A model generated the notes under the pieces. The model did no database searches, was not told where the DNA came from, and worked only from the letters and a program-made list of their open reading frames with translations. The position numbers were made by a program, and so were the translations under genes. Below are positions 1 through 64,000 of a DNA stretch of 64,000 nucleotides, piece after piece. The stretch's first letter is position 1, and the number at the start of each line of letters is the position of its first letter. The stretch is from Bartonella sp. HY038 (lineage in GTDB: Bacteria > Pseudomonadota > Alphaproteobacteria > Rhizobiales > Rhizobiaceae), in the NCBI RefSeq assembly GCF_014117425.1, contig NZ_CP059725.1:372001-436000 (forward strand). Reading direction: 5' to 3'.

Positions 1-1471
1 CCGCCTTTACTTTGAGCCATTAACCGCTGAAGATGTGCTATCTATCCTTGAAGCGGAAAAAGAAAAAGGCGAGCTTGTCGGTGTTATCGTTCAGTTTGGT
101 GGTCAAACGCCACTGAAATTGGCCGCAGCGCTTGAAAAGGCTGGTATTCCAATCCTTGGCACATCACCCGATGCAATTGATTTAGCCGAAGATCGTGATC
201 GCTTCCAAAAGCTTTTGGTAAAGCTTGATTTAACCCAACCTAAAAACGGTATTGCTTATTCGGTTGAGCAAGCGCGACTTATTGCAACAGAACTTGGTTT
301 TCCATTGGTTGTGCGTCCATCATATGTCTTGGGCGGCCGCGCTATGCAAATCATTAATGATGAGCGCAATTTGCAAAACTATCTTCTTGATACAGTTCCA
401 GAATTGGTACCTGAAGATATTAAAGCGCGTTATCCAAATGATAAAACTGGGCAAATCAATACGTTGCTTGGCAAAAACCCATTGCTTTTCGACACCTATT
501 TGACCAATGCTATTGAGGTTGATGTTGATTGCCTATGTGATGGCACCAATACGACAGTTGTTGGTATTATGGAGCACATCGAAGAAGCTGGTATCCATTC
601 GGGCGATTCAGCCTGTTCACTTCCAGTCCACACTTTGTCTGCTGAAATTGTTGCAGAATTAGAACGCCAAACAGCAGCGCTTGCTAAGGCATTGCATGTT
701 GGTGGTTTAATGAATGTGCAATATGCGATTAAAGATGGTGTCATTTATGTGCTTGAGGTTAATCCTCGTGCATCACGCACGGTGCCATTCGTTGCAAAAG
801 CTATTGGCCGACCTGTTGCAAAAATCGCTGCCCGCATTATGGCAGGTGAACAATTGGATGGTGCTTATAATCAATATGGTGGCAAGCCGATTGAACCAAA
901 GCGCCAACATATTGCAGTTAAAGAAGCAGTATTTCCATTTGCGCGTTTCCCTGGTGTTGACACTTTGCTTGGGCCAGAAATGCGCTCAACTGGTGAGGTT
1001 ATGGGGCTTGATTATGATTTTGCTATGGCTTTTGCCAAAGCACAGCTAGGTGCTGGTGTAGATCTTCCTCGCTCTGGTACTTTATTTGTTTCTGTGCGTG
1101 ATAGCGATAAGGCGCGGGTACTAAAACCAGTCAAACAATTGGCAGCCCTTGGTTTTTCTATTCTTGCTTCAAGCGGTACGCAAAAATTCTTGAGCGAAAA
1201 TGGTGTGGAAGCTACTAAAATCAATAAGGTTTTAGAAGGCCATCCGCATATTGAAGATGCCATTCGCAACCGTCAGGTGCATATTATCTTTAATACTACC
1301 GATAGCCCAAGTGCGGTATCCGATTCCAAATCGCTTCGTCTTGCTGCGTTGTTGCAAAAAGTACCTTATTACACCACCATATCTGGTGCTGAATCAGTTG
1401 CTGAAGCAATTGAAGCCTTAAATGCTGGCTCACTTGAAGTGCGCGCATTGCAAGAATATTTTATTGCATAA
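1..1471 (+). CDS. carB: Carbamoyl-phosphate synthase large subunit, C-terminal part (partial)
   Basis: The large subunit of carbamoyl-phosphate synthase makes carbamoyl phosphate from bicarbonate, ammonia and two ATP for arginine and pyrimidine synthesis in the cytoplasm. The frame is open from base 2, so the gene starts upstream of the window. About 490 residues are visible: the second ATP-grasp half ([14 protein letters not shown] near the start, then [14 protein letters not shown] and the metal/ATP site [14 protein letters not shown]) followed by the C-terminal MGS-like allosteric domain ([12 protein letters not shown] onward). No frameshift is seen. Two strong hairpins follow the stop codon, so carB probably ends its transcript here. 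Confidence 0.97.
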
Positions 1472-1481
1472 GCTTAATTTC

Positions 1482-1509
1482 AGCTAGGGGGTAGCTTCCT
1501 AGCTTTTAT
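1482..1509 (+). terminator. Rho-independent terminator 1 after carB
   Basis: AGCTAGG pairs with CCTAGCT around a 9-nt loop and is followed by TTTTATTT, directly after the carB stop codon. It is weaker than the hairpin that follows it. Confidence 0.55.
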
Positions 1510-1524
1510 TTGAAACTAAAAGAG

Positions 1525-1559
1525 CCAAGCATTTGTTCATCACAAATGCTTGGTTTTTT
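1525..1559 (+). terminator. Rho-independent terminator 2 after carB
   Basis: An 11-bp perfect stem (CCAAGCATTTG with CAAATGCTTGG, 7-nt loop) is followed by a run of six T. It is a strong terminator in tandem with the previous hairpin. Confidence 0.9.
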
Positions 1560-1715
1560 ATTTTGGTCTTTTTATTTTTGGCGTGTATGTTATGGGCAAG
1601 AGTTGTTATGCAATGACTTTTTGACATAATAGTTGTTGTTGCAATTAAAACGCCTTTAAAGTCAAACTGATGCGGCAGCTTTGCGTTAAATAGAAAATGC
1701 AATGGGGGAATAAAA

Positions 1716-2249
1716 ATGGTGGCAGATTTAAAAAAGCGGATTGAAATTTGTGTTGCTAATATTACGACATTGAAAGTTGATGCAATTGTAAATGCTGCCA
1801 ATAGCTCATTATTGGGCGGTGGCGGCGTTGATGGTGCAATTCATCGCGCTGCCGGGCCTGAGCTTGCGCTTGAATGTCGTATGTTGAATGGCTGTAAAAC
1901 GGGGCAAGCAAAAATAACTAAAGCCTATAAATTGCCTGCACAATTTGTGATCCATACGGTTGGGCCGGTTTGGCAAGATGGTAATCATGATGAGCCAAAA
2001 TTACTGAGGGATTGTTATCAAAATTCATTTTTGCTTGCCGAAAAACACCAATGCCAAACAATTGCGTTTCCGGCAATTTCAACCGGAATCTATCGCTTCC
2101 CAGTCTTGGCTGCTGCTAAAATTGCTATTGAGGCAATAGGCAATTTGATGCAAGATCATGAAACACCACAAAAGGTTATTTTTTGTTGTTTTTCAAATGA
2201 AGTGGCACAATTATATGAACAAGCTTTGGAAGATTATTTGAAAAACTAA
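1716..2249 (+). CDS. Macrodomain protein, probable O-acetyl-ADP-ribose deacetylase
   Basis: This 177-residue protein is a single macrodomain of the MacroD/YmdB type, which hydrolyses O-acetyl-ADP-ribose and can remove mono-ADP-ribose from proteins or nucleic acids. The ADP-ribose-binding loop is clear: IVNAANSSLLGGGGVDGAIH at about residues 27-46, and the second loop AFPAISTGIYRFP near residue 115. The length fits a stand-alone bacterial enzyme. It starts at an ATG after AATGGGGGAATAAAA, a good ribosome-binding site. It is monocistronic, between the carB terminators and a bidirectional terminator. The natural substrate cannot be told from sequence. Confidence 0.9.
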   Translation: MVADLKKRIEICVANITTLKVDAIVNAANSSLLGGGGVDGAIHRAAGPELALECRMLNGCKTGQAKITKAYKLPAQFVIHTVGPVWQDGNHDEPKLLRDCYQNSFLLAEKHQCQTIAFPAISTGIYRFPVLAAAKIAIEAIGNLMQDHETPQKVIFCCFSNEVAQLYEQALEDYLKN

Positions 2250-2256
2250 CCTGCAA

Positions 2257-2290
2257 TAAAAAGATCGCTTTAAAAGGCGATCTCTTTTTT
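2257..2290. terminator. Bidirectional terminator between macrodomain gene and rlmE
   Basis: AGATCGC pairs with GCGATCT around an 8-nt loop. A T-run follows on the plus strand and an A-run precedes it, so it can end both the macrodomain gene and the convergent rlmE transcript. Confidence 0.8.
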
Positions 2291-2315
2291 AATTAGATAG
2301 ATGTAATTTAAAAAA

Positions 2316-3026
2316 TCAGCCTTTAAAGTCACGAGCGAGCAAATAAAGCTCCACCGACTCGGCACGTGATGCTGGCGGCTTAACATGGTGGACAGATTTA
2401 AAGTTTTTCTTCAACATGGTAAGCAACTCATTTTCAGTGCCACCTTGGAAGGTCTTGGTTAGAAAGTGGCCGCCCGGCCTTAGCACTGAAATAGCAAAAT
2501 CAGCCGCAACTTCACAAAGATGGGTTGTCCGCAAATGGTCGGTGCGGCGATGCCCAGTGGTTGGCGCTGCCATATCTGATATGACAAGGTCTGGTTTGCT
2601 GCCAAGCGCATCAAGTAGTTTTTGCGGTGCATCATCATCAAGAAAATCCATTTCCAGCAAAATAACCCCGCTTAACGGATCAACATGTAGATAATCGATA
2701 CCAACAACACTCGGCGCTTCTTCGGTGGAGCCCACAAGATCGGCTGCAACTTGGCACCAACCACCTGGTGCTGCGCCAAGATCAATAACTTTCTGGCCTT
2801 TTTTGAGTAGTTTATAACGGTCGTTTATTTCGATCAGCTTATAAGCCGCACGTGAGCGATAGCCATCAATTTTGGATTGATGCACGTAAGGATCATTAAG
2901 ATGGCGTTCAAGCCAACGGCGTGATGATTCCTTGATCGTGCCGGCTTTCTTTTTAACGCGATTAAATAATTGCCGACTACCGGCACCACCTCTACCACCG
3001 GTTGTTGTTGGTTTGCTCTTTTTCAT
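2316..3026 (-). CDS. rlmE: 23S rRNA 2'-O-ribose U2552 methyltransferase
   Basis: RlmE (FtsJ/RrmJ) methylates the 2'-hydroxyl of U2552 in the 23S A-loop using SAM, a late step in 50S assembly. The 236-residue protein has a basic Gly-rich N-terminus, the family signature [12 protein letters not shown] near residue 55, the SAM-binding motif [15 protein letters not shown] near residue 80, a catalytic Asp in [13 protein letters not shown], and the catalytic Lys in [12 protein letters not shown]. Its ATG overlaps the ppx stop codon (ATGA), so the two genes are translationally coupled. Confidence 0.96.
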
Positions 3027-4756
3027 TTGTTATTTACCTTATCATAATGGTTTTGTCGGCGCGCAAATCGGCTTTTGCGCCATGCGCCGCTATGCGACAT
3101 AAGTTCGGTTAAAATGCCCTCACGCAAACCGCGATCGGCAACGCGAAGGCGGCCACTTGGCCAAATATCGCGAATGGCTTCAAGAATGGCGCAGCCTGCC
3201 AAAACAAGATCGGCGCGATCTGCACCAATGCAAGGATTGGCAACCCGTTCGCTCATATTCCATGATAGAAGCTTTTCAGTCATTCTATCAACCTCATTGC
3301 TTTGCATCCACATGCCGTCAATACGGCGGCGATCATAGCGCTCAAGCTTAAGATGTATGCCAGCAAGCGTGGTAACAGTGCCAGAGGTGCCGAGTAAATG
3401 GAAGCCTTGACTATTGACCAATGCACCAAGCTTTTCGCGCTCATTGAAATTGGCAAGCAAATCAGTGACATGCTTTTTCATGGCATTAAAATCATTAGCT
3501 GTTACCGTTTCACCACCAAAAAGCTCGGCAAGAGTAACAACACCAACCGGCAGGGATGTCCAAGCAATAATATGATCGGCAAGGCGCGGTGAGCGGCGAT
3601 GCGAGACATCAATCAGCGCAATTTCAGACGAGCCACCACCAATGTCAAAGAGTACGATGGCTTCTGTTTCAGGTTCCACCAAAGTGCCACAGCCTGATAC
3701 GGCAAGCCGTGCCTCAGTTTCACGGTTGACAATTTCAAGCGCAAGTCCTGTCTCACTTTTAACGCGGGCAATAAATTCTTCACCATTTTGCGCAGAGCGA
3801 CAAGCTTCCGTTGCAATAAGCCGTTGATGGCTAATATTGCATTGTGATAATTTATTGGCACAAATTTTTAAAGCTTCAATGGCACGGTTCATTGCCGTTT
3901 CGCTTAGATTATTGTGGCGGCTTAGACCCTCACCAAGGCGTACAATACGCGAAAATGCATCAATAACTCGAAAATAGCCTGGGCGCGTTGGCGAGGCAAT
4001 CAGCAGGCGGCAATTATTGGTGCCAAGATCAAGCGCCGCATAAAGACCATTATTGCGCGTTGGTTTGTCATAATGAGTATGGTTAGGTAAGCCCTCTTTG
4101 AGTTTGGTGAAAGTTTGATTGTCAGCACCTGCAAGCCCAACTTGCTTTTCAAAGCTACGATTGTTTTTTGTGTTATTGCTTTGCCTGCCACCATGGCGCT
4201 TTAAATGAAACTTACGATAGCGGCGCTCAGGTATTGGATCTTTTTCGCTGTTTTCGATCGTTTTAGCGCTAAAGGGCAAAACAGCACTATTGCTTTTATT
4301 TTTAGCGCAAGGCTTATCAGCCTGTCGATCCTGACTATCCGCATGCGTGATAGGTGGCTGTAGAGATTGATTAGCGCGCGCAATAGTCGAACGTCTACGC
4401 CGGCGCTTTTTATTGGGCGTAGCAGTCGTTTTACCTTCTTGCGCCATTTTGGACGCAAAGGGCCTATTGGTATTATCCGTTATAGGACTATTGGTATCTG
4501 CCACTTTACTGCTAGCAGCCGTGACACCATTACCTTGTAGGTTTTGGCCATTTAAGTTGGCATTACGCGATTTTTGTCGCCTTCTTGCCCGCTTTTTTGT
4601 CTTAAAAGGGCGTACACCATCATGAGATGATTGCTGCGTAGTTAAACGCGAGCTATCATCATTTAAAGTATTGACGATAGCTTTTTTATCAGCTTCCATA
4701 TCGTCACCAGCCCCCCGTACCGGCTTTTTATAGCCTTCATGTAGCGGAGTCATCAT
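3023..4756 (-). CDS. ppx: Ppx/GppA phosphatase family protein with long basic N-terminal extension
   Basis: The C-terminal ~340 residues form an exopolyphosphatase/guanosine pentaphosphatase domain: the phosphate-1 motif [16 protein letters not shown] near residue 240, and [16 protein letters not shown] for phosphate 2. It should act on polyphosphate or pppGpp. The first ~235 residues are low complexity and rich in Lys, Arg, Asn and Ser (for example [11 protein letters not shown] and KKRRRRRS), with no recognisable fold. Rhizobial Ppx homologues often carry a shorter basic leader, so this may be an expanded version. The start (MMTPL) follows AAGGAATAG. It overlaps rlmE by four bases. Confidence 0.9.
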
Positions 4757-5274
4757 CTATTCCTTGTGAGCGCTACACAATCATTTAAGCATTCTCAATC
4801 GGGCTAGATTAAAGCCTTGAATAACAATTGCTTAATATAAGGCACAATTTTAAATGGATAAAATTGAGCTTGAGAGGAGCACTTAATATTTTACGTTGCC
4901 ATTAATGTAACAGTGCTTTGACAATTTACCAATAGGTAAATGACATAATCTTGATTTTTTTGCCCGTAAACTGTGCGTTTTTTGATTTTGATGCAACAAT
5001 AGCTGTCTAAATAGCAAATTTCAGCAAAAACACCAACAAATGATAAGACCGTTATCAGGTTACCGCTTGATTTAGTTTGATAGCGAAATTGTGATAAGTG
5101 AGAGGCTTTTGTTTCAGCCGTTTTATTACTATATATTGAATATAAATAGAATTGTGGGAGCAATATTTATAACTAACCTAGAACAAAATTAAAAAATTTA
5201 TTTAACTGAAAAAGAAAATTTAAAATGCTTGTGATGATTAGTTATTATTACATGCTAATAAGAAGGAAAAATTC
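4757..5274. other. Intergenic region with a candidate operator dyad
   Basis: This AT-rich stretch separates divergent ppx and the HdeD-like gene. I see no credible gene; a 90-codon minus-strand frame has no homology I recognise and no good ribosome-binding site. It contains TTGACA (4918-4923) followed at once by an 18-bp dyad, ATTTACC-AATA-GGTAAAT (4924-4941). A -10 element at normal spacing is not clear, so a promoter is only suggested. Confidence 0.5.
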
Positions 5275-5841
5275 ATGTCTTCATTTAATTCAAGAAATAA
5301 CATGCCTCCCCTTCCTAATATTGGTATTAAATGGGGCTGGTTTTTAGCGCTTGGTATTGCGCTTTTAGTGATAGGTTTCATTGCAGGTGTTTATACCTTG
5401 GCGGCATCTGTTGTTGCAGCCTTTTATATTGGTGCTTTAATGATATTTGGCGGTGTCGCCCAAATTTTCCAAGCTTTTAGTGTTAAGGGTTGGGGGCAGT
5501 TCCTGTTGTGGCTGATTGCCGGTATCATTTATTTGCTAGCTGGATTTGTTTGTTTTTATAATCCTCTTGAAGCTGTTGTTGTGTTGACCTTTGTGCTTGG
5601 CTTCTTCCTTATCTTATCCGGGGCTTTGCGTATTGTGATTGGTTTCCAAAATAATGGCATCACTGGATCTGGTTGGATTATTCTAGCTGGTGTGCTTTCT
5701 GTGCTTTTGGGTCTTATGATTCTTATTGGTTGGCCTGCCAATTCATTTTATATTATTGGTATTTTCATTGCCATTGATCTTATTTTCCAAGGATGGGGCT
5801 GTATTGCATTTGCGCTTGGTTTAAAAGCTATTCAGAAATAA
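5275..5841 (+). CDS. HdeD family (DUF308) membrane protein
   Basis: A 188-residue integral membrane protein with about six hydrophobic segments in paired repeats, as in HdeD/DUF308 proteins. The N-terminus (SFNSRNNMPPLPNIGIKWGW) leads into the first helix, and Gly-rich helices such as LVIGFIAGVYTLAASVVAAF and ALMIFGGVAQIFQAF match the family. E. coli HdeD belongs to the acid-resistance island, but the biochemical role of the family is unknown, and nothing here proves an acid-stress role. AAGAAGGAAAA precedes the ATG. A terminator follows, so it is monocistronic. Confidence 0.85.
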   Translation: MSSFNSRNNMPPLPNIGIKWGWFLALGIALLVIGFIAGVYTLAASVVAAFYIGALMIFGGVAQIFQAFSVKGWGQFLLWLIAGIIYLLAGFVCFYNPLEAVVVLTFVLGFFLILSGALRIVIGFQNNGITGSGWIILAGVLSVLLGLMILIGWPANSFYIIGIFIAIDLIFQGWGCIAFALGLKAIQK

Positions 5842-5864
5842 AAGCTTTTTAAAAAGACAGGTTT

Positions 5865-5913
5865 AAAGCAGGGCTTGAAGCAGGATTTTAAATCCATTCA
5901 GCTCTGCTTTTTT
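5865..5913 (+). terminator. Terminator after HdeD-like gene
   Basis: AAAGCAG (5865-5871) pairs with CTGCTTT (5904-5910), extended imperfectly inward, and is followed by TTTTATTTT. Confidence 0.6.
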
Positions 5914-6003
5914 ATTTTAATCATCTTCACATTATAGCCAAACTGCATTACCTTAGAACTGCAATAAATATAGGTAATTGCAATAAATATGGGGAAGGCT
6001 TTT

Positions 6004-6201
6004 ATGAAAATTACAATTGAACTTGATGATATGAGTGCAAATGGCTTAAGAGCATTTAATGATAAGGAATGTAAGGGTTGCTCAATCGAAATGGCAGCAA
6101 GCCAACTCCTAGCTAAGACTTTAAAAGAACTGGGCTATGTTACCGATATTGCTCAAACAGGAACATTGCCGGAGAATTTGAATTCATCGAATGACGATTG
6201 A
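6004..6201 (+). CDS. Small hypothetical protein (65 aa)
   Basis: Not recognised. The start MKITIELDD is chosen because GGGGAAGG lies 6 nt upstream of this ATG; an in-frame ATG 15 nt earlier overlaps that ribosome-binding site. The protein is soluble and acidic, with a beta-like N-terminus, two nearby Cys in KECKGCS, and an amphipathic helix (MAASQLLAKTLKELGYV). Its 3' end overlaps the next small gene by 11 bases, so the two are probably translated together. The N-terminus loosely recalls ribbon-helix-helix proteins, but this is not firm. Confidence 0.6.
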   Translation: MKITIELDDMSANGLRAFNDKECKGCSIEMAASQLLAKTLKELGYVTDIAQTGTLPENLNSSNDD

Positions 6202-6436
6202 TCATAAAAACCAAAAAAGCACTGGACAGCAACATTCAGAAAATGCTGGCCAAAGCTATAAAGATATCGGGCAATTGCCAATCAAGCAGGTAAAAAGACG
6301 CTTTTTTTTACTGCTTACATTGGCATTGGTTCTTATCGCCGTATTGGTGTGGTTAACGCTTGCGGTGTTAGAGGCTAATAATATTGAACCGTTCGGCGAA
6401 TTAGCAATATTGCTAACTTCATTTATAGTTGTTTGA
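6191..6436 (+). CDS. Small hypothetical membrane protein (81 aa)
   Basis: Not recognised. A polar Gln/Lys/Ser-rich N-terminus of ~38 residues is followed by a basic patch (KQVKRRF), a strong transmembrane helix (FLLLTLALVLIAVLVWLTLAV) and a short hydrophobic tail (LAILLTSFIVV). The positive-inside rule suggests a cytoplasmic N-terminus. It overlaps the preceding small gene and converges on the secreted TolA-like gene, leaving only 17 bases between stop codons. Confidence 0.55.
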   Translation: MTIDHKNQKSTGQQHSENAGQSYKDIGQLPIKQVKRRFFLLLTLALVLIAVLVWLTLAVLEANNIEPFGELAILLTSFIVV

Positions 6437-6453
6437 TTCTTAGAATTTTTATT

Positions 6454-6987
6454 TTACCTTTTAGGTGCAATTAAGTTTAATAAAATCTTGCGCCAGCTAT
6501 CATAATGTTCAACTGGTAATCCTTTAAAAGGTGAACAGCGATTTAAAGCGGCTTTTGCTGTTGTCGCCATAATTTTTTGTTGTTTTTCATCGCCGCCAAT
6601 TGGCGTTATTTTTGCTTCACCGATAATCGCACCATCGCGATCAAGCTCCATTTCTACTTGAACACTTAAACGCTCAATACCATCACTGCCAAAGCCTACT
6701 GGTAGGCTCCATATATGGGACATACAGCCTTGAATAACTGATCCAACGGTTTGAGCAAGATTGGCTTTGTTATTGCTACTAATTTGCTCACCAAAGCCTT
6801 GTTTCCTCCCATCTGGTGTTGTGTTTGGGGGTTCTGGATAAATTGGACGCTTTGAAATATTGTCTTTTAATGGCAAAGAGTCTACAACCAGATATGATGG
6901 GGTTGACGCTGATTTTTCAGCATATGCAGCAGGTTGAAAAATTATGAGCGTAAAAAGCACATAGGGAAAATGTTTCTTAAAAACCAA
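6454..6987 (-). CDS. Secreted stand-alone TolA C-terminal-domain protein
   Basis: A 177-residue protein with an N-terminal signal peptide (KKHFPYVLFTLIIFQPAAYA, cut probably after AYA) and a C-terminal domain clearly paralogous to the C-domain of the neighbouring TolA. Shared landmarks include TVGSVIQGCMSHIW, the II-GEAKITPIGGDEKQQKIM segment and RCSPFKGLPVEHYDSWR. It lacks TolA's long proline-rich stalk and has no clear retained membrane anchor, so I infer a soluble periplasmic protein. It lies 87 bases downstream of tolA and may share its transcript. Two conserved Cys (GCM, RCSPF) could form the disulfide typical of this domain. Function unknown; it could modulate TolA contacts with TolB/Pal or porins. 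Confidence 0.8.
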   Translation of the reverse strand: MVFKKHFPYVLFTLIIFQPAAYAEKSASTPSYLVVDSLPLKDNISKRPIYPEPPNTTPDGRKQGFGEQISSNNKANLAQTVGSVIQGCMSHIWSLPVGFGSDGIERLSVQVEMELDRDGAIIGEAKITPIGGDEKQQKIMATTAKAALNRCSPFKGLPVEHYDSWRKILLNLIAPKR

Positions 6988-7074
6988 AACTCAACCTCCA
7001 ATCTCGATCATATTTTTTCCAACATCACAAAACAAATGGTACTTGAATTTTTTTGTTTTAGAAAGCCATCAAAT

Positions 7075-8340
7075 TTATTGTTTCGATGGATAAAGATTAA
7101 GAGTAATTAGACGCCATTGTGCATAGGATTCGGCAGGTAGCCCTTTAAATGGTGAGCATCTTTTCAAAGCAGCTAGCCCTGTCGTCAACATGATTCTTTG
7201 TGCACTTGCATCGCCGCCAATAGGTGTCAATTGTGGCTCACCAATAATGTCTCCGTTGGGGCCTAACTCAAAAACGGCTTTGACCATTAATTCTTGGCTG
7301 CCTCCTGCTGCACTGATAGGCGGTCGCCAGACATTGGACATACAGCCTTGGATGATAGCACCAACGGTCTGCGCTAGCGCTTCTTTATCACCAATATTTT
7401 GCGAGCCACCAAAACCAGCCTCACCCTCACTGCGCCTAGCACCGCCACCTTGGGTTCGCGTTCTATCAACCATTGCAGTTTGTGGATTATTATTGATTAT
7501 ATCTGCAACATCTTCACCAGCGGCGGAGCTTGCTGAAGGCTTTGGTGTATCCGTCGGCGTACGTTCGGTGGTTTTGGCTGTTGCTTGCGGGCGTGCACCG
7601 GGGATCGGTGCATTTGTGGTTGGCAATTGCGGTACCGGTTCGACTTGCGTTGTTTCTTGTGGTTTTACAGCTTCTACTGGTTTTGAAACTGTTGGTTGTG
7701 GCTCAACTGGCTTTGGTTCTTGCGGCTTTGGCTCCATAGGTTTTGGTTGAAGCTCATCTTGCGTTGCGGCTTGTGTTGGGATCTCCTGTGGCTCTGGTTT
7801 TACGGGCTCAGGCTTCGGCTCAACCGGCTTTGGTTCTTGCGGCTTTGCGGGCTCTGGCTTGACAGTATTTGGTTTGTTTTGGTTTTCAACAATTTGTGGC
7901 GTTGGTGGCTCAGCCTTTGCCGTTACCTGTGTTGCATCCATTGCACCACTATCGGGCGTTGTTTCAATTGGTTTATCCTGCGGTGGTACAATATCAGGTT
8001 TAGCGTCAGGCTTACCTGCGGTTGGCTGGTTTGCATTGACATCGCGCGGCTTTTCTTTTGGTTTTAACGGTGTCGCAACATCAACCTCACCATCGCCGAC
8101 ATTTTCTGCAGCCGGCTTAACTGCAGGTTTTGTGGTTGGCTTCGGAGCAGGTTTTTCGGATAGAGGCGAAGTTTTATCACCCTCGCGTATTGATGCTTTA
8201 TCGCTAATTGGCACCAGCGTAATCGGCAATGCTTCCGTCAATGTATTTTCAAGCGGCTTTGGTACCGCATTAAAACTAATAAATGCGATAGCAAGTGCGA
8301 GTGCGTGTAACCCAACCGATGATAAAAAACCTGACTTCAT
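7075..8340 (-). CDS. tolA: Cell envelope integrity protein TolA (TonB-like energy transducer)
   Basis: TolA links the inner-membrane TolQR motor to the outer membrane during division. This 421-residue protein has one N-terminal membrane helix (VGLHALALAIAFISF, about residues 9-23), then a Pro/Lys/Glu-rich stalk of about 230 residues with repeats such as EPKPQEPKPVEP, and a globular C-domain from about residue 315 (ALAQTVGAIIQGCMSNVW through RCSPFKGLPAESYAQWR). The proline-rich rather than Ala-rich helical stalk is TonB-like, but the C-domain and position after tolQR favour TolA. tolB and pal, normally next, are absent from the window. Confidence 0.88.
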   Translation of the reverse strand: MKSGFLSSVGLHALALAIAFISFNAVPKPLENTLTEALPITLVPISDKASIREGDKTSPLSEKPAPKPTTKPAVKPAAENVGDGEVDVATPLKPKEKPRDVNANQPTAGKPDAKPDIVPPQDKPIETTPDSGAMDATQVTAKAEPPTPQIVENQNKPNTVKPEPAKPQEPKPVEPKPEPVKPEPQEIPTQAATQDELQPKPMEPKPQEPKPVEPQPTVSKPVEAVKPQETTQVEPVPQLPTTNAPIPGARPQATAKTTERTPTDTPKPSASSAAGEDVADIINNNPQTAMVDRTRTQGGGARRSEGEAGFGGSQNIGDKEALAQTVGAIIQGCMSNVWRPPISAAGGSQELMVKAVFELGPNGDIIGEPQLTPIGGDASAQRIMLTTGLAALKRCSPFKGLPAESYAQWRLITLNLYPSKQ

Positions 8341-8402
8341 ATTTTTCTACTTATGACTCTTGGTTGTAATTGGTAATTCTTGGCTATAATTGACTGCTAC
8401 CA

Positions 8403-8870
8403 TCATCGACCATTATTTGAAGGTGAGCTAGCAAGGGCAATATTACTAAAGCCAGCTTTTTGAATAAGATCAATAAGATCAAGAACTGTTTCATAATTGG
8501 CACTGCGTTCCCCTTGAACAACAACACGCTGTCCAAGCCCTTCTGAACTTAAAGCACCTACAGCTTTAAGATGAGGAACGATTTCATCACGCGGATAAAA
8601 CTCTTTTTTTATCGCATAACGCCCATCGGCGGTAACCGACACGGTTAAAGGTTCCTTTTGCGCCGAAATAGGCCCAGCACCCGATTTTGGTAAATCCATA
8701 GGTACGCCATTAATTAAAAGAGGTGCAGAAACCATGAAAATAATCAATAGAACCAACATAACATCCACCATCGGCGTCACGTTAATCTCACTCATTAAAG
8801 CACGTTTACCGCCTCTACCCCGTCCGCGCCGTCCATGGCCACTTCCTGATCCACCAACCGACATCGCCAT
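8403..8870 (-). CDS. tolR: Tol-Pal system protein TolR (ExbD/TolR family)
   Basis: TolR is a proton-channel component of the TolQRA motor. The 155-residue protein has a Gly/Arg-rich N-terminus (GGSGSGHGRRGRGRGGKRA), then SEINVTPMVDVMLVLLIIFMVSAP with the conserved membrane Asp (VD) needed for proton coupling, and a periplasmic domain. It starts 2 bases after the tolQ stop codon and is followed 62 bases later by tolA, indicating one operon. Confidence 0.93.
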   Translation of the reverse strand: MAMSVGGSGSGHGRRGRGRGGKRALMSEINVTPMVDVMLVLLIIFMVSAPLLINGVPMDLPKSGAGPISAQKEPLTVSVTADGRYAIKKEFYPRDEIVPHLKAVGALSSEGLGQRVVVQGERSANYETVLDLIDLIQKAGFSNIALASSPSNNGR

Positions 8871-8872
8871 GA

Positions 8873-9760
8873 TTAAAACATGCCTCCATCATTATTGCGC
8901 CGATCAAAAGAACCGCGATCTTGGCTTGTACGATCAAAAGAATCGCGATTAGGCGATACTGGATCGGGTGCAAGGCGATCGCTATTATTGCGTTCTTCTA
9001 CGGGGGTAGCACGTGGGGCTGCTGCTTGCTGTTGGGCAAATTGATTGGTTTGCTGTACAGGGCGCTGCGGATTAGATCTTTCATCAATCTGGCGTGAAAG
9101 AATGCCAGAAAACTCGTCTGCAAAACCTTCAAGTTGCCCACCAATGCGTGCAGCATCAGCGCTTAATTTATTATAGGCAATAACCGCAGGAATAGCGGCA
9201 AGCAAGCCAATGGCGGTTGCAAGCAAAGCTTCGGCAATACCGGGAGCCACAATAGCAAGGCTAGTATTTTGTGATTGGGCAATGGCCTGGAACGAGGTCA
9301 TAATACCAATAACAGTACCAAAAAGACCGATAAAGGGTGAAGCAGAACCAATGGTTGCCAAAAGCCCAAGGCGCGATTCCAATCGGTCTGTTTCACGTGC
9401 AAGCGCCACATCCATTGCTTTATCAATACGCATTTGCAAGCCAAAGGGAGAGCGGGCGCCTTTTTCAAAGGATTTTTTCCATTCACGCATTGCGGCCATA
9501 AAGACTGTGCCCATGCCGGTTACACGGCGCTCATCAAGGTTGCGATAAAGATCTTCCAAAGATTGGCCAGACCAAAACACTTGTTCAAAGCGCTTTATGG
9601 CACGGCGCGCATTGGCAAAAGCAATCATTTTATCAAAAATAACTGCCCAACTCCAGATTGAAGCGATCATCAAACCGAGCATAACTAGCTTGACAATCCA
9701 ATTGGCCTGCATGAAAAGGCCTAAAAGTGTAACATCCGCAACAGGAGCTATCGCGTCCAT
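8873..9760 (-). CDS. tolQ: Tol-Pal system proton channel protein TolQ
   Basis: TolQ is the main channel subunit of the TolQRA motor in the inner membrane. The 295-residue protein has three membrane segments: an N-terminal one (IVKLVMLGLMIASIWSWAVIF) and the MotA/ExbB-type pair around GSASPFIGLFGTVIGIMTSF and EALLATAIGLLAAIPAVIAYN. The sequence closely follows rhizobial TolQ (FWSGQSLEDLYR, MREWKKSFEKGARSP). A polar tail of about 65 residues ends in repeats of the form DSFDRTSQDRGSFDR, an unusual addition. AAGGATAG precedes the ATG, and a 6-bp inverted repeat (CCCTTA/TAAGGG, 9785-9800) lies in the leader. Confidence 0.93.
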   Translation of the reverse strand: MDAIAPVADVTLLGLFMQANWIVKLVMLGLMIASIWSWAVIFDKMIAFANARRAIKRFEQVFWSGQSLEDLYRNLDERRVTGMGTVFMAAMREWKKSFEKGARSPFGLQMRIDKAMDVALARETDRLESRLGLLATIGSASPFIGLFGTVIGIMTSFQAIAQSQNTSLAIVAPGIAEALLATAIGLLAAIPAVIAYNKLSADAARIGGQLEGFADEFSGILSRQIDERSNPQRPVQQTNQFAQQQAAAPRATPVEERNNSDRLAPDPVSPNRDSFDRTSQDRGSFDRRNNDGGMF

Positions 9761-10524
9761 AATTATCTATCCTTAAAATGTCTACCCTTACACATAAGGG
9801 CTTCCTTCGTTTTCGCTCATAGTTTTGATGCGATATTTTACTTTTTGATTTAGTAAAAACGTCAATCTGTACCGCATTTTTGTTGATGATTTGCTAAAGG
9901 TTATATGGCTAAAAGCCTCACCAGTTCTACTAATCACATGTTGATGTATAAGCTTGAAAGATTTACGCATATTTAATTGCAAGCAATCTTTTACATCTTT
10001 TATTTTTGGCTGCTAAATTTGGTGAAACAAAGGCTGAAACTGGCCATCAATTAGGTATTTTAGCGGCTTTGTCAGCGTCGTTTGCTTTTAAAGTTGTAAA
10101 ATTGGAAAATTATGGGCATTGCCAATCCAATGTGATCTTTCAAAAATAATGCTTTGCTATAAATGTATTGTTTTTCATATGGTAAAGGAGGTAGGTTTTT
10201 CAAGTTTTAAATATATTGCGATGATCATGGTTGGGGGGAGACACGAAATTGCAATATTAATGGCGCATTTTTAATTTTATAGCCTAATTCTTGATGTTGT
10301 CGTGAGCTGTTCCATATAAATATCTCATTAATGCGCAAAATGAGAAGATATAATATTAGCATTTATTGGAAAATATCGCTTCTATTTGTAATTTAAGTGG
10401 TTTTAATTTAAGTATATTTAATATATTTAAACCTACATCTTTAAAAAATCAAAAATGATGACACGTTTAAAAAATAGAAAAATTTGAGCAGATAGAAATC
10501 GGCTAAAAATCGAGGAAAATACAG
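9761..10524. other. Long AT-rich divergent intergenic region
   Basis: This stretch of more than 750 bases separates tolQ and the first halogenase-like gene, which point away from each other. I find no gene: frames are short and lack ribosome-binding sites. A TATAAT (10349-10354) lies about 175 bases before the halogenase start without a good -35 element. The direct repeat TAATTTAAGT occurs twice near 10388-10412. An isolated AAAGGAGG (about 10185) is not followed by a start codon at useful distance. It probably holds both promoters and perhaps an unrecognised regulatory RNA. Confidence 0.45.
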
Positions 10525-12003
10525 ATGATAAACCTCAGAAACGCCAAGCGTATTGCAATCATTGGTGGCACAATGGAAGCTTGGTTTGCAGCCCTTACCT
10601 TTCGGCGGATATCAAGCACAGAGGTAGAGGTTATTGTTTATGATGACGAGCAAAAAATCAGTCAGGGCTTAGGCGCAGGTAGCTTACCGGTTCTAAGTGC
10701 GGCTTTACAAGCCAATCAAATCAATATTGATGAATTTGCCTTTGCTACAGATTTGACCATTAAACTTGGTTCATCGTTTGAAAATTGGCGCCATAGCGGT
10801 GACAATGATGTTTTTTTTCATCTGTTTCATGGATTTAATCAAGGCGTAGAAGAGCTTGATGTTATTGCTAATCGCACCTACCCATTTTTGGCAGGGCGGA
10901 TTGCAAAAAACATGGATTTGGTGGGCTTTTATCCTGGTTTTTCCATGTTTACCCAAAATGTTCCGCAAGTTCAAGCTAATCTAATTTTAGGCGCTCGCAA
11001 AAGTGGTTTAATACCATCTTACCATTTTGATGTGCAAAAATGCCTCACCTATTTGAAAAATGTTGCGATTGGTCGCGGTGTTAAACATCAGGTTATGAAA
11101 GTACACAAACTTGTTTTGGATGATGAGGGCAATACAACTGCTCTTAATACCGACCTTGGTGATATTAAGGTGGATTTTGTTGTTGATGCGGCAGATACAA
11201 AGCGTTTAAGTCTTGGTAAAGCTTATCAAAGCAAATGGCACTCACTTAAAGAACAATTTGCCGTTGATCGTGTTTTACAATTTAATGTAGAGGCAGCCTT
11301 AGTAAACCCACGGCTTTTCACCCGTTCCATTGCAATGAAATGCGGTTGGTTACAGTTAGTGCCACTAAAAAATCATATTAGTGCTAGTTACTTCCTTGCT
11401 TCTAAATATACGAGTGATGAAGCCGCATTGAAAGAAGCGGCAGATCTACTTGAGCAAAAGATTACTTTTGCAAATCCTGTGGATCTTGATCAAGGATATT
11501 TTGAAAGCAATTGGCATAAAAATACTCTTGCTGTAGGTCCTGCCGTCGGCTTTATTGAGCCATTGGTTTCAGCAAATCTTGCACAGTTTTTCTCACTTAT
11601 TTATAAGGTTGAGCAAGCGGTGATTGAAGGGCATGGTATTATTGGTGAAACAACCATTAAAGCCATTAATAAGGATCACGCAAAAACTTTTAATGAAATT
11701 GTTGATTTTACCCGATTGCATTATGAAACACAGCGCAAGGATAGTTCTTTCTGGCGCGATGTTAAAAAACTTACCCGCTCCAAAACCTATCAAGAATTGC
11801 GCAAGGTATTTGCTGAGCGTTTCCCGCGCGCTGTAGATTTGGAAAACTATTGTGGCTTTGGTTGGCCGCCCTTGTTTGCACCCCTAGACTGGATCACTGT
11901 TGCGAGCGCTATGGGAATTATTACACCACAAACGGCGCTAAGTGAATTGGACGTTATGCCAAGGGAAATTTTTGAGCAGGTTGAACGATATCTGCAAGGC
12001 TAG
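10525..12003 (+). CDS. Degenerate flavin-dependent tryptophan halogenase-like protein
   Basis: A 492-residue homologue of FAD-dependent tryptophan halogenases (Trp_halogenase family). It shares its first ten residues and overall layout with the next gene, so the two arose by duplication, but key motifs are damaged. The Rossmann motif GxGxxG reads GGTMEA (two of three Gly lost); WxWxIP reads WLQLVP at residues 275-280; and the FAD-contact motif reads GFIEPLVSANL instead of EPLE-TS. The equivalent of the PrnA catalytic lysine remains (TIKLGSSFENW, Lys80). The frame is intact, so a pseudoenzyme partner is more likely than simple decay. Start follows GAGGAAAATACAG. Confidence 0.8.
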   Translation: MINLRNAKRIAIIGGTMEAWFAALTFRRISSTEVEVIVYDDEQKISQGLGAGSLPVLSAALQANQINIDEFAFATDLTIKLGSSFENWRHSGDNDVFFHLFHGFNQGVEELDVIANRTYPFLAGRIAKNMDLVGFYPGFSMFTQNVPQVQANLILGARKSGLIPSYHFDVQKCLTYLKNVAIGRGVKHQVMKVHKLVLDDEGNTTALNTDLGDIKVDFVVDAADTKRLSLGKAYQSKWHSLKEQFAVDRVLQFNVEAALVNPRLFTRSIAMKCGWLQLVPLKNHISASYFLASKYTSDEAALKEAADLLEQKITFANPVDLDQGYFESNWHKNTLAVGPAVGFIEPLVSANLAQFFSLIYKVEQAVIEGHGIIGETTIKAINKDHAKTFNEIVDFTRLHYETQRKDSSFWRDVKKLTRSKTYQELRKVFAERFPRAVDLENYCGFGWPPLFAPLDWITVASAMGIITPQTALSELDVMPREIFEQVERYLQG

Positions 12004-12070
12004 AGCTGTTTTTCAATGCATGCAAATTATACTGCGCCAATGCGCACTGACTTATTGTTAAGGGTCAATC

Positions 12071-13570
12071 ATGATTAATCTTAGAAATGCTAAACGTATT
12101 GTTATTATTGGCGGTGGAATCGCAGGTTGGTTTTCCGCGCTTACTTTTCGCCGCATCGCGGCTCCTGAAGTCGAAGTACTATTATTGGAAGAAGGCGCAG
12201 ATGACAATAAGAATGCTATTAAGGGCGGTTTTTCAAATCTGGTTTTTGGACTGCAAAAAAACGGCATTAATATTGAGGAATTTATAAATGCGACCAAGGC
12301 TACCGTAAAGTTTGGTTCTTCCTTCGAGGGTTGGCGTAACGGTAGCTTCAATGATATTTATTTTCATTTATTCCATAGTCTTAACGGTGGCAGTGAAGAG
12401 TTGGAGGGAACAACCAATCGAACCTATCCGCTGCTTGCAGGACGTATTGCCGCCGGTCTTGATATGTTCAGTTATTTTGCTGGTTTCTCGTTGATTAATA
12501 ATAATGCAACGCAAGCGCAAGCTCATATTGCGCTTGCCTCTAATCGGACTGGATTATGGCCATCTTTCCACTTTGATGAAAACAAGATGGCTGATTTTTT
12601 AAAAACCGTTGCTAAAGCAAGAGGTATTAAGCACAAGCATTTAAAAGTTGAAAAACTTATTCTTGATAAGGATGGTAAGACAACAGCTCTAAAAACGCCC
12701 GAAGGTAATTTGGATGTTGACTTTGTTATTGATGCTTCAGGTTTGCGCCGTATCGGTATTGGTGAAACCTATAAGCAAAAATGGCAGTCTTTCAGCAAAG
12801 AACTGATTCTGGATCGTATTCTGCCTTTTACCATCAAGCAGCCTAATGCAAATCCTGCGCTTTATACACGTTCTATTGCTATGCAAGCTGGTTGGATGTG
12901 GCAAATTCCGCTTAACGATAAAATCGGTGCTGGCTATGTGTTCTCTAGCAAACACAGTGATGAACTTGCCGCAATTAAAGAAGTTGAAGCCTATATTGGA
13001 CATGCAATTGAACCGCAGGCGGTAATGCAATTTGATCCGGGGCATTATGAAAATGTCTGGTGTAAAAATGTCTTGGCTGTTGGCTTGTCATCTGGATTTA
13101 TTGAACCCCTAGAGGCGACATCCATCGGCCACATGCTGCGAGTTCTTGAACGATTTGAAAATATTGTAAATGATGGCCACGGTATTATTGGTGAAAACAC
13201 CATAGATACCTTCAATCAAGATAATCAAGCAGGTTGGGGTGAAATGAAAGATTTCCTTCGCCTTCATTATGATACCAGCCGGGAAGATACGCCCTTTTGG
13301 CAGGACGCTAAAAATGCAAAGCGTTCAACAGAATATCAGGATCTTTGCGAAGTCTTGAAAACACGTATGCCGCGATTTGTTGATCTTGAAGCCTATGCCG
13401 ATTTTGCTTGGCAACCAATGTTCAATACAACCAGTTGGATTATGGTTGGTGCGGCACTTGGTGTTATCCCGCAGCAAGCTGCCTATGATGAACTTGCCAC
13501 CCTGCCAAAGCCTATTTTTGACGAAGTACAGCAATATCTCATGCGGCAAAAGCAATTATTATCGCAATAA
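12071..13570 (+). CDS. Flavin-dependent tryptophan halogenase family protein
   Basis: Members use reduced FAD, oxygen and halide to chlorinate or brominate tryptophan or other indoles via a lysine-haloamine. The 499-residue protein keeps GxGxxG (GGGIAG, residues 14-19), the catalytic lysine region (TVKFGSSFEGW, Lys80), the WxWxIP signature (WMWQIP, residues 275-280) that blocks monooxygenase activity, and GLSSGFIEPLEATSIG near the C-terminus. The usual GE(A/S)T segment before the lysine is not evident. No flavin reductase or natural-product gene is nearby. It is 67 bases after the degenerate paralogue, in one likely operon ending at a strong terminator. Substrate unknown; the family also includes uncharacterised members that may not halogenate. 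Confidence 0.85.
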   Translation: MINLRNAKRIVIIGGGIAGWFSALTFRRIAAPEVEVLLLEEGADDNKNAIKGGFSNLVFGLQKNGINIEEFINATKATVKFGSSFEGWRNGSFNDIYFHLFHSLNGGSEELEGTTNRTYPLLAGRIAAGLDMFSYFAGFSLINNNATQAQAHIALASNRTGLWPSFHFDENKMADFLKTVAKARGIKHKHLKVEKLILDKDGKTTALKTPEGNLDVDFVIDASGLRRIGIGETYKQKWQSFSKELILDRILPFTIKQPNANPALYTRSIAMQAGWMWQIPLNDKIGAGYVFSSKHSDELAAIKEVEAYIGHAIEPQAVMQFDPGHYENVWCKNVLAVGLSSGFIEPLEATSIGHMLRVLERFENIVNDGHGIIGENTIDTFNQDNQAGWGEMKDFLRLHYDTSREDTPFWQDAKNAKRSTEYQDLCEVLKTRMPRFVDLEAYADFAWQPMFNTTSWIMVGAALGVIPQQAAYDELATLPKPIFDEVQQYLMRQKQLLSQ

Positions 13571-13599
13571 TCCAATCCACAAAAAATCAATCTAATCAA

Positions 13600-13641
13600 A
13601 AGGCTGTGATGAGGAATTTAGCGCATCACAGCCTTAATTTT
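13600..13641 (+). terminator. Terminator of the halogenase-like operon
   Basis: A 12-bp perfect stem, AAGGCTGTGATG with CATCACAGCCTT (12-nt loop), is followed by AATTTTAT. Confidence 0.8.
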
Positions 13642-13738
13642 ATCAATGCTGCAGTTATCCGAATATTCATAGCGCGCTTCAGGTGTCTGCTATAAAATTT
13701 ATAACGGGTTGAATAAGCCTTTTAATGATCTAAAAAGT

Positions 13739-13972
13739 TTAAGAGACAATAATTGTAAAAGCGATGTGATCTGTTCGGTGATGATAATCAAACTTTAAAT
13801 GATATTTGCAGCAAAGGTCTTTGAAGTCTTGTTCAGCCAATGGATCATCGCTCAAAATTGTTAGCCTGTCACCCGATGCTAAATCTTTTAACCGCCGCGC
13901 GGTTTTTAAAATGGGCATCGGGCATTTAAGGCCACGCAGATCATAGATTATCGGCTTAAGAAACCCAGCCAT
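13739..13972 (-). CDS. TusA-like sulfurtransferase family protein
   Basis: A 77-residue SirA/TusA-fold protein. The signature DLRGLKCPMPILKTAR carries the active-site Cys of the CPxP motif at about residue 17, which carries a persulfide in TusA. Members pass sulfur to tRNA thiolation, molybdenum cofactor or other sulfur-relay steps. The gene overlaps the 3' end of the upstream transpeptidase-like gene by 25 bases, so the two are co-transcribed, although no functional link is obvious. No dedicated sulfur-relay partner is present in the window. Confidence 0.88.
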   Translation of the reverse strand: MAGFLKPIIYDLRGLKCPMPILKTARRLKDLASGDRLTILSDDPLAEQDFKDLCCKYHLKFDYHHRTDHIAFTIIVS

Positions 13973-15156
13973 GACTTTTTCTTATTTTCTTGTACAGGTA
14001 CTAAGGCAGCCGTTTGCTGATCTGATGAATTTTGAACGGCACTACTTTGTTGCGTCTGTTCAGTTGTTGGCTTTGCAGCAGGTGCACTTGCATTAGTTGG
14101 CAATGTCGTATTTTTTGAGGCTTGATTTGCTGAGGCTGGAGCAATATCTGGCGCGCCACTACGTTCAGTAGATGCAGAACTCAAAGATGGTGGGGTACGA
14201 CTTACCTTTTCACCCCTTGCGCGCCGTGCGCTCCAATCAGCAACAAGACGTGCTTCTTCAAGACCGGCAATGGATGGTGAAGCAGGTTTTTTTGATTTCT
14301 TGTTTATTGCCTCTGAAAATGCCGAATTGTATTCAGCTTGATAGGCGGCATAGGCGACAGGCAAACTCTGTGTTGGGGCAGGGCATGCACCAGCTGGCGA
14401 CAAGGGCTGACCGCTTGTGCTTCTGCGATTAAAGACATAACGCTTCTCACAAACATCAACTTGCGGCGGCTTTTTGGTCGCTTCAAAAATGTCATAACCT
14501 TCCTTTAGCATGCGCCAAAAGGAATAATTGGCGTCATTGCGATAACGCGCCATATTGGCAGCGGTCATGCGAAATGGAAATGCTTGTACTTGGAATTCAT
14601 GCTGGCCGCCCCTAAAGGAATCGCGCCCAAAAGCATAAATTTCAGCAATGCTTTCATCGGTCATTGAATAGCAACCAGATGACGAACAAGCGCCATGTAC
14701 CATTAAATGGCGCCCTGTACGACCATTGACAGCATCATAGGCATTAGGAAAACCAATGTTAAAAGCAAGATAATAATTAGAGTTTGGATTCATTTGGGTT
14801 GGGCGAACTGTATAGAAACCTTCAGGGGCTTGGCGGTCTCCTTCAATGAATTTAGGCCCTAATTTACCTGACCATTGGCAAATCTCATAAGTTGCAATTA
14901 AGCCATATTGTCCATTTGATTTTTGTTTCCAAACTTCTAAAGCGCTTTCTTCCTTGAAAACGCGAATGATAATAGGCGATGTTTTTGGCATGCCCATTGC
15001 TGCCATTTTTTGTTGGATTTTGGCAGGTAATTCGCGCTCCGCGCGGCCTGACATAGATAGACTACCTCCGCCACTACCACTACCGCCTTGTTGACAGCCG
15101 ACAAGTGCCATGCTTGAAACCATAAGCGCCGCAAAAATAGCAGTTTTTATTTTCAT
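13948..15156 (-). CDS. YafK/DpaA-like L,D-transpeptidase-fold lipoprotein
   Basis: A predicted outer-envelope lipoprotein of 402 residues. The start MKIKTAIF is chosen because AGGAG lies 6 nt upstream; a longer frame begins inside that site. The signal peptide ends in the lipobox ALVGC. The YkuD-type domain follows YafK of E. coli (ESALEVWKQ, CQWSGKLGPKFIEGDRQAPEGFY) and holds the catalytic motif HGACSSSGC, with His and Cys. E. coli YafK (DpaA) releases Braun lipoprotein from peptidoglycan; Hyphomicrobiales instead tether beta-barrel proteins to peptidoglycan, so an analogous release or tethering role is my inference. The last ~150 residues are Ser/Ala/Gln-rich. A shorter paralogue lies just upstream on the same strand. 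Confidence 0.88.
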   Translation of the reverse strand: MKIKTAIFAALMVSSMALVGCQQGGSGSGGGSLSMSGRAERELPAKIQQKMAAMGMPKTSPIIIRVFKEESALEVWKQKSNGQYGLIATYEICQWSGKLGPKFIEGDRQAPEGFYTVRPTQMNPNSNYYLAFNIGFPNAYDAVNGRTGRHLMVHGACSSSGCYSMTDESIAEIYAFGRDSFRGGQHEFQVQAFPFRMTAANMARYRNDANYSFWRMLKEGYDIFEATKKPPQVDVCEKRYVFNRRSTSGQPLSPAGACPAPTQSLPVAYAAYQAEYNSAFSEAINKKSKKPASPSIAGLEEARLVADWSARRARGEKVSRTPPSLSSASTERSGAPDIAPASANQASKNTTLPTNASAPAAKPTTEQTQQSSAVQNSSDQQTAALVPVQENKKKSWLGFLSR

Positions 15157-15437
15157 GGATAACTCCTGCATCCGTCAAAGCGTATCATATACGCTGCAAA
15201 TAGGTGAAAGTTTAAAAAAATCACCTTGGTTAAACAAAATCCAATATTCAACAGCTTTCATAAGCTATCATTTTTATCAGCGCTATTTTGATGAAGCCAT
15301 TTGTGCTTTATCAAGCATAGCAATAAGCATGTATTGCGGTTTGTTTATTTTAGCCAAATTATGCTTTATTTTCTAGCATAATAGTAAGTTAAGATAAATG
15401 CTTGGTTAATAATTAACCGCAATAGTTTTTTAAATAA

Positions 15438-16247
15438 CTATAAGTTCTTCACTTGTGCACAGACCGTTCTTGCTGCATTTTTATTTTCTGCCGATGTTAC
15501 AACATAATTCTTGCCGCAGGTGACAGTCCGCGCTGGAATATACTCGTTTTGAAAAAGGTCATAGGCTGGTTTTAATTGTTGCCAAAAGGCCATTTCAGGG
15601 TGGTCATCAAATTGGGCTAAATTGTCATCACTCATTTTAAATGGAAAAATATGCATTGGTATGGATTTAGCCCCACCCTTAAATGCTTCACGTAGCAAAG
15701 CGTAAATTTCTTCAATCCTGTCATCACCCATTGCTAGGCAACCAACCGATAAGCAGTTGCCATGCACCATGATAAGGCTGCCAGTATAATTATTATTGCG
15801 ATCGCGCAAATTTGGGTAACCAACATTAAAAGCCAGATGATAATTAGACTTTGGGTGGAGCTGCTCTTTAGTCAAACTATAAAAGCCTTCGGGCACTTGA
15901 TAATCACCCTCTTGGCGCTTTTGGCCAAGTTTTCCTGACTGTTTGCAAATTGTATAAAAGGCAAGTGGTTTATAGGTACCTTCAGCACTTTGCTTCCACA
16001 CTTCTAAGGTATTTTCCTGTTTGAAAACCCGAATATAGATTGGGCTATCAATTTTAAGATCAAGGCTTGCCATACGCGCGGACAAATAGTCAGGCAAAGG
16101 CTTACTTTCCTTGGCTATTGGACTTGCATTTACTGCTTGATAAGCAAATACTATATTAAATGCGATTAAAAGAATGGCAACGGCAATTATTGATGCCAAA
16201 TTATGGCACAAATGAATTGCGGCAAGTTTATAGCGCCAATCAATCAT
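15438..16247 (-). CDS. YafK/DpaA-like L,D-transpeptidase-fold protein, short paralogue
   Basis: A 269-residue paralogue of the neighbouring lipoprotein, with the same core: PIYIRVFKQENTLEVWKQ, QSGKLGQKRQEGDYQVPEGFY and the catalytic motif HGNCLSVGC. It begins with an N-terminal hydrophobic helix (ASIIAVAILLIAFNIVFAY) that could be an uncleaved anchor or long signal peptide, and has no lipobox. It lacks the Ser/Ala-rich tail. The ~280 bases between the two genes hold no further gene, so each may have its own promoter. Same likely role: cutting or making protein-peptidoglycan links in the periplasm. Confidence 0.86.
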   Translation of the reverse strand: MIDWRYKLAAIHLCHNLASIIAVAILLIAFNIVFAYQAVNASPIAKESKPLPDYLSARMASLDLKIDSPIYIRVFKQENTLEVWKQSAEGTYKPLAFYTICKQSGKLGQKRQEGDYQVPEGFYSLTKEQLHPKSNYHLAFNVGYPNLRDRNNNYTGSLIMVHGNCLSVGCLAMGDDRIEEIYALLREAFKGGAKSIPMHIFPFKMSDDNLAQFDDHPEMAFWQQLKPAYDLFQNEYIPARTVTCGKNYVVTSAENKNAARTVCAQVKNL

Positions 16248-16445
16248 TGCATTGTCCTTTCTTTTAATGGCTTTATGATGATCAAGTTATGAGCAGTGGT
16301 ATATTGCTTTTTAGTTAAGACCAATTTGAGATAAAATGGCGTTTTATTAATGGCGAATGACAGTTTTTTGTATTGGTGGTAAATAATTTGTTAATTTTTG
16401 CAGGGCCGATTGATAGCAAAATGGCAGCGTTTTTTGGGGGGTAGT

Positions 16446-17330
16446 ATGAGCAAGCAAGAACAAACTGTGTTGAGATTGGTATTTCCTCAGTGGCAGGGCG
16501 GTAATAATCCGGCCTATCAGATGGGAAGTACTTTGCTAAATTTTTTAGCGCCGCAGCCAAGTTTTGCAGTTGAGCAAGTTAATGTCGCTAGTGACAATGA
16601 ACAATCGCCATTGCAGCTTGAAAATGGAATTATCGGGCGCGAGGTTTTATTAAAACAAGCCGATGAAGCGCGCAAAAAAATAGACCAGCATCAACCGAAA
16701 AAAATAGTTGTTTTTGGTGGAGATTGTTTGGTTGATTTGGTTCCCTTTGCTTATTTAAATGAAATTTATAATGGTGATCTTGCTGTTGTTTGGCTTGATG
16801 CCCACCCTGATGTTATGACGCCAGAGGTTTTTCACAATGCCCATGCTATGGTTCTTGGCAATCTTTTGGGTAGGGGTGATGAAGATTTTGTCAAACGTGT
16901 CAAGCAACCAATAAAGCCAGAAAATGTCATGTTTGCAGGTCTTGGTAAAACCCTGCCATTTGAAACGGATTTTATCCATCTACATAATTTGAAAATAGCT
17001 AGCGCCAGTGGTTTAAAAGCATCAAGTGACAGTGTGATTGATTGGCTAGGCTCGATTAACGCTAAATATTTAGCCGTTCATTTTGATCTTGATGTTTTGA
17101 ATGTCAAAAAGTTTCATTCAATTTATTTTGGCAATCCAGATGCTGCAAGCGGTGATTTTGATGATATTACACAAGGTGAAATGTATTTTCCAGATATAGT
17201 ACGACTGTTGAGTGATGTTTCTGCACATGTAGATATTGTTGGACTTGGTATTACCGAATATTTGCCATGGGATGCTATCGCCCTTAAAGATGTTTTGGCA
17301 AAACTACCAATTTTACGCGATGGCGGCTAG
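16446..17330 (+). CDS. Arginase/agmatinase/ureohydrolase family protein
   Basis: A 294-residue ureohydrolase-fold protein. The start MSKQEQ follows a GGGGGG ribosome-binding site. The metal-binding motifs are recognisable: VVFGGDC (canonical GGDH, so the first Mn-binding His is Cys), VVWLDAHPDV (the D-x-H-x-D set) and LAVHFDLDVLN (D-x-D). A GGDC variant occurs in a subgroup of the family, so this need not mean inactivity. Substrate could be arginine, agmatine or another guanidino compound; no arginine-catabolism gene is adjacent. It stands alone in front of the acyltransferase fusion gene. Confidence 0.85.
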   Translation: MSKQEQTVLRLVFPQWQGGNNPAYQMGSTLLNFLAPQPSFAVEQVNVASDNEQSPLQLENGIIGREVLLKQADEARKKIDQHQPKKIVVFGGDCLVDLVPFAYLNEIYNGDLAVVWLDAHPDVMTPEVFHNAHAMVLGNLLGRGDEDFVKRVKQPIKPENVMFAGLGKTLPFETDFIHLHNLKIASASGLKASSDSVIDWLGSINAKYLAVHFDLDVLNVKKFHSIYFGNPDAASGDFDDITQGEMYFPDIVRLLSDVSAHVDIVGLGITEYLPWDAIALKDVLAKLPILRDGG

Positions 17331-17371
17331 CGTAGTAATCCTTCATTAAAAACGATAATAAAAAAATTTTT

Positions 17372-17384
17372 TGAACATTGTTCA
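17372..17384. promoter_or_regulatory. Candidate operator palindrome upstream of the acyltransferase fusion
   Basis: TGAACA-T-TGTTCA is a perfect 13-bp palindrome ending 8 bases before the predicted -35 element. It is a candidate site for an unidentified regulator. Confidence 0.45.
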
Positions 17385-17392
17385 TTTTTTTC

Positions 17393-17421
17393 TTGCTAAA
17401 CAAAATAAGGCAAGCTATAGT
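17393..17421 (+). promoter_or_regulatory. Predicted sigma-70-type promoter
   Basis: TTGCTA and TATAGT are separated by exactly 17 bases, and the -10 ends about 30 bases before the ATG of the fusion gene. Confidence 0.6.
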
Positions 17422-17453
17422 GGGCTAAGTTCATTTTAAGACGGGAGTTTAAC

Positions 17454-20400
17454 ATGACGAGCGTAAGCGACAAAGAAGGCTTAGGTGCTGCAGGTGGCGA
17501 ACAGGGTAGCTCGCAAAAGGGCACGGCTGAAACAACACTACAAGTAGAAAGTGTTGAGGCGGTCATGGTGCAGGGTCAAGCGGGAGACAATCAGAATGGC
17601 GATACCCACAAGGTTGCTCGTCAATCCTTTAGCCAAATAGAAGGTGAATTTGCCGATAATCCACCAATCGCCAATTTGTTAACATCCCGCCGGTTTGGGC
17701 CTTTATTTGGGGCGCAATTCTTCTCAGCCTTTAATGATAATTTTTTAAAAGTTAGCCTAGGCTTGTTCATTACTGTAACGCTTGCCAGTGAATCAAGTGA
17801 GTCGCTCAACACGTTAGGGACAGCTATTTTCATGCTGCCTTTTTTATTATTTTCTGCAACAGGCGGCGAATTAGCCGATCGCTTCGATAAAGCACGTCTT
17901 GCACGGTTTTATAAATTAATTGAAATATTTGTTGCCGCTGGCGCAGCGTTGGGGCTCATCTTAGGCTCAGTACCGATTTTAATGATTGCTTTATTTATGT
18001 TTGGTGTTGGGTCTGCTTTGTTTGGTCCGATTAAATATGCAGTTTTACCAGAGCAAATTGCCCGTACCGATTTACCCAAAGCAAATGGTTGGGTGGAAGC
18101 TGCAACCTTTATTGCAATCCTTGCAGGCTCCGTACTTGCCGATTTTAGTTCTTCTGGTGGTCACGGTTCATCCTATCTCACTGCAACTTTGATGATTGTT
18201 TTTGCGGTATTTGGTTGGATATGCTGCTGTTTTATGCCTTACCATGGCGCTGCTAAAGCAGATCTAAAAATAGATAAGAACTTTGTGCGCACTACAGGTC
18301 GCCTGCTGCGCGAACTTAGACGTGAACGTAAATTATTCACCGTATCCTTGATGATTTCTTGGTTCTGGTTGGTTGGTGCTGTTTTAGTACCCATGACCCT
18401 AGTTTTTGGTAAGCAGCTTGGTCAATTTGCTCATAGCAGCTCCTTCTTTCTTGCGGTTTTTGCCATATCCATTGCTATTGGCTCAGCTATGGCTGTTTGG
18501 GCGTCAGCTGGTCGTATTGTTCTTTTGCAATCGGTGTTTGGCAGTATTGTCTGTGCCTTTGCTCTTCTTGATGCTAGTTTTACCGTTAACGGCATGGGAA
18601 CTGATCAAAAAATCCTTACTTATAGTGAATTTTTCATGGTTCCTGGCACAATCCGTTTGGCCTTTGATCTTGCTTTTACCGCTATCGGTGGCGCATTCCT
18701 TGTCGTACCGGGGTTTGCGGCTCTTCAAGCATGGAGCGCACCGCAAAGTCGTGCCCGTGTTATTGCGGCTAACAATGTGCTGAACTCTGGCATCATGGTT
18801 ATTGGTGCGCTGGTCATCGCTTTTGTGCAAAGCGGCAAGGTATTTTCAGTGCAATTATTTACCGGTGCATCCGAGCATAGCGTATTAATAGGCTTATCAA
18901 TTGCCTCATTCATCGCGTCATTTTTTATGTTGCGTTTTTTGCCAACCAATCCATTTCGCGACTTTATCACTATTTTATTCCGTGCTTTTTTCCGTCTTGA
19001 AGTTAAAGGACTTGAAAACCTCAAAAATGCCGGTGAAACACCTATTCTTGCCCTTAACCATGTATCATTTTTAGATGGTTTATTGGCACTTGCTATTACC
19101 GATAATACTATGCGCGCTCCAGCTTTCGCTATTAATTCGGTTATCGCACGCCGTTGGTGGATCCGCCCATTCCTAAAATATATGAACGCATTTCCAATGG
19201 ATCCAACCCGCCCCTTGGCAGCACGTAGCCTAATTCGTGCGGTTAAAAATGGCTCGCCGCTGGTTATTTTCCCTGAAGGCAGGATTACGGTTACCGGTAG
19301 TTTGATGAAAGTTTATGATGGCGCGGCAATGGTTGCAGACCGCACCAATGCTAAGGTTGTGCCGATTAAAATTGATGGATTGGAGCGCACATTCTTCTCA
19401 CGCCTTTCTGGTATTGCTGTGCGCCGCCAATTTTTCCCTAAAGTGCGCGTGACTATTACTGCACCGGTTGAATTAGAACTTGATCCTAAGCTGAAATCTC
19501 GCGCTCGCCGTCATGCTGCCGGTAACGAATTATACCGCATCATGTCCGATCTTGTTTTTGCAACCTCAGGTCATGATGGCACAGTTTTGGATGCTTTGGT
19601 AAAAGCTGGTAAAGATTATGGTATGAGCCATGATGCGATTGAAGATCCAATGCGTGGTTTGATGAGTTATGGCCGTATGCTTACCGCTATCCGTGCTCTT
19701 GCGAAACCCCTTGCCAAACATTTGGCAAAAGACAGCAATGTTGGCTTAATGATGCCAAACTCCAATGCTGCAGCGATTACCTTTTTTGCCTTGCAATCTG
19801 CCGGTAAAGTGCCAGCAATGATGAATTTTTCAGCCGGTCTTTCAACTTTAACCTATGCAACAACGGCGGCTGAAATTAAAACAATCGTCACATCGCGGGT
19901 ATTCTTACGCCAAGCACGCCTAGAAGAACTTGCTGAAAGCTTAAAAGCCGTCAATATCCGCTTTGTATTTTTGGAAGATATAGCGAAAGAAATCAACTAT
20001 TTAGCAAAAATAACTGCTATGGTTATGAAAACACGTCCCTTGGTTAAAAACCGCCAGCATCACGATCCTGCAGCTATCCTTTATACATCAGGTTCTGAGG
20101 GTACACCAAAAGGTGTGGTATTATCTCATGGCAATATGTTATCGAATGTTGCACAAGCTGCAGCAAGGGTCGATTTTAACAGTGCTGATCGTCTTTTCAA
20201 TGTTTTGCCAATGTTCCATTCTTTTGGTTTAACGGCAGGTACTGTCTTGCCATTAACATCGGGCGTGCCAGTTTACTTTTACCCATCACCCTTGCATTAT
20301 CGCATCATTCCAGAAGCGATTTATTCATCTAATGCTACCATTATCTTTGGTACCGATACCTTCTTAAATGGTTATGGCCGCAATGCCCATCCTTATGATT

Positions 20401-21084
20401 TCCGCTCAATCCGTTATTGTTTTGCAGGTGCAGAGCCAGTAAAATCAACAACCCGCGAAATGATGATGAATAAATTTGGCATTCGTGTGCTTGAAGGTTA
20501 CGGCGTTACTGAAACCTCACCTGTTTTAGCACTCAACACCCCCATGTATAATAAGCCAGGTACGGTTGGTAAATTATTGCCAGCAATCACTCCGCGCCTT
20601 GAAGCGGTTGAAGGTGTTGATAATGGCGGTCGATTATTTGTTTATGGCCCAAATGTCATGGCTGGCTATTTACGGGTGGAAAAGCCCGGTATTATTGAGC
20701 CACCTGTTGATGGTTGGCATGATACAGGTGATATCGTCAATATTGATGATGAAGGTTTTGTTACCATTCTTGGCCGCGCGAAACGTTTTGCAAAGGTAGG
20801 CGGCGAAATGGTGTCACTATCGGCGGTTGAAGCAATGGCCTCGCGTGCTTTCCCAGGCGTTATGTTTGGGCGTTGTAACTCTAAGCGATCCTAAAAAAGG
20901 CGAGCGTATTGTGCTTATTAGTGAAGAAGAACAAGTAAATCGACCAGATTTATTAAAGCTTGCACGCGCTGAAGGTATCCCTGAACTCTTTGTGCCATCG
21001 CGAATTATTTATGGAAAATTACCCTTGCTGGGCACTGGTAAGATTGATTATCCAGCCTTAAAAAAACAAGTTGAAGAAGCTTAA
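17454..21084 (+). pseudogene. aas: MFS / PlsC acyltransferase / AMP-dependent ligase fusion (Aas-type), frameshifted near the 3' end
   Basis: This encodes a fusion of about 1,200 residues that re-acylates lysophospholipids in the inner membrane. A polar leader of ~75 residues precedes an LplT-like MFS domain (FNDNFLKVSLGLF onward, to about residue 490), a PlsC acyltransferase (NHVSFLDG near 535, FPEGR near 605), and an AMP-binding ligase (LYTSGSEGTPKGVVLSH near 877, GYGVTETSP, GWHDTGDIV). At 20868-20870 the frame breaks: GGG gives MFGRCNSKRS-stop, whereas one G fewer continues as MFGVVTLSDPKKGE to the natural end. The cut removes about 70 residues including the C-terminal ligase lysine region (GTGKIDY). 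It is either a recent one-base insertion or a sequencing error. Confidence 0.88.
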
Positions 21085-21117
21085 TAGAGCAATCACATTT
21101 GATTGGTATAAAGTTTG

Positions 21118-21158
21118 AAAAATGGCCGGCATCGGATTGTGGTGCTGGCCATTTTTAT
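21118..21158 (+). terminator. Terminator of the acyltransferase fusion gene
   Basis: AATGGCC pairs with GGCCATT, extended by flanking A and T runs, and is followed by TTTATTT. Confidence 0.7.
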
Positions 21159-21271
21159 TTCATGCATTTTTAGCGCCGTTTAAAATAGCCGTGATGTAAC
21201 CGCTATGAATCTTTTACTCATTTAAGGGGTATGCCTATCAGCATATGGTGTTAATTTCTTAGTTTGTGTGC

Positions 21272-21661
21272 TTATTTAAAATTTTGAAAGATTGCGGTGA
21301 GTTTTTTATCCTCATCAAAATAGAAGGATAAATCCTTAAAATTCCATCGCTCTTCATTGATTTTGGTGAATGGTAAATAATCCTCTATACATGCTTGGCT
21401 TTTGCCAAATAAATATAGGTCATCATTAAAGACATCTTTTAACGAGCTATTTGTATAAGGTTCCACTGAAAAGTAACTTAATGCATTTTTGTGGTAGCCA
21501 AATTCTAATTTGAACATTCCATCCCATAGAACGAGCAACGCCGTATCTTTTTTTTCTATTGTTTCATTAATTGGAAAAAGTTGCATCACACTTTCAATCG
21601 AAAGCGCTTGCTTGAGCAGGTAACCTTTTTGGATCAGCATTGTTGTTTTTAAAACAGGCAT
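21272..21661 (-). CDS. Hypothetical protein (129 aa), orphan
   Basis: Not recognised. A soluble protein of 129 residues with mixed alpha/beta pattern, many aromatic residues (WDGMFKLEFGYHKNALSYFSV, LSFYFDEDKK) and a terminal beta strand (LTAIFQNFK). The composition resembles small immunity or chaperone-like proteins, but no motif supports this and no toxin gene is adjacent. The ribosome-binding site is weak; a second in-frame ATG lies seven codons on. It is flanked by AT-rich DNA between two core operons, so it may be an acquired gene. Confidence 0.6.
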   Translation of the reverse strand: MPVLKTTMLIQKGYLLKQALSIESVMQLFPINETIEKKDTALLVLWDGMFKLEFGYHKNALSYFSVEPYTNSSLKDVFNDDLYLFGKSQACIEDYLPFTKINEERWNFKDLSFYFDEDKKLTAIFQNFK

Positions 21662-21773
21662 TTTTAGCTCTTAATCGATTAAATCATACATGGATAATTT
21701 ATAATAATAAAACTGCAATTCAAATTAACGGGTAAAAATACTGCGTAAAGAATACCAAATCGAAATTATTGGC

Positions 21774-21806
21774 AAAAAAAACGGGTATGATTTTCACCAT
21801 ACCCGT
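21774..21806 (-). terminator. Terminator of the cpoB-tilS-ftsH run
   Basis: On the minus strand, ACGGGTATG pairs with CATACCCGT around an 8-nt loop and is followed by seven T. It begins about 30 bases after the ftsH stop codon. Confidence 0.88.
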
Positions 21807-21835
21807 AAAACGCTTTTACTTATAATGCGCAAAGT

Positions 21836-23797
21836 TTATGATTTACTCTGAGGCGTTTCATCATTTTCAGCTTTGCTATCATCAGCAGGCTCGGATGATT
21901 TCATATCTTCGCCTTCAGTTGGCTTTTCGATATCAAGCTTAACACTGCGGCCTGCCTTTGGCACACCGGAACTACGGCTTGTTTCATTACCAAGATTTCG
22001 TGATGGCTCTTTGCCTGCCATAACTTCGATAATTTCTTCGCCTGTTAAGGTTTCATATTCAAGTAAACCTTCAGCAAGGCGCACCCATTCATCTTTCTTT
22101 TCGAGTAGGATTCGTTTTGCTTCTTCATAAGCTTCATCAACAATTCGGCGCACTTCAGTATCAATAATTTGCGCTGTATGCTCGGACATAGTTTCTTGTC
22201 GCGGCGGGCCATAACCTTCTTCTTGATTGCTACCATAAGCAACTTTACCAAGCTGATCAGAAAAGCCCCATTTGGTGACCATAGCACGAGCCAATTTGGT
22301 GGCTTGTTCAATGTCGGATGATGCACCAGAGGTGATATTTTCCTTGCCAAATTTCAATTCTTCAGCAATACGGCCACCCATTGTAATGGCAATGCGCGAT
22401 ACCATCCATTGATAGCTCATGGAATAACGATCACCTTCTGGCAATTGCATCACCATACCAAGGGCGCGACCACGCGGAATGATAGTTGCTTTATGGAGAG
22501 GATCGGCTTTTGCAACATTTAAAGCAACAACCGCATGACCTGCTTCGTGATAGGCGGTTAATATTTTTTCGTCTTGTGTCATCGCGGTAGAGCGACGCTC
22601 TGCCCCCATTAATACTTTATCCTTGGCATCTTCAAATTCTTGCATGGTAACAAGGCGTTTATTGCGTCTTGCTGCCATAAGGGCTGCTTCATTGACCAAG
22701 TTCATCAAATCCGCACCCGAAAAACCGGGTGTACCACGGGCAATAACTTTTAAATCAACATTGGGAGCTAGCGGTACATTGCGCACATGCACTTGCAAAA
22801 TTTGTTCACGGCCAGCAACATCGGGATTTGGCACAACAACCTGACGATCAAAACGACCTGGACGAAGAAGCGCAGGATCAAGCACATCAGGACGGTTGGT
22901 CGCAGCAATGATGATGACATTTTCATTGGCTTCAAAGCCATCCATTTCAACCAATAACTGGTTTAATGTTTGCTCACGCTCATCATTACCGCCGCCAATG
23001 CCGGCGCCGCGATGACGACCTACGGCATCAATTTCGTCGATAAAGATAATACAAGGCGCATTCTTCTTGCCTTGCTCGAACATATCGCGGACGCGGCTTG
23101 CACCAACACCAACAAACATTTCAACAAAATCAGAACCGGAGATGGTGAAAAACGGTACATTTGCTTCGCCGGCAACTGCGCGGGCAAGCAAGGTTTTACC
23201 CGTTCCTGGAGGGCCAACAAGTAATACGCCGCGTGGAATACGTGCGCCAAGGCGTTGGAATTTTTGTGGGTCGCGTAAAAATTCAACCACTTCTTCCAAG
23301 TCATTCTTGGCCTCTTCAACACCTGCAACGTCATCAAAGGTAACTCTGCCATGCGCTTCGGTTAATAGCTTGGCCTTAGATTTACCAAAGCCCATAGCCC
23401 CGCGTGAACCGCCTTGCATTTGGCGCATGAAAAATACCCAAATAGCAATAAGAATAACAATGGGTATGATGGTGCCAAGAATGCTTACTAGTGGGCTTGA
23501 ACCGGTACTTTCAGGTTTAACCTTTATGCCAATATTATTATCTTGAAAGGCTTTGTAATCTGGTTCCTTAGGGCCAACAGTTTTAATAAGCGTGCCATCG
23601 GTAGCAGTTGCAACGATATTTTGGCCGTCAATAGTAACTTCTTTAATTTGCTTATTATTAACACGCTCTAAAAATGTTGAATAATCAATCTCGCCACTTA
23701 TTCCTCGTTGTCCAGTTCCCTGAAACATTGAAAATAGTGCAATAATAACAACTGCGATAATACCCCACAGGACAACGGAACGGTAATTCGGGTTCAT
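21836..23797 (-). CDS. ftsH: ATP-dependent zinc metalloprotease FtsH
   Basis: FtsH is a hexameric membrane AAA+ protease that degrades unassembled membrane proteins and regulators such as LpxC and sigma-32. The 653-residue protein has two membrane segments ([18 protein letters not shown] and [20 protein letters not shown]) around a periplasmic region, Walker A GPPGTGKT, Walker [10 protein letters not shown], the SRH region [19 protein letters not shown], and the zinc motif HEAGH. The C-terminal tail is acidic and low complexity. It follows tilS with a gap of 198 bases, the usual order in Hyphomicrobiales. Confidence 0.98.
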
Positions 23798-23995
23798 ATC
23801 AAATCCATATCTAAGCCAAAGGCACTTATAATTTTGTCAATTCTTTTGTATTCTTGTCATAGTTTTCACCGACAAAACCCCAACACAACATCTTGCGCGA
23901 CATGTCGATTGTCAAATTCATTCATAAACAACTAAAAGTTGCTATAAATACTTCTCTGGCATATTCCCAGAAGAAGTTTTTTGTAACATATGTTT

Positions 23996-25390
23996 TCATT
24001 CTTCACTTGCCAAGGTGTAAGACGGTATTTCTGCAAGGTTTTTGTTAGCAACGTCATCTATTTTTATTTTTATCGCCATTCTTTGCTTAAAAAGTCGATA
24101 TAATGGCGACAACATGGCGAAATCATGGCTAGATGCAAGCCAATGAAACGGCATTAAGACCGGAGTAATTTGATAATGGGGGCTGCAACAATCTAACTGG
24201 TCGATAAAGGGCAGTTCGCTGCCTGATTTTTTGTCAATTAAAGGCGAAGTTAATAAGGATGGTATATGAGGTTTAATCTTAGTGGAATTGCGATTGCCGA
24301 TATTGTTTAACCTAGAATGTATCTCTGACAGTTTTGGCGCGCGTACAATAAATTCTTCTTGATTTTTATTCGTAAAGGCAAACCGCCCATCCCAGATTGC
24401 GGTTTCCTGAGCTTTCACAGTGATAGGCACTAAGTTGCGCAGTTCACGCCAAAGCCTTAATTCATAGGGATGATTTTCAATTATTGTGGCACTATGAGTT
24501 GCTTTTTTTGCCTCAGCCCCATATGCAAGAAATTCAATAAGTGCATGAGGCGCCGGTTTAACATATGCCTTGCCGCCAATAAGTCCTGCTAAAATTTCAA
24601 TAAAATGAATAAATATAGGCTGTTGTCGCAGCGAATCATTAGCAATTTTAATTATAAGTTGTTCATCGCGCCAATGGGCATTGGTTTCTATAATGAGTTT
24701 GGCAATATGCTGTGCATTTTTTTCCCGTTGCAATCGTGCCGTTTCAAGTTGGGCGCAAATCTCATTCTCAATCGCTGGGGTAGGATTTTTGCGAATGCGT
24801 ACCCGTTCATAATGCAAATTGTCATTGCTCGGATCATCCACCCAGTTAATATTTTTTGTTAGCAAATAGTTACGCAAATCGGCTCTTTTGCAATTGAGCA
24901 ATGGTCGTAATAATCTGAACTCTTGTTGTAATAGTGCCTCTTTTGCCATGCCAGCGAGACCGCGCCCTTTATCAAGGCGCATTTGCCGCATGCGGAAGGT
25001 TTCAATTTGATCGTCAAATGTATGACCGGTTACAATAATATTGCTGTTATAATGGGCGGCAGCCTTGCATAAAAGGTTATAGCGAGCAGTTCTTGCCTTG
25101 TCTGAAATGCCCACCTTGGGCTTGTCACCTTGCCAGACATATATGGTGTGACGGATATTATGTTGACGACAAATTTCTGCAACGCCTTTGGCTTCAGCTA
25201 GGGATTCTGGTCGAAGACCATGATCAATTGTAACAGCAACAAGGCGATTATCTTGATCATGTTTTTGTAAAAACTCACGCAATAAGAATAGCAAAGCCAA
25301 AGAATCGCTGCCCCCAGACACGGCGGCAATGATATTTTGGCTTTGCTCAAAATCTTCAATTAAAAAATTTGGTTTTAAATTTGCTATCAC
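23996..25390 (-). CDS. tilS: tRNA(Ile)-lysidine synthase
   Basis: TilS converts the wobble C34 of the AUA-reading tRNA-Ile to lysidine, changing its identity from Met to Ile. The 464-residue protein has the PP-loop ATP-binding motif SGGSDS at residues 25-30, then ITGHTFDDQIETFRMRQMRLD-like family sequence (residues 120-140) and a variable C-terminal region. The start is GTG and overlaps the cpoB stop codon (GTGA), so translation is coupled. Confidence 0.95.
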   Translation of the reverse strand: MIANLKPNFLIEDFEQSQNIIAAVSGGSDSLALLFLLREFLQKHDQDNRLVAVTIDHGLRPESLAEAKGVAEICRQHNIRHTIYVWQGDKPKVGISDKARTARYNLLCKAAAHYNSNIIVTGHTFDDQIETFRMRQMRLDKGRGLAGMAKEALLQQEFRLLRPLLNCKRADLRNYLLTKNINWVDDPSNDNLHYERVRIRKNPTPAIENEICAQLETARLQREKNAQHIAKLIIETNAHWRDEQLIIKIANDSLRQQPIFIHFIEILAGLIGGKAYVKPAPHALIEFLAYGAEAKKATHSATIIENHPYELRLWRELRNLVPITVKAQETAIWDGRFAFTNKNQEEFIVRAPKLSEIHSRLNNIGNRNSTKIKPHIPSLLTSPLIDKKSGSELPFIDQLDCCSPHYQITPVLMPFHWLASSHDFAMLSPLYRLFKQRMAIKIKIDDVANKNLAEIPSYTLASEE

Positions 25391-26358
25391 GGGTTACAAT
25401 TAAGGCGCTTTTGTTCATCGACTACCCGCTTTAACACGGCAGGTTCTGCTTGTTTATATTCTTGTGGCACTTTTGCAAAGACCGCACAAGCAGTTTCATC
25501 GTCATTAAGTTCTGCCATTGTCATACCAAGTTTAAGCATATTTTCAGGTGCGCGCGGTGTCGAGTTGTAATTACGCTCAACATCCATATAGGCTGCGGCC
25601 GCTTCACGATAGCGCCCTTGACCATAAAGCGATTCTCCAAGCCAAAAGGAAGCATCGGCAATTAATGGATCGCTTGGATAACGCTCTTGAAAGGCGCGAA
25701 ATATCGGTTCTGCAGCGCGATAGTCGCCGGCAAGAATTGATTGGTATCCAACCTGATAAAGCTCTTTTGAGCTTGAAGTTTGCGGCACAGCGCTAGTCTG
25801 GTTACCGCCTGTTGGAATACTTGCCTGCGAATTTTTATCGCTCGCGCTTTCAATAATATTGCCGTCGCGATCAAAATGAATGGAGCCTAAATTTTCTGTG
25901 CCGCCATTGGTATTTGGTTTAGCTTGCGTACTTGATCCAACATTTTTGCTATTTTCTACGCTACTATTAGAGCTTGTATTTGCTATTGCGCGTGTTGAAT
26001 TATTAGCTATCGCAGGCTGAGAGCTAAGTGATGTTTGACGCTGCTGACGTTCGGCAATTGCTGCATTGCTTGGTTTTTTGCCTTCCAAAATATCAATACG
26101 GTTTTGCATTTCTAAAACCTGTATATTCAAGTTTTCAACTTTAGTGGTCAAATCACGCAAAGCTTGCTCCAGCTGAATGGTGCGCGTATCAATTTGTGGT
26201 GAGGCTTGTGCAACATTTTGGCTTTTATTGCCGCCAAGAACCCGTTCTAAAAAATTGGGGTTTTGTTGCGCCTGTGCCATTGGTACTTGCATTGCAGTCA
26301 AAGAAAGGACGGGGACAAATAGGGCCGTTGACAAAAACTTTTTTGTTGAGCGTTCCAT
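25387..26358 (-). CDS. cpoB: Cell division coordinator CpoB (YbgF), TPR periplasmic protein
   Basis: CpoB coordinates peptidoglycan synthesis with outer-membrane constriction by acting on PBP1B and TolA. The 323-residue protein has a signal peptide (STALFVPVLSLTAMQVPMAQA), a coiled coil (TRTIQLEQALRDLTTKVENL and on, about residues 58-92), a Ser/Asn/Gln-rich linker, and C-terminal TPR repeats (ELYQVGYQSILAGDYRAAEP, DASFWLGESLYGQGRYREAA). In relatives it follows pal; here no tolB or pal lies upstream, and tolQRA lies about 16 kb away. Confidence 0.93.
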   Translation of the reverse strand: MERSTKKFLSTALFVPVLSLTAMQVPMAQAQQNPNFLERVLGGNKSQNVAQASPQIDTRTIQLEQALRDLTTKVENLNIQVLEMQNRIDILEGKKPSNAAIAERQQRQTSLSSQPAIANNSTRAIANTSSNSSVENSKNVGSSTQAKPNTNGGTENLGSIHFDRDGNIIESASDKNSQASIPTGGNQTSAVPQTSSSKELYQVGYQSILAGDYRAAEPIFRAFQERYPSDPLIADASFWLGESLYGQGRYREAAAAYMDVERNYNSTPRAPENMLKLGMTMAELNDDETACAVFAKVPQEYKQAEPAVLKRVVDEQKRLNCNP

Positions 26359-26930
26359 AAATTACCTCAATTTCCATAACTTTGTTTTAAGCGTTTGTTT
26401 ATTGCCGCTTTGCAGCAACTATAATGATATATCCAGTTTTAATCTATTAGACAGACAGCTTCACTTTTGATTTTACCCGATGAGTTCAGGCTATAAATGC
26501 CAAAACTATATAAGGTTGCCCGAGTAGCTTTTCAATTCGTTTGCTGTGTTGGCTCTAATTTGCCTTTTGACTTTGGTGAAATTTTGTTCAAGATGGTGAT
26601 GAAATGTGATTGTTTCGTGATCTTTTGCGGCAAAATTTATAATGGTTCAAAATATTTTTTTGCGTTTCAGTTGCTACATTTGCTCAGTAAAATTTACGGC
26701 AGTAAAATTTGGATTGAAGCATATATGTTCAGCGATTTAGATAATTTGAAATAATTATCTAATATTAAAAATTATTTTAGAAATTAAATGCATTATTCCA
26801 TGAAAAATTAATTCATCAGTTCTCTTTTGTTGGGTTGAAAAGGACTATCTTGATTTAAGAATTTTTTTAATGGCATATCGCTTTAAAATAGGCGCCTATT
26901 GCCTTTTAGCTTTAAACGATGGAGCTTTAA
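26359..26930. other. Intergenic region without a recognisable gene
   Basis: About 570 AT-rich bases separate divergent cpoB and cysK. An 85-codon plus-strand frame (from 26497) is hydrophobic, Cys-rich and has no ribosome-binding site or recognisable similarity, so I leave it out. The element CAGTAAAATTT occurs twice in tandem near 26684-26710. This is where pal would be expected relative to cpoB, but no lipobox or OmpA-like sequence is present. Confidence 0.5.
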
Positions 26931-27917
26931 ATGAGTGGTATAGAAAAAAACACAACAGCCAAATCCACTAAGGGGCGTGGCAAGGTTTATAATTCCATTT
27001 TGGAAACAATTGGCGATACGCCGCTTGTTCGGGTTGATAAATTTGCAAAAGCCAAGGGTGTTGGTGCGAATTTACTTTTAAAGCTTGAATTTTTTAATCC
27101 TCTTGCAAGCGTCAAGGATCGCATTGGTTATGCAATGATTGATGCATTGGAAAGGGCGGGCAAAGCCGTGCCTGGTAAAACGGTATTTATTGAGCCAACT
27201 TCGGGTAATACTGGTATTGCTTTGGCCTTTGTTGCGGCGTCAAAAGGCTATCGTATTATTTTAACTATGCCGGAAACCATGTCGGTTGAGCGACGTAAAT
27301 TGCTCAAATATCTTGGTGCTGAACTGGTTTTGACAGAGGGCGCAAAGGGTATGAAAGGCGCTATTGCGAAAGCACAAGAATTAGCGCAAGAAATTCCCGA
27401 TGCGATTATTCCCCAGCAATTTGAAAATCAAGCCAATCCGCAAATCCACCGCGAAACAACCGCCGAAGAAATCTGGAATGATACCAATGGTCATGTCGAC
27501 TTCTTTATTTCCGGCATTGGCACTGGTGGTACAATCACTGGTGTGGGGCAAGTATTAAAAGAGCGTAATCCCGATGTTAAAATTATTGCAGTAGAACCAA
27601 AAGATTCTCCCGTTTTATCAGGTGGCAATCCCGGCCCACACAAGTTGCAAGGTATTGGCGCTGGCTTTGTGCCAGACACCTTAGATACAAAGGTTTATGA
27701 TGAAATCATCACCATTGCCAATGATGATGCCTTTGAAAATTCTCGTGCGCTTGCGCGTATTGAAGGTGTTCCAGTTGGTATATCGGCTGGTGCGGCTTTA
27801 ACCGCGGCAATTGAAGTTGGTAAGCGTCCAGAAAATAATGGCAAGAACATTGTGGTTATTATTCCTTCCTTTGCAGAGCGTTATTTATCTACTGCGCTTT
27901 TTGAAGGGCTTGAATAG
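26931..27917 (+). CDS. cysK: Cysteine synthase A (O-acetylserine sulfhydrylase)
   Basis: CysK joins O-acetylserine and sulfide to make cysteine, using PLP, in the cytoplasm. The 328-residue protein carries the PLP lysine in [11 protein letters not shown] (near residue 60), the substrate loop [11 protein letters not shown], the phosphate-binding loop [10 protein letters not shown], and the C-terminal PVGISAGAA. An N-terminal tail of ~18 polar residues ([17 protein letters not shown]) precedes the canonical start of the fold. It is monocistronic with a strong terminator. Confidence 0.96.
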
Positions 27918-27965
27918 GATCTATGTCTCATAATTGACATAGTCTAATTGTGAATTTTGAATATA

Positions 27966-28003
27966 AAAAGCACCAATTGACAAGGTTCAATTGGTGCTTT
28001 TTT
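27966..28003 (+). terminator. Terminator of cysK
   Basis: A 15-bp perfect stem (AAAAGCACCAATTGA with its complement, 6-nt loop) ends in a T-run. Confidence 0.93.
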
Positions 28004-28320
28004 GCTTTAAATAATAATTATCTGCCCCAATTATTTATTGAATAAACTTCATATAATATGTGGGTGGTAGCTTGATGAAGGTTTATAAAAATCTTTAAAA
28101 TAATATTTACAAGCGTTTTTCACTATTTTTAGACGCTGTCATTTATGGCTTTTGCCAAATTTATCCACACAAGTTGCAAGATGCTATTTTGTCAATTAAG
28201 CGATGTGGTTTATAAGAGATTAACGACAGAATCATTGCGCTGATTTTGATGCGAAGTGATTTGTCTATAAAGTTTGGTTTAGCGGTTAAATATCCGCAGT
28301 TTAGGAAGTGAGTTATAGAT
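28004..28320. other. dnaN upstream region
   Basis: This AT-rich stretch precedes dnaN and holds no gene. It contains one perfect DnaA box. The dnaN ribosome-binding site is AGGAAGTGAG, about 10 bases before the ATG. Confidence 0.5.
28161..28169 (+). promoter_or_regulatory. DnaA box upstream of dnaN
   Basis: TTATCCACA matches the consensus DnaA box exactly, about 150 bases before the dnaN ATG. A single box suggests possible DnaA control of dnaN rather than an origin. Confidence 0.55.
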
Positions 28321-29442
28321 ATGCGCATTACAGTTGATCGTGCCAATCTTCTCAAATCATTGGGTCGTGTTCATCGGGTCGTGGAGCGGCGCAATACCAT
28401 CCCTATCCTGTCTAACGTATTGATTGAGGCTGATAATGGTCAAATGTTGCTTAAAGCAACTGATCTTGATATTGAAATAACCGAAACAACCACATCAACT
28501 ATTGAGCAAGCGGGCGCTACAACCGTTCCAGCCCATCTTCTTTATGACATAGTTCGTAAACTTCCAGATGGTGGCGAAGTAAGTCTTTCGATGAATGGTG
28601 AAGGCAATGCGGTTGCCGTTGCTGCAGGCCGTGCTAGCTTTCGTTTGCAATGCTTACCAAAAACCGATTTTCCTGAATTGAGCACTGGCCAATTTAGCCA
28701 TTCATTTGAAATCAAGGCTGAAGATTTAAAGCGCCTTGTTAATTCTACGCAATTTGCAATTTCCACCGAAGAAACTCGCTATTATTTGAATGGTATCTAT
28801 TTCCATGTGGTGGAAAGTGATGGCGTATTAAAGCTGCGTGCCGTTGCAACTGATGGTCACCGTTTGGCGCAAGCAGAGCTTAATGCACCTCATGGCACCG
28901 AAGGCATGCCCGGCGTTATCATTCCGCGTAAAACCGTTGCTGAATTGCAAAAGCTGGTTGGTGATGACAATGAAGCTTTGGTAAAAATCGAATTATCGGA
29001 CGCTAAAATTCGTTTTTCGGCAGGTTCTGTGGTTTTAACATCAAAACTCATTGATGGTACATTTCCTGAATATGGCCGGGTTATTCCACAAGGCAACGAT
29101 AAAAAATTGATTATTGATCGCGCCGCCTTTGCAGCAGCAGTTGATCGCGTATCAACTATTTCAAGCGATCGCGGCCGCGCTGTTAAACTTACAATTGGCG
29201 ATGGACAATTAAAGCTCACGGTTAATAATCCAGATTCTGGTAGTGCTGAAGATGAGTTAAGTGCAGATTATGAAGCTGATCCATTGGAAATTGGCTTTAA
29301 TTCTCGCTATTTAATGGATATTACTGGGCAATTGGCGGGCGATGAAGCAATATTCTTATTGGCTGATTCAGGTTCGCCAACTTTGATCCGTGACAGCAAT
29401 GATGCTGATGCGCTTTATGTTTTGATGCCCATGAGAGTTTAG
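28321..29442 (+). CDS. dnaN: DNA polymerase III subunit beta (sliding clamp)
   Basis: The beta clamp encircles DNA and holds replication and repair polymerases. The 373-residue length matches the family. It begins MRITVDRANLLKSLGRVHRVVERRNTIPILS (residues 1-31 follow the standard N-terminus), includes YYLNGIYFHV and ATDGHRLA in the middle domain, and ends in the typical VLMPMRV. recF follows after about 120 bases, a common dnaN-recF pairing. Confidence 0.97.
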   Translation: MRITVDRANLLKSLGRVHRVVERRNTIPILSNVLIEADNGQMLLKATDLDIEITETTTSTIEQAGATTVPAHLLYDIVRKLPDGGEVSLSMNGEGNAVAVAAGRASFRLQCLPKTDFPELSTGQFSHSFEIKAEDLKRLVNSTQFAISTEETRYYLNGIYFHVVESDGVLKLRAVATDGHRLAQAELNAPHGTEGMPGVIIPRKTVAELQKLVGDDNEALVKIELSDAKIRFSAGSVVLTSKLIDGTFPEYGRVIPQGNDKKLIIDRAAFAAAVDRVSTISSDRGRAVKLTIGDGQLKLTVNNPDSGSAEDELSADYEADPLEIGFNSRYLMDITGQLAGDEAIFLLADSGSPTLIRDSNDADALYVLMPMRV

Positions 29443-29566
29443 AAATTGAGAGTTTAGAATTTGCGAATGTAGATTCTGCGAGTTTAGATCTATTGGGCAG
29501 ATTTAGATATTTTTGAGATAAGGTCAAATAATAGATTTGTCTGATATTCAATCCTATGGTGAAAAA

Positions 29567-30709
29567 ATGCGGGTTCGCGGGCTTAGTCTCGCGGCCTTTC
29601 GCAATTATGAAAGCCTTAATTTGGCTTTTTCTGGCCAACATGTTGTGTTAACTGGCCATAATGGCGCCGGCAAAACCAATATATTGGAAGCCATATCGCT
29701 ATTATCACCAGGCAAGGGTTTGCGCCGTGCCGGTTATAATGAGCTTATCCATGGCGCTTATGATAAAAATTTAGCCTCAAAACAAAACGGTTTTACAATT
29801 TTTGCTCGCCTTGAATGTGATATTTATGGCGAAGCGCAAATTGGTACCGGCATTAATGATAATGAAAGCACACGTAAAGTCCGCATCAATGGCGCAAATG
29901 CTTCGGCCGATAATTTGCTAGAATATAGCCGCATTAGTTGGCTAATTCCAGCGATGGATGGGCTTTTTACTGGTACTTTATCGGACAGGCGGCGTTTTCT
30001 TGATCGGCTAGTTATGGGGCTTGATCCCCTGCATGGGCGGCGGGTTATCAATTTTGAAAAAGCCATGCGCTCACGCAATAAATTATTAAGTGACAATGTT
30101 GATGATGCCTATTGGATGAGTGCATTGGAAGCGCAAATGGCGGAACTTGGGGTGGCAATTGCTGCAGCGCGCAAAGAAATGGTGCGCCTTATGGGGGCAA
30201 TGATTGAAAAAATGCTGTTAAACAGCTTGTTTCCCATGTCGGTTTTGAGTGCGACTGGTCTTTTGGAGGCAAAGCTTGATGAAGCTGCCGCGGTTGATGT
30301 CGAGGAAGATTACCGCACGCTTTTAGAACAAAATCGCCCGCTTGATGCACGGGCAGGGCGTACTTTGGAAGGCCCTCATCGCAGTGATTTAGAGGTCAGC
30401 CATCTCATTAAATCCATGCCGGCGGCGCTTTGTTCAACCGGCGAACAAAAGGCATTGTTGACGGGGCTTATTTTATCCCATGCACGTCTCATTGGTGAGG
30501 TTTCAGGCATGACACCAATTCTACTTCTTGATGAGATTGCCGCCCATCTTGATCCTTTGCGGCGGATTGCACTTTTTGAAATTCTCGATCAATTGCAAGC
30601 CCAAGCCTTTATGACCGGAACGGATCACGCGCTGTTTGTGGGGTTAGAGGGCAGGGCGCAATTCTTGTCAGTCAAAGAAAATCATGTTGAGGCTTATCAT
30701 AATGCCTAA
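29567..30709 (+). CDS. recF: DNA replication/repair protein RecF
   Basis: RecF is an SMC-like ATPase that loads RecA at single-strand gaps. The 380-residue protein has Walker A GHNGAGKTNILEAI near residue 30, the signature STGEQKALLTGLILSHA, and Walker B PILLLDEIAAHLD. I choose the ATG at MRVRGLSLAAF rather than a TTG ten codons earlier, because RecF proteins usually begin a few residues before this strand. The dnaN-recF spacer carries short repeats of a GAGTTTAGA element. Confidence 0.95.
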   Translation: MRVRGLSLAAFRNYESLNLAFSGQHVVLTGHNGAGKTNILEAISLLSPGKGLRRAGYNELIHGAYDKNLASKQNGFTIFARLECDIYGEAQIGTGINDNESTRKVRINGANASADNLLEYSRISWLIPAMDGLFTGTLSDRRRFLDRLVMGLDPLHGRRVINFEKAMRSRNKLLSDNVDDAYWMSALEAQMAELGVAIAAARKEMVRLMGAMIEKMLLNSLFPMSVLSATGLLEAKLDEAAAVDVEEDYRTLLEQNRPLDARAGRTLEGPHRSDLEVSHLIKSMPAALCSTGEQKALLTGLILSHARLIGEVSGMTPILLLDEIAAHLDPLRRIALFEILDQLQAQAFMTGTDHALFVGLEGRAQFLSVKENHVEAYHNA

Positions 30710-30939
30710 TTCTACTTGTTAACTGATAAAAGAAACTATTTTTACATTATTTGCCATATGTAAGTCCTAATTTAAAATAATAATAATTATAAATTGAGAT
30801 TATTTTATTGTTAAAAATGAATATATTTTATGATACTATATTTAAATATCTTATGAAATGTATTAAGAGCATGCTTAATCAAAAATTTTGAATTCCAAGA
30901 ATTTTAATAATTATTTTAAGTTATAAGGGGCTGCTTAAG

Positions 30940-31383
30940 ATGGCTAATATCGTTGGCATTGAAAATATGAGTGTTGAAGAAATACGTGAAGAAGTGGCCA
31001 AAGGCGGTCGCTTTGTTCAGTATATTTGGTGTGTTTCTATTATTATTATGTCATTTAAAAATCCGACTGACATTTTCTTTGTGCGTAGTGATGAATCGGC
31101 AGCTAAAAAGGCTTTGCCTTATACATTACTGACCCTGTTTTTGGGTTGGTGGGGCTTTCCTTGGGGGATTCTTTATAGTTTTCAATGTTTAGGTGTAAAT
31201 ACAAGTGGCGGTTATGATCTTACTGAAGAATTTATGCAAAGCATAAATGCTTCACTTCATGATGAAGCGATTGCAATGGATTATTCTGAGACTGTTGCAG
31301 AAAATGCCGACGCGGAGCAGGATTTAAAGCCTAAGGATGATAATCGTCCCGTCAATCGTAGTGGTTCTGTTGTGCAGCGTTAA
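30940..31383 (+). CDS. Conserved hypothetical membrane protein (147 aa)
   Basis: Function unknown. An N-terminal ~25 polar residues (VEEIREEVAKGGRFVQY) lead into a hydrophobic segment (WCVSIIIMSF), a short loop (NPTDIFFVRSDE) and a second membrane region rich in Trp/Gly (LPYTLLTLFLGWWGFPWGIL). The rest (NTSGGYDLTEEFM onward) is soluble and acidic. The pattern GGRFVxYxxCxSxIxMxFKxPxDI-FVR followed by GWWGxPWG occurs in a small uncharacterised family found across many phyla. AAGGGGCTGCTTAAG precedes the ATG. Confidence 0.75.
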   Translation: MANIVGIENMSVEEIREEVAKGGRFVQYIWCVSIIIMSFKNPTDIFFVRSDESAAKKALPYTLLTLFLGWWGFPWGILYSFQCLGVNTSGGYDLTEEFMQSINASLHDEAIAMDYSETVAENADAEQDLKPKDDNRPVNRSGSVVQR

Positions 31384-31639
31384 ATATCAAAGAAATACCA
31401 AAGTTGCGGTGCTTTAGATAGGCTGTCTTAAGCACTGGTTGGTAATTATCTTACTAATGCTGTTATGGGTTGCATGAGGATATAATTTAAATTGTTAAAA
31501 AAATAATTGCGGTTTTCTTGTGAAGCCAATAATGTAGATTTTTAGTGAATTTAATTTTCGTACATGGTCAATGCCATCGGGAGTTATTGACATTTATTGA
31601 AGGTCAGTTGCTTTAGCAATCACCAATGAAAGGCATGTC

Positions 31640-32089
31640 ATGTCCGCAAAGTTGATTTATATCCTCAATGGTCCAAATCTTAATATGCTCGGCACGCGTG
31701 AACCAGAAATTTATGGTGCAGAAACCTTAAAAGATGTTGAGAAACTATGTGAAAAAGCAGCAAAATTGGCTGGTTTTGATATTCGCTTTTTACAAAGCAA
31801 TCATGAAGGGCAATTGGTTGATTGGATACAAGAAGCGCGCGCAGAGGCCGCTGCCATTGTCATTAACCCAGCTGCCTATACCCATACATCTGTTGCCATC
31901 CTTGATGCCTTAAAAAGCTTTGATGGTTTGGTTGCTGAGGTGCATATTAGTAATGTTCATCAACGGGAAGCTTTCCGTCATCATTCTTTTGTGTCATTAA
32001 GGGCTGATTGTGTTATTGCTGGCTGCGGCACTCTTGGCTATCATTTTGCTATTGACTTTGTTGTAGGTAAATTAAAAACAACCAAATAA
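31640..32089 (+). CDS. aroQ: Type II 3-dehydroquinate dehydratase
   Basis: AroQ dehydrates 3-dehydroquinate to 3-dehydroshikimate in the shikimate pathway. The 149-residue length is typical. Visible motifs are [20 protein letters not shown] with the catalytic Tyr loop, [16 protein letters not shown] with the active-site Asn, and [16 protein letters not shown]. In many relatives accB-accC follow, but here a long non-coding stretch follows instead. Confidence 0.97.
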
Positions 32090-32640
32090 TATTGAAGTTA
32101 TTAGTTACAGCTATAGCATCTTATTTTAACCTGCTTTTGCGCCTTTAAATTTATTAAAAATTTGGCAATCAACTTTACTTGGTCGTCAATTATTAGGTTA
32201 GCCCATTTCTATTTGACGCAGCAATTTTATTATTTAACGCTCCCTCTTAAGATTTTTTATTTCTTTTGAGAAATCTGCGCTATAAAAAGTTTAAAATGCT
32301 TGCCGTACTACAGGCAATAAGTGCATTATCCCCTTGATTAGACCAAGAATTTTATGAAAAAGGCAAATTTTCTGTAGAATATGCCCATAAGGTGCGCAAT
32401 ATTGCCGCAAGGCGCATAAAGAACTTTTCTAAATTGTTATCACGCGCTATTAGTTGCCTAGAATGCGCCACAATTATAGTTGTGGCAGATTCGCATTGAT
32501 TTTTAATTTATTCAAAATGATAAAATTAATGGGAATAGAAATAACCAATGATGGCTTTTGATCCGTTGATTGGCCTTGAAAACAACATTAACTGGGACCC
32601 TCGCACAGAATATGCACTGCATATGGAGAGGCAGGTAAGA
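32090..32640. other. cyo upstream region with a long hairpin
   Basis: This ~550-base stretch before cyoA holds no recognisable gene. A notable hairpin at 32462-32497 has an inner stem CCACAA/TTGTGG around TTATAG and an outer stem AATGCG/CGCATT. It is followed by GATTTTTAA, so it could be a terminator or leader structure. The upstream in-frame extension of cyoA (from 32548) is probably untranslated leader. Confidence 0.5.
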
Positions 32641-33645
32641 ATGAAAAACTTAACAAAAATACTGGGCATAGTCGGTGTGTTTGCATCGATGTTATTGCTG
32701 TCTGGTTGCGATATTGTGGTATTAAATCCCGAAGGGTATGTGGCACAAAACCTGCGCGATGTTATTTTGATTGCAACAGGTGTTATGCTTTGTATCGTTA
32801 TACCAGTTATGGCCGCTGTGGTCATTTTTGCGTATAAATATCGCTCAACCAATACCAAGGCTGAATATCTTCCTGATTGGGGCCATTCAACAAAAATTGA
32901 AATGTGGATGTGGGGCATTCCAATTGTGGTTGTTGCACTTCTTGCTATCTTGTTGGTTGCTTATACCAATAAATTTGAGCCATCTCATCCGCTTGATGAA
33001 AAAGTTGCAGGCAAGGTTGAAGATGCTTTGCAGATTGACGCGGTTGCCATGGATTGGAAGTGGCTCTTTATTTATCCGCAATATGGCGTTGCTTCTATCA
33101 ACGAAATTTATGCGCCTGTAAAGAAACAAGTTTTCTTACAGCTTTCATCAGAACAATCGGTTAACGCATTTTGGGTCCCATCACTTGGTACTGTTCTTTA
33201 TGCAATGCCGCAGATGAACGCTAAACTTCACCTTTATACCGAACATGAAAATGTTTATAAAGGTATGTCAGCCAATTATAGTGGCGATGGTTTTGCCAAT
33301 ATGCGTTTTGAGTGGCATTCAGTTTCTCAGCAAAAATTTGATGATTGGATCGCTAAGGCACGTGCAAGCAACCAAGCTCTTAATGCTGAGCGTTATGCAG
33401 AGCTTAAGAAAAATAAAAATAACCGTAACTTCCATGAGCCTGAATATTTCTCATCGGTACCAACGGATTTTTATTATCGCATCGTAAACCGTTGTGTTGA
33501 TGGTTCAGCTTGTAACGAACAATTGATGGCAAAGGCTGCAGCCCAATCGCTTTGGGGTGAACTCTGCTCTGTTGTTGAACCTGAACTTGTCGTACAAGCG
33601 CGTGATACTTTGTCAAAAGAACCTGCTGAAGCTCCAGCACATTAA
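32641..33645 (+). CDS. cyoA: Cytochrome bo3 ubiquinol oxidase subunit II
   Basis: Subunit II of the proton-pumping quinol oxidase. The start MKNLTKIL follows GGAGAGGCAGGTAAGA. The 334-residue protein is a lipoprotein (lipobox LLLSGC), with two membrane helices (VILIATGVMLCIVIPVMAAVV and WGIPIVVVALLAILLVAY) and a periplasmic cupredoxin-fold domain (AVAMDWKWLFIYPQYG, VNAFWVPSLG). The CuA cysteine ligands of cytochrome c oxidases are absent, as expected for a quinol oxidase. It is the first gene of cyoABCD. Confidence 0.95.
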   Translation: MKNLTKILGIVGVFASMLLLSGCDIVVLNPEGYVAQNLRDVILIATGVMLCIVIPVMAAVVIFAYKYRSTNTKAEYLPDWGHSTKIEMWMWGIPIVVVALLAILLVAYTNKFEPSHPLDEKVAGKVEDALQIDAVAMDWKWLFIYPQYGVASINEIYAPVKKQVFLQLSSEQSVNAFWVPSLGTVLYAMPQMNAKLHLYTEHENVYKGMSANYSGDGFANMRFEWHSVSQQKFDDWIAKARASNQALNAERYAELKKNKNNRNFHEPEYFSSVPTDFYYRIVNRCVDGSACNEQLMAKAAAQSLWGELCSVVEPELVVQARDTLSKEPAEAPAH

Positions 33646-33718
33646 TCTCCATAGATGGACGCGCGCGATCATAGTGCTGCTGCCCATCCATTTTGAAATC
33701 TAGAATTTGGGTTAAAAA

Positions 33719-35749
33719 ATGTCATCATCATTTCTTTTCGGAAGACTGACTGACCCCTCAGCGGAAGCATTCCATGCGATAACGCATGAACCTATTGTGC
33801 TTTACACTGTTATTGCAATTGTTGTGCTCGGTGCCGCCGTGCTTGCAGCAATTACATTACTCGGTTGGTGGGGTATCTTATGGCGCAACTGGATAACAAC
33901 AGTTGATCATAAGCGTATCGGAATTATGTATATCGTCCTTGCAATTGTTATGCTTGTGCGCGGCTTTGCCGATGCAGTTATGATGCGTACGCATCAGGCT
34001 TTTGCAGTTGGACAGTCAGGTGGGTATCTCCCTGCTGATCACTTTGACCAGATCTTTACTGCGCACGGCGTTATCATGATTTTCTTCATGGCAACCCCTT
34101 TGCTTTTCGGTATTTTCAATTATGTGATACCTTTGCAAATTGGTGCACGCGACGTAGCATTTCCGTTCCTTAACAATCTTGGTTTTTGGATCACTTTTGC
34201 TGGTGCCATTCTTATTAATCTGTCACTTGCATTTGGTAACTTTGGCCGCGTTGGTTGGCTTGCCTATCCACCGCTTTCAGGTCTTGAGGGAAGTCCAGAT
34301 ACCGGGGTTGACTACTACCTATGGTCCCTACAGCTATCGGGTATAGCGACGACCACGGGTGCGGTGAACTTTGTTGCAACTATCATCAAAATGCGCGCTC
34401 CTGGCATGACTATGATGAAGATGCCAGTTTTCATCTGGACAGCTCTTGTATCTAATATTTTGATCCTTTTGATCTATCCAGTGCTTACTGTTGCTTATGT
34501 GCTTCTTGCGCTTGAACGCTATTTGGGTTTCCCATTCTTTACCAATTATGGTGGCGGCAATCCAATGGTTTGGATCAACTATGTATGGATCTTCGGTCAC
34601 CCTGAAGTTTACGTGCTTGTTGTGCCTGCTTTTGGTATACTTTCAGAAATCGTTCCGGTTTTCTCAAGTAAGCGCCTTTTTGGTTATACCTCGATGGTTT
34701 GGGCAGTGTTGGTTATCCTTCTTCTCTCCTTCCTCGTTTGGGCTCACCACTTCTTCACTATGGGTGGCGGTGTTGCCGTTAACAGCTTCTTTGGTATTGC
34801 TACCATGATTATTGCTGTGCCAACAGGTGTTAAAATCTTCAACTGGCTGTTCACCATGTATAAGGGTCGCATTCGCTTCGAGCCACCAATGCTTTGGTGC
34901 ATGGGCATGATGTTTACCTTTGTTGGCGGTGGTTTGACTGGTGTTCTCTTGGCTATGGTTCCTGCTGATTGGCAGTTCCATAACAGCTTGTTCCTTGTTG
35001 CCCACTTCCATCACACAATTATTGGTGGTGTTGTATTCTCTTACCTTGGTGGTCTTGCTTTCTGGTTCCCGAAAGTATTCGGTATCAAGCCAAATCGCGC
35101 TCTTGGTATTGCGTCATTCTGGTGCTGGTTTGTTGGCTTCTATGTTGCCTTCTTCCCGATCTATGTTGTTGGTTTGCTCGGCGCAACCCGCCGCTTGCAA
35201 CACTATGTCGATCAATCTTGGCAAATATATTTTATCATTGCGGCAATTGGTGCTTTAATTATTGCTCTTGGTATTTTGTGCTTCGTTGGCCAAGTCTTGC
35301 TTGCCATCTGGTATGGCATCAAACACAAAGGCAATTTGCCAATTACCCAAAACGATCCTTGGGGCGATGCTCGTACGCTTGAATGGTCAATTTCTTCACC
35401 TCCTCCTGCCTATAACTTCGCAACTGTACCACAGGTTCAGGCAGAAGATGCTTATTGGGATATGAAGGTGCGTGGCGAAAAACGCCCAACAACTGGCTTT
35501 ACAAAGATCCACATGCCTGCAAATACTGCAGCTGGTTTTGTTATCGGTATTGCTATGCTTGCACTTGGCTTTGGACTTGTCTGGCACATTTGGTGGTTGG
35601 TTGCTCTTACATTTATCTTTACAATTGCAAGCGTAATCGTCCATTCATTCACAGCTGATCATAATGGCTATTATATCTCTGCTGAAGAGGTACAAAAGAC
35701 CGAGGATCATTTTACTGCTGTTCTTGAAGGCAAAGGAGCAAGAGCATGA
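33719..35749 (+). CDS. cyoB: Cytochrome bo3 ubiquinol oxidase subunit I
   Basis: Catalytic subunit of the haem-copper quinol oxidase, reducing oxygen to water while pumping protons. The 676-residue protein shows the CuB/Tyr site in GHPEVYVLVVPAFG, the CuB His pair in WAHHFFTMG, and the haem His ligands in AHFHHTIIGGVVF, plus about 15 membrane helices. The N-terminal extension and the C-terminal segment are typical of CyoB. Its stop codon overlaps the cyoC start (ATGA). Confidence 0.98.
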   Translation: MSSSFLFGRLTDPSAEAFHAITHEPIVLYTVIAIVVLGAAVLAAITLLGWWGILWRNWITTVDHKRIGIMYIVLAIVMLVRGFADAVMMRTHQAFAVGQSGGYLPADHFDQIFTAHGVIMIFFMATPLLFGIFNYVIPLQIGARDVAFPFLNNLGFWITFAGAILINLSLAFGNFGRVGWLAYPPLSGLEGSPDTGVDYYLWSLQLSGIATTTGAVNFVATIIKMRAPGMTMMKMPVFIWTALVSNILILLIYPVLTVAYVLLALERYLGFPFFTNYGGGNPMVWINYVWIFGHPEVYVLVVPAFGILSEIVPVFSSKRLFGYTSMVWAVLVILLLSFLVWAHHFFTMGGGVAVNSFFGIATMIIAVPTGVKIFNWLFTMYKGRIRFEPPMLWCMGMMFTFVGGGLTGVLLAMVPADWQFHNSLFLVAHFHHTIIGGVVFSYLGGLAFWFPKVFGIKPNRALGIASFWCWFVGFYVAFFPIYVVGLLGATRRLQHYVDQSWQIYFIIAAIGALIIALGILCFVGQVLLAIWYGIKHKGNLPITQNDPWGDARTLEWSISSPPPAYNFATVPQVQAEDAYWDMKVRGEKRPTTGFTKIHMPANTAAGFVIGIAMLALGFGLVWHIWWLVALTFIFTIASVIVHSFTADHNGYYISAEEVQKTEDHFTAVLEGKGARA

Positions 35750-36360
35750 GTGCAACAGCTCTAAATAATAACCACGCAGACGATCACGGCCATGGCCATG
35801 AAGAAGTAGATTCTGTAAAAACCTTTGGTTTTTTCGTTTATATTCTTCAAGATTTGATCTTGTTTGCAACACTTTTCGCAAACTTTGCCGTTTTCTCTTC
35901 AGCTTATGCTGAAGGGATCGTCGGTAAGAGTGTGATTGATCTGAACTTTGTGGCAGTTGAAACTGCATTTCTTTTGCTTTCTTCTATCACTTATGGCTTT
36001 GCAATGATCCAATTGCATCGCAATAATATTTCCGGTGTACGCCTATGGCTCGGCATTACCTTTGTTTTTGGTATCGCCTTTATTGCTATGGAACTTTATG
36101 AGTTCGCTCATTTGTTCCATGAAGGTGCACAGCCTTGGACATCAGCTTACTGGGCATCGTTCTTTACCCTTGTGGGTACGCACGGTTTGCACGTTACTGC
36201 TGGTCTTATCTGGATGGCTGTCATGTTCGTGCATCTTGCTCGCACAGGTCTTTCATCACAAAATAAAACACGCCTTACCTGCCTTTCGTTATTTTGGCAC
36301 TTCCTTGATATCGTTTGGGTTGGCGTATTTACCGTTGTCTATTTGTTGGGGGCTTTATAA
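35746..36360 (+). CDS. cyoC: Cytochrome bo3 ubiquinol oxidase subunit III
   Basis: Subunit III stabilises the oxidase core. The 204-residue protein has five membrane helices (GFFVYILQDLILFATLFANF, ETAFLLLSSITYGFAMI, and others) after a His/Asp-rich N-terminus (NNHADDHGHGHEEVDS). The C-terminal FWHFLDIVWVGVFTVVYLLG is diagnostic for the family. Overlaps cyoB by four bases and cyoD by one. Confidence 0.96.
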   Translation: MSATALNNNHADDHGHGHEEVDSVKTFGFFVYILQDLILFATLFANFAVFSSAYAEGIVGKSVIDLNFVAVETAFLLLSSITYGFAMIQLHRNNISGVRLWLGITFVFGIAFIAMELYEFAHLFHEGAQPWTSAYWASFFTLVGTHGLHVTAGLIWMAVMFVHLARTGLSSQNKTRLTCLSLFWHFLDIVWVGVFTVVYLLGAL

Positions 36361-36812
36361 TGAGCGCACATACACAAGAAAACCACGACAACAGCACATC
36401 CAAATATATAACCGGTTTTATCATATCGGTTGTTTTGACAATCGCTTCTTTTGCTCCAATCATGGCCGGTTGGCTCGCTGAATGGTCAATTAGTGCGAAA
36501 GTTATCTATTTGCTTGGTCTTGCATTTATTCAAATGGCCGTGCAGATCGTTTTCTTCTTGCATTTGAGCGATGGACCTGATTCCAAGTGGAATATTACTT
36601 CCATGTGGATCACCGTTGTAGGCGTGCTTGTCATTATATTTGGCACATGGTGGACCATGTTCCATCTTAACTATAATATGATGGGTGGCTCTGGTCGTGT
36701 GATCCAGACCGATGTTATCTATCCTGCGACATCTGCTGCACCTGCAGCAATTGCGCCAACAGCGCCAAATGAAGCGCCTGCTGCTTCGCAAAGTGAAGCA
36801 CCAGCTCAATAA
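36360..36812 (+). CDS. cyoD: Cytochrome bo3 ubiquinol oxidase subunit IV
   Basis: Subunit IV assists CuB loading and assembly. The start MSAHTQENH overlaps the cyoC stop (TAATG). The 150-residue protein has three membrane helices (ITGFIISVVLTIASFAPIMA, VIYLLGLAFIQMAVQIVFFLHL, TVVGVLVIIFGTWWTMFHL) with the family motif FFLHLS. The tail (SAAPAAIAPTAPNEAPAASQ) is Ala/Pro rich and longer than usual. No cyoE haem O synthase gene follows. Confidence 0.95.
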   Translation: MSAHTQENHDNSTSKYITGFIISVVLTIASFAPIMAGWLAEWSISAKVIYLLGLAFIQMAVQIVFFLHLSDGPDSKWNITSMWITVVGVLVIIFGTWWTMFHLNYNMMGGSGRVIQTDVIYPATSAAPAAIAPTAPNEAPAASQSEAPAQ

Positions 36813-36844
36813 TTTAAGTGATTTATTGATCTGTTAAAATAATT

Positions 36845-36879
36845 AAAAGCCCGCTTAGTTGTTGCTAAGCGGGCTTTTC
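36845..36879 (+). terminator. Terminator of cyoABCD
   Basis: A 14-bp perfect stem, AAAAGCCCGCTTAG with CTAAGCGGGCTTTT (6-nt loop), ends in TTTTCT. Confidence 0.92.
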
Positions 36880-37067
36880 TATGTCGTTAAGTACCTGCTG
36901 CGAATAATTTTTATAGGTTGGCTGTTGTTTTAGGGAGTAAACATAAGTTGCTCTTTTTAAAATAAATCTAATTATAAATTATATCAAAATTGAGTATAGC
37001 TGCATTCAAGAAGTGAAAATAATTGCTTAATATTTTTAATTTTATATCAATACTCCAAAATAATATT

Positions 37068-37080
37068 TTGGTCTGACCAA
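37068..37080. promoter_or_regulatory. Upstream lactate operator (LldR/FadR-type palindrome)
   Basis: TTGGTC-T-GACCAA is a perfect 13-bp palindrome of the TGGT-N-ACCA type bound by FadR-subfamily GntR regulators such as LldR and PdhR. It lies 28 bases upstream of the predicted -35 of lldP. Confidence 0.8.
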
Positions 37081-37107
37081 TTGAAATTATTTGCTTACTT
37101 TTTACCG

Positions 37108-37137
37108 TTGACTCCCATATATATTGATGTTTATAAA
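37108..37137 (+). promoter_or_regulatory. Predicted lldP promoter
   Basis: TTGACT and TATAAA are spaced by 18 bases, between the two identical operator palindromes. Confidence 0.6.
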
Positions 37138-37151
37138 TATATATACATATA

Positions 37152-37164
37152 TTGGTCTGACCAA
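37152..37164. promoter_or_regulatory. Downstream lactate operator (LldR/FadR-type palindrome)
   Basis: A second exact copy of TTGGTCTGACCAA lies just past the expected transcription start and before the lldP ribosome-binding site GGAGGAGG. The centre-to-centre distance from the first copy is 84 bases, about eight helical turns, suited to repression by looping. Confidence 0.8.
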
Positions 37165-37182
37165 CCTTGGAGGAGGATGCAG

Positions 37183-38823
37183 ATGGAGTGGGTACAGAAT
37201 TATATGCCCGTCGGTAATTTATGGGTTTCCAGCATTATCGCGGCAATTCCTATTTTATTCTTTTTTATTGCACTAACAATGTTACGAATGAAAGGTTATC
37301 TTGCCGGTACTATTACCGTGTTGCTAACTTTTCTTATCGCAATTATTGTCTATAAAATGCCAATAAGTGCCGCGTTGGCATCAGGTGTTTACGGCTTTTT
37401 TTATGGGCTATGGCCAATTGCTTGGATTATTGTTGGTGCAGTATTTCTTTACAAGATATCAGTCGCTACAGGGCAATTTGATATTATCCGCAATTCGATT
37501 TTAGGTATTACTCCCGATCAGCGTATTCAATTATTGCTAGTTGGCTTTGCTTTTGGCGCATTTTTGGAAGGCGCTGCTGGTTTTGGTGCACCTGTTGCTA
37601 TTACTGCCGCTTTGCTTGTTGGCCTTGGCTTCCGTCCGCTTTATGCAGCAGGACTTTGTCTTATTGCTAATACAGCGCCGGTTGCTTTTGGCGCCATGGG
37701 TATTCCGATTATCGTTGCTGGGCAGGTTTCCAATATTGATCCATTTTTAATTGGTCAAATGGCTGGTCGCCAATTGCCGCTTTTGTCCATTTTGGTACCT
37801 TTTTGGCTCATTTTGATTATGGATGGTTGGCGCGGTGTGCGTGAAACATGGCCAGCTATTTTAGTTGCCGGTGGTTCTTTTGCCGTGGTGCAATATCTCA
37901 CTGCCAATTTTATTGGGCCAGAATTACCTGATATTACAGCAGCCATTGCCACACTGATCATCTTGCCGGTATTTTTACGCTTTTGGCAGCCAAAGCGCAT
38001 CTTCCGTTTCGATGATGCAGCGACTGAAAATGAAGCGCACCATTTTACGGCGGGACAAATTGTCAAAGCGTGGTCACCTTTTATCATATTGACTGTATTT
38101 GTTAGCCTTTGGAGTATTGTGCCATTTAAAAATCTATTCAAATCAGGTGGTACGTTAGAAAGTTGGGTTTCGCAGCTACAAGTGCCTTATTTGCATAATC
38201 TGGTGCATAAAACCCAACCCATTGTCGATCCCAATGCTCCTTTAGCAGCAATTTATAAGTTTGATTGGTTTTCGGCAACGGGTACCTCAATCTTGTTGGC
38301 GGCAATCTTGACGATTATTGTCCTTGGCATGAAGCCGGCAAAAGCCATCGCAACATTTGGCACAACCTTAAAAGATTTGGCTGTGCCGATTTATTCTATC
38401 GGTATGGTATTGGCTTTTGCGTTTCTCGCTAATTTTTCAGGGCTTTCAACAACGCTGGCACTTGCTTTGTCGCATACTGGATCGGCATTTACGTTTTTCT
38501 CGCCCTTCCTTGGTTGGTTAGGGGTGTTTGTAACCGGTTCCGATACCTCGTCAAATGCCTTGTTTGCCGCGTTACAAGCAACAACAGCTCACCAAATTGG
38601 CGTTTCAGATGTTCTATTGGTTGCAGTTAATACAACAGGTGGCGTAACCGGTAAAATGATTTCACCGCAATCAATTGCGATCGCCTGTGCGGCTGTTGGA
38701 CTTGTCGGTAAGGAGTCAGATCTTTTCCGCTTCACAGTTAAACACTCACTCGCATTATGTGCTTTTGTTGGTATTATTACCACCATTCAAGCCTATGTCT
38801 TGCCTTGGATGATCCCTGCATGA
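37183..38823 (+). CDS. lldP: L-lactate permease
   Basis: LldP imports L-lactate (and often glycolate) with protons. The start [14 protein letters not shown] is chosen because GGAGGAGG lies 6 nt upstream; a longer frame begins within the promoter region. The 546-residue protein has more than ten membrane helices and family segments such as [36 protein letters not shown] and [16 protein letters not shown]. It is the first gene of lldP-lldR-lldD, and its stop codon overlaps the lldR start (ATGA). Confidence 0.95.
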
Positions 38824-39608
38824 CATCTTTAAAGTCAATAGAGCCTCATAGTGTTTCTTTACGCATTGAAAATGAAATTGAGGCTTTTATCAAAAAGCAA
38901 AGTTTGAAAGCAGGCGATCGTTTGCCTTCAGAACGCGCTTTGGTTGGCTTACTCAATGCTTCGCGGGCAACCATCCGCGAAGCTGTTAGCAAACTCTCTG
39001 TACGCGGTGTTATTGAAGTGCGCAAATCTGGTATGGTGGTTGGTGAACCTATGCCAGAGGTTTGGGCAGATAAAACTATTATTACCCCGCTTACGCCGCT
39101 TCTGACTGAGAAAAATGGCTATCATCATGATGTCATGGAAACCAGAGAAGCGCTAGAAGGCGCAACCTGCTATTATGCGGCGATGCGCGCCGATAGGCTG
39201 GCAAAGGGCCGCATTTTGCAATGCCTTAATGCTATACAAAATGGCCATGGGCAGGTTGATGCCAATGAAGAGGCGCGGCTCGATGCGGCTTTTCATATGG
39301 CAATTGCCGAGGCTTCCGACAATATTATTTTGCAGCAAGTTATGTCTAGTTTATTTGGGCTCTTGCAGCTTAATATTTCGCAAAGTCATAAAAAGCTTTA
39401 TAATGTGCCACGTAATTTTGATATGATTTTTGAACAGCATCAGGCTATCTATAAAGCAATCGAGCGTAATGATTGTGAAGGCGCGCGTAACGCCTCCAAT
39501 ACTCATCTTGATTTCGTTGTAACAACAATTAAGCAAATAGACGATGATACGGCACGCAAATTGCGAGCGCAAAGCGCCAAGCAAAGCCGCACCGCTAAAA
39601 AAATGTGA
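38820..39608 (+). CDS. lldR: FadR-family GntR regulator, probable L-lactate repressor LldR
   Basis: A 262-residue regulator with an N-terminal winged helix-turn-helix ([37 protein letters not shown] across about residues 36-70) and a C-terminal FCD ligand domain ([33 protein letters not shown], with conserved metal-binding Asp/His). Its place between lactate permease and dehydrogenase, and the TTGGTC/GACCAA sites in the operon promoter, indicate lactate-responsive autoregulation. The start overlaps the lldP stop. Confidence 0.92.
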
Positions 39609-39617
39609 GTAAATATT

Positions 39618-40757
39618 ATGATTATATCTTCTATTTCCGATTATCGTGAAGCCGCAAGGCGCAAATTACCACCCTTTCTCTATCATTATATTGATGGCGG
39701 TGCTTATGCTGAGCATACGCTGAAAAGAAATGTTTCTGATTTATCCGATATTGCTCTGCGTCAACGTATATTAAAAGATGTTGCCGAGTTAAGTTTGGAA
39801 ACAGAAATATTTGGTGAAAAATTTGCCATGCCTGTCGGTTTGTCACCAGTTGGTTTGACTGGCATGTATGCACGCCGTGGTGAAGTACAGGCGGCAAAAG
39901 CTGCAGCTTCTCGCAATGTGCCTTTTACCCTATCAACCGTCTCAGTTTGCCCGATTGCTGAAGTGCAAAGCCAATCGTCAAAGCCAATCTGGTTTCAGCT
40001 TTATGTGCTTAAAGATCGCGGCTTTATGCGTGATGTTTTGGAGCGCGCACAAGCAGCTGGCATAACCACCTTGGTGTTTACCGTAGATATGCCGGTGCCA
40101 GGTGCGCGGTATCGCGATAGACATTCGGGCATGTCAGGCCCTCATGCCAAATTAAAGCAAGTTTTCCAAGGTGCAACTCACCCTGCTTGGGCTTGGGATG
40201 TTGGCATTAAAGGTAAGCCACATGATCTTGGCAATATTTCTACCTATCGTGGCCAACCAACTAATTTAGAAGATTATATTGGTTGGCTTGGTGCAAATTT
40301 TGATCCATCGATCAGTTGGAAAGATCTTGAGTGGATTCGCGAATTTTGGAAAGGTCCAATGCTTATCAAGGGCATATTGGACGTTGATGATGCGCGTGAT
40401 GCTGTGCGTTTTGGTGCCGATGGTGTTATTGTTTCAAACCATGGTGGTCGGCAACTTGATGGTGTTTTATCATCTTGTCGCGCTTTGCCAGATATTGCTA
40501 ATGCCGTTAAGGGCGATTTAAAAGTAGTGGCAGATAGCGGTATTCGCTCCGGGCTTGATGTTGTGCGTATGTTGGCACTCGGCGCTGATTTTACTATGGT
40601 GGGGCGTGCCTTTGCCTATGCCTTGGCTGCAGAGGGTGAAGCAGGGGTTTGCAATATGCTTGATATTCTTGCCAAGGAAATGCGCGTTGCTATGGCACTA
40701 ACGGGAGCGAAAAGCATATCTGAAATTGATTCCCGTTCGCTTGTGCCAGAAAAATAA
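39618..40757 (+). CDS. lldD: L-lactate dehydrogenase (quinone), FMN-dependent
   Basis: LldD oxidises L-lactate to pyruvate at the inner membrane and passes electrons to quinone. The 379-residue protein has the alpha-hydroxyacid oxidase fold: [14 protein letters not shown] near the N-terminus, [25 protein letters not shown], the catalytic His in [10 protein letters not shown], and the FMN phosphate site [19 protein letters not shown]. It follows lldR by 9 bases. The electrons it produces can be used by the Cyo oxidase encoded just upstream. Confidence 0.95.
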
Positions 40758-40808
40758 GTTTAAAAGAAAAATAAATTTAAATGCAAAATAGCTTTTAATG
40801 GGGTTTAT

Positions 40809-40849
40809 AAAAATCCCCATATTGATTAACGTCAATATGGGGATTTTTT
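40809..40849. terminator. Bidirectional terminator between lldD and the SURF1-like gene
   Basis: A 17-bp perfect stem (AAAAATCCCCATATTGA with its complement, loop TTAACG) carries A and T runs on either side, so it can serve both convergent transcripts. Confidence 0.93.
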
Positions 40850-40908
40850 AATGCCTATCTAGCCAATAAACCAATGGTGTAGGGATTAAAAGCCTTTAGC
40901 GGATAAGT

Positions 40909-41667
40909 TTATGTTTTGCGTCTATTGGTATAAATAATGTAGCCAGCCGCTAAAACCATGCCAGCTGCTAAGGTAAACCAGGTTAAAAAATAGCCTAAAT
41001 GGTTGTTTCTAAATTCCACAACGGTAAGGCCGCCAATTGGCACTTTACCAATATTGGGTGTTTTATCAGCATCAATAAAATAGGGCGCAACGTTGCCGCC
41101 ACTAAGCCCTAATTTTTGCGCCATAGCAGGAATATTGCGGGTGAACCAGCGATTCTCTTGCGGATTATTCTTACGCATGAGATAACCTTCACCTTCGCCC
41201 ATGCGAAGCAAGCCTTGAATTGTGGTTTCACCATCAACTTCGCCCCCCTTGCGTGAGCCGCGATCCGAACGATCCATGGGCACAAAACCGCGATTGATAA
41301 AGACAATGGTGCCATCATCTTTTTCAAAAGGTACCACTAACCAATAGCCTGCACCCGCATCGGCAACGGCGGTAATGAGAATCTCTTTGTCATTTAAAAA
41401 ATGGCCATGAACTTTAACAGGTAGATATTCGTCATTATCCTTTGTTACATCTGGCCATTTGTCTTTGTTGGGCGCATCAACCGCAGGTTGGTGGATACGC
41501 TGTTCTACTTTGGCAATAAGATCAAGCTTCCACGCACGGCGTTCCACTTGCCAAATGCCAAGCGCCATAAATAAGCAAAAAAGCACGGTACACAGACCAA
41601 GAAACATAATGGTCCAAAAGCCAAAGCCTTTTTGTTCTGAGGTCGAATTATTTGTTTTTGTCATCAT
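40909..41667 (-). CDS. SURF1-like oxidase assembly protein
   Basis: SURF1 proteins help insert haem into haem-copper oxidases. The 252-residue protein has the family layout of two membrane helices at the ends (FWTIMFLGLCTVLFCLFMALGIWQ and GYFLTWFTLAAGMVLAAGYIIY) around a periplasmic domain with VKVHGHFL, GYWLVVPF and INRGFVP. The signature ALGIWQVERRAWKLDLI matches SURF1. In relatives this gene usually lies directly after cyoD; here the lactate operon lies between and the gene is on the opposite strand. The start MMTKTNN follows AAAGAGAAACT. Confidence 0.9.
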   Translation of the reverse strand: MMTKTNNSTSEQKGFGFWTIMFLGLCTVLFCLFMALGIWQVERRAWKLDLIAKVEQRIHQPAVDAPNKDKWPDVTKDNDEYLPVKVHGHFLNDKEILITAVADAGAGYWLVVPFEKDDGTIVFINRGFVPMDRSDRGSRKGGEVDGETTIQGLLRMGEGEGYLMRKNNPQENRWFTRNIPAMAQKLGLSGGNVAPYFIDADKTPNIGKVPIGGLTVVEFRNNHLGYFLTWFTLAAGMVLAAGYIIYTNRRKT

Positions 41668-41745
41668 AGTTTCTCTTTTACCATGCAAATTTAATAATAA
41701 AAGTGTCAATATTGGCGCAGTTTAGTTGTATAGATCGAAAAAGAC

Positions 41746-41774
41746 TTGACCTTTTGCCCATCTACCCCTATAGA
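41746..41774 (+). promoter_or_regulatory. Predicted rpmB promoter
   Basis: TTGACC and TATAGA are separated by exactly 17 bases, about 110 bases upstream of the rpmB ATG, leaving a leader of about 100 bases. Confidence 0.7.
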
Positions 41775-41884
41775 AACCCAACTTTTGAAAAATTCCTGAT
41801 GGCAATTGTGCGATTATGATTTAACTTTTAGATCTATTCAATACAGTTTTTTATCAGATTACAAACCATTTAGAAGGTGATATC

Positions 41885-42178
41885 ATGTCCCGCGCTTGTG
41901 AATTGACCGGTAAGTCAGTACAGTACGGCAATAATGTGAGCCACGCCAATAACAGGACGCGTCGCCGCTTTTTGCCTAATCTTTGCAATGTAACTCTTAT
42001 TTCCGATACTCTCGGTCAGAGCTACCGTTTACGTGTATCTGCCCATGCATTGCGCTCGGTAGAACATCGTGGTGGTCTTGATGCTTTCCTCGTAAAGGCT
42101 GCAGATGTTGAATTGTCTCAACGTGCACGTCTTTTAAAGCGTCAAATCGTTAAAAAGCAAGCTGAACAAGCTGCTTAA
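41885..42178 (+). CDS. rpmB: 50S ribosomal protein L28
   Basis: L28 is a small basic protein of the large ribosomal subunit. The 97-residue length is typical for alphaproteobacteria. It starts [23 protein letters not shown] and includes [11 protein letters not shown] and [36 protein letters not shown] precedes the ATG. It has its own promoter and terminator. Confidence 0.98.
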
Positions 42179-42205
42179 GTCGCTATCCAGCGAAAAGAAT
42201 CATCG

Positions 42206-42229
42206 GGCTGGCTTTCGCCAGCCTTTTTT
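42206..42229 (+). terminator. Terminator of rpmB
   Basis: GGCTGGC-TTTC-GCCAGCC is followed by six T. Confidence 0.93.
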
Positions 42230-42255
42230 CTGGTTCCATTACCCAGGTTAAAAAA

Positions 42256-42891
42256 ATGAAACAGACCGAATCTGTTATTCTTGCCATTTTTGCCATGTGT
42301 GTGGCGGTAACTGCCTCCAATATTTTAGTGCAATACCCTTTTTCGTGGTTTGGGCTTGAGCATGTGCTCACCTATGGCGCTTTTATCTATCCTTTTGCTT
42401 TTCTTATCAATGATTTGACCAATCGGCGTTTTGGGCCCCAAATTGCCCGCTATGTTGTTTATGCTGGCTTTATAGCTGGGCTTGGCGTGTCATGGATATT
42501 AGCAACACCGCGCCTTGCCATTGCATCAGGCTCTGCTTTCCTTTTTGCCCAATTATTAGATATTGCTGTTTTTGGCCCATTGCGCCAACGTACATGGTGG
42601 CAGGCACCGCTTGCGGCAGCGCTTGCCGGCTCTGTGCTTGATACGTTGATTTTCTTTGGGCTTGCCTTTGCACCAGTATTTGGGTTTATTGATACTGCAA
42701 CGGGTTTGCCAGATCAGTCAATTGCCGGCACAACCGCATTTTGGGGTGGAAATATTGCGATCTGGTTATCGCTTGCGATTGGTGATTTTTGGGTGAAGGT
42801 GGCGATGGCAATATTTATGCTGCTGCCCTATGGTACATTTCTCGCCCTGTTTTCCCCTGCGACTTACAACAAAAGCAAAGTAAGTAAATAA
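42256..42891 (+). CDS. yhhQ: Queuosine precursor transporter (VUT/YhhQ family)
   Basis: YhhQ-family proteins import preQ0/preQ1, precursors of the tRNA modification queuosine. The 211-residue protein has about six membrane helices, with the conserved region YGAFIYPFAFLINDLTNRRFG (first motif), FLFAQLLDIAVFGPLRQRTWWQAP, and SVLDTLIFFGLAF. It is flanked by terminators and follows rpmB. No queuosine biosynthesis gene is in the window, so preQ0 uptake is inferred from the family. Confidence 0.9.
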   Translation: MKQTESVILAIFAMCVAVTASNILVQYPFSWFGLEHVLTYGAFIYPFAFLINDLTNRRFGPQIARYVVYAGFIAGLGVSWILATPRLAIASGSAFLFAQLLDIAVFGPLRQRTWWQAPLAAALAGSVLDTLIFFGLAFAPVFGFIDTATGLPDQSIAGTTAFWGGNIAIWLSLAIGDFWVKVAMAIFMLLPYGTFLALFSPATYNKSKVSK

Positions 42892-42902
42892 TCAATTTTT
42901 TA

Positions 42903-42930
42903 AAAGGCTCTGATAAATTCAGAGCTTTTT
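42903..42930 (+). terminator. Terminator of yhhQ
   Basis: GCTCTGA pairs with TCAGAGC around a 5-nt loop and is followed by TTTTT. Confidence 0.8.
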
Positions 42931-42985
42931 GCTTTATTGAAGTTTATAATAGACAGTTGATCCATGCTAATGCAATTTGGGTAAA

Positions 42986-43819
42986 ATGCCTCATTCATCT
43001 ATAAGTCACGATGCAATTTTGGAAATTATGTGTGCTGCCAGTGTAAAGGCCGGCAATTACATTATGGCGCATTATCAACAACCGATATTGATTGAAGAAA
43101 AAAGCGATCATTCTCCAGTGACGATCGCTGACCAAGGGGCGGAAGCGATTATCTTAGCCACTTTACGCAAAGCTTTCGCTGAAATTCCAATTATCGCCGA
43201 GGAAGAGGTGGCAAGCGGCGTTAAAACAAACTTGGCATCACGGTTTTTCCTCGTTGATCCATTAGATGGTACGCGCGAATTTATTGCCCAAAATGGCGAA
43301 TTTACCGTCAATATTGCTTTGATTGACAACTATTGTCCTTTATTAGGGGTGATATTTATACCGGCAGAACATAAGCTTTATGTCGGTAGTCCCAATGGGG
43401 CATTTTTATATCATGTTACCCATGGCAAAAAAGGTGATGGGGTAAGACTAAGCACACGGCAAATGCCAAGCAATCCAATTGCAGTGATGAGTCGCTCGCA
43501 CCGCTGCACGATAACCGATAAATGGCTCGATAATCATCAGGTTGAGCATCGTTTGGCGGTTGGCTCATCGCTAAAGTTTTGCCTTGTTGCCGAAGGTAAA
43601 GCAGATATTTATCCGCGCTTTGAACCATGTATGACGTGGGATGTTGCGGCGGGTGACGCCATTTTAAGAGCTGCTGGCGGCACAATGGTTGATGAAGCAG
43701 GTAATCCCATTCGCTATGGCGCATGCGATGTAAGTGCTGATCCTTGCCATAAACAAGGTATATTTTTTGCAGTTGGCGATGAAGCGGGGTTTAAAAAACT
43801 AACCTCGTCTTACAATTAG
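42986..43819 (+). CDS. cysQ: 3'(2'),5'-bisphosphate nucleotidase CysQ
   Basis: CysQ removes the 3'-phosphate from PAP/PAPS, controlling sulfate assimilation. The 277-residue protein shows the inositol-phosphatase metal motifs: IAEEEVASG, VDPLDGTREFI (with the Mg-binding DPLDGT) and TWDVAAGDAILRAAGG near the C-terminus. I choose the ATG (MPHSSIS) over a TTG three codons upstream. It converges on the methyltransferase gene with a four-base overlap of their 3' ends. Confidence 0.94.
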   Translation: MPHSSISHDAILEIMCAASVKAGNYIMAHYQQPILIEEKSDHSPVTIADQGAEAIILATLRKAFAEIPIIAEEEVASGVKTNLASRFFLVDPLDGTREFIAQNGEFTVNIALIDNYCPLLGVIFIPAEHKLYVGSPNGAFLYHVTHGKKGDGVRLSTRQMPSNPIAVMSRSHRCTITDKWLDNHQVEHRLAVGSSLKFCLVAEGKADIYPRFEPCMTWDVAAGDAILRAAGGTMVDEAGNPIRYGACDVSADPCHKQGIFFAVGDEAGFKKLTSSYN

Positions 43820-44727
43820 TTTGATTTTGGTGGCATTAGGACATCAGCCAGCGAAACTTTGGCAGAGCCACGTTTCGATGGTTTTTGCTGATCTGGGTGA
43901 GGGGCCCAACCGGATAGCCAAACAAAATTAAAGGTTGCGCGAATACGGCCATCGCTATCGGCAAAACGTGAAGCATAGATTTCTGCTACTCGCATAAAGA
44001 AGCGTTTTGAAACAGGGCGGCGCGAGCGGTCAAATAAAGCATTTTGCATGCCCATTTGCCGTAAATCGCGCATCAGATCAAAAGCATTGTCATAGCGCAC
44101 GGTGACACTTTCAATATCGCTTACCGGCATGGCAAAGCCCGCCCTTTGTAGTAAAGCACCTGCATCGCGCACATCAATAAATGGGTAAATACGCGGACTT
44201 ACGCCGCCATAAATTTCGTTTTCAGCTTGTAAAAGACTTTCGCGCAATTCACCCAAAGTGCCGGCACCTGCAAGACAGGCTAAAAACAATCCATCGGGGC
44301 GCAGTGCTTCGCGAATTTGAATAAAGACGCCTGGCGTGTCATTGGTCAGGTGAAGCGAAAGCAGTGAAACGATAAGATCAGCTGATTCTGCAGGTAAATC
44401 CAAAAACTCGCGGCTGCGTATTAAGGCGCTATAAGTGTCATCAATAAAGTGTTTATTTGTTTCAATGCGAGTAATGTTTTTTACTTTTTGGCTCCGCCCC
44501 ATGCTATCGGCCACAACACCGTTAAAGCCATGCAGGTCTAACGCATTTTCAAATATACGCTCAACCGGTTGCAGTCTTTCTTCCAAATCTACAGCCATGC
44601 GTTTTAATAAAAAATCAACGCCGCTATCCTTATGTTTTAAGGCGCGGTGACGATAAGATTCAATTAAATCAAGGTCGAAGATTTGTGGGTTTTGGCTCAA
44701 AACAATCTCATTGCAAAAAAGGGGCAT
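43816..44727 (-). CDS. BioC/NDUFAF5-like SAM-dependent methyltransferase-fold protein
   Basis: A class I SAM-methyltransferase-fold protein of 303 residues. It resembles alphaproteobacterial relatives of NDUFAF5, the mitochondrial complex I assembly factor that hydroxylates an arginine of NDUFS7, and of BioC. The N-terminal IESYRHRALKHKDSGVDFLLKRM segment is not longer than usual. The glycine-rich SAM motif is weak (NALDLHGFNGVV), while DLIVSLLSLHLTNDTPG and LRPDGLFLACLAG match motifs II and III. Usual neighbour of comF in the order, as here, divergently. Substrate uncertain. Confidence 0.8.
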   Translation of the reverse strand: MPLFCNEIVLSQNPQIFDLDLIESYRHRALKHKDSGVDFLLKRMAVDLEERLQPVERIFENALDLHGFNGVVADSMGRSQKVKNITRIETNKHFIDDTYSALIRSREFLDLPAESADLIVSLLSLHLTNDTPGVFIQIREALRPDGLFLACLAGAGTLGELRESLLQAENEIYGGVSPRIYPFIDVRDAGALLQRAGFAMPVSDIESVTVRYDNAFDLMRDLRQMGMQNALFDRSRRPVSKRFFMRVAEIYASRFADSDGRIRATFNFVWLSGWAPHPDQQKPSKRGSAKVSLADVLMPPKSN

Positions 44728-44849
44728 TCATCAAAATGCTTAAAGCATTTTTTGCAGCAAATTTAAAGCTCTTTGATTTGAGTTTATAAATAGCAGTTTT
44801 GTTTTTTGAAATATTGTTTTACACTCTGCTAAGAAGCGGGGGCTTTATC

Positions 44850-45617
44850 ATGCAAGAACTATCTTGGCGGCAAAATATTTTACGTTTGTTCAAAGAAATT
44901 GGTATTTTATCAGGAAATGTGCTCTTTCCACCTATTTGTGTTGGGTGTGGTGTTTTGGTTGCGCAAACCGGTACTATTTGTCCGCAATGTTGGGCAAAGT
45001 TGCAGTTTATAACGCCGCCCTTTTGTCCCGTCATGGGTACGCCACATAAATTTAGTTTGGAAGGTGAGCTATTATCAGTGCAAGCATTAAATGACCCACC
45101 GCCTTTTGACCGCGCGCGTGCGGTGCTTGTCCATGATGGTCTAGCGCGAACATTGGTAAGCCGTTTAAAATTTGGTGATCGTACAGAACTTGCGCCATGG
45201 ATGGCAAAATGGATGGTGGTAGCAGGGCGCGAACTCTTAATCGAGAAAGATTTTATAATACCAGTACCGCTTCATCATATTCGTTTTTTTAAGCGTGGTT
45301 ATAATCAAGCAGCAGAGCTTGGGCGCAATATTGCTCGGCAAAAAAATATTGTATTTTATCCACAAGCTTTACTGCGGCATAAAAATACACCGCCGCAAGT
45401 TGGTTTAACTAAAATAGAGCGGCAAAAAAACGTCGCCAATGCCTTTGAAGTGCCAGATAAATATCGTGATAAGCTTAAAAATAAACGTATTTTACTGGTT
45501 GATGATGTGTTAACCACTGGTTCAACCTTGCGTGCAGCAGCCAAAGCTTTAAAGGATGGTGGCGCGGCAAAGGTGGATGTTTTAACCTTTTCGCATCGTC
45601 TTGATTTCATACTTTAA
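44850..45617 (+). CDS. comF: ComF family protein (phosphoribosyltransferase-like)
   Basis: ComF homologues are needed for DNA uptake in competent bacteria, but in this group the role is uncertain. The 255-residue protein begins with a zinc-ribbon-like part (PPICVGCGVL and ICPQCWAKL, four Cys) and ends in a phosphoribosyltransferase domain with the PRPP loop LLVDDVLTTGSTLRAA. GFKRGYNQAAELGR-type sequence (FFKRGYNQAAELGRNIAR) is diagnostic. The start MQELSWRQ follows GCGGGGGC. Its 3' end overlaps yraN by four bases. Confidence 0.92.
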   Translation: MQELSWRQNILRLFKEIGILSGNVLFPPICVGCGVLVAQTGTICPQCWAKLQFITPPFCPVMGTPHKFSLEGELLSVQALNDPPPFDRARAVLVHDGLARTLVSRLKFGDRTELAPWMAKWMVVAGRELLIEKDFIIPVPLHHIRFFKRGYNQAAELGRNIARQKNIVFYPQALLRHKNTPPQVGLTKIERQKNVANAFEVPDKYRDKLKNKRILLVDDVLTTGSTLRAAAKALKDGGAAKVDVLTFSHRLDFIL

Positions 45618-45982
45618 TTAAAAGAAGCAAAATTTTTAATGTGAGTGGGGAGCCGCCAAGGCCGAATAATGATAACATCAAACCGCAGCGATAAAGATGC
45701 AGCGTCTTTTTGTTGGGCAAGCCAAATATCTGCTGCCGCCATGATGCGCTTTTGGCTCATAAAATCAACTGCATCATGACCAGACATAAGATCTTTTCGT
45801 GCTTTTACTTCAATAATCAGTATGGTTTTACCACGCCTTGCAATTAAATCAATTTCGCCGCTTTTGGTTTTAAAACGGCGCGCAACAATCCAATAACCTT
45901 TTAACAATAAATAAAGGGCGGCGATATTCTCAGCGCGCAAGCCCTTTTTATAAGTTGTTTTCTTTGGTTGTTTACGTGTCAT
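45614..45982 (-). CDS. yraN: UPF0102/YraN family nuclease-fold protein
   Basis: YraN proteins have a Holliday-junction-resolvase-like fold but no established function. The 122-residue protein shows RAENIAALYLLLKGYWIVAR, then the nuclease-like motif KSGEIDLIARRGKTILIIEVKAR (Glu-x-Asp and Glu-x-Lys pair). It overlaps the 3' end of rsmI by 11 bases, the usual rsmI-yraN pairing in alphaproteobacteria. Confidence 0.93.
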   Translation of the reverse strand: MTRKQPKKTTYKKGLRAENIAALYLLLKGYWIVARRFKTKSGEIDLIARRGKTILIIEVKARKDLMSGHDAVDFMSQKRIMAAADIWLAQQKDAASLSLRFDVIIIRPWRLPTHIKNFASFN

Positions 45983-46877
45983 TGCTTCTTAAAGCCATCA
46001 GACGCAAATAAAGCTCTTGACGTTTTTGCCCCGTAATTGATGCAGCTTCTTGGGCAGCTTTTGGGGCTGGCATAGATTTTGCTAAATCAAGCAGCAAGGC
46101 GTCAATATCATTTGCATCAAAAGACTTTTCCTTAGCAAGCGGCCGACCAACCACCAAAACAATCTCGCCGCGAATACGATCAACCTCTGCATATTTTTGT
46201 GCCAAAATGCCTAAATTATCGCAGTCGAAAGTCTCAAAGGTTTTAGTAAGTTCACGGGTTAAAGCTGCAGGGCGATCAGCCCCGAAAACTTCCGCCATAT
46301 CGGCAAGGGTTTCAGATGCACGGTGGGGCGATTCATAAAAGATCAACGTTGTATCCATGTGGCTTAAATCTTGCAATTGCTTGATACGCGCCCCCTTTTT
46401 GGTTGGCAAAAAACCATTGAAGAAAAAACTATCAGTAGGTAAGCCAGTGGCAACAAGCGCGGTTAACAGCGCTGATGCACCGGGAATGGGGACAACTTTA
46501 ATTCCGGCTTCACGCGCTTGCGTAACAAGACGAAAACCCGGATCAGAGATCAAAGGCGTGCCGGCATCAGAAACAAGAGCCACAGATTTACCTGAAAGCA
46601 AGGATTCAATCAGCATTGGGCCACTTGTTTGCGCGTTATGCTCATGATAGCTAACGGCTTTTTTGTGAATGGCATAACGGTCAAGCAAAACCCGTGTTGT
46701 GCGCGTATCTTCACAAGCTAAGACATCACAAGCCGCCAAAACTTCAAGCGCGCGAATGGTGATATCGCCAAGATTGCCAATCGGCGTTGAAACAAGATAA
46801 AGCGCATTTTCAATTACTGGGGCTTGATAATTATGAGCACCGATAATGTAGCGCTTACTATCTTCATTCTGGGTCAT
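45972..46877 (-). CDS. rsmI: 16S rRNA 2'-O-methyltransferase RsmI
   Basis: RsmI methylates the 2'-hydroxyl of C1402 in 16S rRNA, tuning decoding. The 301-residue protein shows the tetrapyrrole-methylase fold: YLVSTPIGNLGDITIRALE near residue 28, ACEDTRTT, SDAGTPLISDPGFRLV, and FYESPHRASETL. It is co-transcribed with yraN. Confidence 0.97.
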   Translation of the reverse strand: MTQNEDSKRYIIGAHNYQAPVIENALYLVSTPIGNLGDITIRALEVLAACDVLACEDTRTTRVLLDRYAIHKKAVSYHEHNAQTSGPMLIESLLSGKSVALVSDAGTPLISDPGFRLVTQAREAGIKVVPIPGASALLTALVATGLPTDSFFFNGFLPTKKGARIKQLQDLSHMDTTLIFYESPHRASETLADMAEVFGADRPAALTRELTKTFETFDCDNLGILAQKYAEVDRIRGEIVLVVGRPLAKEKSFDANDIDALLLDLAKSMPAPKAAQEAASITGQKRQELYLRLMALRSNDT

Positions 46878-46949
46878 GTTTTTCTCTTAACTTATCGGCT
46901 TTGGTGCGTTTTTGCCAGTGTGTTGCCAACGCTAATGATTGTGTGTTGA

Positions 46950-47004
46950 CTATGTATTTTATAAAATTTGTGCCACGTTCTTGTTGACAAGAAGCATGGC
47001 ACAA
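46950..47004 (-). terminator. Terminator after the aspartate aminotransferase gene
   Basis: TTGTGCCA/TGGCACAA and the inner TTCTTG/CAAGAA form an interrupted 14-bp stem (46968-47004). On the minus strand it is followed by AATTTTATAAAAT. Confidence 0.6.
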
Positions 47005-47036
47005 ACACAATAGAATATAAGCTCAAGTCGCAATTT

Positions 47037-48323
<1,287 letters not shown>

Positions 48324-48479
48324 CTATGCGCTGATATGAAAAAAAGTGCAATGATCGCACAGCAATTTTACCAAAAAAAATGGCATTTAAAGGTTTTATT
48401 CAATTTATTATTAACGCAACAATAAATCTATTAAGAACAGTTTTAATTTATCATTATAGGACAAAATATATTTTAAAAA

Positions 48480-48511
48480 TAGAAATTTCTACCCGATCAT
48501 ACGGGTAGAAA
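48480..48511 (-). terminator. Terminator of the VWA protein gene
   Basis: TTTCTACCCG pairs with CGGGTAGAAA around a 6-nt loop, with a T-rich tract on the minus strand after the stem. Confidence 0.8.
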
Positions 48512-48528
48512 AATATCTTGAAATTTTG

Positions 48529-49647
48529 TTATTTTAATTGATCGTGTAAAGTTTCTTTTACAACGCTATCAAACGAATTATTGTCCTTATCGGGATTTAA
48601 TTTTTGCTCGGCAATATAGGCATCGCGCTTTTCAATGAGGGCAGACATTTCGGCTTCTAATTTGCTGCGCTCTTGCGATGTTTTTTCAACGATTGCATTT
48701 TTTTCTTCGCTAGATTTACCGCGCAGCTCATCGGGTAACGATGTTTCTTGCACCTCCTCAATTTTTTGCGTGCCATTTTTTACATCGGTAATTAAATCAT
48801 TGCCACCGGTTACCACTTCTTTGCTACCGCTTTTCTTAGAATAAAAACGTGAATTATCGATTTGAACTGGTGCTGGCGCTTCTGCCTTCTCTTCCATTTT
48901 ATTCGTGAGTGCTTCACGTTCGTCATGATTGCCATAAGGCAAAACAGTTTTATCAATTTTTCGTTGGATAACAATGATTTGGTCATCATAAGGTGTGTTA
49001 ATCACGGTAATTTTGCCACCATCTTGCGGTATTGGCATATAACGACCATGGCCAAGTTGAGCTATTTCGCGCCAAATCTTTTTGGTTTCCCTATCATCTC
49101 CCGCTTGTATAGTATTAACAATGATACCATCAGCAACAGCGCGTTTTAACACGTTGGGGTAAAGCGGTGCATTGGGGTAGTCCATATGGGGCGGCGCATC
49201 ACCAACAAGGAAAATAATGCGTTTTGTATCATGGCCTTTGGTCCATTCAAGCTTGCGTACAGCTTCATCAAGGGCTTCATTTACCGATTCTGGAGTATCA
49301 CCGCCACCGTCAGCTTCAAGCTTGGTTAATTTACCATATAAGCCTTGTACATCGCTGCTCATATCATAGGTTTTAATGATATATTCATCACCCCGATCGC
49401 GGTAAGCAATAAGTGCCATACGAATTTCAGCATCGGGATTAACATCAATAATGGTATTGGCGATTGACCAAATTTTTTGCTTTGCACCATCAATCAAACC
49501 CGCCATAGAGCCGGTCGTGTCAAGCACAAATGCAACTTCAACCTTTTGTTTGTTATTGCTTTGTTCAGCACTTGCGTGAAAAGCAAAAGTTGAGGTTATA
49601 GCAGTTATAAAAATAGTTTTTACAAATAAATTAATAGGTTTTAGCAT
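48529..49647 (-). CDS. Secreted von Willebrand factor type A domain protein
   Basis: A 372-residue exported protein with a signal peptide (FVKTIFITAITSTFAFHASA) and a VWA domain whose MIDAS motif is DTTGSM near residue 40, followed by the GDTPESVNEALDEA segment that completes the metal site. The C-terminal ~120 residues are polar and helical (DELRGKSSEEKNAIVEKTSQ). It stands alone, so the partner is unknown. VWA domains usually bind proteins in a metal-dependent way; no specific function is claimed. The start MLKPINLF follows GGAAATAG. Confidence 0.85.
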   Translation of the reverse strand: MLKPINLFVKTIFITAITSTFAFHASAEQSNNKQKVEVAFVLDTTGSMAGLIDGAKQKIWSIANTIIDVNPDAEIRMALIAYRDRGDEYIIKTYDMSSDVQGLYGKLTKLEADGGGDTPESVNEALDEAVRKLEWTKGHDTKRIIFLVGDAPPHMDYPNAPLYPNVLKRAVADGIIVNTIQAGDDRETKKIWREIAQLGHGRYMPIPQDGGKITVINTPYDDQIIVIQRKIDKTVLPYGNHDEREALTNKMEEKAEAPAPVQIDNSRFYSKKSGSKEVVTGGNDLITDVKNGTQKIEEVQETSLPDELRGKSSEEKNAIVEKTSQERSKLEAEMSALIEKRDAYIAEQKLNPDKDNNSFDSVVKETLHDQLK

Positions 49648-49794
49648 ATCTATTTCCATTTTATTGTTGATATTTTAATAATGGAAAATAAATGCGGCTT
49701 AATATTGTTTGAATTTAAAATAAATGAGTTATTAATATGTATTGTTGTATTTTTTTTGTTTGATTGGTAAATAAATATATAATGATAATATTTA

Positions 49795-49833
49795 CAAAAA
49801 ATAGGGCATTTTACTAGTTATGTAAAATGCCCT
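49795..49833 (-). terminator. Terminator at the end of the riboswitch operon
   Basis: AGGGCATTTTAC pairs with GTAAAATGCCCT around a 7-nt loop, followed on the minus strand by ATTTTTT. It lies 11 bases after the pseudoazurin stop codon. Confidence 0.92.
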
Positions 49834-49843
49834 AATTTAAAAC

Positions 49844-50281
49844 TTATTCGCCAGCGTCAATACGCTCAAATATTTCATCGAAACGCTTGCGTGCAACGCC
49901 TGGTTGTTTTACTTCGCGGTAAGCATCTGGCATGGTAGCTTCGCCAACCTTAATCATCATGATCATGCCCATGGCATAATGCGGTGTACATTTAATGCCG
50001 TAAAAACCAGGTACGTCAAAAGTAATTTCGCGTTCTTCATCAATTTTGCCCATAAAAGGTGTTGCGCCTTCTGGCATCATTTCTTTGATTGACGCGGCAT
50101 TATGCGAGCGATGGGTTGCCTTGAAGATAACCTTGTCACCAGGCTTAATTTTAAGATAATCTGGCTCAAAAACCATTGGCCCCTTATCGCCACGATTAAG
50201 CATTTTTACCTCAAAAGTTTCAGCCATAACCGGAGCTGAAAGGAACATAAGGCCGATAATGGCCAATAAAACACGTAACAT
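49844..50281 (-). CDS. Pseudoazurin (periplasmic type I copper protein)
   Basis: Pseudoazurins are small blue copper electron carriers, usually donating to nitrite or nitrous oxide reductase. The 145-residue protein has a signal peptide (LRVLLAIIGLMFLSAPVMA), the His ligand in HRSHNAASI, and the Cys/His/Met ligands in KCTPHYAMGM. Its ATG directly follows the ATPase stop codon (TAA then ATG), so it belongs to the transport operon. No denitrification gene is in the window, which makes its partner unclear; a role in redox handling of the transported metal or complex is speculation. Confidence 0.92.
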   Translation of the reverse strand: MLRVLLAIIGLMFLSAPVMAETFEVKMLNRGDKGPMVFEPDYLKIKPGDKVIFKATHRSHNAASIKEMMPEGATPFMGKIDEEREITFDVPGFYGIKCTPHYAMGMIMMIKVGEATMPDAYREVKQPGVARKRFDEIFERIDAGE

Positions 50282-51100
50282 TTAAGCACAATTCCTTATT
50301 GTTTGTGATGCGCCTGTTTCTAAAGGCATTTTCTTGATTTTTTGTGGTGCAATATAGCTAATGTTCAAATTGCCGCATTTGCGCGTCATGATTTCAACTT
50401 CAACCTTGAATATTTGACGAATAGTTTCCTCTGTCATTACTTCTTTCGGGCTGCCTTGTGCAAATATTTTTCCTTGATCAAGCACAGCAATTTCGTCACA
50501 AAACATCGCAGCATGATTAAGGTCATGAAGGGCGGCAATGATTGTTAAACCTTGATTGCGGACAAGGCTTAAAAGTGCCATTTGGTGATGAATGTCAAGA
50601 TGGTTAGTTGGTTCATCAAGAAGCAATATTTCAGGCTGTTGAGCAAGTGCGCGTGAAAAATGCACGCGTTGTTTTTCACCCCCCGACAAAGTTTGCCAAA
50701 TGCGATCCGCCATTTTGAGCATATCTGTTTTGGTAAGCGCTTCATTAACAATGTCATGATCTTTTTGGGAAAAAGGCGATAATACAGATAGATAAGGTGT
50801 GCGACCTAGTTCTGCAGCTTGGCGCACACTGATACGCTCGCCTGTATCGGCATGTTGTTCAATAAAAGCAAGGCATCTGGCAATTTCGATGCGTTTTAAA
50901 GAATTTAATGGCTTATTGTTAAGGAAAACGCTGCCTTGAGAAGGCTTTCTGATCCCTGTTAGCAGCGACATGAGCGAACTTTTCCCCGAACCATTGGGAC
51001 CGATAATTCCTAAAAAATGGCCAGGCTTTGCCTGTAGCGAAACATTGTTGATAATTGTTTTGTCACCAACACTCCAAAAAAGATTTTCAGCTCTTAACAT
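50282..51100 (-). CDS. ABC transporter ATP-binding protein (FecE/BtuD type)
   Basis: ATPase of a type II importer for iron complexes, haem or corrinoids. The 272-residue protein has Walker A GPNGSGKSSLM near residue 36, the signature LSGGEKQRVHFSRALA, Walker B ILLLDEPTNHLD, and the switch His in AALHDLNHA. It starts 2 bases after the permease stop codon and abuts pseudoazurin. The operon's cobalamin riboswitch favours a corrinoid or cobalt substrate. Confidence 0.92.
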   Translation of the reverse strand: MLRAENLFWSVGDKTIINNVSLQAKPGHFLGIIGPNGSGKSSLMSLLTGIRKPSQGSVFLNNKPLNSLKRIEIARCLAFIEQHADTGERISVRQAAELGRTPYLSVLSPFSQKDHDIVNEALTKTDMLKMADRIWQTLSGGEKQRVHFSRALAQQPEILLLDEPTNHLDIHHQMALLSLVRNQGLTIIAALHDLNHAAMFCDEIAVLDQGKIFAQGSPKEVMTEETIRQIFKVEVEIMTRKCGNLNISYIAPQKIKKMPLETGASQTIRNCA

Positions 51101-51102
51101 GA

Positions 51103-52124
51103 TTACATCTCTTTCTTGGTAACGAGAATAAACGCAAATATTGGCGCGCCGACCAAGGCAGTTATAACGCCGATTGGTAGAACTTGCCCCGGTACAATGA
51201 TACGTGAAACAATATCAGCAGCAATTAAAAATATTGCGCCTATAACGGCTGATACTGGAATAAGCCTTTGGTGGCGTGTACCAACAAGTGCACGTGCTGC
51301 ATGGGGAATAACAAGGCCAACAAAGCCGATAGCACCAACAAGGCTTACCATGACTGCGGTCATTAAAGCGCAGCAAGTGATTAAAATGCCGCATACCCAG
51401 CGCACTGGGATACCAAGCGATGCGGCGGAATCGGTGCCAAAGGCAAAGGCATCAAGCGCGCGTGCAAAAAATAGGCAGATAACAAAACCGATAATCGTTA
51501 CTGGAAAGGCGATTGACACATCTACCCAACGTACAGTGGATAGATTACCCATCAACCAGAACATAATGCCGCGTGCCTGTTCTGCATCGGCGCCGCGTGT
51601 AACGATAAAAGCGGTGAGAGCGTTAAAAAATTGGGCACCGGCAATACCGGCAAGAATAACCGCTGCTGCACTGCGGCCAATGCGAAAGGCAAGAAGGGCA
51701 ACACAGACAAAAGCAACCAAAGCACCAATAAAGGCGCCGCCTGACATGGAAATTACCCCCAAGCCTGTTCCCATAATCATAACGCAAACAGCACCAGTTG
51801 AGGCGCCTGCAGAAATACCCAACAAATAAGGATCAGCAAGTGGATTTCTTAATATGGATTGTAACACCACGCCACATAGCGCAAGGCTTGCACCGCACAG
51901 GCGCCAACCACTGCGCGGCTCAAACGATAATGCCAGATTATACCTGCATCAATAGCGCTTATATCCACTTTCGCATTAAATAATTTTAAAGCAATAGTCT
52001 CATAAACCGTTTGAAAGGGAATGGTCGTTTCACCGATTGCTGCCCCCATCATAAGAGCCAAGCTAATGAGTATAATTGCAATAAAAGTAAACATAAGCGG
52101 TTTCAATCGGAAAGTATATGACAT
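51103..52124 (-). pseudogene. FecCD/BtuC-family permease, frameshifted
   Basis: Permease of the importer, normally about 340 residues with ten helices. The 5' part (MSYTFRLKPLMFTFIAIILI to IIWHYRLSRAVVGACA) and the 3' part (GVVLQSILRNPLADPYLLGI onward, through IGFVGLVIPHAARALVG) match the family but lie in different frames. The break is at 51893-51894: one more C on the plus strand (G on the coding strand) would read VVGACAGASLALCGVVLQSI. The rest is intact, so this is a very recent loss or a sequencing error. If real, the ATPase and three binding proteins would lack a permease here. Confidence 0.88.
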
Positions 52125-52144
52125 TATTTCGACCAGCCCATTAA

Positions 52145-52188
52145 TATATACTCCGCAATTGCTTTAATTATACAGTGCGGAGTATATA
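52145..52188. repeat. 13-bp inverted repeat between binding protein C and the permease
   Basis: TATATACTCCGCA and its exact complement are separated by 18 bases, just before the permease start. In the transcript this would form a stable stem-loop without a T-run. It could protect the upstream binding-protein mRNA or limit read-through to the permease. Confidence 0.7.
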
Positions 52189-52245
52189 AGATATTATATT
52201 TGTTAAATTATTTCATTTGCTTTTAAGGCAAATGCGCTTGTTTTA

Positions 52246-53283
52246 TTATTTATCAAGGTTGAATTTTTCCAAAGCGTCAGCAATGATTTCAATGCCTTCG
52301 ATTGTATGGATTGAACCATTCATAGCTTGCACATCAAGCTCAATGATATGTTTGTTTTTAGCAGCATCCATCAAGCTTGCAACAGGATCTTTTTGTAAAA
52401 ACTCTTCCTTGACCTTGATATCATCGGCAGGAAAACGGCGGCGTTCCATGGTTGCAGCAACGATAATTGTTGGGTTAGATTTAACGATTGTTTCCCAACC
52501 AACCATTGGCCATTCATGTTCTGAAGCAATAATGTTTTTAATGCCAAAAACTTCAAACATATAGTTTGGTGCGCCCTTTGTACCTGCAACATAAGGATCC
52601 ATTTCTAATTCCATGCTTGAATACCACATAAAACCAGAAATTTTATCTTTTGGTAGGCCTTTTACTTTTTCAATTGCTGCTTTTTCGCGAGCTTTTAAGC
52701 TATTGATTACTTCTTGTCCGCGATCTTGCACGTCGAAAATTTTTGATAATTCGTCGATTTCTTTATAGATCAAAGCCATTTCAAACGGTGTGCTACGAAG
52801 ACCATCACTACCGGCTGAGTTATCCTTGCCATCGCAATCAGCAGGTGAATTGTAAACAGGAATCTTCACCTCGTTAAATTGCTCATAAGTGCCAATGGTA
52901 CCAACAGGGCCGACAAGCCACTCATATTGGCTAGCAACAAGGTCAGGCTTTTTATTAACAACTGATTCAAAGCTTGGAACATTGTCAGCAAGACGCTCAA
53001 TCTTGCTGTTTACTTCGGTAAATTCAGGCAAAACTGGGTTAAACCAAAGTGCGGTTGCCTTCACCTTATCAGAAAGACCAAGAAGATATAAAATCTCTGT
53101 GCTGTTTTGACCTGCAGAAACGACACTTTGCGGTGCTTTATCAAAGGTAAGAACCCGTCCGCAATTGTTAATTGTTAACGGGTATTGGGTTTTTTCAGCT
53201 TGCGCAAACGAAACTGTTGCAAAAAGGCAGGCAGCAATTGCAGTGCTTGCCTTAACCAAATTTCCGAACTTTAAATTGAACAT
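52246..53283 (-). CDS. Periplasmic binding protein C of an iron-complex/cobalamin-type ABC importer
   Basis: A 345-residue TroA/BtuF-like binding protein with a signal peptide (KASTAIAACLFATVSFAQA). The fold markers are YPLTINNCGRVLTFDKAPQS at the N-terminus, QNSTEILYLLGLSDK, KPDLVASQYEWLVGP and ADALEKFN at the C-terminus. Two other copies lie upstream in the same operon. A Cys in NNCGR and another in SPADCDGKDN are kept in all three and may form a disulfide. It is nearest to the permease. A short hairpin (TTCACA/TGTGAA, 53304-53319) lies in its 5' leader. Confidence 0.9.
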   Translation of the reverse strand: MFNLKFGNLVKASTAIAACLFATVSFAQAEKTQYPLTINNCGRVLTFDKAPQSVVSAGQNSTEILYLLGLSDKVKATALWFNPVLPEFTEVNSKIERLADNVPSFESVVNKKPDLVASQYEWLVGPVGTIGTYEQFNEVKIPVYNSPADCDGKDNSAGSDGLRSTPFEMALIYKEIDELSKIFDVQDRGQEVINSLKAREKAAIEKVKGLPKDKISGFMWYSSMELEMDPYVAGTKGAPNYMFEVFGIKNIIASEHEWPMVGWETIVKSNPTIIVAATMERRRFPADDIKVKEEFLQKDPVASLMDAAKNKHIIELDVQAMNGSIHTIEGIEIIADALEKFNLDK

Positions 53284-53421
53284 GATATAATCCTGAATGG
53301 GTTTTCACAATAATGTGAACTTATTACTCACGTTTCAAATTGGCTGTCAATGAAGAATATCTAGCTTATAATTCTTCTAATTTTCTTGTGACAATGTTAC
53401 GGGATACATATTTAATCAATA

Positions 53422-54477
53422 TTACTCTTTTAAATTGCTTGCAGTTATATTCATTTTACTAATGGCATCCGCTAAAGCTTCAATGCCTTTAATTGTATGA
53501 ATAGTACCATTCATCGCTTGCACATCAAGTTCGATGATATGATGTTGCTTTGCTGCAGACATGAGGCTTGCGACTGGATCATTTTGTAAAAATTCTTCCT
53601 TGACCTTGATATCATCGGCAGGAAAACGGCGGCGCTGCATTTTGGCAATGACGATAATTGATGGGTCTGCTTTTACAATGGTTTCCCAACCAACATTTGG
53701 CCAGTCAAAATCGGATTTGATGATATTATCAATACCAAGGGTTTTAAACATATAACCAGGTGCCCCCAATTGTCCTGCAACATAGGGTTCCATCTCCATT
53801 GCTGGACTTGAATACCACATGAAACCAGATAGTTTTTGCGGTGGTAAAGCCTTTATGCGGCTAATTGCCGCTTGTTCACGATCCTTTAATTCAGCAATTA
53901 GTTTTTGGCCGTGTGGTTCAACATTAAAAATACGTGCTAAGTCATCAATTTCTTGATAGATCATCGTCATGTTAAAGGGCTTACTGCGCAAGCCATCGCT
54001 ACCGGCTAAATTATCCTTGCTTTCGCAATCCGCAGGTGAGGTGTAAACTGGAATATTTATTTCTTCAAATTGGTCGTAACCGGCGGCTGCACCAACCGGC
54101 CCAATCACCCACTCAAATTGGTTGGCAATAAGGTCGGGCTTTTTACTGATGATCGCTTCATAGCTTGGCACATCATTGGAAAGGCGCTCAACCTTATCAT
54201 TTTGCTCCTTAAATTCTGCCATGACTGGTTGAAACCAAAGAGCTGTGCCTTTTATCTTGTCACCAAGACCTAAGAGATAAAGGATTTCTGTGCTATTTTG
54301 ACCAACCGAAACAACACTTTCTGGTGCTTTTTGAAATTCCAAGACGCGGCCGCAATTATTAATTTTTAAAGGATAAGCGCTTTGTTCAGCACTTTGCGCT
54401 GATGTAAGGCTTAAGCCTAATAGTGAGATGGCGGCAAAAGTAGCTTTGGGTAAATAGTCTTTTAAAGTTGCTAACAT
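53422..54477 (-). CDS. Periplasmic binding protein B of the same importer
   Basis: A 351-residue paralogue of the flanking genes with a signal peptide (FAAISLLGLSLTSAQSA). It keeps NNCGRVLEFQKAPESVVSVG, ILYLLGLGDKIKGTALWFQP, the SPADCESKDN Cys and the GFMWYSSPAMEMEPYV segment. All three copies share RRRFPADDIKVKEEFLQ-like sequence, here identical to copy C, suggesting that B and C are the most recent duplicates. Likely ligand: a metal complex or corrinoid. Confidence 0.9.
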   Translation of the reverse strand: MLATLKDYLPKATFAAISLLGLSLTSAQSAEQSAYPLKINNCGRVLEFQKAPESVVSVGQNSTEILYLLGLGDKIKGTALWFQPVMAEFKEQNDKVERLSNDVPSYEAIISKKPDLIANQFEWVIGPVGAAAGYDQFEEINIPVYTSPADCESKDNLAGSDGLRSKPFNMTMIYQEIDDLARIFNVEPHGQKLIAELKDREQAAISRIKALPPQKLSGFMWYSSPAMEMEPYVAGQLGAPGYMFKTLGIDNIIKSDFDWPNVGWETIVKADPSIIVIAKMQRRRFPADDIKVKEEFLQNDPVASLMSAAKQHHIIELDVQAMNGTIHTIKGIEALADAISKMNITASNLKE

Positions 54478-54526
54478 AGGATATTTTCCTTGTCGAGAAA
54501 GACAATATTAAAATTGGTTTACATTT

Positions 54527-55609
54527 TTAATGGAGGTTATTGGGCGCTATCTGTGCCCCGCTCATTTGATTTTCTTGTATCTTGATAAGTGCGTCTGCAA
54601 GCTGTTCAATACCGTCAATGGTATGGATTGAACCATTCATTGCTTGAGCGTTTATGGTTATGATGCGCTGGTCTTTAACCGCACTCATCAGCTTGGTAAC
54701 CGGATCACCTTGTAAGAAGTTAATTTTTACATCGGCATGATCGGCAGGAAAGCGTTTGCGCTGCATATCGGCAATTACCAAAATTGTTGGATTATCCTTG
54801 GCAATTGTTTCCCAACCCATGGTTGGCCAATCGAAGTCCGATTGAGCAATATTTTTTATGTTAAGAGTTTTAAACATATAGGCAGGTGCGCCAAGACGAC
54901 CACCAATGAAGGGATCTGCTTGCAGTGTGGAACTTGAAAACCACATAATTCCGGAAATATCTTTGATATTAAGGGATTTTGCCTTTTCAATTGCGGCTTT
55001 TTCTCGCGCCTTTAATGTTTCAATGACTTTATCACCACGCTCTTCCACGTCAAAAATTTGGGATAATTCATGGATTTCTTTATAGATAATGTCCATGTCA
55101 AAGGGTGTAGTGCGTAAACCATCATTGCCGGCAAGATTATCCTTACCCTCGCAATCTGCGGGGGATGTGTAAACTGGAATGGTTAGATCATCAAATTGGC
55201 TATAGGTTGCAGTTGCACCAACTGGGCCAATTGTCCATTCATATTGATTGGCAATCATATCTGGCTTTTGGGCAACTACAGATTCAAAGCTTGGTTCATT
55301 ATCCGCAAGACGTTTAATTTGTGCATCAATATCTTTAAACTCAGGCATGACAGGCTCAAACCATAAGGCCGTGCCTTTAACCTTGTCACTAAGGCCTAAA
55401 AGATAGAGAATTTCTGTGCTGGTTTGACCAACCGAAACCACATTTTGCGGCTTCTTTTTAAATTCTATAACTCGGCCGCAATTATTAAGTTTTAGTGGAT
55501 ATTGGGTAGAGGCAGCCTCTACCGTGTTATTTAATGCGATAAGCGGTAAAATAACCAGCGAAGACAATGTTAAAACTTTTTGAAAAAAAGAAGATGTCGG
55601 GATTAGCAT
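54527..55609 (-). CDS. Periplasmic binding protein A of the same importer
   Basis: A 360-residue paralogue, the most divergent of the three and first in the operon after cbiM. The start MLIPTSSFF follows GGAAAACCT, and gives a normal signal peptide (LTLSSLVILPLIALNNTVEA). It keeps NNCGRVIEFKKKPQNVVSVG, ILYLLGLSDKVKGTALWFEP and SPADCEGKDN, but the C-terminal FPADHADVKINFLQGDP differs from copies B and C. The C-terminus carries a short extra tail (QMSGAQIAPNNLH). Confidence 0.9.
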   Translation of the reverse strand: MLIPTSSFFQKVLTLSSLVILPLIALNNTVEAASTQYPLKLNNCGRVIEFKKKPQNVVSVGQTSTEILYLLGLSDKVKGTALWFEPVMPEFKDIDAQIKRLADNEPSFESVVAQKPDMIANQYEWTIGPVGATATYSQFDDLTIPVYTSPADCEGKDNLAGNDGLRTTPFDMDIIYKEIHELSQIFDVEERGDKVIETLKAREKAAIEKAKSLNIKDISGIMWFSSSTLQADPFIGGRLGAPAYMFKTLNIKNIAQSDFDWPTMGWETIAKDNPTILVIADMQRKRFPADHADVKINFLQGDPVTKLMSAVKDQRIITINAQAMNGSIHTIDGIEQLADALIKIQENQMSGAQIAPNNLH

Positions 55610-55736
55610 AGGTTTTCCGTAAGATTTTAAAATGAAGAAATAGCCGCATATAAAACCGCAGTGAAACGCCGCAATTTTAAAAGGGAGGTAAATCAAGGCG
55701 ATTTACACTCCGGCTAATTAGAAAAATTTTGGGCTT

Positions 55737-56456
55737 TTAATTGATTGCTTGGTAAAGCCGTTGCTGAATAAAGGGGGAATTTGATAATTTATGCAGGCTT
55801 TTAGCGATGAATAATACCCCAAGATCAATGAGCGGTTCCACCAAGATAACGCTCATATAAGCAATGGCAAAACTGCCAATATTAACTGCTGTCTCACTAC
55901 TAAAGCCTTCGCCGTAAAATGCCCAAAACGCCACCCAAGCAACAATACCACCTTGATAACTGGTCGATAAAGCTAAGGCTTGTTTATAACTTATATCTTT
56001 GTAGGCGGTATTTTGTGGAATGATTTTATTGGCAAGCCACGCCATAGCAAAAAGCGGCATCAATAGCGTTGTGACATTCATACCATATTGGGGGAGATCA
56101 AAGGGCGCAAAAAATAACCCTTGTAAGAGGAGACCTAATGTTAGCCCTATCGCTGTTGGAGCGACACCAAAAATTAAAAATAATGTTGATCCAAGGATAA
56201 GATGAACTTCTGAAACGCCCACTGGATGATGGGGGAAGATTTCAAAAAAAGTAAAAACAAGGGCAGTGGTAATGAGGCTGCGCGCCAAAAGAGATATGAT
56301 ACCGCCATCTTTGCTTTTTTGATGAAAGCTATCAGAGGTTTTTTGAGGAAAAATTGTCTTTAATGCCAATTTGGCTGTAATACCAAGAGCTGCAAATGCC
56401 GTTGCATAGCTCAAAATAATTTTAGCGCCGGAAACGACGCCCGGTTCAATATGCAT
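55737..56456 (-). CDS. cbiM: CbiM-family energy-coupling factor cobalt transporter permease
   Basis: CbiM proteins are the substrate-binding component of ECF-type cobalt importers. The 239-residue protein starts with the conserved N-terminus MHIEPGVVSGAKIILSYATA, where the His is a metal ligand after Met1 is exposed. GVSEVHLILGSTLFLIFG and LPQYGMNVTTLLMPLF match the rhizobial family, and about seven membrane helices are present. The start follows AGGAAGG; a longer frame upstream only reads through the riboswitch. cbiQ and cbiO partners are not in the window. Confidence 0.88.
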   Translation of the reverse strand: MHIEPGVVSGAKIILSYATAFAALGITAKLALKTIFPQKTSDSFHQKSKDGGIISLLARSLITTALVFTFFEIFPHHPVGVSEVHLILGSTLFLIFGVAPTAIGLTLGLLLQGLFFAPFDLPQYGMNVTTLLMPLFAMAWLANKIIPQNTAYKDISYKQALALSTSYQGGIVAWVAFWAFYGEGFSSETAVNIGSFAIAYMSVILVEPLIDLGVLFIAKSLHKLSNSPFIQQRLYQAIN

Positions 56457-56520
56457 TTTTATGCCTTCCTGCACCCACCGTGCAAAAATAATTGAGCAAA
56501 AGGCGAAACGCCTGATGATT

Positions 56521-56751
56521 GACGGCAGGTCTCCTGGCTTGCGGAATGGCGATAACAAACAACCTTCCCATTCATTAGATTGGCTTAATTTAAAGCCAAT
56601 CCTAAACAGTGGTTTGCAGCTTTTACTGCATCATATTTGTTATCTACCGCTTACAGTTGCGGGGGCAGCCATGGCTTGGGTCCTTTATAAAGTTAACCCG
56701 TCCCATGTTCCCTATTAGTCCCCTATGAAGTCCATCATTCGGGGAACCGTC
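56521..56751 (-). promoter_or_regulatory. Cobalamin (B12) riboswitch
   Basis: On the minus strand the leader before cbiM contains the B12-riboswitch landmarks in order: P1 (GACGG with CCGTC), the core GCTGCCCCCGCAACTGTAAG, AACCACTG (the GCCACTG element), and the B12 box GCCAGGAGACCTGCC near the 3' end. Adenosylcobalamin binding should repress downstream expression, placing the whole operon under cobalamin control. It ends about 65 bases before the cbiM ATG. Confidence 0.95.
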
Positions 56752-56804
56752 GCAGCTAGGTTAACTATTTCGTATAATAACGTCAATCAAAAAGATGTAA
56801 TGCT

Positions 56805-56828
56805 ATTGTTATGGTATAACATAACAAT
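56805..56828. promoter_or_regulatory. Candidate Fur/Zur-type operator upstream of the riboswitch
   Basis: Perfect 9-bp arms, ATTGTTATG and CATAACAAT, flank GTATAA. The GTTAT/ATAAC core resembles Zur/Fur-superfamily boxes. It is about 54 bases upstream of the riboswitch 5' end, where the promoter should be. A single arm recurs at 56935-56943. Confidence 0.4.
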
Positions 56829-56945
56829 TGTAAAGAAAAATTTTTATGAATATTTCTTGCCGATAAATTGCGATCAAGAGTTTAGCTGTAAAAAGTCAGA
56901 TTTTGTAATTAGCGTATTGGTTATTAGAGGCTAACATAACAATCT

Positions 56946-56994
56946 AAAATGGCACCGATCATTGCCGTGAATGATCAATGGCAATGATCGGTGC
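56946..56994 (-). terminator. Hairpin after the TetR gene
   Basis: GCACCGATCATTGCC pairs with its exact 15-base complement around a 13-nt loop. On the minus strand the stem is followed by ATTTTAG, a weak T-tract, so it is a probable terminator for the TetR gene. Confidence 0.7.
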
Positions 56995-57011
56995 ATTATT
57001 GAACAAGTTGT

Positions 57012-57638
57012 TTATTTGCTTTTCTTTTTTAAACCGCGGCAGATGATTTTAATAAATTTACCAATCTGCTTATCTAGTAAGGCAGGGGGAACGCCAACAT
57101 CTCGGCTATCAAGGCTAATGGATACAAGGCCGTGAATGCCGGAAAATATGGTTTGTGAAAAGAGCTTCACTTCTTCACTATCTGCGCCCTTCATCAATTC
57201 ACCAAGCGGCTTATCAACCACTTGAAAAGGCCTTAATCTTTCATGAGAAACCCAATCAGGAACAGGCTTATCTTGCGGTAATTGATGGTCAAATAATGTG
57301 CGCCATAAGTTATAATTATCACGGGCAAAATGATGGTAGGCGCGCGCCGTTACAATCAGCATATCTTCAGCCGTTTGCGGCTGTTCATCATTAAATTCAG
57401 CTTCTATTGCGGTTTCAAGCCGCACCAATGTTTTTGAGCTAACGCGTAATAATAGCTCATCAAGATCAGTAACTAGATTATAGATTTGTCCAAGACCAAC
57501 GCCGATTTCATCGGCAAGCTCACGCGCTTTAAAACCGTTCAATCCCTTAGCGGCAATAGCTCGCTCCGCCGCGTCAATAAGGGCGATGCGTTGCTGTTCT
57601 CTTTTCAATGTCGTTTTAGCAATTTTTTCTTTAGCCAT
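57012..57638 (-). CDS. TetR/AcrR family transcriptional regulator
   Basis: A 208-residue regulator. The N-terminal helix-turn-helix (DAAERAIAAKGLNGFKARELADEIGVGLGQIYNLVTDLDELLLR, within residues 22-66) is typical, and the C-terminal region ends in the basic tail RGLKKKSK. FARDNYNLWRTLFDHQLP is a region seen in several TetR subgroups. The gene is divergent from the mrp/pha operon, separated by 493 bases, so control of that operon is possible but unproven. Ligand unknown. Confidence 0.9.
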   Translation of the reverse strand: MAKEKIAKTTLKREQQRIALIDAAERAIAAKGLNGFKARELADEIGVGLGQIYNLVTDLDELLLRVSSKTLVRLETAIEAEFNDEQPQTAEDMLIVTARAYHHFARDNYNLWRTLFDHQLPQDKPVPDWVSHERLRPFQVVDKPLGELMKGADSEEVKLFSQTIFSGIHGLVSISLDSRDVGVPPALLDKQIGKFIKIICRGLKKKSK

Positions 57639-58131
57639 GAACGAGGTTCATATCATAATTAAGCATCAATTGCAAGTTGGGAAGAGTGTATTGCGATAAA
57701 TTTGTTGTGTTTTAACGAAATGCTTCATGATGGAGCTCAGTTGGTTTGGCAACTAAATTTAATGCATATGGTCTAATTTATCACCTTTGTCATGACACTA
57801 TCATGTTTTTAGAACTATTTTATCCACAGGCAAAAAATATATCGCTTTTTCCTTAAAATATTCACCAATCGGCTGTATTTTTTGTTTAGAATAGGTTTTG
57901 TAAAACCAGATTTATTATCGTGAATTGCAAAATTTTAGATTCGCACCCGCGCCATAGGGTTTCCTTTGTTAATTTTTTGCCAATTTACGTAAGTGTGAAA
58001 TAATTTTGAAAATTTTGTTTTTAAAAAAATCATAACTTTCTTCTGGTATAGCATGCTGATGCCAAATGGCAGCAATTAGGGTTTACATGATGGGATAGCG
58101 CTTTGTCGCTTGTAGTAATGGGGTTGATATA
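57639..58131. other. Divergent intergenic region upstream of the Mrp operon
   Basis: An AT-rich stretch with no recognisable gene. It contains one exact DnaA box, TTATCCACA (57820-57828). A possible promoter, TTGCCA with AATAAT at 16 bases, lies about 120 bases before the antiporter start. A TetR-type operator could not be assigned. Confidence 0.45.
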
Positions 58132-61065
58132 ATGGTGACAACAAGGGAAGCGATGCTGGTTTTACTAATCCTGCTCCCCTTCATAGGCAGTGCAATAATT
58201 GGCTTTTTTCGCTCCACCGCTAAGAATAATGAAGCGTGGTTTGCAGGCTCTGTTGCGCTTTTTGGTCTGTTGCTCACTATCATGCTTTATCCCTCGATTA
58301 TGAATGGTGATGCGGTACGCTTACAAATAGATTGGTTGCCGCAATGGGGAATCAATATTATTTTGCGGATGGATGGTCTTGCTTGGCTGTTCTTGCTGAT
58401 GATCAATGGTATTGGTCTATTGGTTGTAATCTATGCGCGTTATTATATGGATCCTGCTGATCCGGTACCACGCTTCTTTTCTTTTTTCCTTGCCTTTATG
58501 GGGGCAATGACCGGTATTGTTTTATCTGGCAATATCATCATGCTGGTGATTTTTTGGGAATTAACCAGTATTTTCTCGTTTTTGCTGATTGGGTATTGGT
58601 ATCATAATGCTAGCGCCCGTGACGGCGCGCGTATGGCCTTAACGGTTACTGGCCTTGGCGGTTTTGCCCTTTTGGTTGGTATGCTTTTATTGGGGCATAT
58701 TGTTGGTAGTTATGATCTTGATGTGGTGCTAAAGTCTGGTGATATTATTCGCTCAAGTCCACTTTATTTGCCAGCCCTTATCCTTATTCTTTTAGGTGCG
58801 CTTACCAAAAGTGCGCAATTTCCATTTCATTTTTGGTTGCCAAATGCTATGGCCGCGCCAACCCCGGTGTCAGCCTACTTGCATTCGGCAACTATGGTCA
58901 AGGCAGGGGTTTTCTTACTCGTGCGGCTTTGGCCAGTGTTAGCCGGCACTGACGCATGGTTTTGGATCGTTGGTCTATCTGGGCTAACCACTTTATTTCT
59001 TGGCGCTTATTTTGCTATGTTTCAGCAGGATCTTAAAGGGCTTCTTGCTTATTCAACCATTAGTCACTTAGGGTTAATCACCACATTGTTAAGCCTTGGC
59101 AGTCCGCTTGCTTGTGTCGCGGCGATTTTCCATATGGCTAATCATGCGACTTTTAAAGCATCTTTGTTTATGGCAGCAGGTATTATAGACCATGAAACTG
59201 GCACGCGTGATATGCGCAAGCTCACTGGGCTTGCACGCTATATGCCAATAACTGCGGCACTTGCGATTATTGCGAGTGCCGCAATGGCAGGCGTGCCGTT
59301 GTTAAATGGTTTTCTTTCCAAGGAAATGTTCTTTGCCGAGGCTATTGAAACCCATGTTGAATCGTGGCTTGATTTGGCAACGCCTTATATTGCGACCGTT
59401 GCTAGCCTATTTTCCGTTACCTATTCTGTCCGGTTTATTCATGGGGTATTTTTTGGGCCTAAACCACAAGATCTACCAAAAACACCGCATGAGCCACCCC
59501 ATTTTATGCGCTTGCCAATAGAGTTATTGGTAGGGCTTTGTCTGCTTGTTGGCATTTTACCTAATTGGAGTATTGGGCCAGCCCTTTCAGGTGCGGTAAA
59601 ATCTGTGCTTGGTAGTGCGACACCTCATTATAGCCTTGCCCTTTGGCATGGTTTTAATACGCCGCTTATCATGAGCTTAATTGCCCTTGTAGGCGGATTA
59701 TTGCTTTATATTGTTGGGCGTCGTTATTTCCTTTCTTGCGAAGATGGACCACCTTTTTTCCGTCATATCAAAGGTCAGCGAATTTTTGAGCGGGTTTTGG
59801 TTACCATTTCATGGAAATGGGCGCGTTGGGCCGAACAGTTTTTTGGTACACGCCGTTTGCAAACGCAGGTGCGATGGGTGATACTTGTGCCGATTGCGGC
59901 TGTTTTTGCCGCCATTGCCATTATTGGTATTATGCCGGGTGATTTGCCGCTAACCACGATTGATCCTGTTTTTGCGATCTTTTGGATTATTGGTGGTACA
60001 TGCGCCCTTTGTGCTGCTTGGCAAGCAAAGTTTCATCGTTTAGCATCTTTGATGTTGGTTGGTGGTGCCGGGCTCATGACATGCGTTACTTTCTTGTGGC
60101 TTTCCGCGCCGGATTTAGCACTAACCCAATTATTGGTGGAAGTCGTAACAACCGTTCTTTTGCTTTTGGGCTTACGTTGGTTGCCAAAGCGCTGGCAAGA
60201 TCCTGATCCCATGCCTGCCGGACTATCGGCACGCTTTCGCCGTTTGCGAGATTTGTTAATTGCTATTATTGGTGGTTGCGGTTTGGCTTGGCTTTCCTAT
60301 GCGATTATGACAAGGGGCGCTTTAGATGCCGGCGGTGATACTATTGCTGAGTTTTTCTTGAAAAACGCCTATGTTGGCGGCGGCGGAACCAATGTTGTTA
60401 ATGTGCTTCTAGTTGATTTCCGTGGTTTTGATACAATGGGTGAAATATGCGTCCTTGGTATTGTGGCGCTGACGGTTTTTGCACTTCTACGCCGATTTAG
60501 ACCAGCTTCTGAAAGTATTGAATCGCCCTCGCAACAACGCATTCAAACAGCGTTTGATATTAATCAGCCAGAGCGTGAAGAAGGCGATACCTTGCAGGAT
60601 TATTTGACCATTCCGCAAATAACCATGCATTGGCTATTTCCAGCGATTATTGGTCTTGCTATTTATATCTTTATGCGCGGCCATGATTTGCCGGGCGGTG
60701 GTTTTGCCGCCGGTGTTACCATGGCAATTGGCTTTATCTTGCAATATCTTGCGTCTGGTACACGCTGGGTTGAAGATCATTTAACTATTTTGCCAGTACG
60801 TTGGATGGGCTTTGGTATATGTGTTGCCCTTGCAACGGGCGGCGCTTCGTGGTTTTTCGGTTATCCATTCCTGACCACCTATTTTAATTACCTTGAAATT
60901 CCCTTTATTGGTAAAATGCCAACTGCTTCTGCTTTATTGTTTGATATGGGAGTTTTTGCCTTGGTTGTCGGAGCAACAGTTTTGATGCTGATTGCGCTTG
61001 CTCACCAATCCATACGCCGCTACCGCGTGCGTAAAGAAGAAACCATTGTGAAAGAGGATAATTAA
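58132..61065 (+). CDS. mnhA: Na+(K+)/H+ antiporter subunit A/B fusion (MrpA-MrpB, PhaAB)
   Basis: The largest subunit of the multisubunit Mrp/Pha cation/proton antiporter in the inner membrane, related to the NuoL/ND5 subunit of complex I. The 977-residue protein includes the NuoL-like core (FPFHFWLPNAMAAPTPVSAYLHSATMVKAGVFLL near residue 240) and a C-terminal MrpB-like domain (from about residue 820: IPQITMHWLFPAIIGLAIYIFMRGHDLPGGGFAAG). Such A/B fusions are typical of rhizobial Pha systems. It is the first gene of a six-gene operon, so B is not separate. Confidence 0.95.
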   Translation: MVTTREAMLVLLILLPFIGSAIIGFFRSTAKNNEAWFAGSVALFGLLLTIMLYPSIMNGDAVRLQIDWLPQWGINIILRMDGLAWLFLLMINGIGLLVVIYARYYMDPADPVPRFFSFFLAFMGAMTGIVLSGNIIMLVIFWELTSIFSFLLIGYWYHNASARDGARMALTVTGLGGFALLVGMLLLGHIVGSYDLDVVLKSGDIIRSSPLYLPALILILLGALTKSAQFPFHFWLPNAMAAPTPVSAYLHSATMVKAGVFLLVRLWPVLAGTDAWFWIVGLSGLTTLFLGAYFAMFQQDLKGLLAYSTISHLGLITTLLSLGSPLACVAAIFHMANHATFKASLFMAAGIIDHETGTRDMRKLTGLARYMPITAALAIIASAAMAGVPLLNGFLSKEMFFAEAIETHVESWLDLATPYIATVASLFSVTYSVRFIHGVFFGPKPQDLPKTPHEPPHFMRLPIELLVGLCLLVGILPNWSIGPALSGAVKSVLGSATPHYSLALWHGFNTPLIMSLIALVGGLLLYIVGRRYFLSCEDGPPFFRHIKGQRIFERVLVTISWKWARWAEQFFGTRRLQTQVRWVILVPIAAVFAAIAIIGIMPGDLPLTTIDPVFAIFWIIGGTCALCAAWQAKFHRLASLMLVGGAGLMTCVTFLWLSAPDLALTQLLVEVVTTVLLLLGLRWLPKRWQDPDPMPAGLSARFRRLRDLLIAIIGGCGLAWLSYAIMTRGALDAGGDTIAEFFLKNAYVGGGGTNVVNVLLVDFRGFDTMGEICVLGIVALTVFALLRRFRPASESIESPSQQRIQTAFDINQPEREEGDTLQDYLTIPQITMHWLFPAIIGLAIYIFMRGHDLPGGGFAAGVTMAIGFILQYLASGTRWVEDHLTILPVRWMGFGICVALATGGASWFFGYPFLTTYFNYLEIPFIGKMPTASALLFDMGVFALVVGATVLMLIALAHQSIRRYRVRKEETIVKEDN

Positions 61066-61066
61066 T

Positions 61067-61408
61067 ATGGAAATAATTCTCGCTCTTGCTATTGGTATTC
61101 TTGGCGGTTCTGGCATTTGGCTTTTATTGCGTCCACGTACGTTTCAGGTGATTATTGGTCTTTCACTTCTGTCTTATGCGGTAAATATATTTATTTTTTC
61201 GATGGGGCGCTTAAAGATGAATGCCGCACCGATCACATCAAATACCGGTAGCATTGATCCTACACAATTTACGGATCCTGTGCCGCAAGCGCTTGTTTTA
61301 ACCGCGATTGTTATTGGTTTTGCCACCACAGCCCTTTTTCTTGTGGTATTGCTTGTTGCTCGTGGGCTTACCGGCTCTGACCATGTTGACGGAAGGGAGC
61401 CAAATTAA
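61067..61408 (+). CDS. mnhC: Na+(K+)/H+ antiporter subunit C (MrpC)
   Basis: A 113-residue NuoK-like subunit with three membrane helices (LALAIGILGGSGIWLLL, IIGLSLLSYAVNIFIFSMG, QALVLTAIVIGFATTALFLVVLL). It starts 1 base after the mnhA stop and overlaps the mnhD start, consistent with tight co-translation. The family motif DPVPQALVLTAIVIG is present. Confidence 0.95.
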   Translation: MEIILALAIGILGGSGIWLLLRPRTFQVIIGLSLLSYAVNIFIFSMGRLKMNAAPITSNTGSIDPTQFTDPVPQALVLTAIVIGFATTALFLVVLLVARGLTGSDHVDGREPN

Positions 61409-63030
61409 TGGGAAACGCCCTTTATCATCTCATTATTATACCAATTATTTTGCCTTTGGCTGTCGCGGCAGTGCTGTTGTTTTTTGATGAGCGTCGTCAT
61501 ACGTTAAAATTGCTTTCGGCAATTATTACTAGTGGCTTACTGGTACTGGTGGCAATTGCGCTTATTGCGCGGGCTAAGGATATAACTCCTAGTGCTGATG
61601 TTTATTTGCTTGGCAATTGGGCTGCACCTTTCGGTATTGTTTTGGTGCTTGATCGTTTGTCGGCGGTTTTGCTTTTGCTGTCTTCATGCCTTATGCTTGG
61701 CTCGCTTGTTTATTCCTACACCCATTGGAATAAGGCAGGGCCGCATTTCCCCTCACTTATGCTGTTTTTATTGGCTGGGGTTAATGGTGCATTTTTAACC
61801 GGCGATCTTTTTAATCTTTTTGTATTTTTTGAAGTGATGCTAACCGCTTCTTATGCATTGGCTTTGCATGGTTCAGGCAGTCGGCGTGTACGTGCAGGGC
61901 TGCATTATATTGTCATTAATCTACTTGCATCGTCTTTGTTTTTGATAGGTGCGGCGCTCATTTATGGTGTGACTGGCACTTTGAATATGGCAGATATTGC
62001 CGCCAAACTATCTGCAATTCCCGCTAATGATCTTATGCTTTTTGAAGCAGGCGCTGCTATTTTGGGTGTAGCCTTTCTGGTAAAGGCTGGCATGTGGCCT
62101 TTAAGTTTCTGGCTGCCGGCAACCTATAGTGCCGCTCCTGCACCAGTTGCAGCAGTTTTTGCTATTTTAAGTAAAGTTGGCATTTATGTTATATTGCGTT
62201 TATCAATTTTGATTTTTGGCGCAAGTGCCTCTAGCGTTTATGGTTTTGGTCATAATGTGCTATTTTATGGTGGTCTTGTCACTATTGTTTTTGGTATTTT
62301 CGGCGTATTGGCTAGCCAAGCTTTATCTCGGCTTGCATCTTATTGCATTTTAGTTTCTTCAGGGACTCTAATTGCCACCATTGGTACTGGTAATGAAGCC
62401 TTAATTGGTCCTGCGGTTTTTTATCTTATCACCTCAACACTTGCACTTGGTGCGTTTTTCCTTTTGGTTGAGTTGATTGAACGTGGACAAGATAGTGCGG
62501 CTAACGTTCTTGCCGTTACCATGGAAGTTTATGGCGATGAGGAAGAGGAAGAAGAAGACGAGGTTGGGCTTTATTTGCCCGCAACAGTTGCTATTCTCGG
62601 ATCTTGCTTTGCTGTTTGTGCCATTTTGATTATTGGTATGCCACCTTTTTCAGGATTTCTTGCCAAGATCATGCTGATTTCAGGTCAGCTCAATGCGGCA
62701 GAAGCGCCAACAGCCAAACATTTTGTTGGGCTTAGTGATTGGCTTTATGTTGCAGCTATTATTTTGTCAGGTGTTGCAGCACTTATCGCCATGACACGCG
62801 CTGGTATTCGAACATTTTGGGCGTCATTAGAGGGTAGTGTACCAAGGGTGATGGTAATTGAAATTGCGCCGATTGCAGGACTTTTGTTAATTTGCCTGCT
62901 GCTTACCATTATTGCTGGCCCAACGATGCGTTATATGGATGTTATGGGGGAAAGCTTATTTAATAGCTATAATTACATTGGTAGTGTGCTTGGCGGTGTC
63001 AATGAATTGAGTGGAGCAGGTGGATTATGA
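61408..63030 (+). CDS. mnhD: Na+(K+)/H+ antiporter subunit D (MrpD)
   Basis: A NuoN/NuoM-like subunit of 540 residues with about 14 membrane helices and the core sequence LVKAGMWPLSFWLPATYSAAPAPVAAVFAILSKVG near residue 225, which carries the conserved channel Lys. An acidic cytoplasmic loop (YGDEEEEEEDEVG, about residues 372-384) is seen also in rhizobial PhaD. Overlaps mnhC by one base and mnhE by four. Confidence 0.95.
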   Translation: MGNALYHLIIIPIILPLAVAAVLLFFDERRHTLKLLSAIITSGLLVLVAIALIARAKDITPSADVYLLGNWAAPFGIVLVLDRLSAVLLLLSSCLMLGSLVYSYTHWNKAGPHFPSLMLFLLAGVNGAFLTGDLFNLFVFFEVMLTASYALALHGSGSRRVRAGLHYIVINLLASSLFLIGAALIYGVTGTLNMADIAAKLSAIPANDLMLFEAGAAILGVAFLVKAGMWPLSFWLPATYSAAPAPVAAVFAILSKVGIYVILRLSILIFGASASSVYGFGHNVLFYGGLVTIVFGIFGVLASQALSRLASYCILVSSGTLIATIGTGNEALIGPAVFYLITSTLALGAFFLLVELIERGQDSAANVLAVTMEVYGDEEEEEEDEVGLYLPATVAILGSCFAVCAILIIGMPPFSGFLAKIMLISGQLNAAEAPTAKHFVGLSDWLYVAAIILSGVAALIAMTRAGIRTFWASLEGSVPRVMVIEIAPIAGLLLICLLLTIIAGPTMRYMDVMGESLFNSYNYIGSVLGGVNELSGAGGL

Positions 63031-63530
63031 TAAAACGTATTTTCCCTTTTCCTGTCCTAGCAGTTTCTATGATATTAATGTGGATGGCGCTTGCTGGTTT
63101 TACCCCGGGGCAGTTTATTATATCGCTTTTTGTTGCCTTTATTGGCAATCACGCTATGGCGCGTTTGGAACCAGATCCAATTAAAATAAAAGGCTGGCGT
63201 TTTGTACCGCTTTTAATTTGGAAAACTTTTTTAGATATTACCCAATCTAACATAGCTGTTGCATGGATTATTTTAACCGGTGGACGTAAAAAGGCCAATT
63301 CTGGTTTTATGATTATACCACTTGAATTAAAGGATCGTACCGCATTAGCAGTATTGGGGTGCGTATTAACGGCAACGCCAGGTACGGCATGGGTCGCTTA
63401 TGACACTCGCTCTAATGAGCTTTTATTGCATGTCCTTGATCTTAGTAGCGAGGATCATTGGCGCGACCTTATTAAGAGCCGTTATGAAAGTCTACTTCTT
63501 AAAATATTTGATCAAGGAGAAACTATATGA
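63027..63530 (+). CDS. mnhE: Na+(K+)/H+ antiporter subunit E (MrpE)
   Basis: A 167-residue subunit with N-terminal membrane helices (FPVLAVSMILMWMALAGFTPG) and a cytoplasmic C-domain with the family motif VLGCVLTATPGTAWVAYDTRSNELLLHVLD. It overlaps mnhD (ATGA) and mnhF (ATGA), and all six genes appear translationally linked. Confidence 0.94.
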   Translation: MIKRIFPFPVLAVSMILMWMALAGFTPGQFIISLFVAFIGNHAMARLEPDPIKIKGWRFVPLLIWKTFLDITQSNIAVAWIILTGGRKKANSGFMIIPLELKDRTALAVLGCVLTATPGTAWVAYDTRSNELLLHVLDLSSEDHWRDLIKSRYESLLLKIFDQGETI

Positions 63531-63808
63531 GCTATAATATTTTATTTTGGGCTCTCCTTGTTTCCCAAGCCATGGTGGGGCTTGCAATTTTACTAGCAAC
63601 ATATCGCCTTATATTTGGGCCACGCGCGCAAGATCGGATTATGGGATTAGACACGCTTTATGTCACAGTCATGATTATGTTGTTGCTTTTTGGTATCCGC
63701 ACTGGAACGTCTATTTATTTTGAGTCGGCACTGGTTATTGGCATGCTTGGTTTTGTTTCTAGCATCGCTTTAGCGAAGTTTTTGATGCGCGGCGAGGTGA
63801 TAGAATGA
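63527..63808 (+). CDS. mnhF: Na+(K+)/H+ antiporter subunit F (MrpF)
   Basis: A 93-residue three-helix subunit (LVSQAMVGLAILLATYRLIFGP, TLYVTVMIMLLLFGIRTG, ALVIGMLGFVSSIALAKFLMRGEVIE) with the PRAQDRIMGLDTL motif of MrpF. It overlaps both neighbours by four bases. Confidence 0.94.
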   Translation: MSYNILFWALLVSQAMVGLAILLATYRLIFGPRAQDRIMGLDTLYVTVMIMLLLFGIRTGTSIYFESALVIGMLGFVSSIALAKFLMRGEVIE

Positions 63809-64000
63809 GCGAAGAACTTGTAAAAGATTTACCTATTTGGGCAGCTCTTCTCATTGCCTTTTTTATGGTTTTGGGCAGCAGCCTAACATTGCTTGGCTGT
63901 GTTGGTCTTATACGATTTAAAAATTTTTATGATCGCTTGCATATGCCAACACTGGGTACCACTTGGGGTGTCGGTGGCATTATTATTGCGTCAATATTGT
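63805..64000 (+). CDS. mnhG: Na+(K+)/H+ antiporter subunit G (MrpG), partial
   Basis: The last subunit of the operon, cut by the window end after 65 codons. The visible part has a membrane helix (AALLIAFFMVLGSSLTLLGCVG) and the MrpG motif GLIRFKNFYDRLHMPTLGTTWG. The ATG overlaps the mnhF stop codon (ATGA). Confidence 0.93.
   Translation, partial: MSEELVKDLPIWAALLIAFFMVLGSSLTLLGCVGLIRFKNFYDRLHMPTLGTTWGVGGIIIASIL

What the first reader, a model, noticed from the sequence alone, without database searches (positions are those of the whole stretch)
49844..56751. Cobalamin-riboswitch operon joining CbiM, three binding proteins, an ABC importer and a pseudoazurin
Seen: a B12 riboswitch leads a uninterrupted minus-strand run of cbiM, three TroA/BtuF-like binding proteins, a FecCD permease, its ATPase and a pseudoazurin, ending at one terminator. 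Known: B12 riboswitches repress corrinoid and cobalt uptake genes; CbiM is the cobalt component of ECF importers. Inference: this is one cobalt/corrinoid acquisition locus combining an ECF-type and a BtuCD-type route. cbiQ and cbiO are absent, so CbiM may work alone or with distant partners.
Basis: partly seen in the sequence, partly recalled or inferred. Interest (0 to 1): 0.75.

Follow-up and report, generated by a model that had tools for sequence, protein, structure and literature searches.

The report
Cobalt uptake operon under B12 riboswitch
A vitamin-B12-sensing RNA switch in a Bartonella-like bacterium leads a gene row that most likely imports cobalt for making B12; the parts are known, but here two importers usually found apart sit behind one switch, and one gene reads as broken in this assembly.

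Summary
A cobalamin riboswitch (RF00174, 90.8 bits) is followed on the minus strand by a CbiM-family protein, three Peripla_BP_2 binding proteins, a FecCD permease, its ATPase and a pseudoazurin, ending at a terminator-like hairpin. The permease is split by a frame change; the sister genome (probably Bartonella sp. HY329) has it whole.

The core is best read as a CbtJKL-type cobalt ABC importer, not BtuFCD: S. meliloti pSymB, home of the described cbtJKL, has the same riboswitch-SBP-permease-ATPase unit. Among the 80 best named relatives, 78 have a riboswitch just upstream, 79 permease and ATPase, 47 a pseudoazurin right behind; none has CbiM, none three binding proteins. This CbiM subfamily is elsewhere solitary and riboswitch-led (16 of 19 loci, and pSymB). 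So the window joins two usually separate cobalt units behind one switch. The three binding proteins duplicated within the Bartonella lineage. The host has CobN, so cobalt is needed. The cbt-linked pseudoazurins form their own clade apart from 19 of 20 sampled others: the freshest point, mechanism unknown. Verdict: new variant of a known kind; substrate inferred, not shown.

The parts
56507..56766 (-). Cobalamin riboswitch aptamer, RF00174
   Evidence: cmscan 90.8 bits, E 3.5e-21; second copy in the genome before nrdHI
56464..56483 (-). Likely expression platform: hairpin (56471-56483) directly before a Shine-Dalgarno-like GGAAGG (56464-56469)
   Evidence: same hairpin at the same place in L033, L081, L091 and in 7 CbiM loci, absent from the 13 other cbt loci printed; fold of 56440-56530 not more stable than shuffles (z -1.0). 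Function inferred
55737..56456 (-). CbiM-family (PF01891) membrane protein, 239 aa, starts MHIE
54527..55609 (-). Substrate-binding protein 1 (CbtJ-like)
   Evidence: PF01497 104 bits; tree
53422..54477 (-). Substrate-binding protein 2 (CbtJ-like)
   Evidence: PF01497 112.4 bits; tree; model pLDDT 90.9
52246..53283 (-). Substrate-binding protein 3 (CbtJ-like)
   Evidence: PF01497 122.7 bits; 58% identical to the S. meliloti pSymB protein
52145..52188 (-). Intergenic stem-loop between the binding-protein block and the permease
   Evidence: 13-pair stem in the fold of 52124-52246, z -3.65, 0 of 200 shuffles as stable
51103..52124 (-). FecCD permease (CbtK-like), split in this assembly by a frame change
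   Evidence: whole in G001 and in the HY329 protein
50282..51100 (-). ABC ATPase (CbtL-like), 272 aa
   Evidence: PF00005 113.3 bits; 59% identical to the S. meliloti pSymB ATPase
49844..50281 (-). Pseudoazurin, cbt-linked clade, copper ligands His60 Cys98 His101 Met104
   Evidence: TIGR02375 133.1 bits; ligands by alignment and clade
49802..49834 (-). Intrinsic-terminator-like hairpin with T tail
   Evidence: 13 pairs, 5 G-C, TTTTTT tail (21 such sites found in 10 kb, 10.9 expected by shuffling, this one has the longest stem)

Best explanation
A B12-repressed cobalt-uptake operon. Shown by sequence: riboswitch, gene order, family membership, and orthology of binding protein, permease and ATPase to the locus on S. 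meliloti pSymB that fits the described cobalt importer CbtJKL. Inferred: when adenosylcobalamin is low the leader lets cbiM and the downstream genes be made; the three periplasmic proteins bind Co(II) or a small cobalt chelate with different affinity or preference and all serve the one FecCD permease-ATPase pair; CbiM, which keeps the N-terminal Met-His and a second invariant His that a metal-binding S-component of this fold would need, moves cobalt as a second, simpler route without CbiQO; cobalt then goes to CobN and the cob pathway. The pseudoazurin is a conserved periplasmic blue-copper partner of this importer whose task is not known. In this particular assembly the permease reads as broken, so if the break is real the strain would depend on CbiM.
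For: Riboswitch upstream of the binding-protein gene in 78 of the 80 best named relatives and in 12 of 13 fetched neighbourhoods at 44% identity or more, against 0 of 7 at 41% or less. In a tree of 50 binding proteins the first group, S. meliloti pSymB included, is apart from the second with 100/100. S. meliloti pSymB has one such place, with riboswitch (119.6 bits), at 66.7 kb, outside the 122-1130 kb deletion of a strain described as keeping the region that holds cbtJKL (passages of PMC12239276). CbtJKL is described as a Co(II) importer under an AdoCbl riboswitch (passages of the review PMC7689651). The host encodes CobN (1190 bits), cob-type methylases and two proteins with B12-binding domains. 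CbiM relatives are themselves riboswitch-led in 16 of 19 loci, plus pSymB. dN/dS against G001 is 0.01-0.12 for the genes of the run.
Against: No transport or binding data for any of these proteins; the original cbtJKL paper is not held, so the function rests on a review and later papers, and the identity of the pSymB locus with cbtJKL is by position and riboswitch, since that record carries no gene names. The best NCBIfam match of the binding proteins is the siderophore protein EitA (306.6 of a cut-off 640). Among fold neighbours are proteins for heme, siderophores, molybdate and B12. The permease is out of frame here. The review says that CbiM plus CbiN is the minimal transporting set; there is no CbiN in this run, and CbiN was not searched for elsewhere in the genome; transport by this CbiM subfamily on its own has not been shown in anything I read. 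Two members of the binding-protein clade lack a riboswitch nearby (L041, L141).
Confidence: 0.8

Rival explanations
1. Corrinoid importer (BtuFCD-like): the operon salvages B12 or cobinamide rather than cobalt.
For: B12 riboswitch control; TroA/BtuF fold family, V. cholerae BtuF among the fold neighbours and a weak profile match to it (33.4 bits).
Against: BtuF, BtuC and BtuD models far below cut-off: 21.5 of 234 (binding protein 2 only), 173.9 of 334 (C part of the permease), 143 of 281. No BtuB over cut-off in the genome. The host has the cobaltochelatase and cob-type methylases. CbtJKL of S. meliloti was first taken for a cobalamin transporter and then reported to carry cobalt (review passage).
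Confidence: 0.1
2. Iron or siderophore importer of the EitABC kind that has come under B12 control.
For: EitA and EitC are the best NCBIfam models (306.6 and 303.9 bits); some database records name the relatives iron complex transport or iron ABC transporter.
Against: Both below the curated cut-offs of 640 and 485. The nearest relatives without the riboswitch are a separate clade (100/100) with other residues at conserved positions such as 129, 136, 150 and 161. B12 control of iron uptake has no clear logic.
Confidence: 0.08
3. The pseudoazurin is simply the electron donor of copper nitrite reductase and sits in the operon by chance or for want of another promoter.
For: The host has NirK (515.7 bits) and this is the only pseudoazurin match in its genome; copper ligands and most of the basic positions compared are kept.
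Against: Pseudoazurin follows the ATPase within 400 bases in 47 of 80 named loci. The 53 cbt-linked proteins form a clade with one other, apart from 19 of 20 sampled others (2 label changes, 0 of 500 shuffles as low). Genomes G057 and G087 have both kinds and NirK; G036 has both kinds and no NirK match. Against this, only two residues separate the groups cleanly and the basic positions differ little.
Confidence: 0.35
4. In this strain the ABC importer is dead because the permease frame is broken, and CbiM alone carries cobalt.
For: Single-base difference near 51897, the only length difference within genes of the run against G001. The permease cluster that holds the HY329 protein reports 3194890 as its longest contig, although the three binding proteins are also on a 3387109-base contig (Bartonella sp. 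HY761), so the state of the permease in HY761 is open.
Against: Low dN/dS in both permease parts and in the downstream genes; a one-base error in an assembly is common; the sister genome is whole. The genome has ten other FecCD-family stretches, whose kinship to cbt was not tested.
Confidence: 0.3

Closest known systems
CbtJKL cobalt ABC importer of Sinorhizobium meliloti (pSymB)
   Same: B12 riboswitch, binding protein, FecCD permease, ATPase in this order; 58, 60-69 and 59% identity; same binding-protein clade
   Different: S. meliloti has one binding protein, no pseudoazurin at the locus but a SAM-type methyltransferase as next gene, and its riboswitch-cbiM unit lies 0.5 Mb away; the window has three binding proteins, CbiM in front, pseudoazurin behind, and a split permease
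CbiM/NikM S-component of CbiMNQO and NikM(N)QO ECF importers
   Same: Pfam PF01891, N-terminal Met-His, second invariant His, fold match to 4m58 and 5x3x_M
   Different: far below every NCBIfam CbiM model listed (at most 26.7 bits, cut-offs 172-200); profile finds no PDB sequence; no CbiQ or CbiO alongside; CbiN not searched genome-wide
EitABC putative siderophore importer
   Same: best NCBIfam match of binding proteins and ATPase
   Different: scores about half of the cut-offs; the riboswitch group is a separate clade from the relatives without riboswitch; no named EitA was put in the tree
Pseudoazurin of denitrifiers
   Same: TIGR02375 over cut-off, four copper ligands
   Different: separate clade; Ala at 63 where others have Glu (52 of 53 against 18 of 20) and Arg at 30 where others have Lys (49 of 53 against 17 of 20)

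Membership tests
Cobalamin riboswitch RF00174 | covariance model over the gathering score, full length | tested here: met
   90.8 of 31.5 bits, model 1-189
Cobalamin riboswitch RF00174 | ligand-dependent control of the downstream genes | not testable with these tools
   hairpin next to the Shine-Dalgarno site is only suggestive
CbtJKL cobalt importer | orthologous binding protein, FecCD permease and ATPase in the order J-K-L | tested here: met
CbtJKL cobalt importer | B12 riboswitch in front | tested here: met
   in the window CbiM lies between riboswitch and binding proteins
CbtJKL cobalt importer | intact permease reading frame | tested here: not met
   split in this assembly, whole in G001; so the window's copy is a CbtJKL-type locus with a broken or misread permease
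CbtJKL cobalt importer | Co(II) transport | not testable with these tools
   needs uptake or binding assay
BtuFCD corrinoid importer | NCBIfam BtuF, BtuC, BtuD over cut-off | tested here: not met
   21.5/234, 173.9/334 (C part of permease only), 143/281
BtuFCD corrinoid importer | BtuB receptor in the genome | tested here: not met
   best TIGR01779 score 125 of 599.7 among 20 TonB-receptor matches; receptors unlike E. coli BtuB could be missed
EitABC | NCBIfam EitA and EitC over cut-off | tested here: not met
   306.6/640 and 303.9/485
CbiMNQO cobalt ECF importer | CbiM-family S-component (PF01891) with N-terminal Met-His and second His | tested here: met
   the role of these residues is recalled from NikM2/CbiM structures
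CbiMNQO cobalt ECF importer | S-component fold of CbiM/NikM | tested here: met
CbiMNQO cobalt ECF importer | CbiQ and CbiO present | tested here: not met
   none at the locus; single CbiQ-family hit in the genome beside a bioM-like gene
CbiMNQO cobalt ECF importer | CbiN present | not tested
   no CbiN-like gene was assigned in the run; the genome was not searched for it
CbiMNQO cobalt ECF importer | CbiM model of NCBIfam over cut-off | tested here: not met
   at most 26.7 against cut-offs of 172-200
Pseudoazurin | TIGR02375 over cut-off and His-Cys-His-Met copper site | tested here: met
   133.1/109.85; ligands
Pseudoazurin | electron transfer to copper nitrite reductase | not testable with these tools
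   NirK present in the genome

The most novel reading that the evidence does not exclude
The cbt-linked pseudoazurin is a dedicated, B12-regulated component of cobalt import: a blue-copper protein that works with the CbtJKL importer in the periplasm, for example by keeping cobalt in the transported redox state or by metal exchange at the binding protein, and in this Bartonella group the whole is joined with the CbiM route and a set of three binding proteins under one switch.
Probability: 0.3. Interest if true: 0.65.

Novelty: new variant of a known kind. Interest (0 to 1): 0.42.

Why it matters
Cobalt is scarce and toxic, and how bacteria take it up for B12 is known for few systems. The window shows that two importers that relatives keep as separate riboswitch units can be merged behind one switch, and the comparison turns up a pseudoazurin clade tied to cobalt import in 47 of 80 loci examined. 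If that protein takes part in uptake it would give blue-copper proteins a role in cobalt supply, and it can be tested by removing one gene in a laboratory rhizobium.

Tried and rejected
Single-protein scan of genome contigs with binding protein 2 found no relative (15 stretches matched a pattern, none confirmed); the alignment A1 worked. The idea that honey-bee Bartonella keep a decayed cbiM behind the riboswitch was tested with a CbiM profile on the 900 bases behind the riboswitch of 11 Bartonella loci: best E 0.35, rejected. Scoring the riboswitches of window, L033 and 11 Bartonella loci against a cbt-type and a CbiM-type profile gave higher cbt scores for all 13, but the profiles rest on 68 and 12 sequences and are not comparable; origin of the window's riboswitch left undecided. 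A PDB sequence search with the CbiM profile found nothing, with the single protein only hits at E 0.61 or worse. Promoter-like sites: 43 found, 29.3 expected (sd 5.1) by shuffling; not used. Looking for another cupredoxin in loci without pseudoazurin: of 31 loci listed (the 30 without pseudoazurin, plus pSymB) 12 had a same-strand frame close behind the ATPase, and 10 of these 12 were scanned: methyltransferases in three, a transketolase-like protein in one, six without a match, no cupredoxin.

Literature: ten searches. Three bear on pseudoazurin or cupredoxin with cobalt or cobalamin (44: 2 papers; 82: none; 96: 178 papers, 20 listed); none of the listed titles or of the passages read ties the protein to cobalt uptake, but most of the 178 were not seen and subscription papers are not held. 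No paper was read whole; passages only of PMC7689651, PMC12239276, PMC4207669, PMC2667541, PMC3766115, PMC3732241 and PMC9409073; the rest were seen as listings.

What was left out before counts: one search lists 46 places; three are the window's own, the 20 stretches fetched hold 25, and 18 (30% identity or less) were not examined. The 80 named loci are the best 80 of 543 confirmed. The binding-protein tree took proteins from 41 of the 101 comparison loci. CbiM loci L074-L078 (weak hits) and G074 (not fetched) were left out of the CbiM alignment. The pseudoazurin tree used 20 of 43 over-cut-off places that are not cbt-linked, and counted as cbt-linked L105, which has the pseudoazurin behind the binding protein without a permease found. 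The riboswitch pattern agreed with Rfam in the 22 loci checked and in three more (L105, L141, L150), but it missed the Rfam riboswitch of one CbiM locus (L055, in L170), so counts made with it could be low.
Full report
What is there. On the minus strand of the window, from 56766 down to 49802, lie a cobalamin riboswitch (RF00174, 90.8 bits), a CbiM-family gene, three Peripla_BP_2 binding-protein genes, a FecCD permease, an ABC ATPase and a pseudoazurin, then a 13-pair terminator-like hairpin with a T tail. From the coordinates, gaps between genes are 127, 49, 138 and 121 bases down to the permease, then 2 and 0 bases. The gap before the permease holds a 13-pair stem-loop (whole-gap fold z -3.65, 0 of 200 shuffles as stable), which could set different mRNA stability for binding proteins and permease (inference). 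That it is one transcript is likely but not shown.

The permease is split. Its N part reads in the frame of 51849-52124 and its C part in that of 51103-51870. Aligned with G001, the one other genome of the genus among the 101 searched, the stretch 46007-56840 shows 8 length differences; one, of a single base near 51897, is in the permease, the other seven lie outside the genes on my list, one of them, of 24 bases at 46928, left of the stretch whose genes I listed. By the coordinates both parts are in one frame in G001. A 340-residue permease is recorded for Bartonella sp. HY329, with a longest contig of the same length as G001 contig 1, so G001 is probably HY329 (inference). dN/dS between window and G001 is 0.01-0.12 for the genes of the run, 0.07 and 0.05 for the two permease parts. 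The break is therefore recent or an error of the assembly. Another near relative, HY761, holds the three binding proteins; the state of its permease could not be told.

What the ABC importer is. The binding proteins hit PF01497; the best NCBIfam model is EitA (306.6 of 640), BtuF is far off. Relatives in 33 of 101 genomes and in 80 named loci (the best 80 of 543) were examined. Of 20 neighbourhoods fetched, 12 of 13 with at least 44% identity to binding protein 2 carry a cobalamin riboswitch in front; of the 7 at 41% or less none does (one, L046, has a riboswitch before a different operon). A tree of 50 binding proteins separates the two groups with support 100/100; L041 and L141, which lack a riboswitch, fall in the first group. 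In the 80 named loci a riboswitch pattern lies within 1200 bases upstream of the first binding protein in 78, and permease plus ATPase are found in 79. The pattern agreed with Rfam in 22 of 22 loci and was found in 0 of 240 shuffled loci (single-base shuffles). Of the two exceptions, L141 (Wohlfahrtiimonas populi) has no riboswitch match; L150 has one 4.4 kb further up.

S. meliloti 1021 pSymB holds one such place, with a 119.6-bit riboswitch (L079). The record has no gene table; the same place in strain ABS7 is annotated binding protein, iron ABC transporter permease, ATP-binding protein. The review PMC7689651 (passages) describes CbtJKL as a Co(II) ABC importer on pSymB under an AdoCbl riboswitch, first taken for a cobalamin transporter. 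PMC4207669 (passages) calls it the major cobalt uptake system. PMC12239276 (passages) puts it in region B154, which a strain deleted for 122,109-1,129,757 keeps; 66.7 kb is consistent with that. The original paper (Cheng et al. 2011) is not held. I conclude that the window's ABC importer is of the CbtJKL kind.

Three binding proteins. Window and G001 copies form a clade (98/85) inside a Bartonella clade (100/98), with the second B. tamiae copy as nearest sister (94/87). Copies 1 and 3 are 57-65% identical to copy 2, so the copies are old within this lineage and kept. In 80 named loci two have two copies and none has three; L039 and L035 also have two.

Pseudoazurin. It follows the ATPase within 400 bases in 47 of 80 loci; three more have it placed otherwise, 30 lack it. 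A tree of 73 pseudoazurins puts all 53 cbt-linked ones (98/98) with a single other (G007) and apart from 19 of 20 others: 2 label changes, 17.9 expected from shuffles, 0 of 500 as low. Some rows, among them L039, L043, L141 and the G007 one, have long branches and an unsure place. His, Cys and His are kept in all; Met in all cbt-linked ones and 18 of 20 others. Two positions separate the groups, and the basic positions compared differ little. The host has one pseudoazurin match, this one, and a NirK 2.35 Mb away, so service to nitrite reductase cannot be excluded here. Genomes G057 and G087 have both kinds of pseudoazurin and NirK; G036 has both kinds and no NirK match.

Need for cobalt. The genome has CobN (1190 bits), six TP_methylase matches, two of which read by eye as CobI- and CobJ-like, and two B12-binding proteins in frames of 716 and 1260 codons whose sizes fit methylmalonyl-CoA mutase and MetH (not scanned further). 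Its only other cobalamin riboswitch precedes nrdH and nrdI, named by eye, of a class Ib ribonucleotide reductase that would spare B12. No BtuB reaches its cut-off.

Regulation. In Bartonella the aptamer is followed about 40 bases on by a short hairpin GCAC-GGTGG-GTGC just before the Shine-Dalgarno site (window, L033, L081, L091); 7 CbiM riboswitches share it, while the 13 other cbt leaders printed have a different sequence at the same place. Control at translation start is the likeliest mode (inference).

Verdict. The fresh lead is the cbt-linked pseudoazurin clade; three literature searches on it (the last seen only in part) showed no description in the open-access library.

Noticed in passing
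L001:1501-1775 (G000:C1:960586-960860): The genome's second cobalamin riboswitch (101.8 bits) precedes nrdH- and nrdI-like genes (named by eye), so the B12-independent class Ib ribonucleotide reductase is probably B12-repressed.
   Followed up: partly
L079:8825-9604, L035:10147-10917 and 19 of the 80 named loci in the operon's orientation: A SAM-type methyltransferase is a second recurrent gene near cbt operons, the next gene in S. meliloti; six Agrobacterium-group loci have a more distant one on the other strand.
   Followed up: partly
L141: A cbt-like operon with pseudoazurin but without a cobalamin riboswitch in the gammaproteobacterium Wohlfahrtiimonas populi, perhaps a lateral transfer.
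   Followed up: no
L081, L083, L087 between riboswitch and binding protein: Honey-bee-type Bartonella have about 400-600 bases with a short open frame right after the riboswitch hairpin; no match to CbiM.
   Followed up: partly
G007:C1:431346 (L216): A 1.1 Mb genome of the same family keeps a pseudoazurin that falls in the cbt clade (long branch) though the binding-protein search found no match there; possibly a relic.
   Followed up: no
window 58132-61065: A 977-codon frame on the plus strand reads by eye as an MrpA-type sodium/proton antiporter subunit, start of a separate gene row.
   Followed up: no
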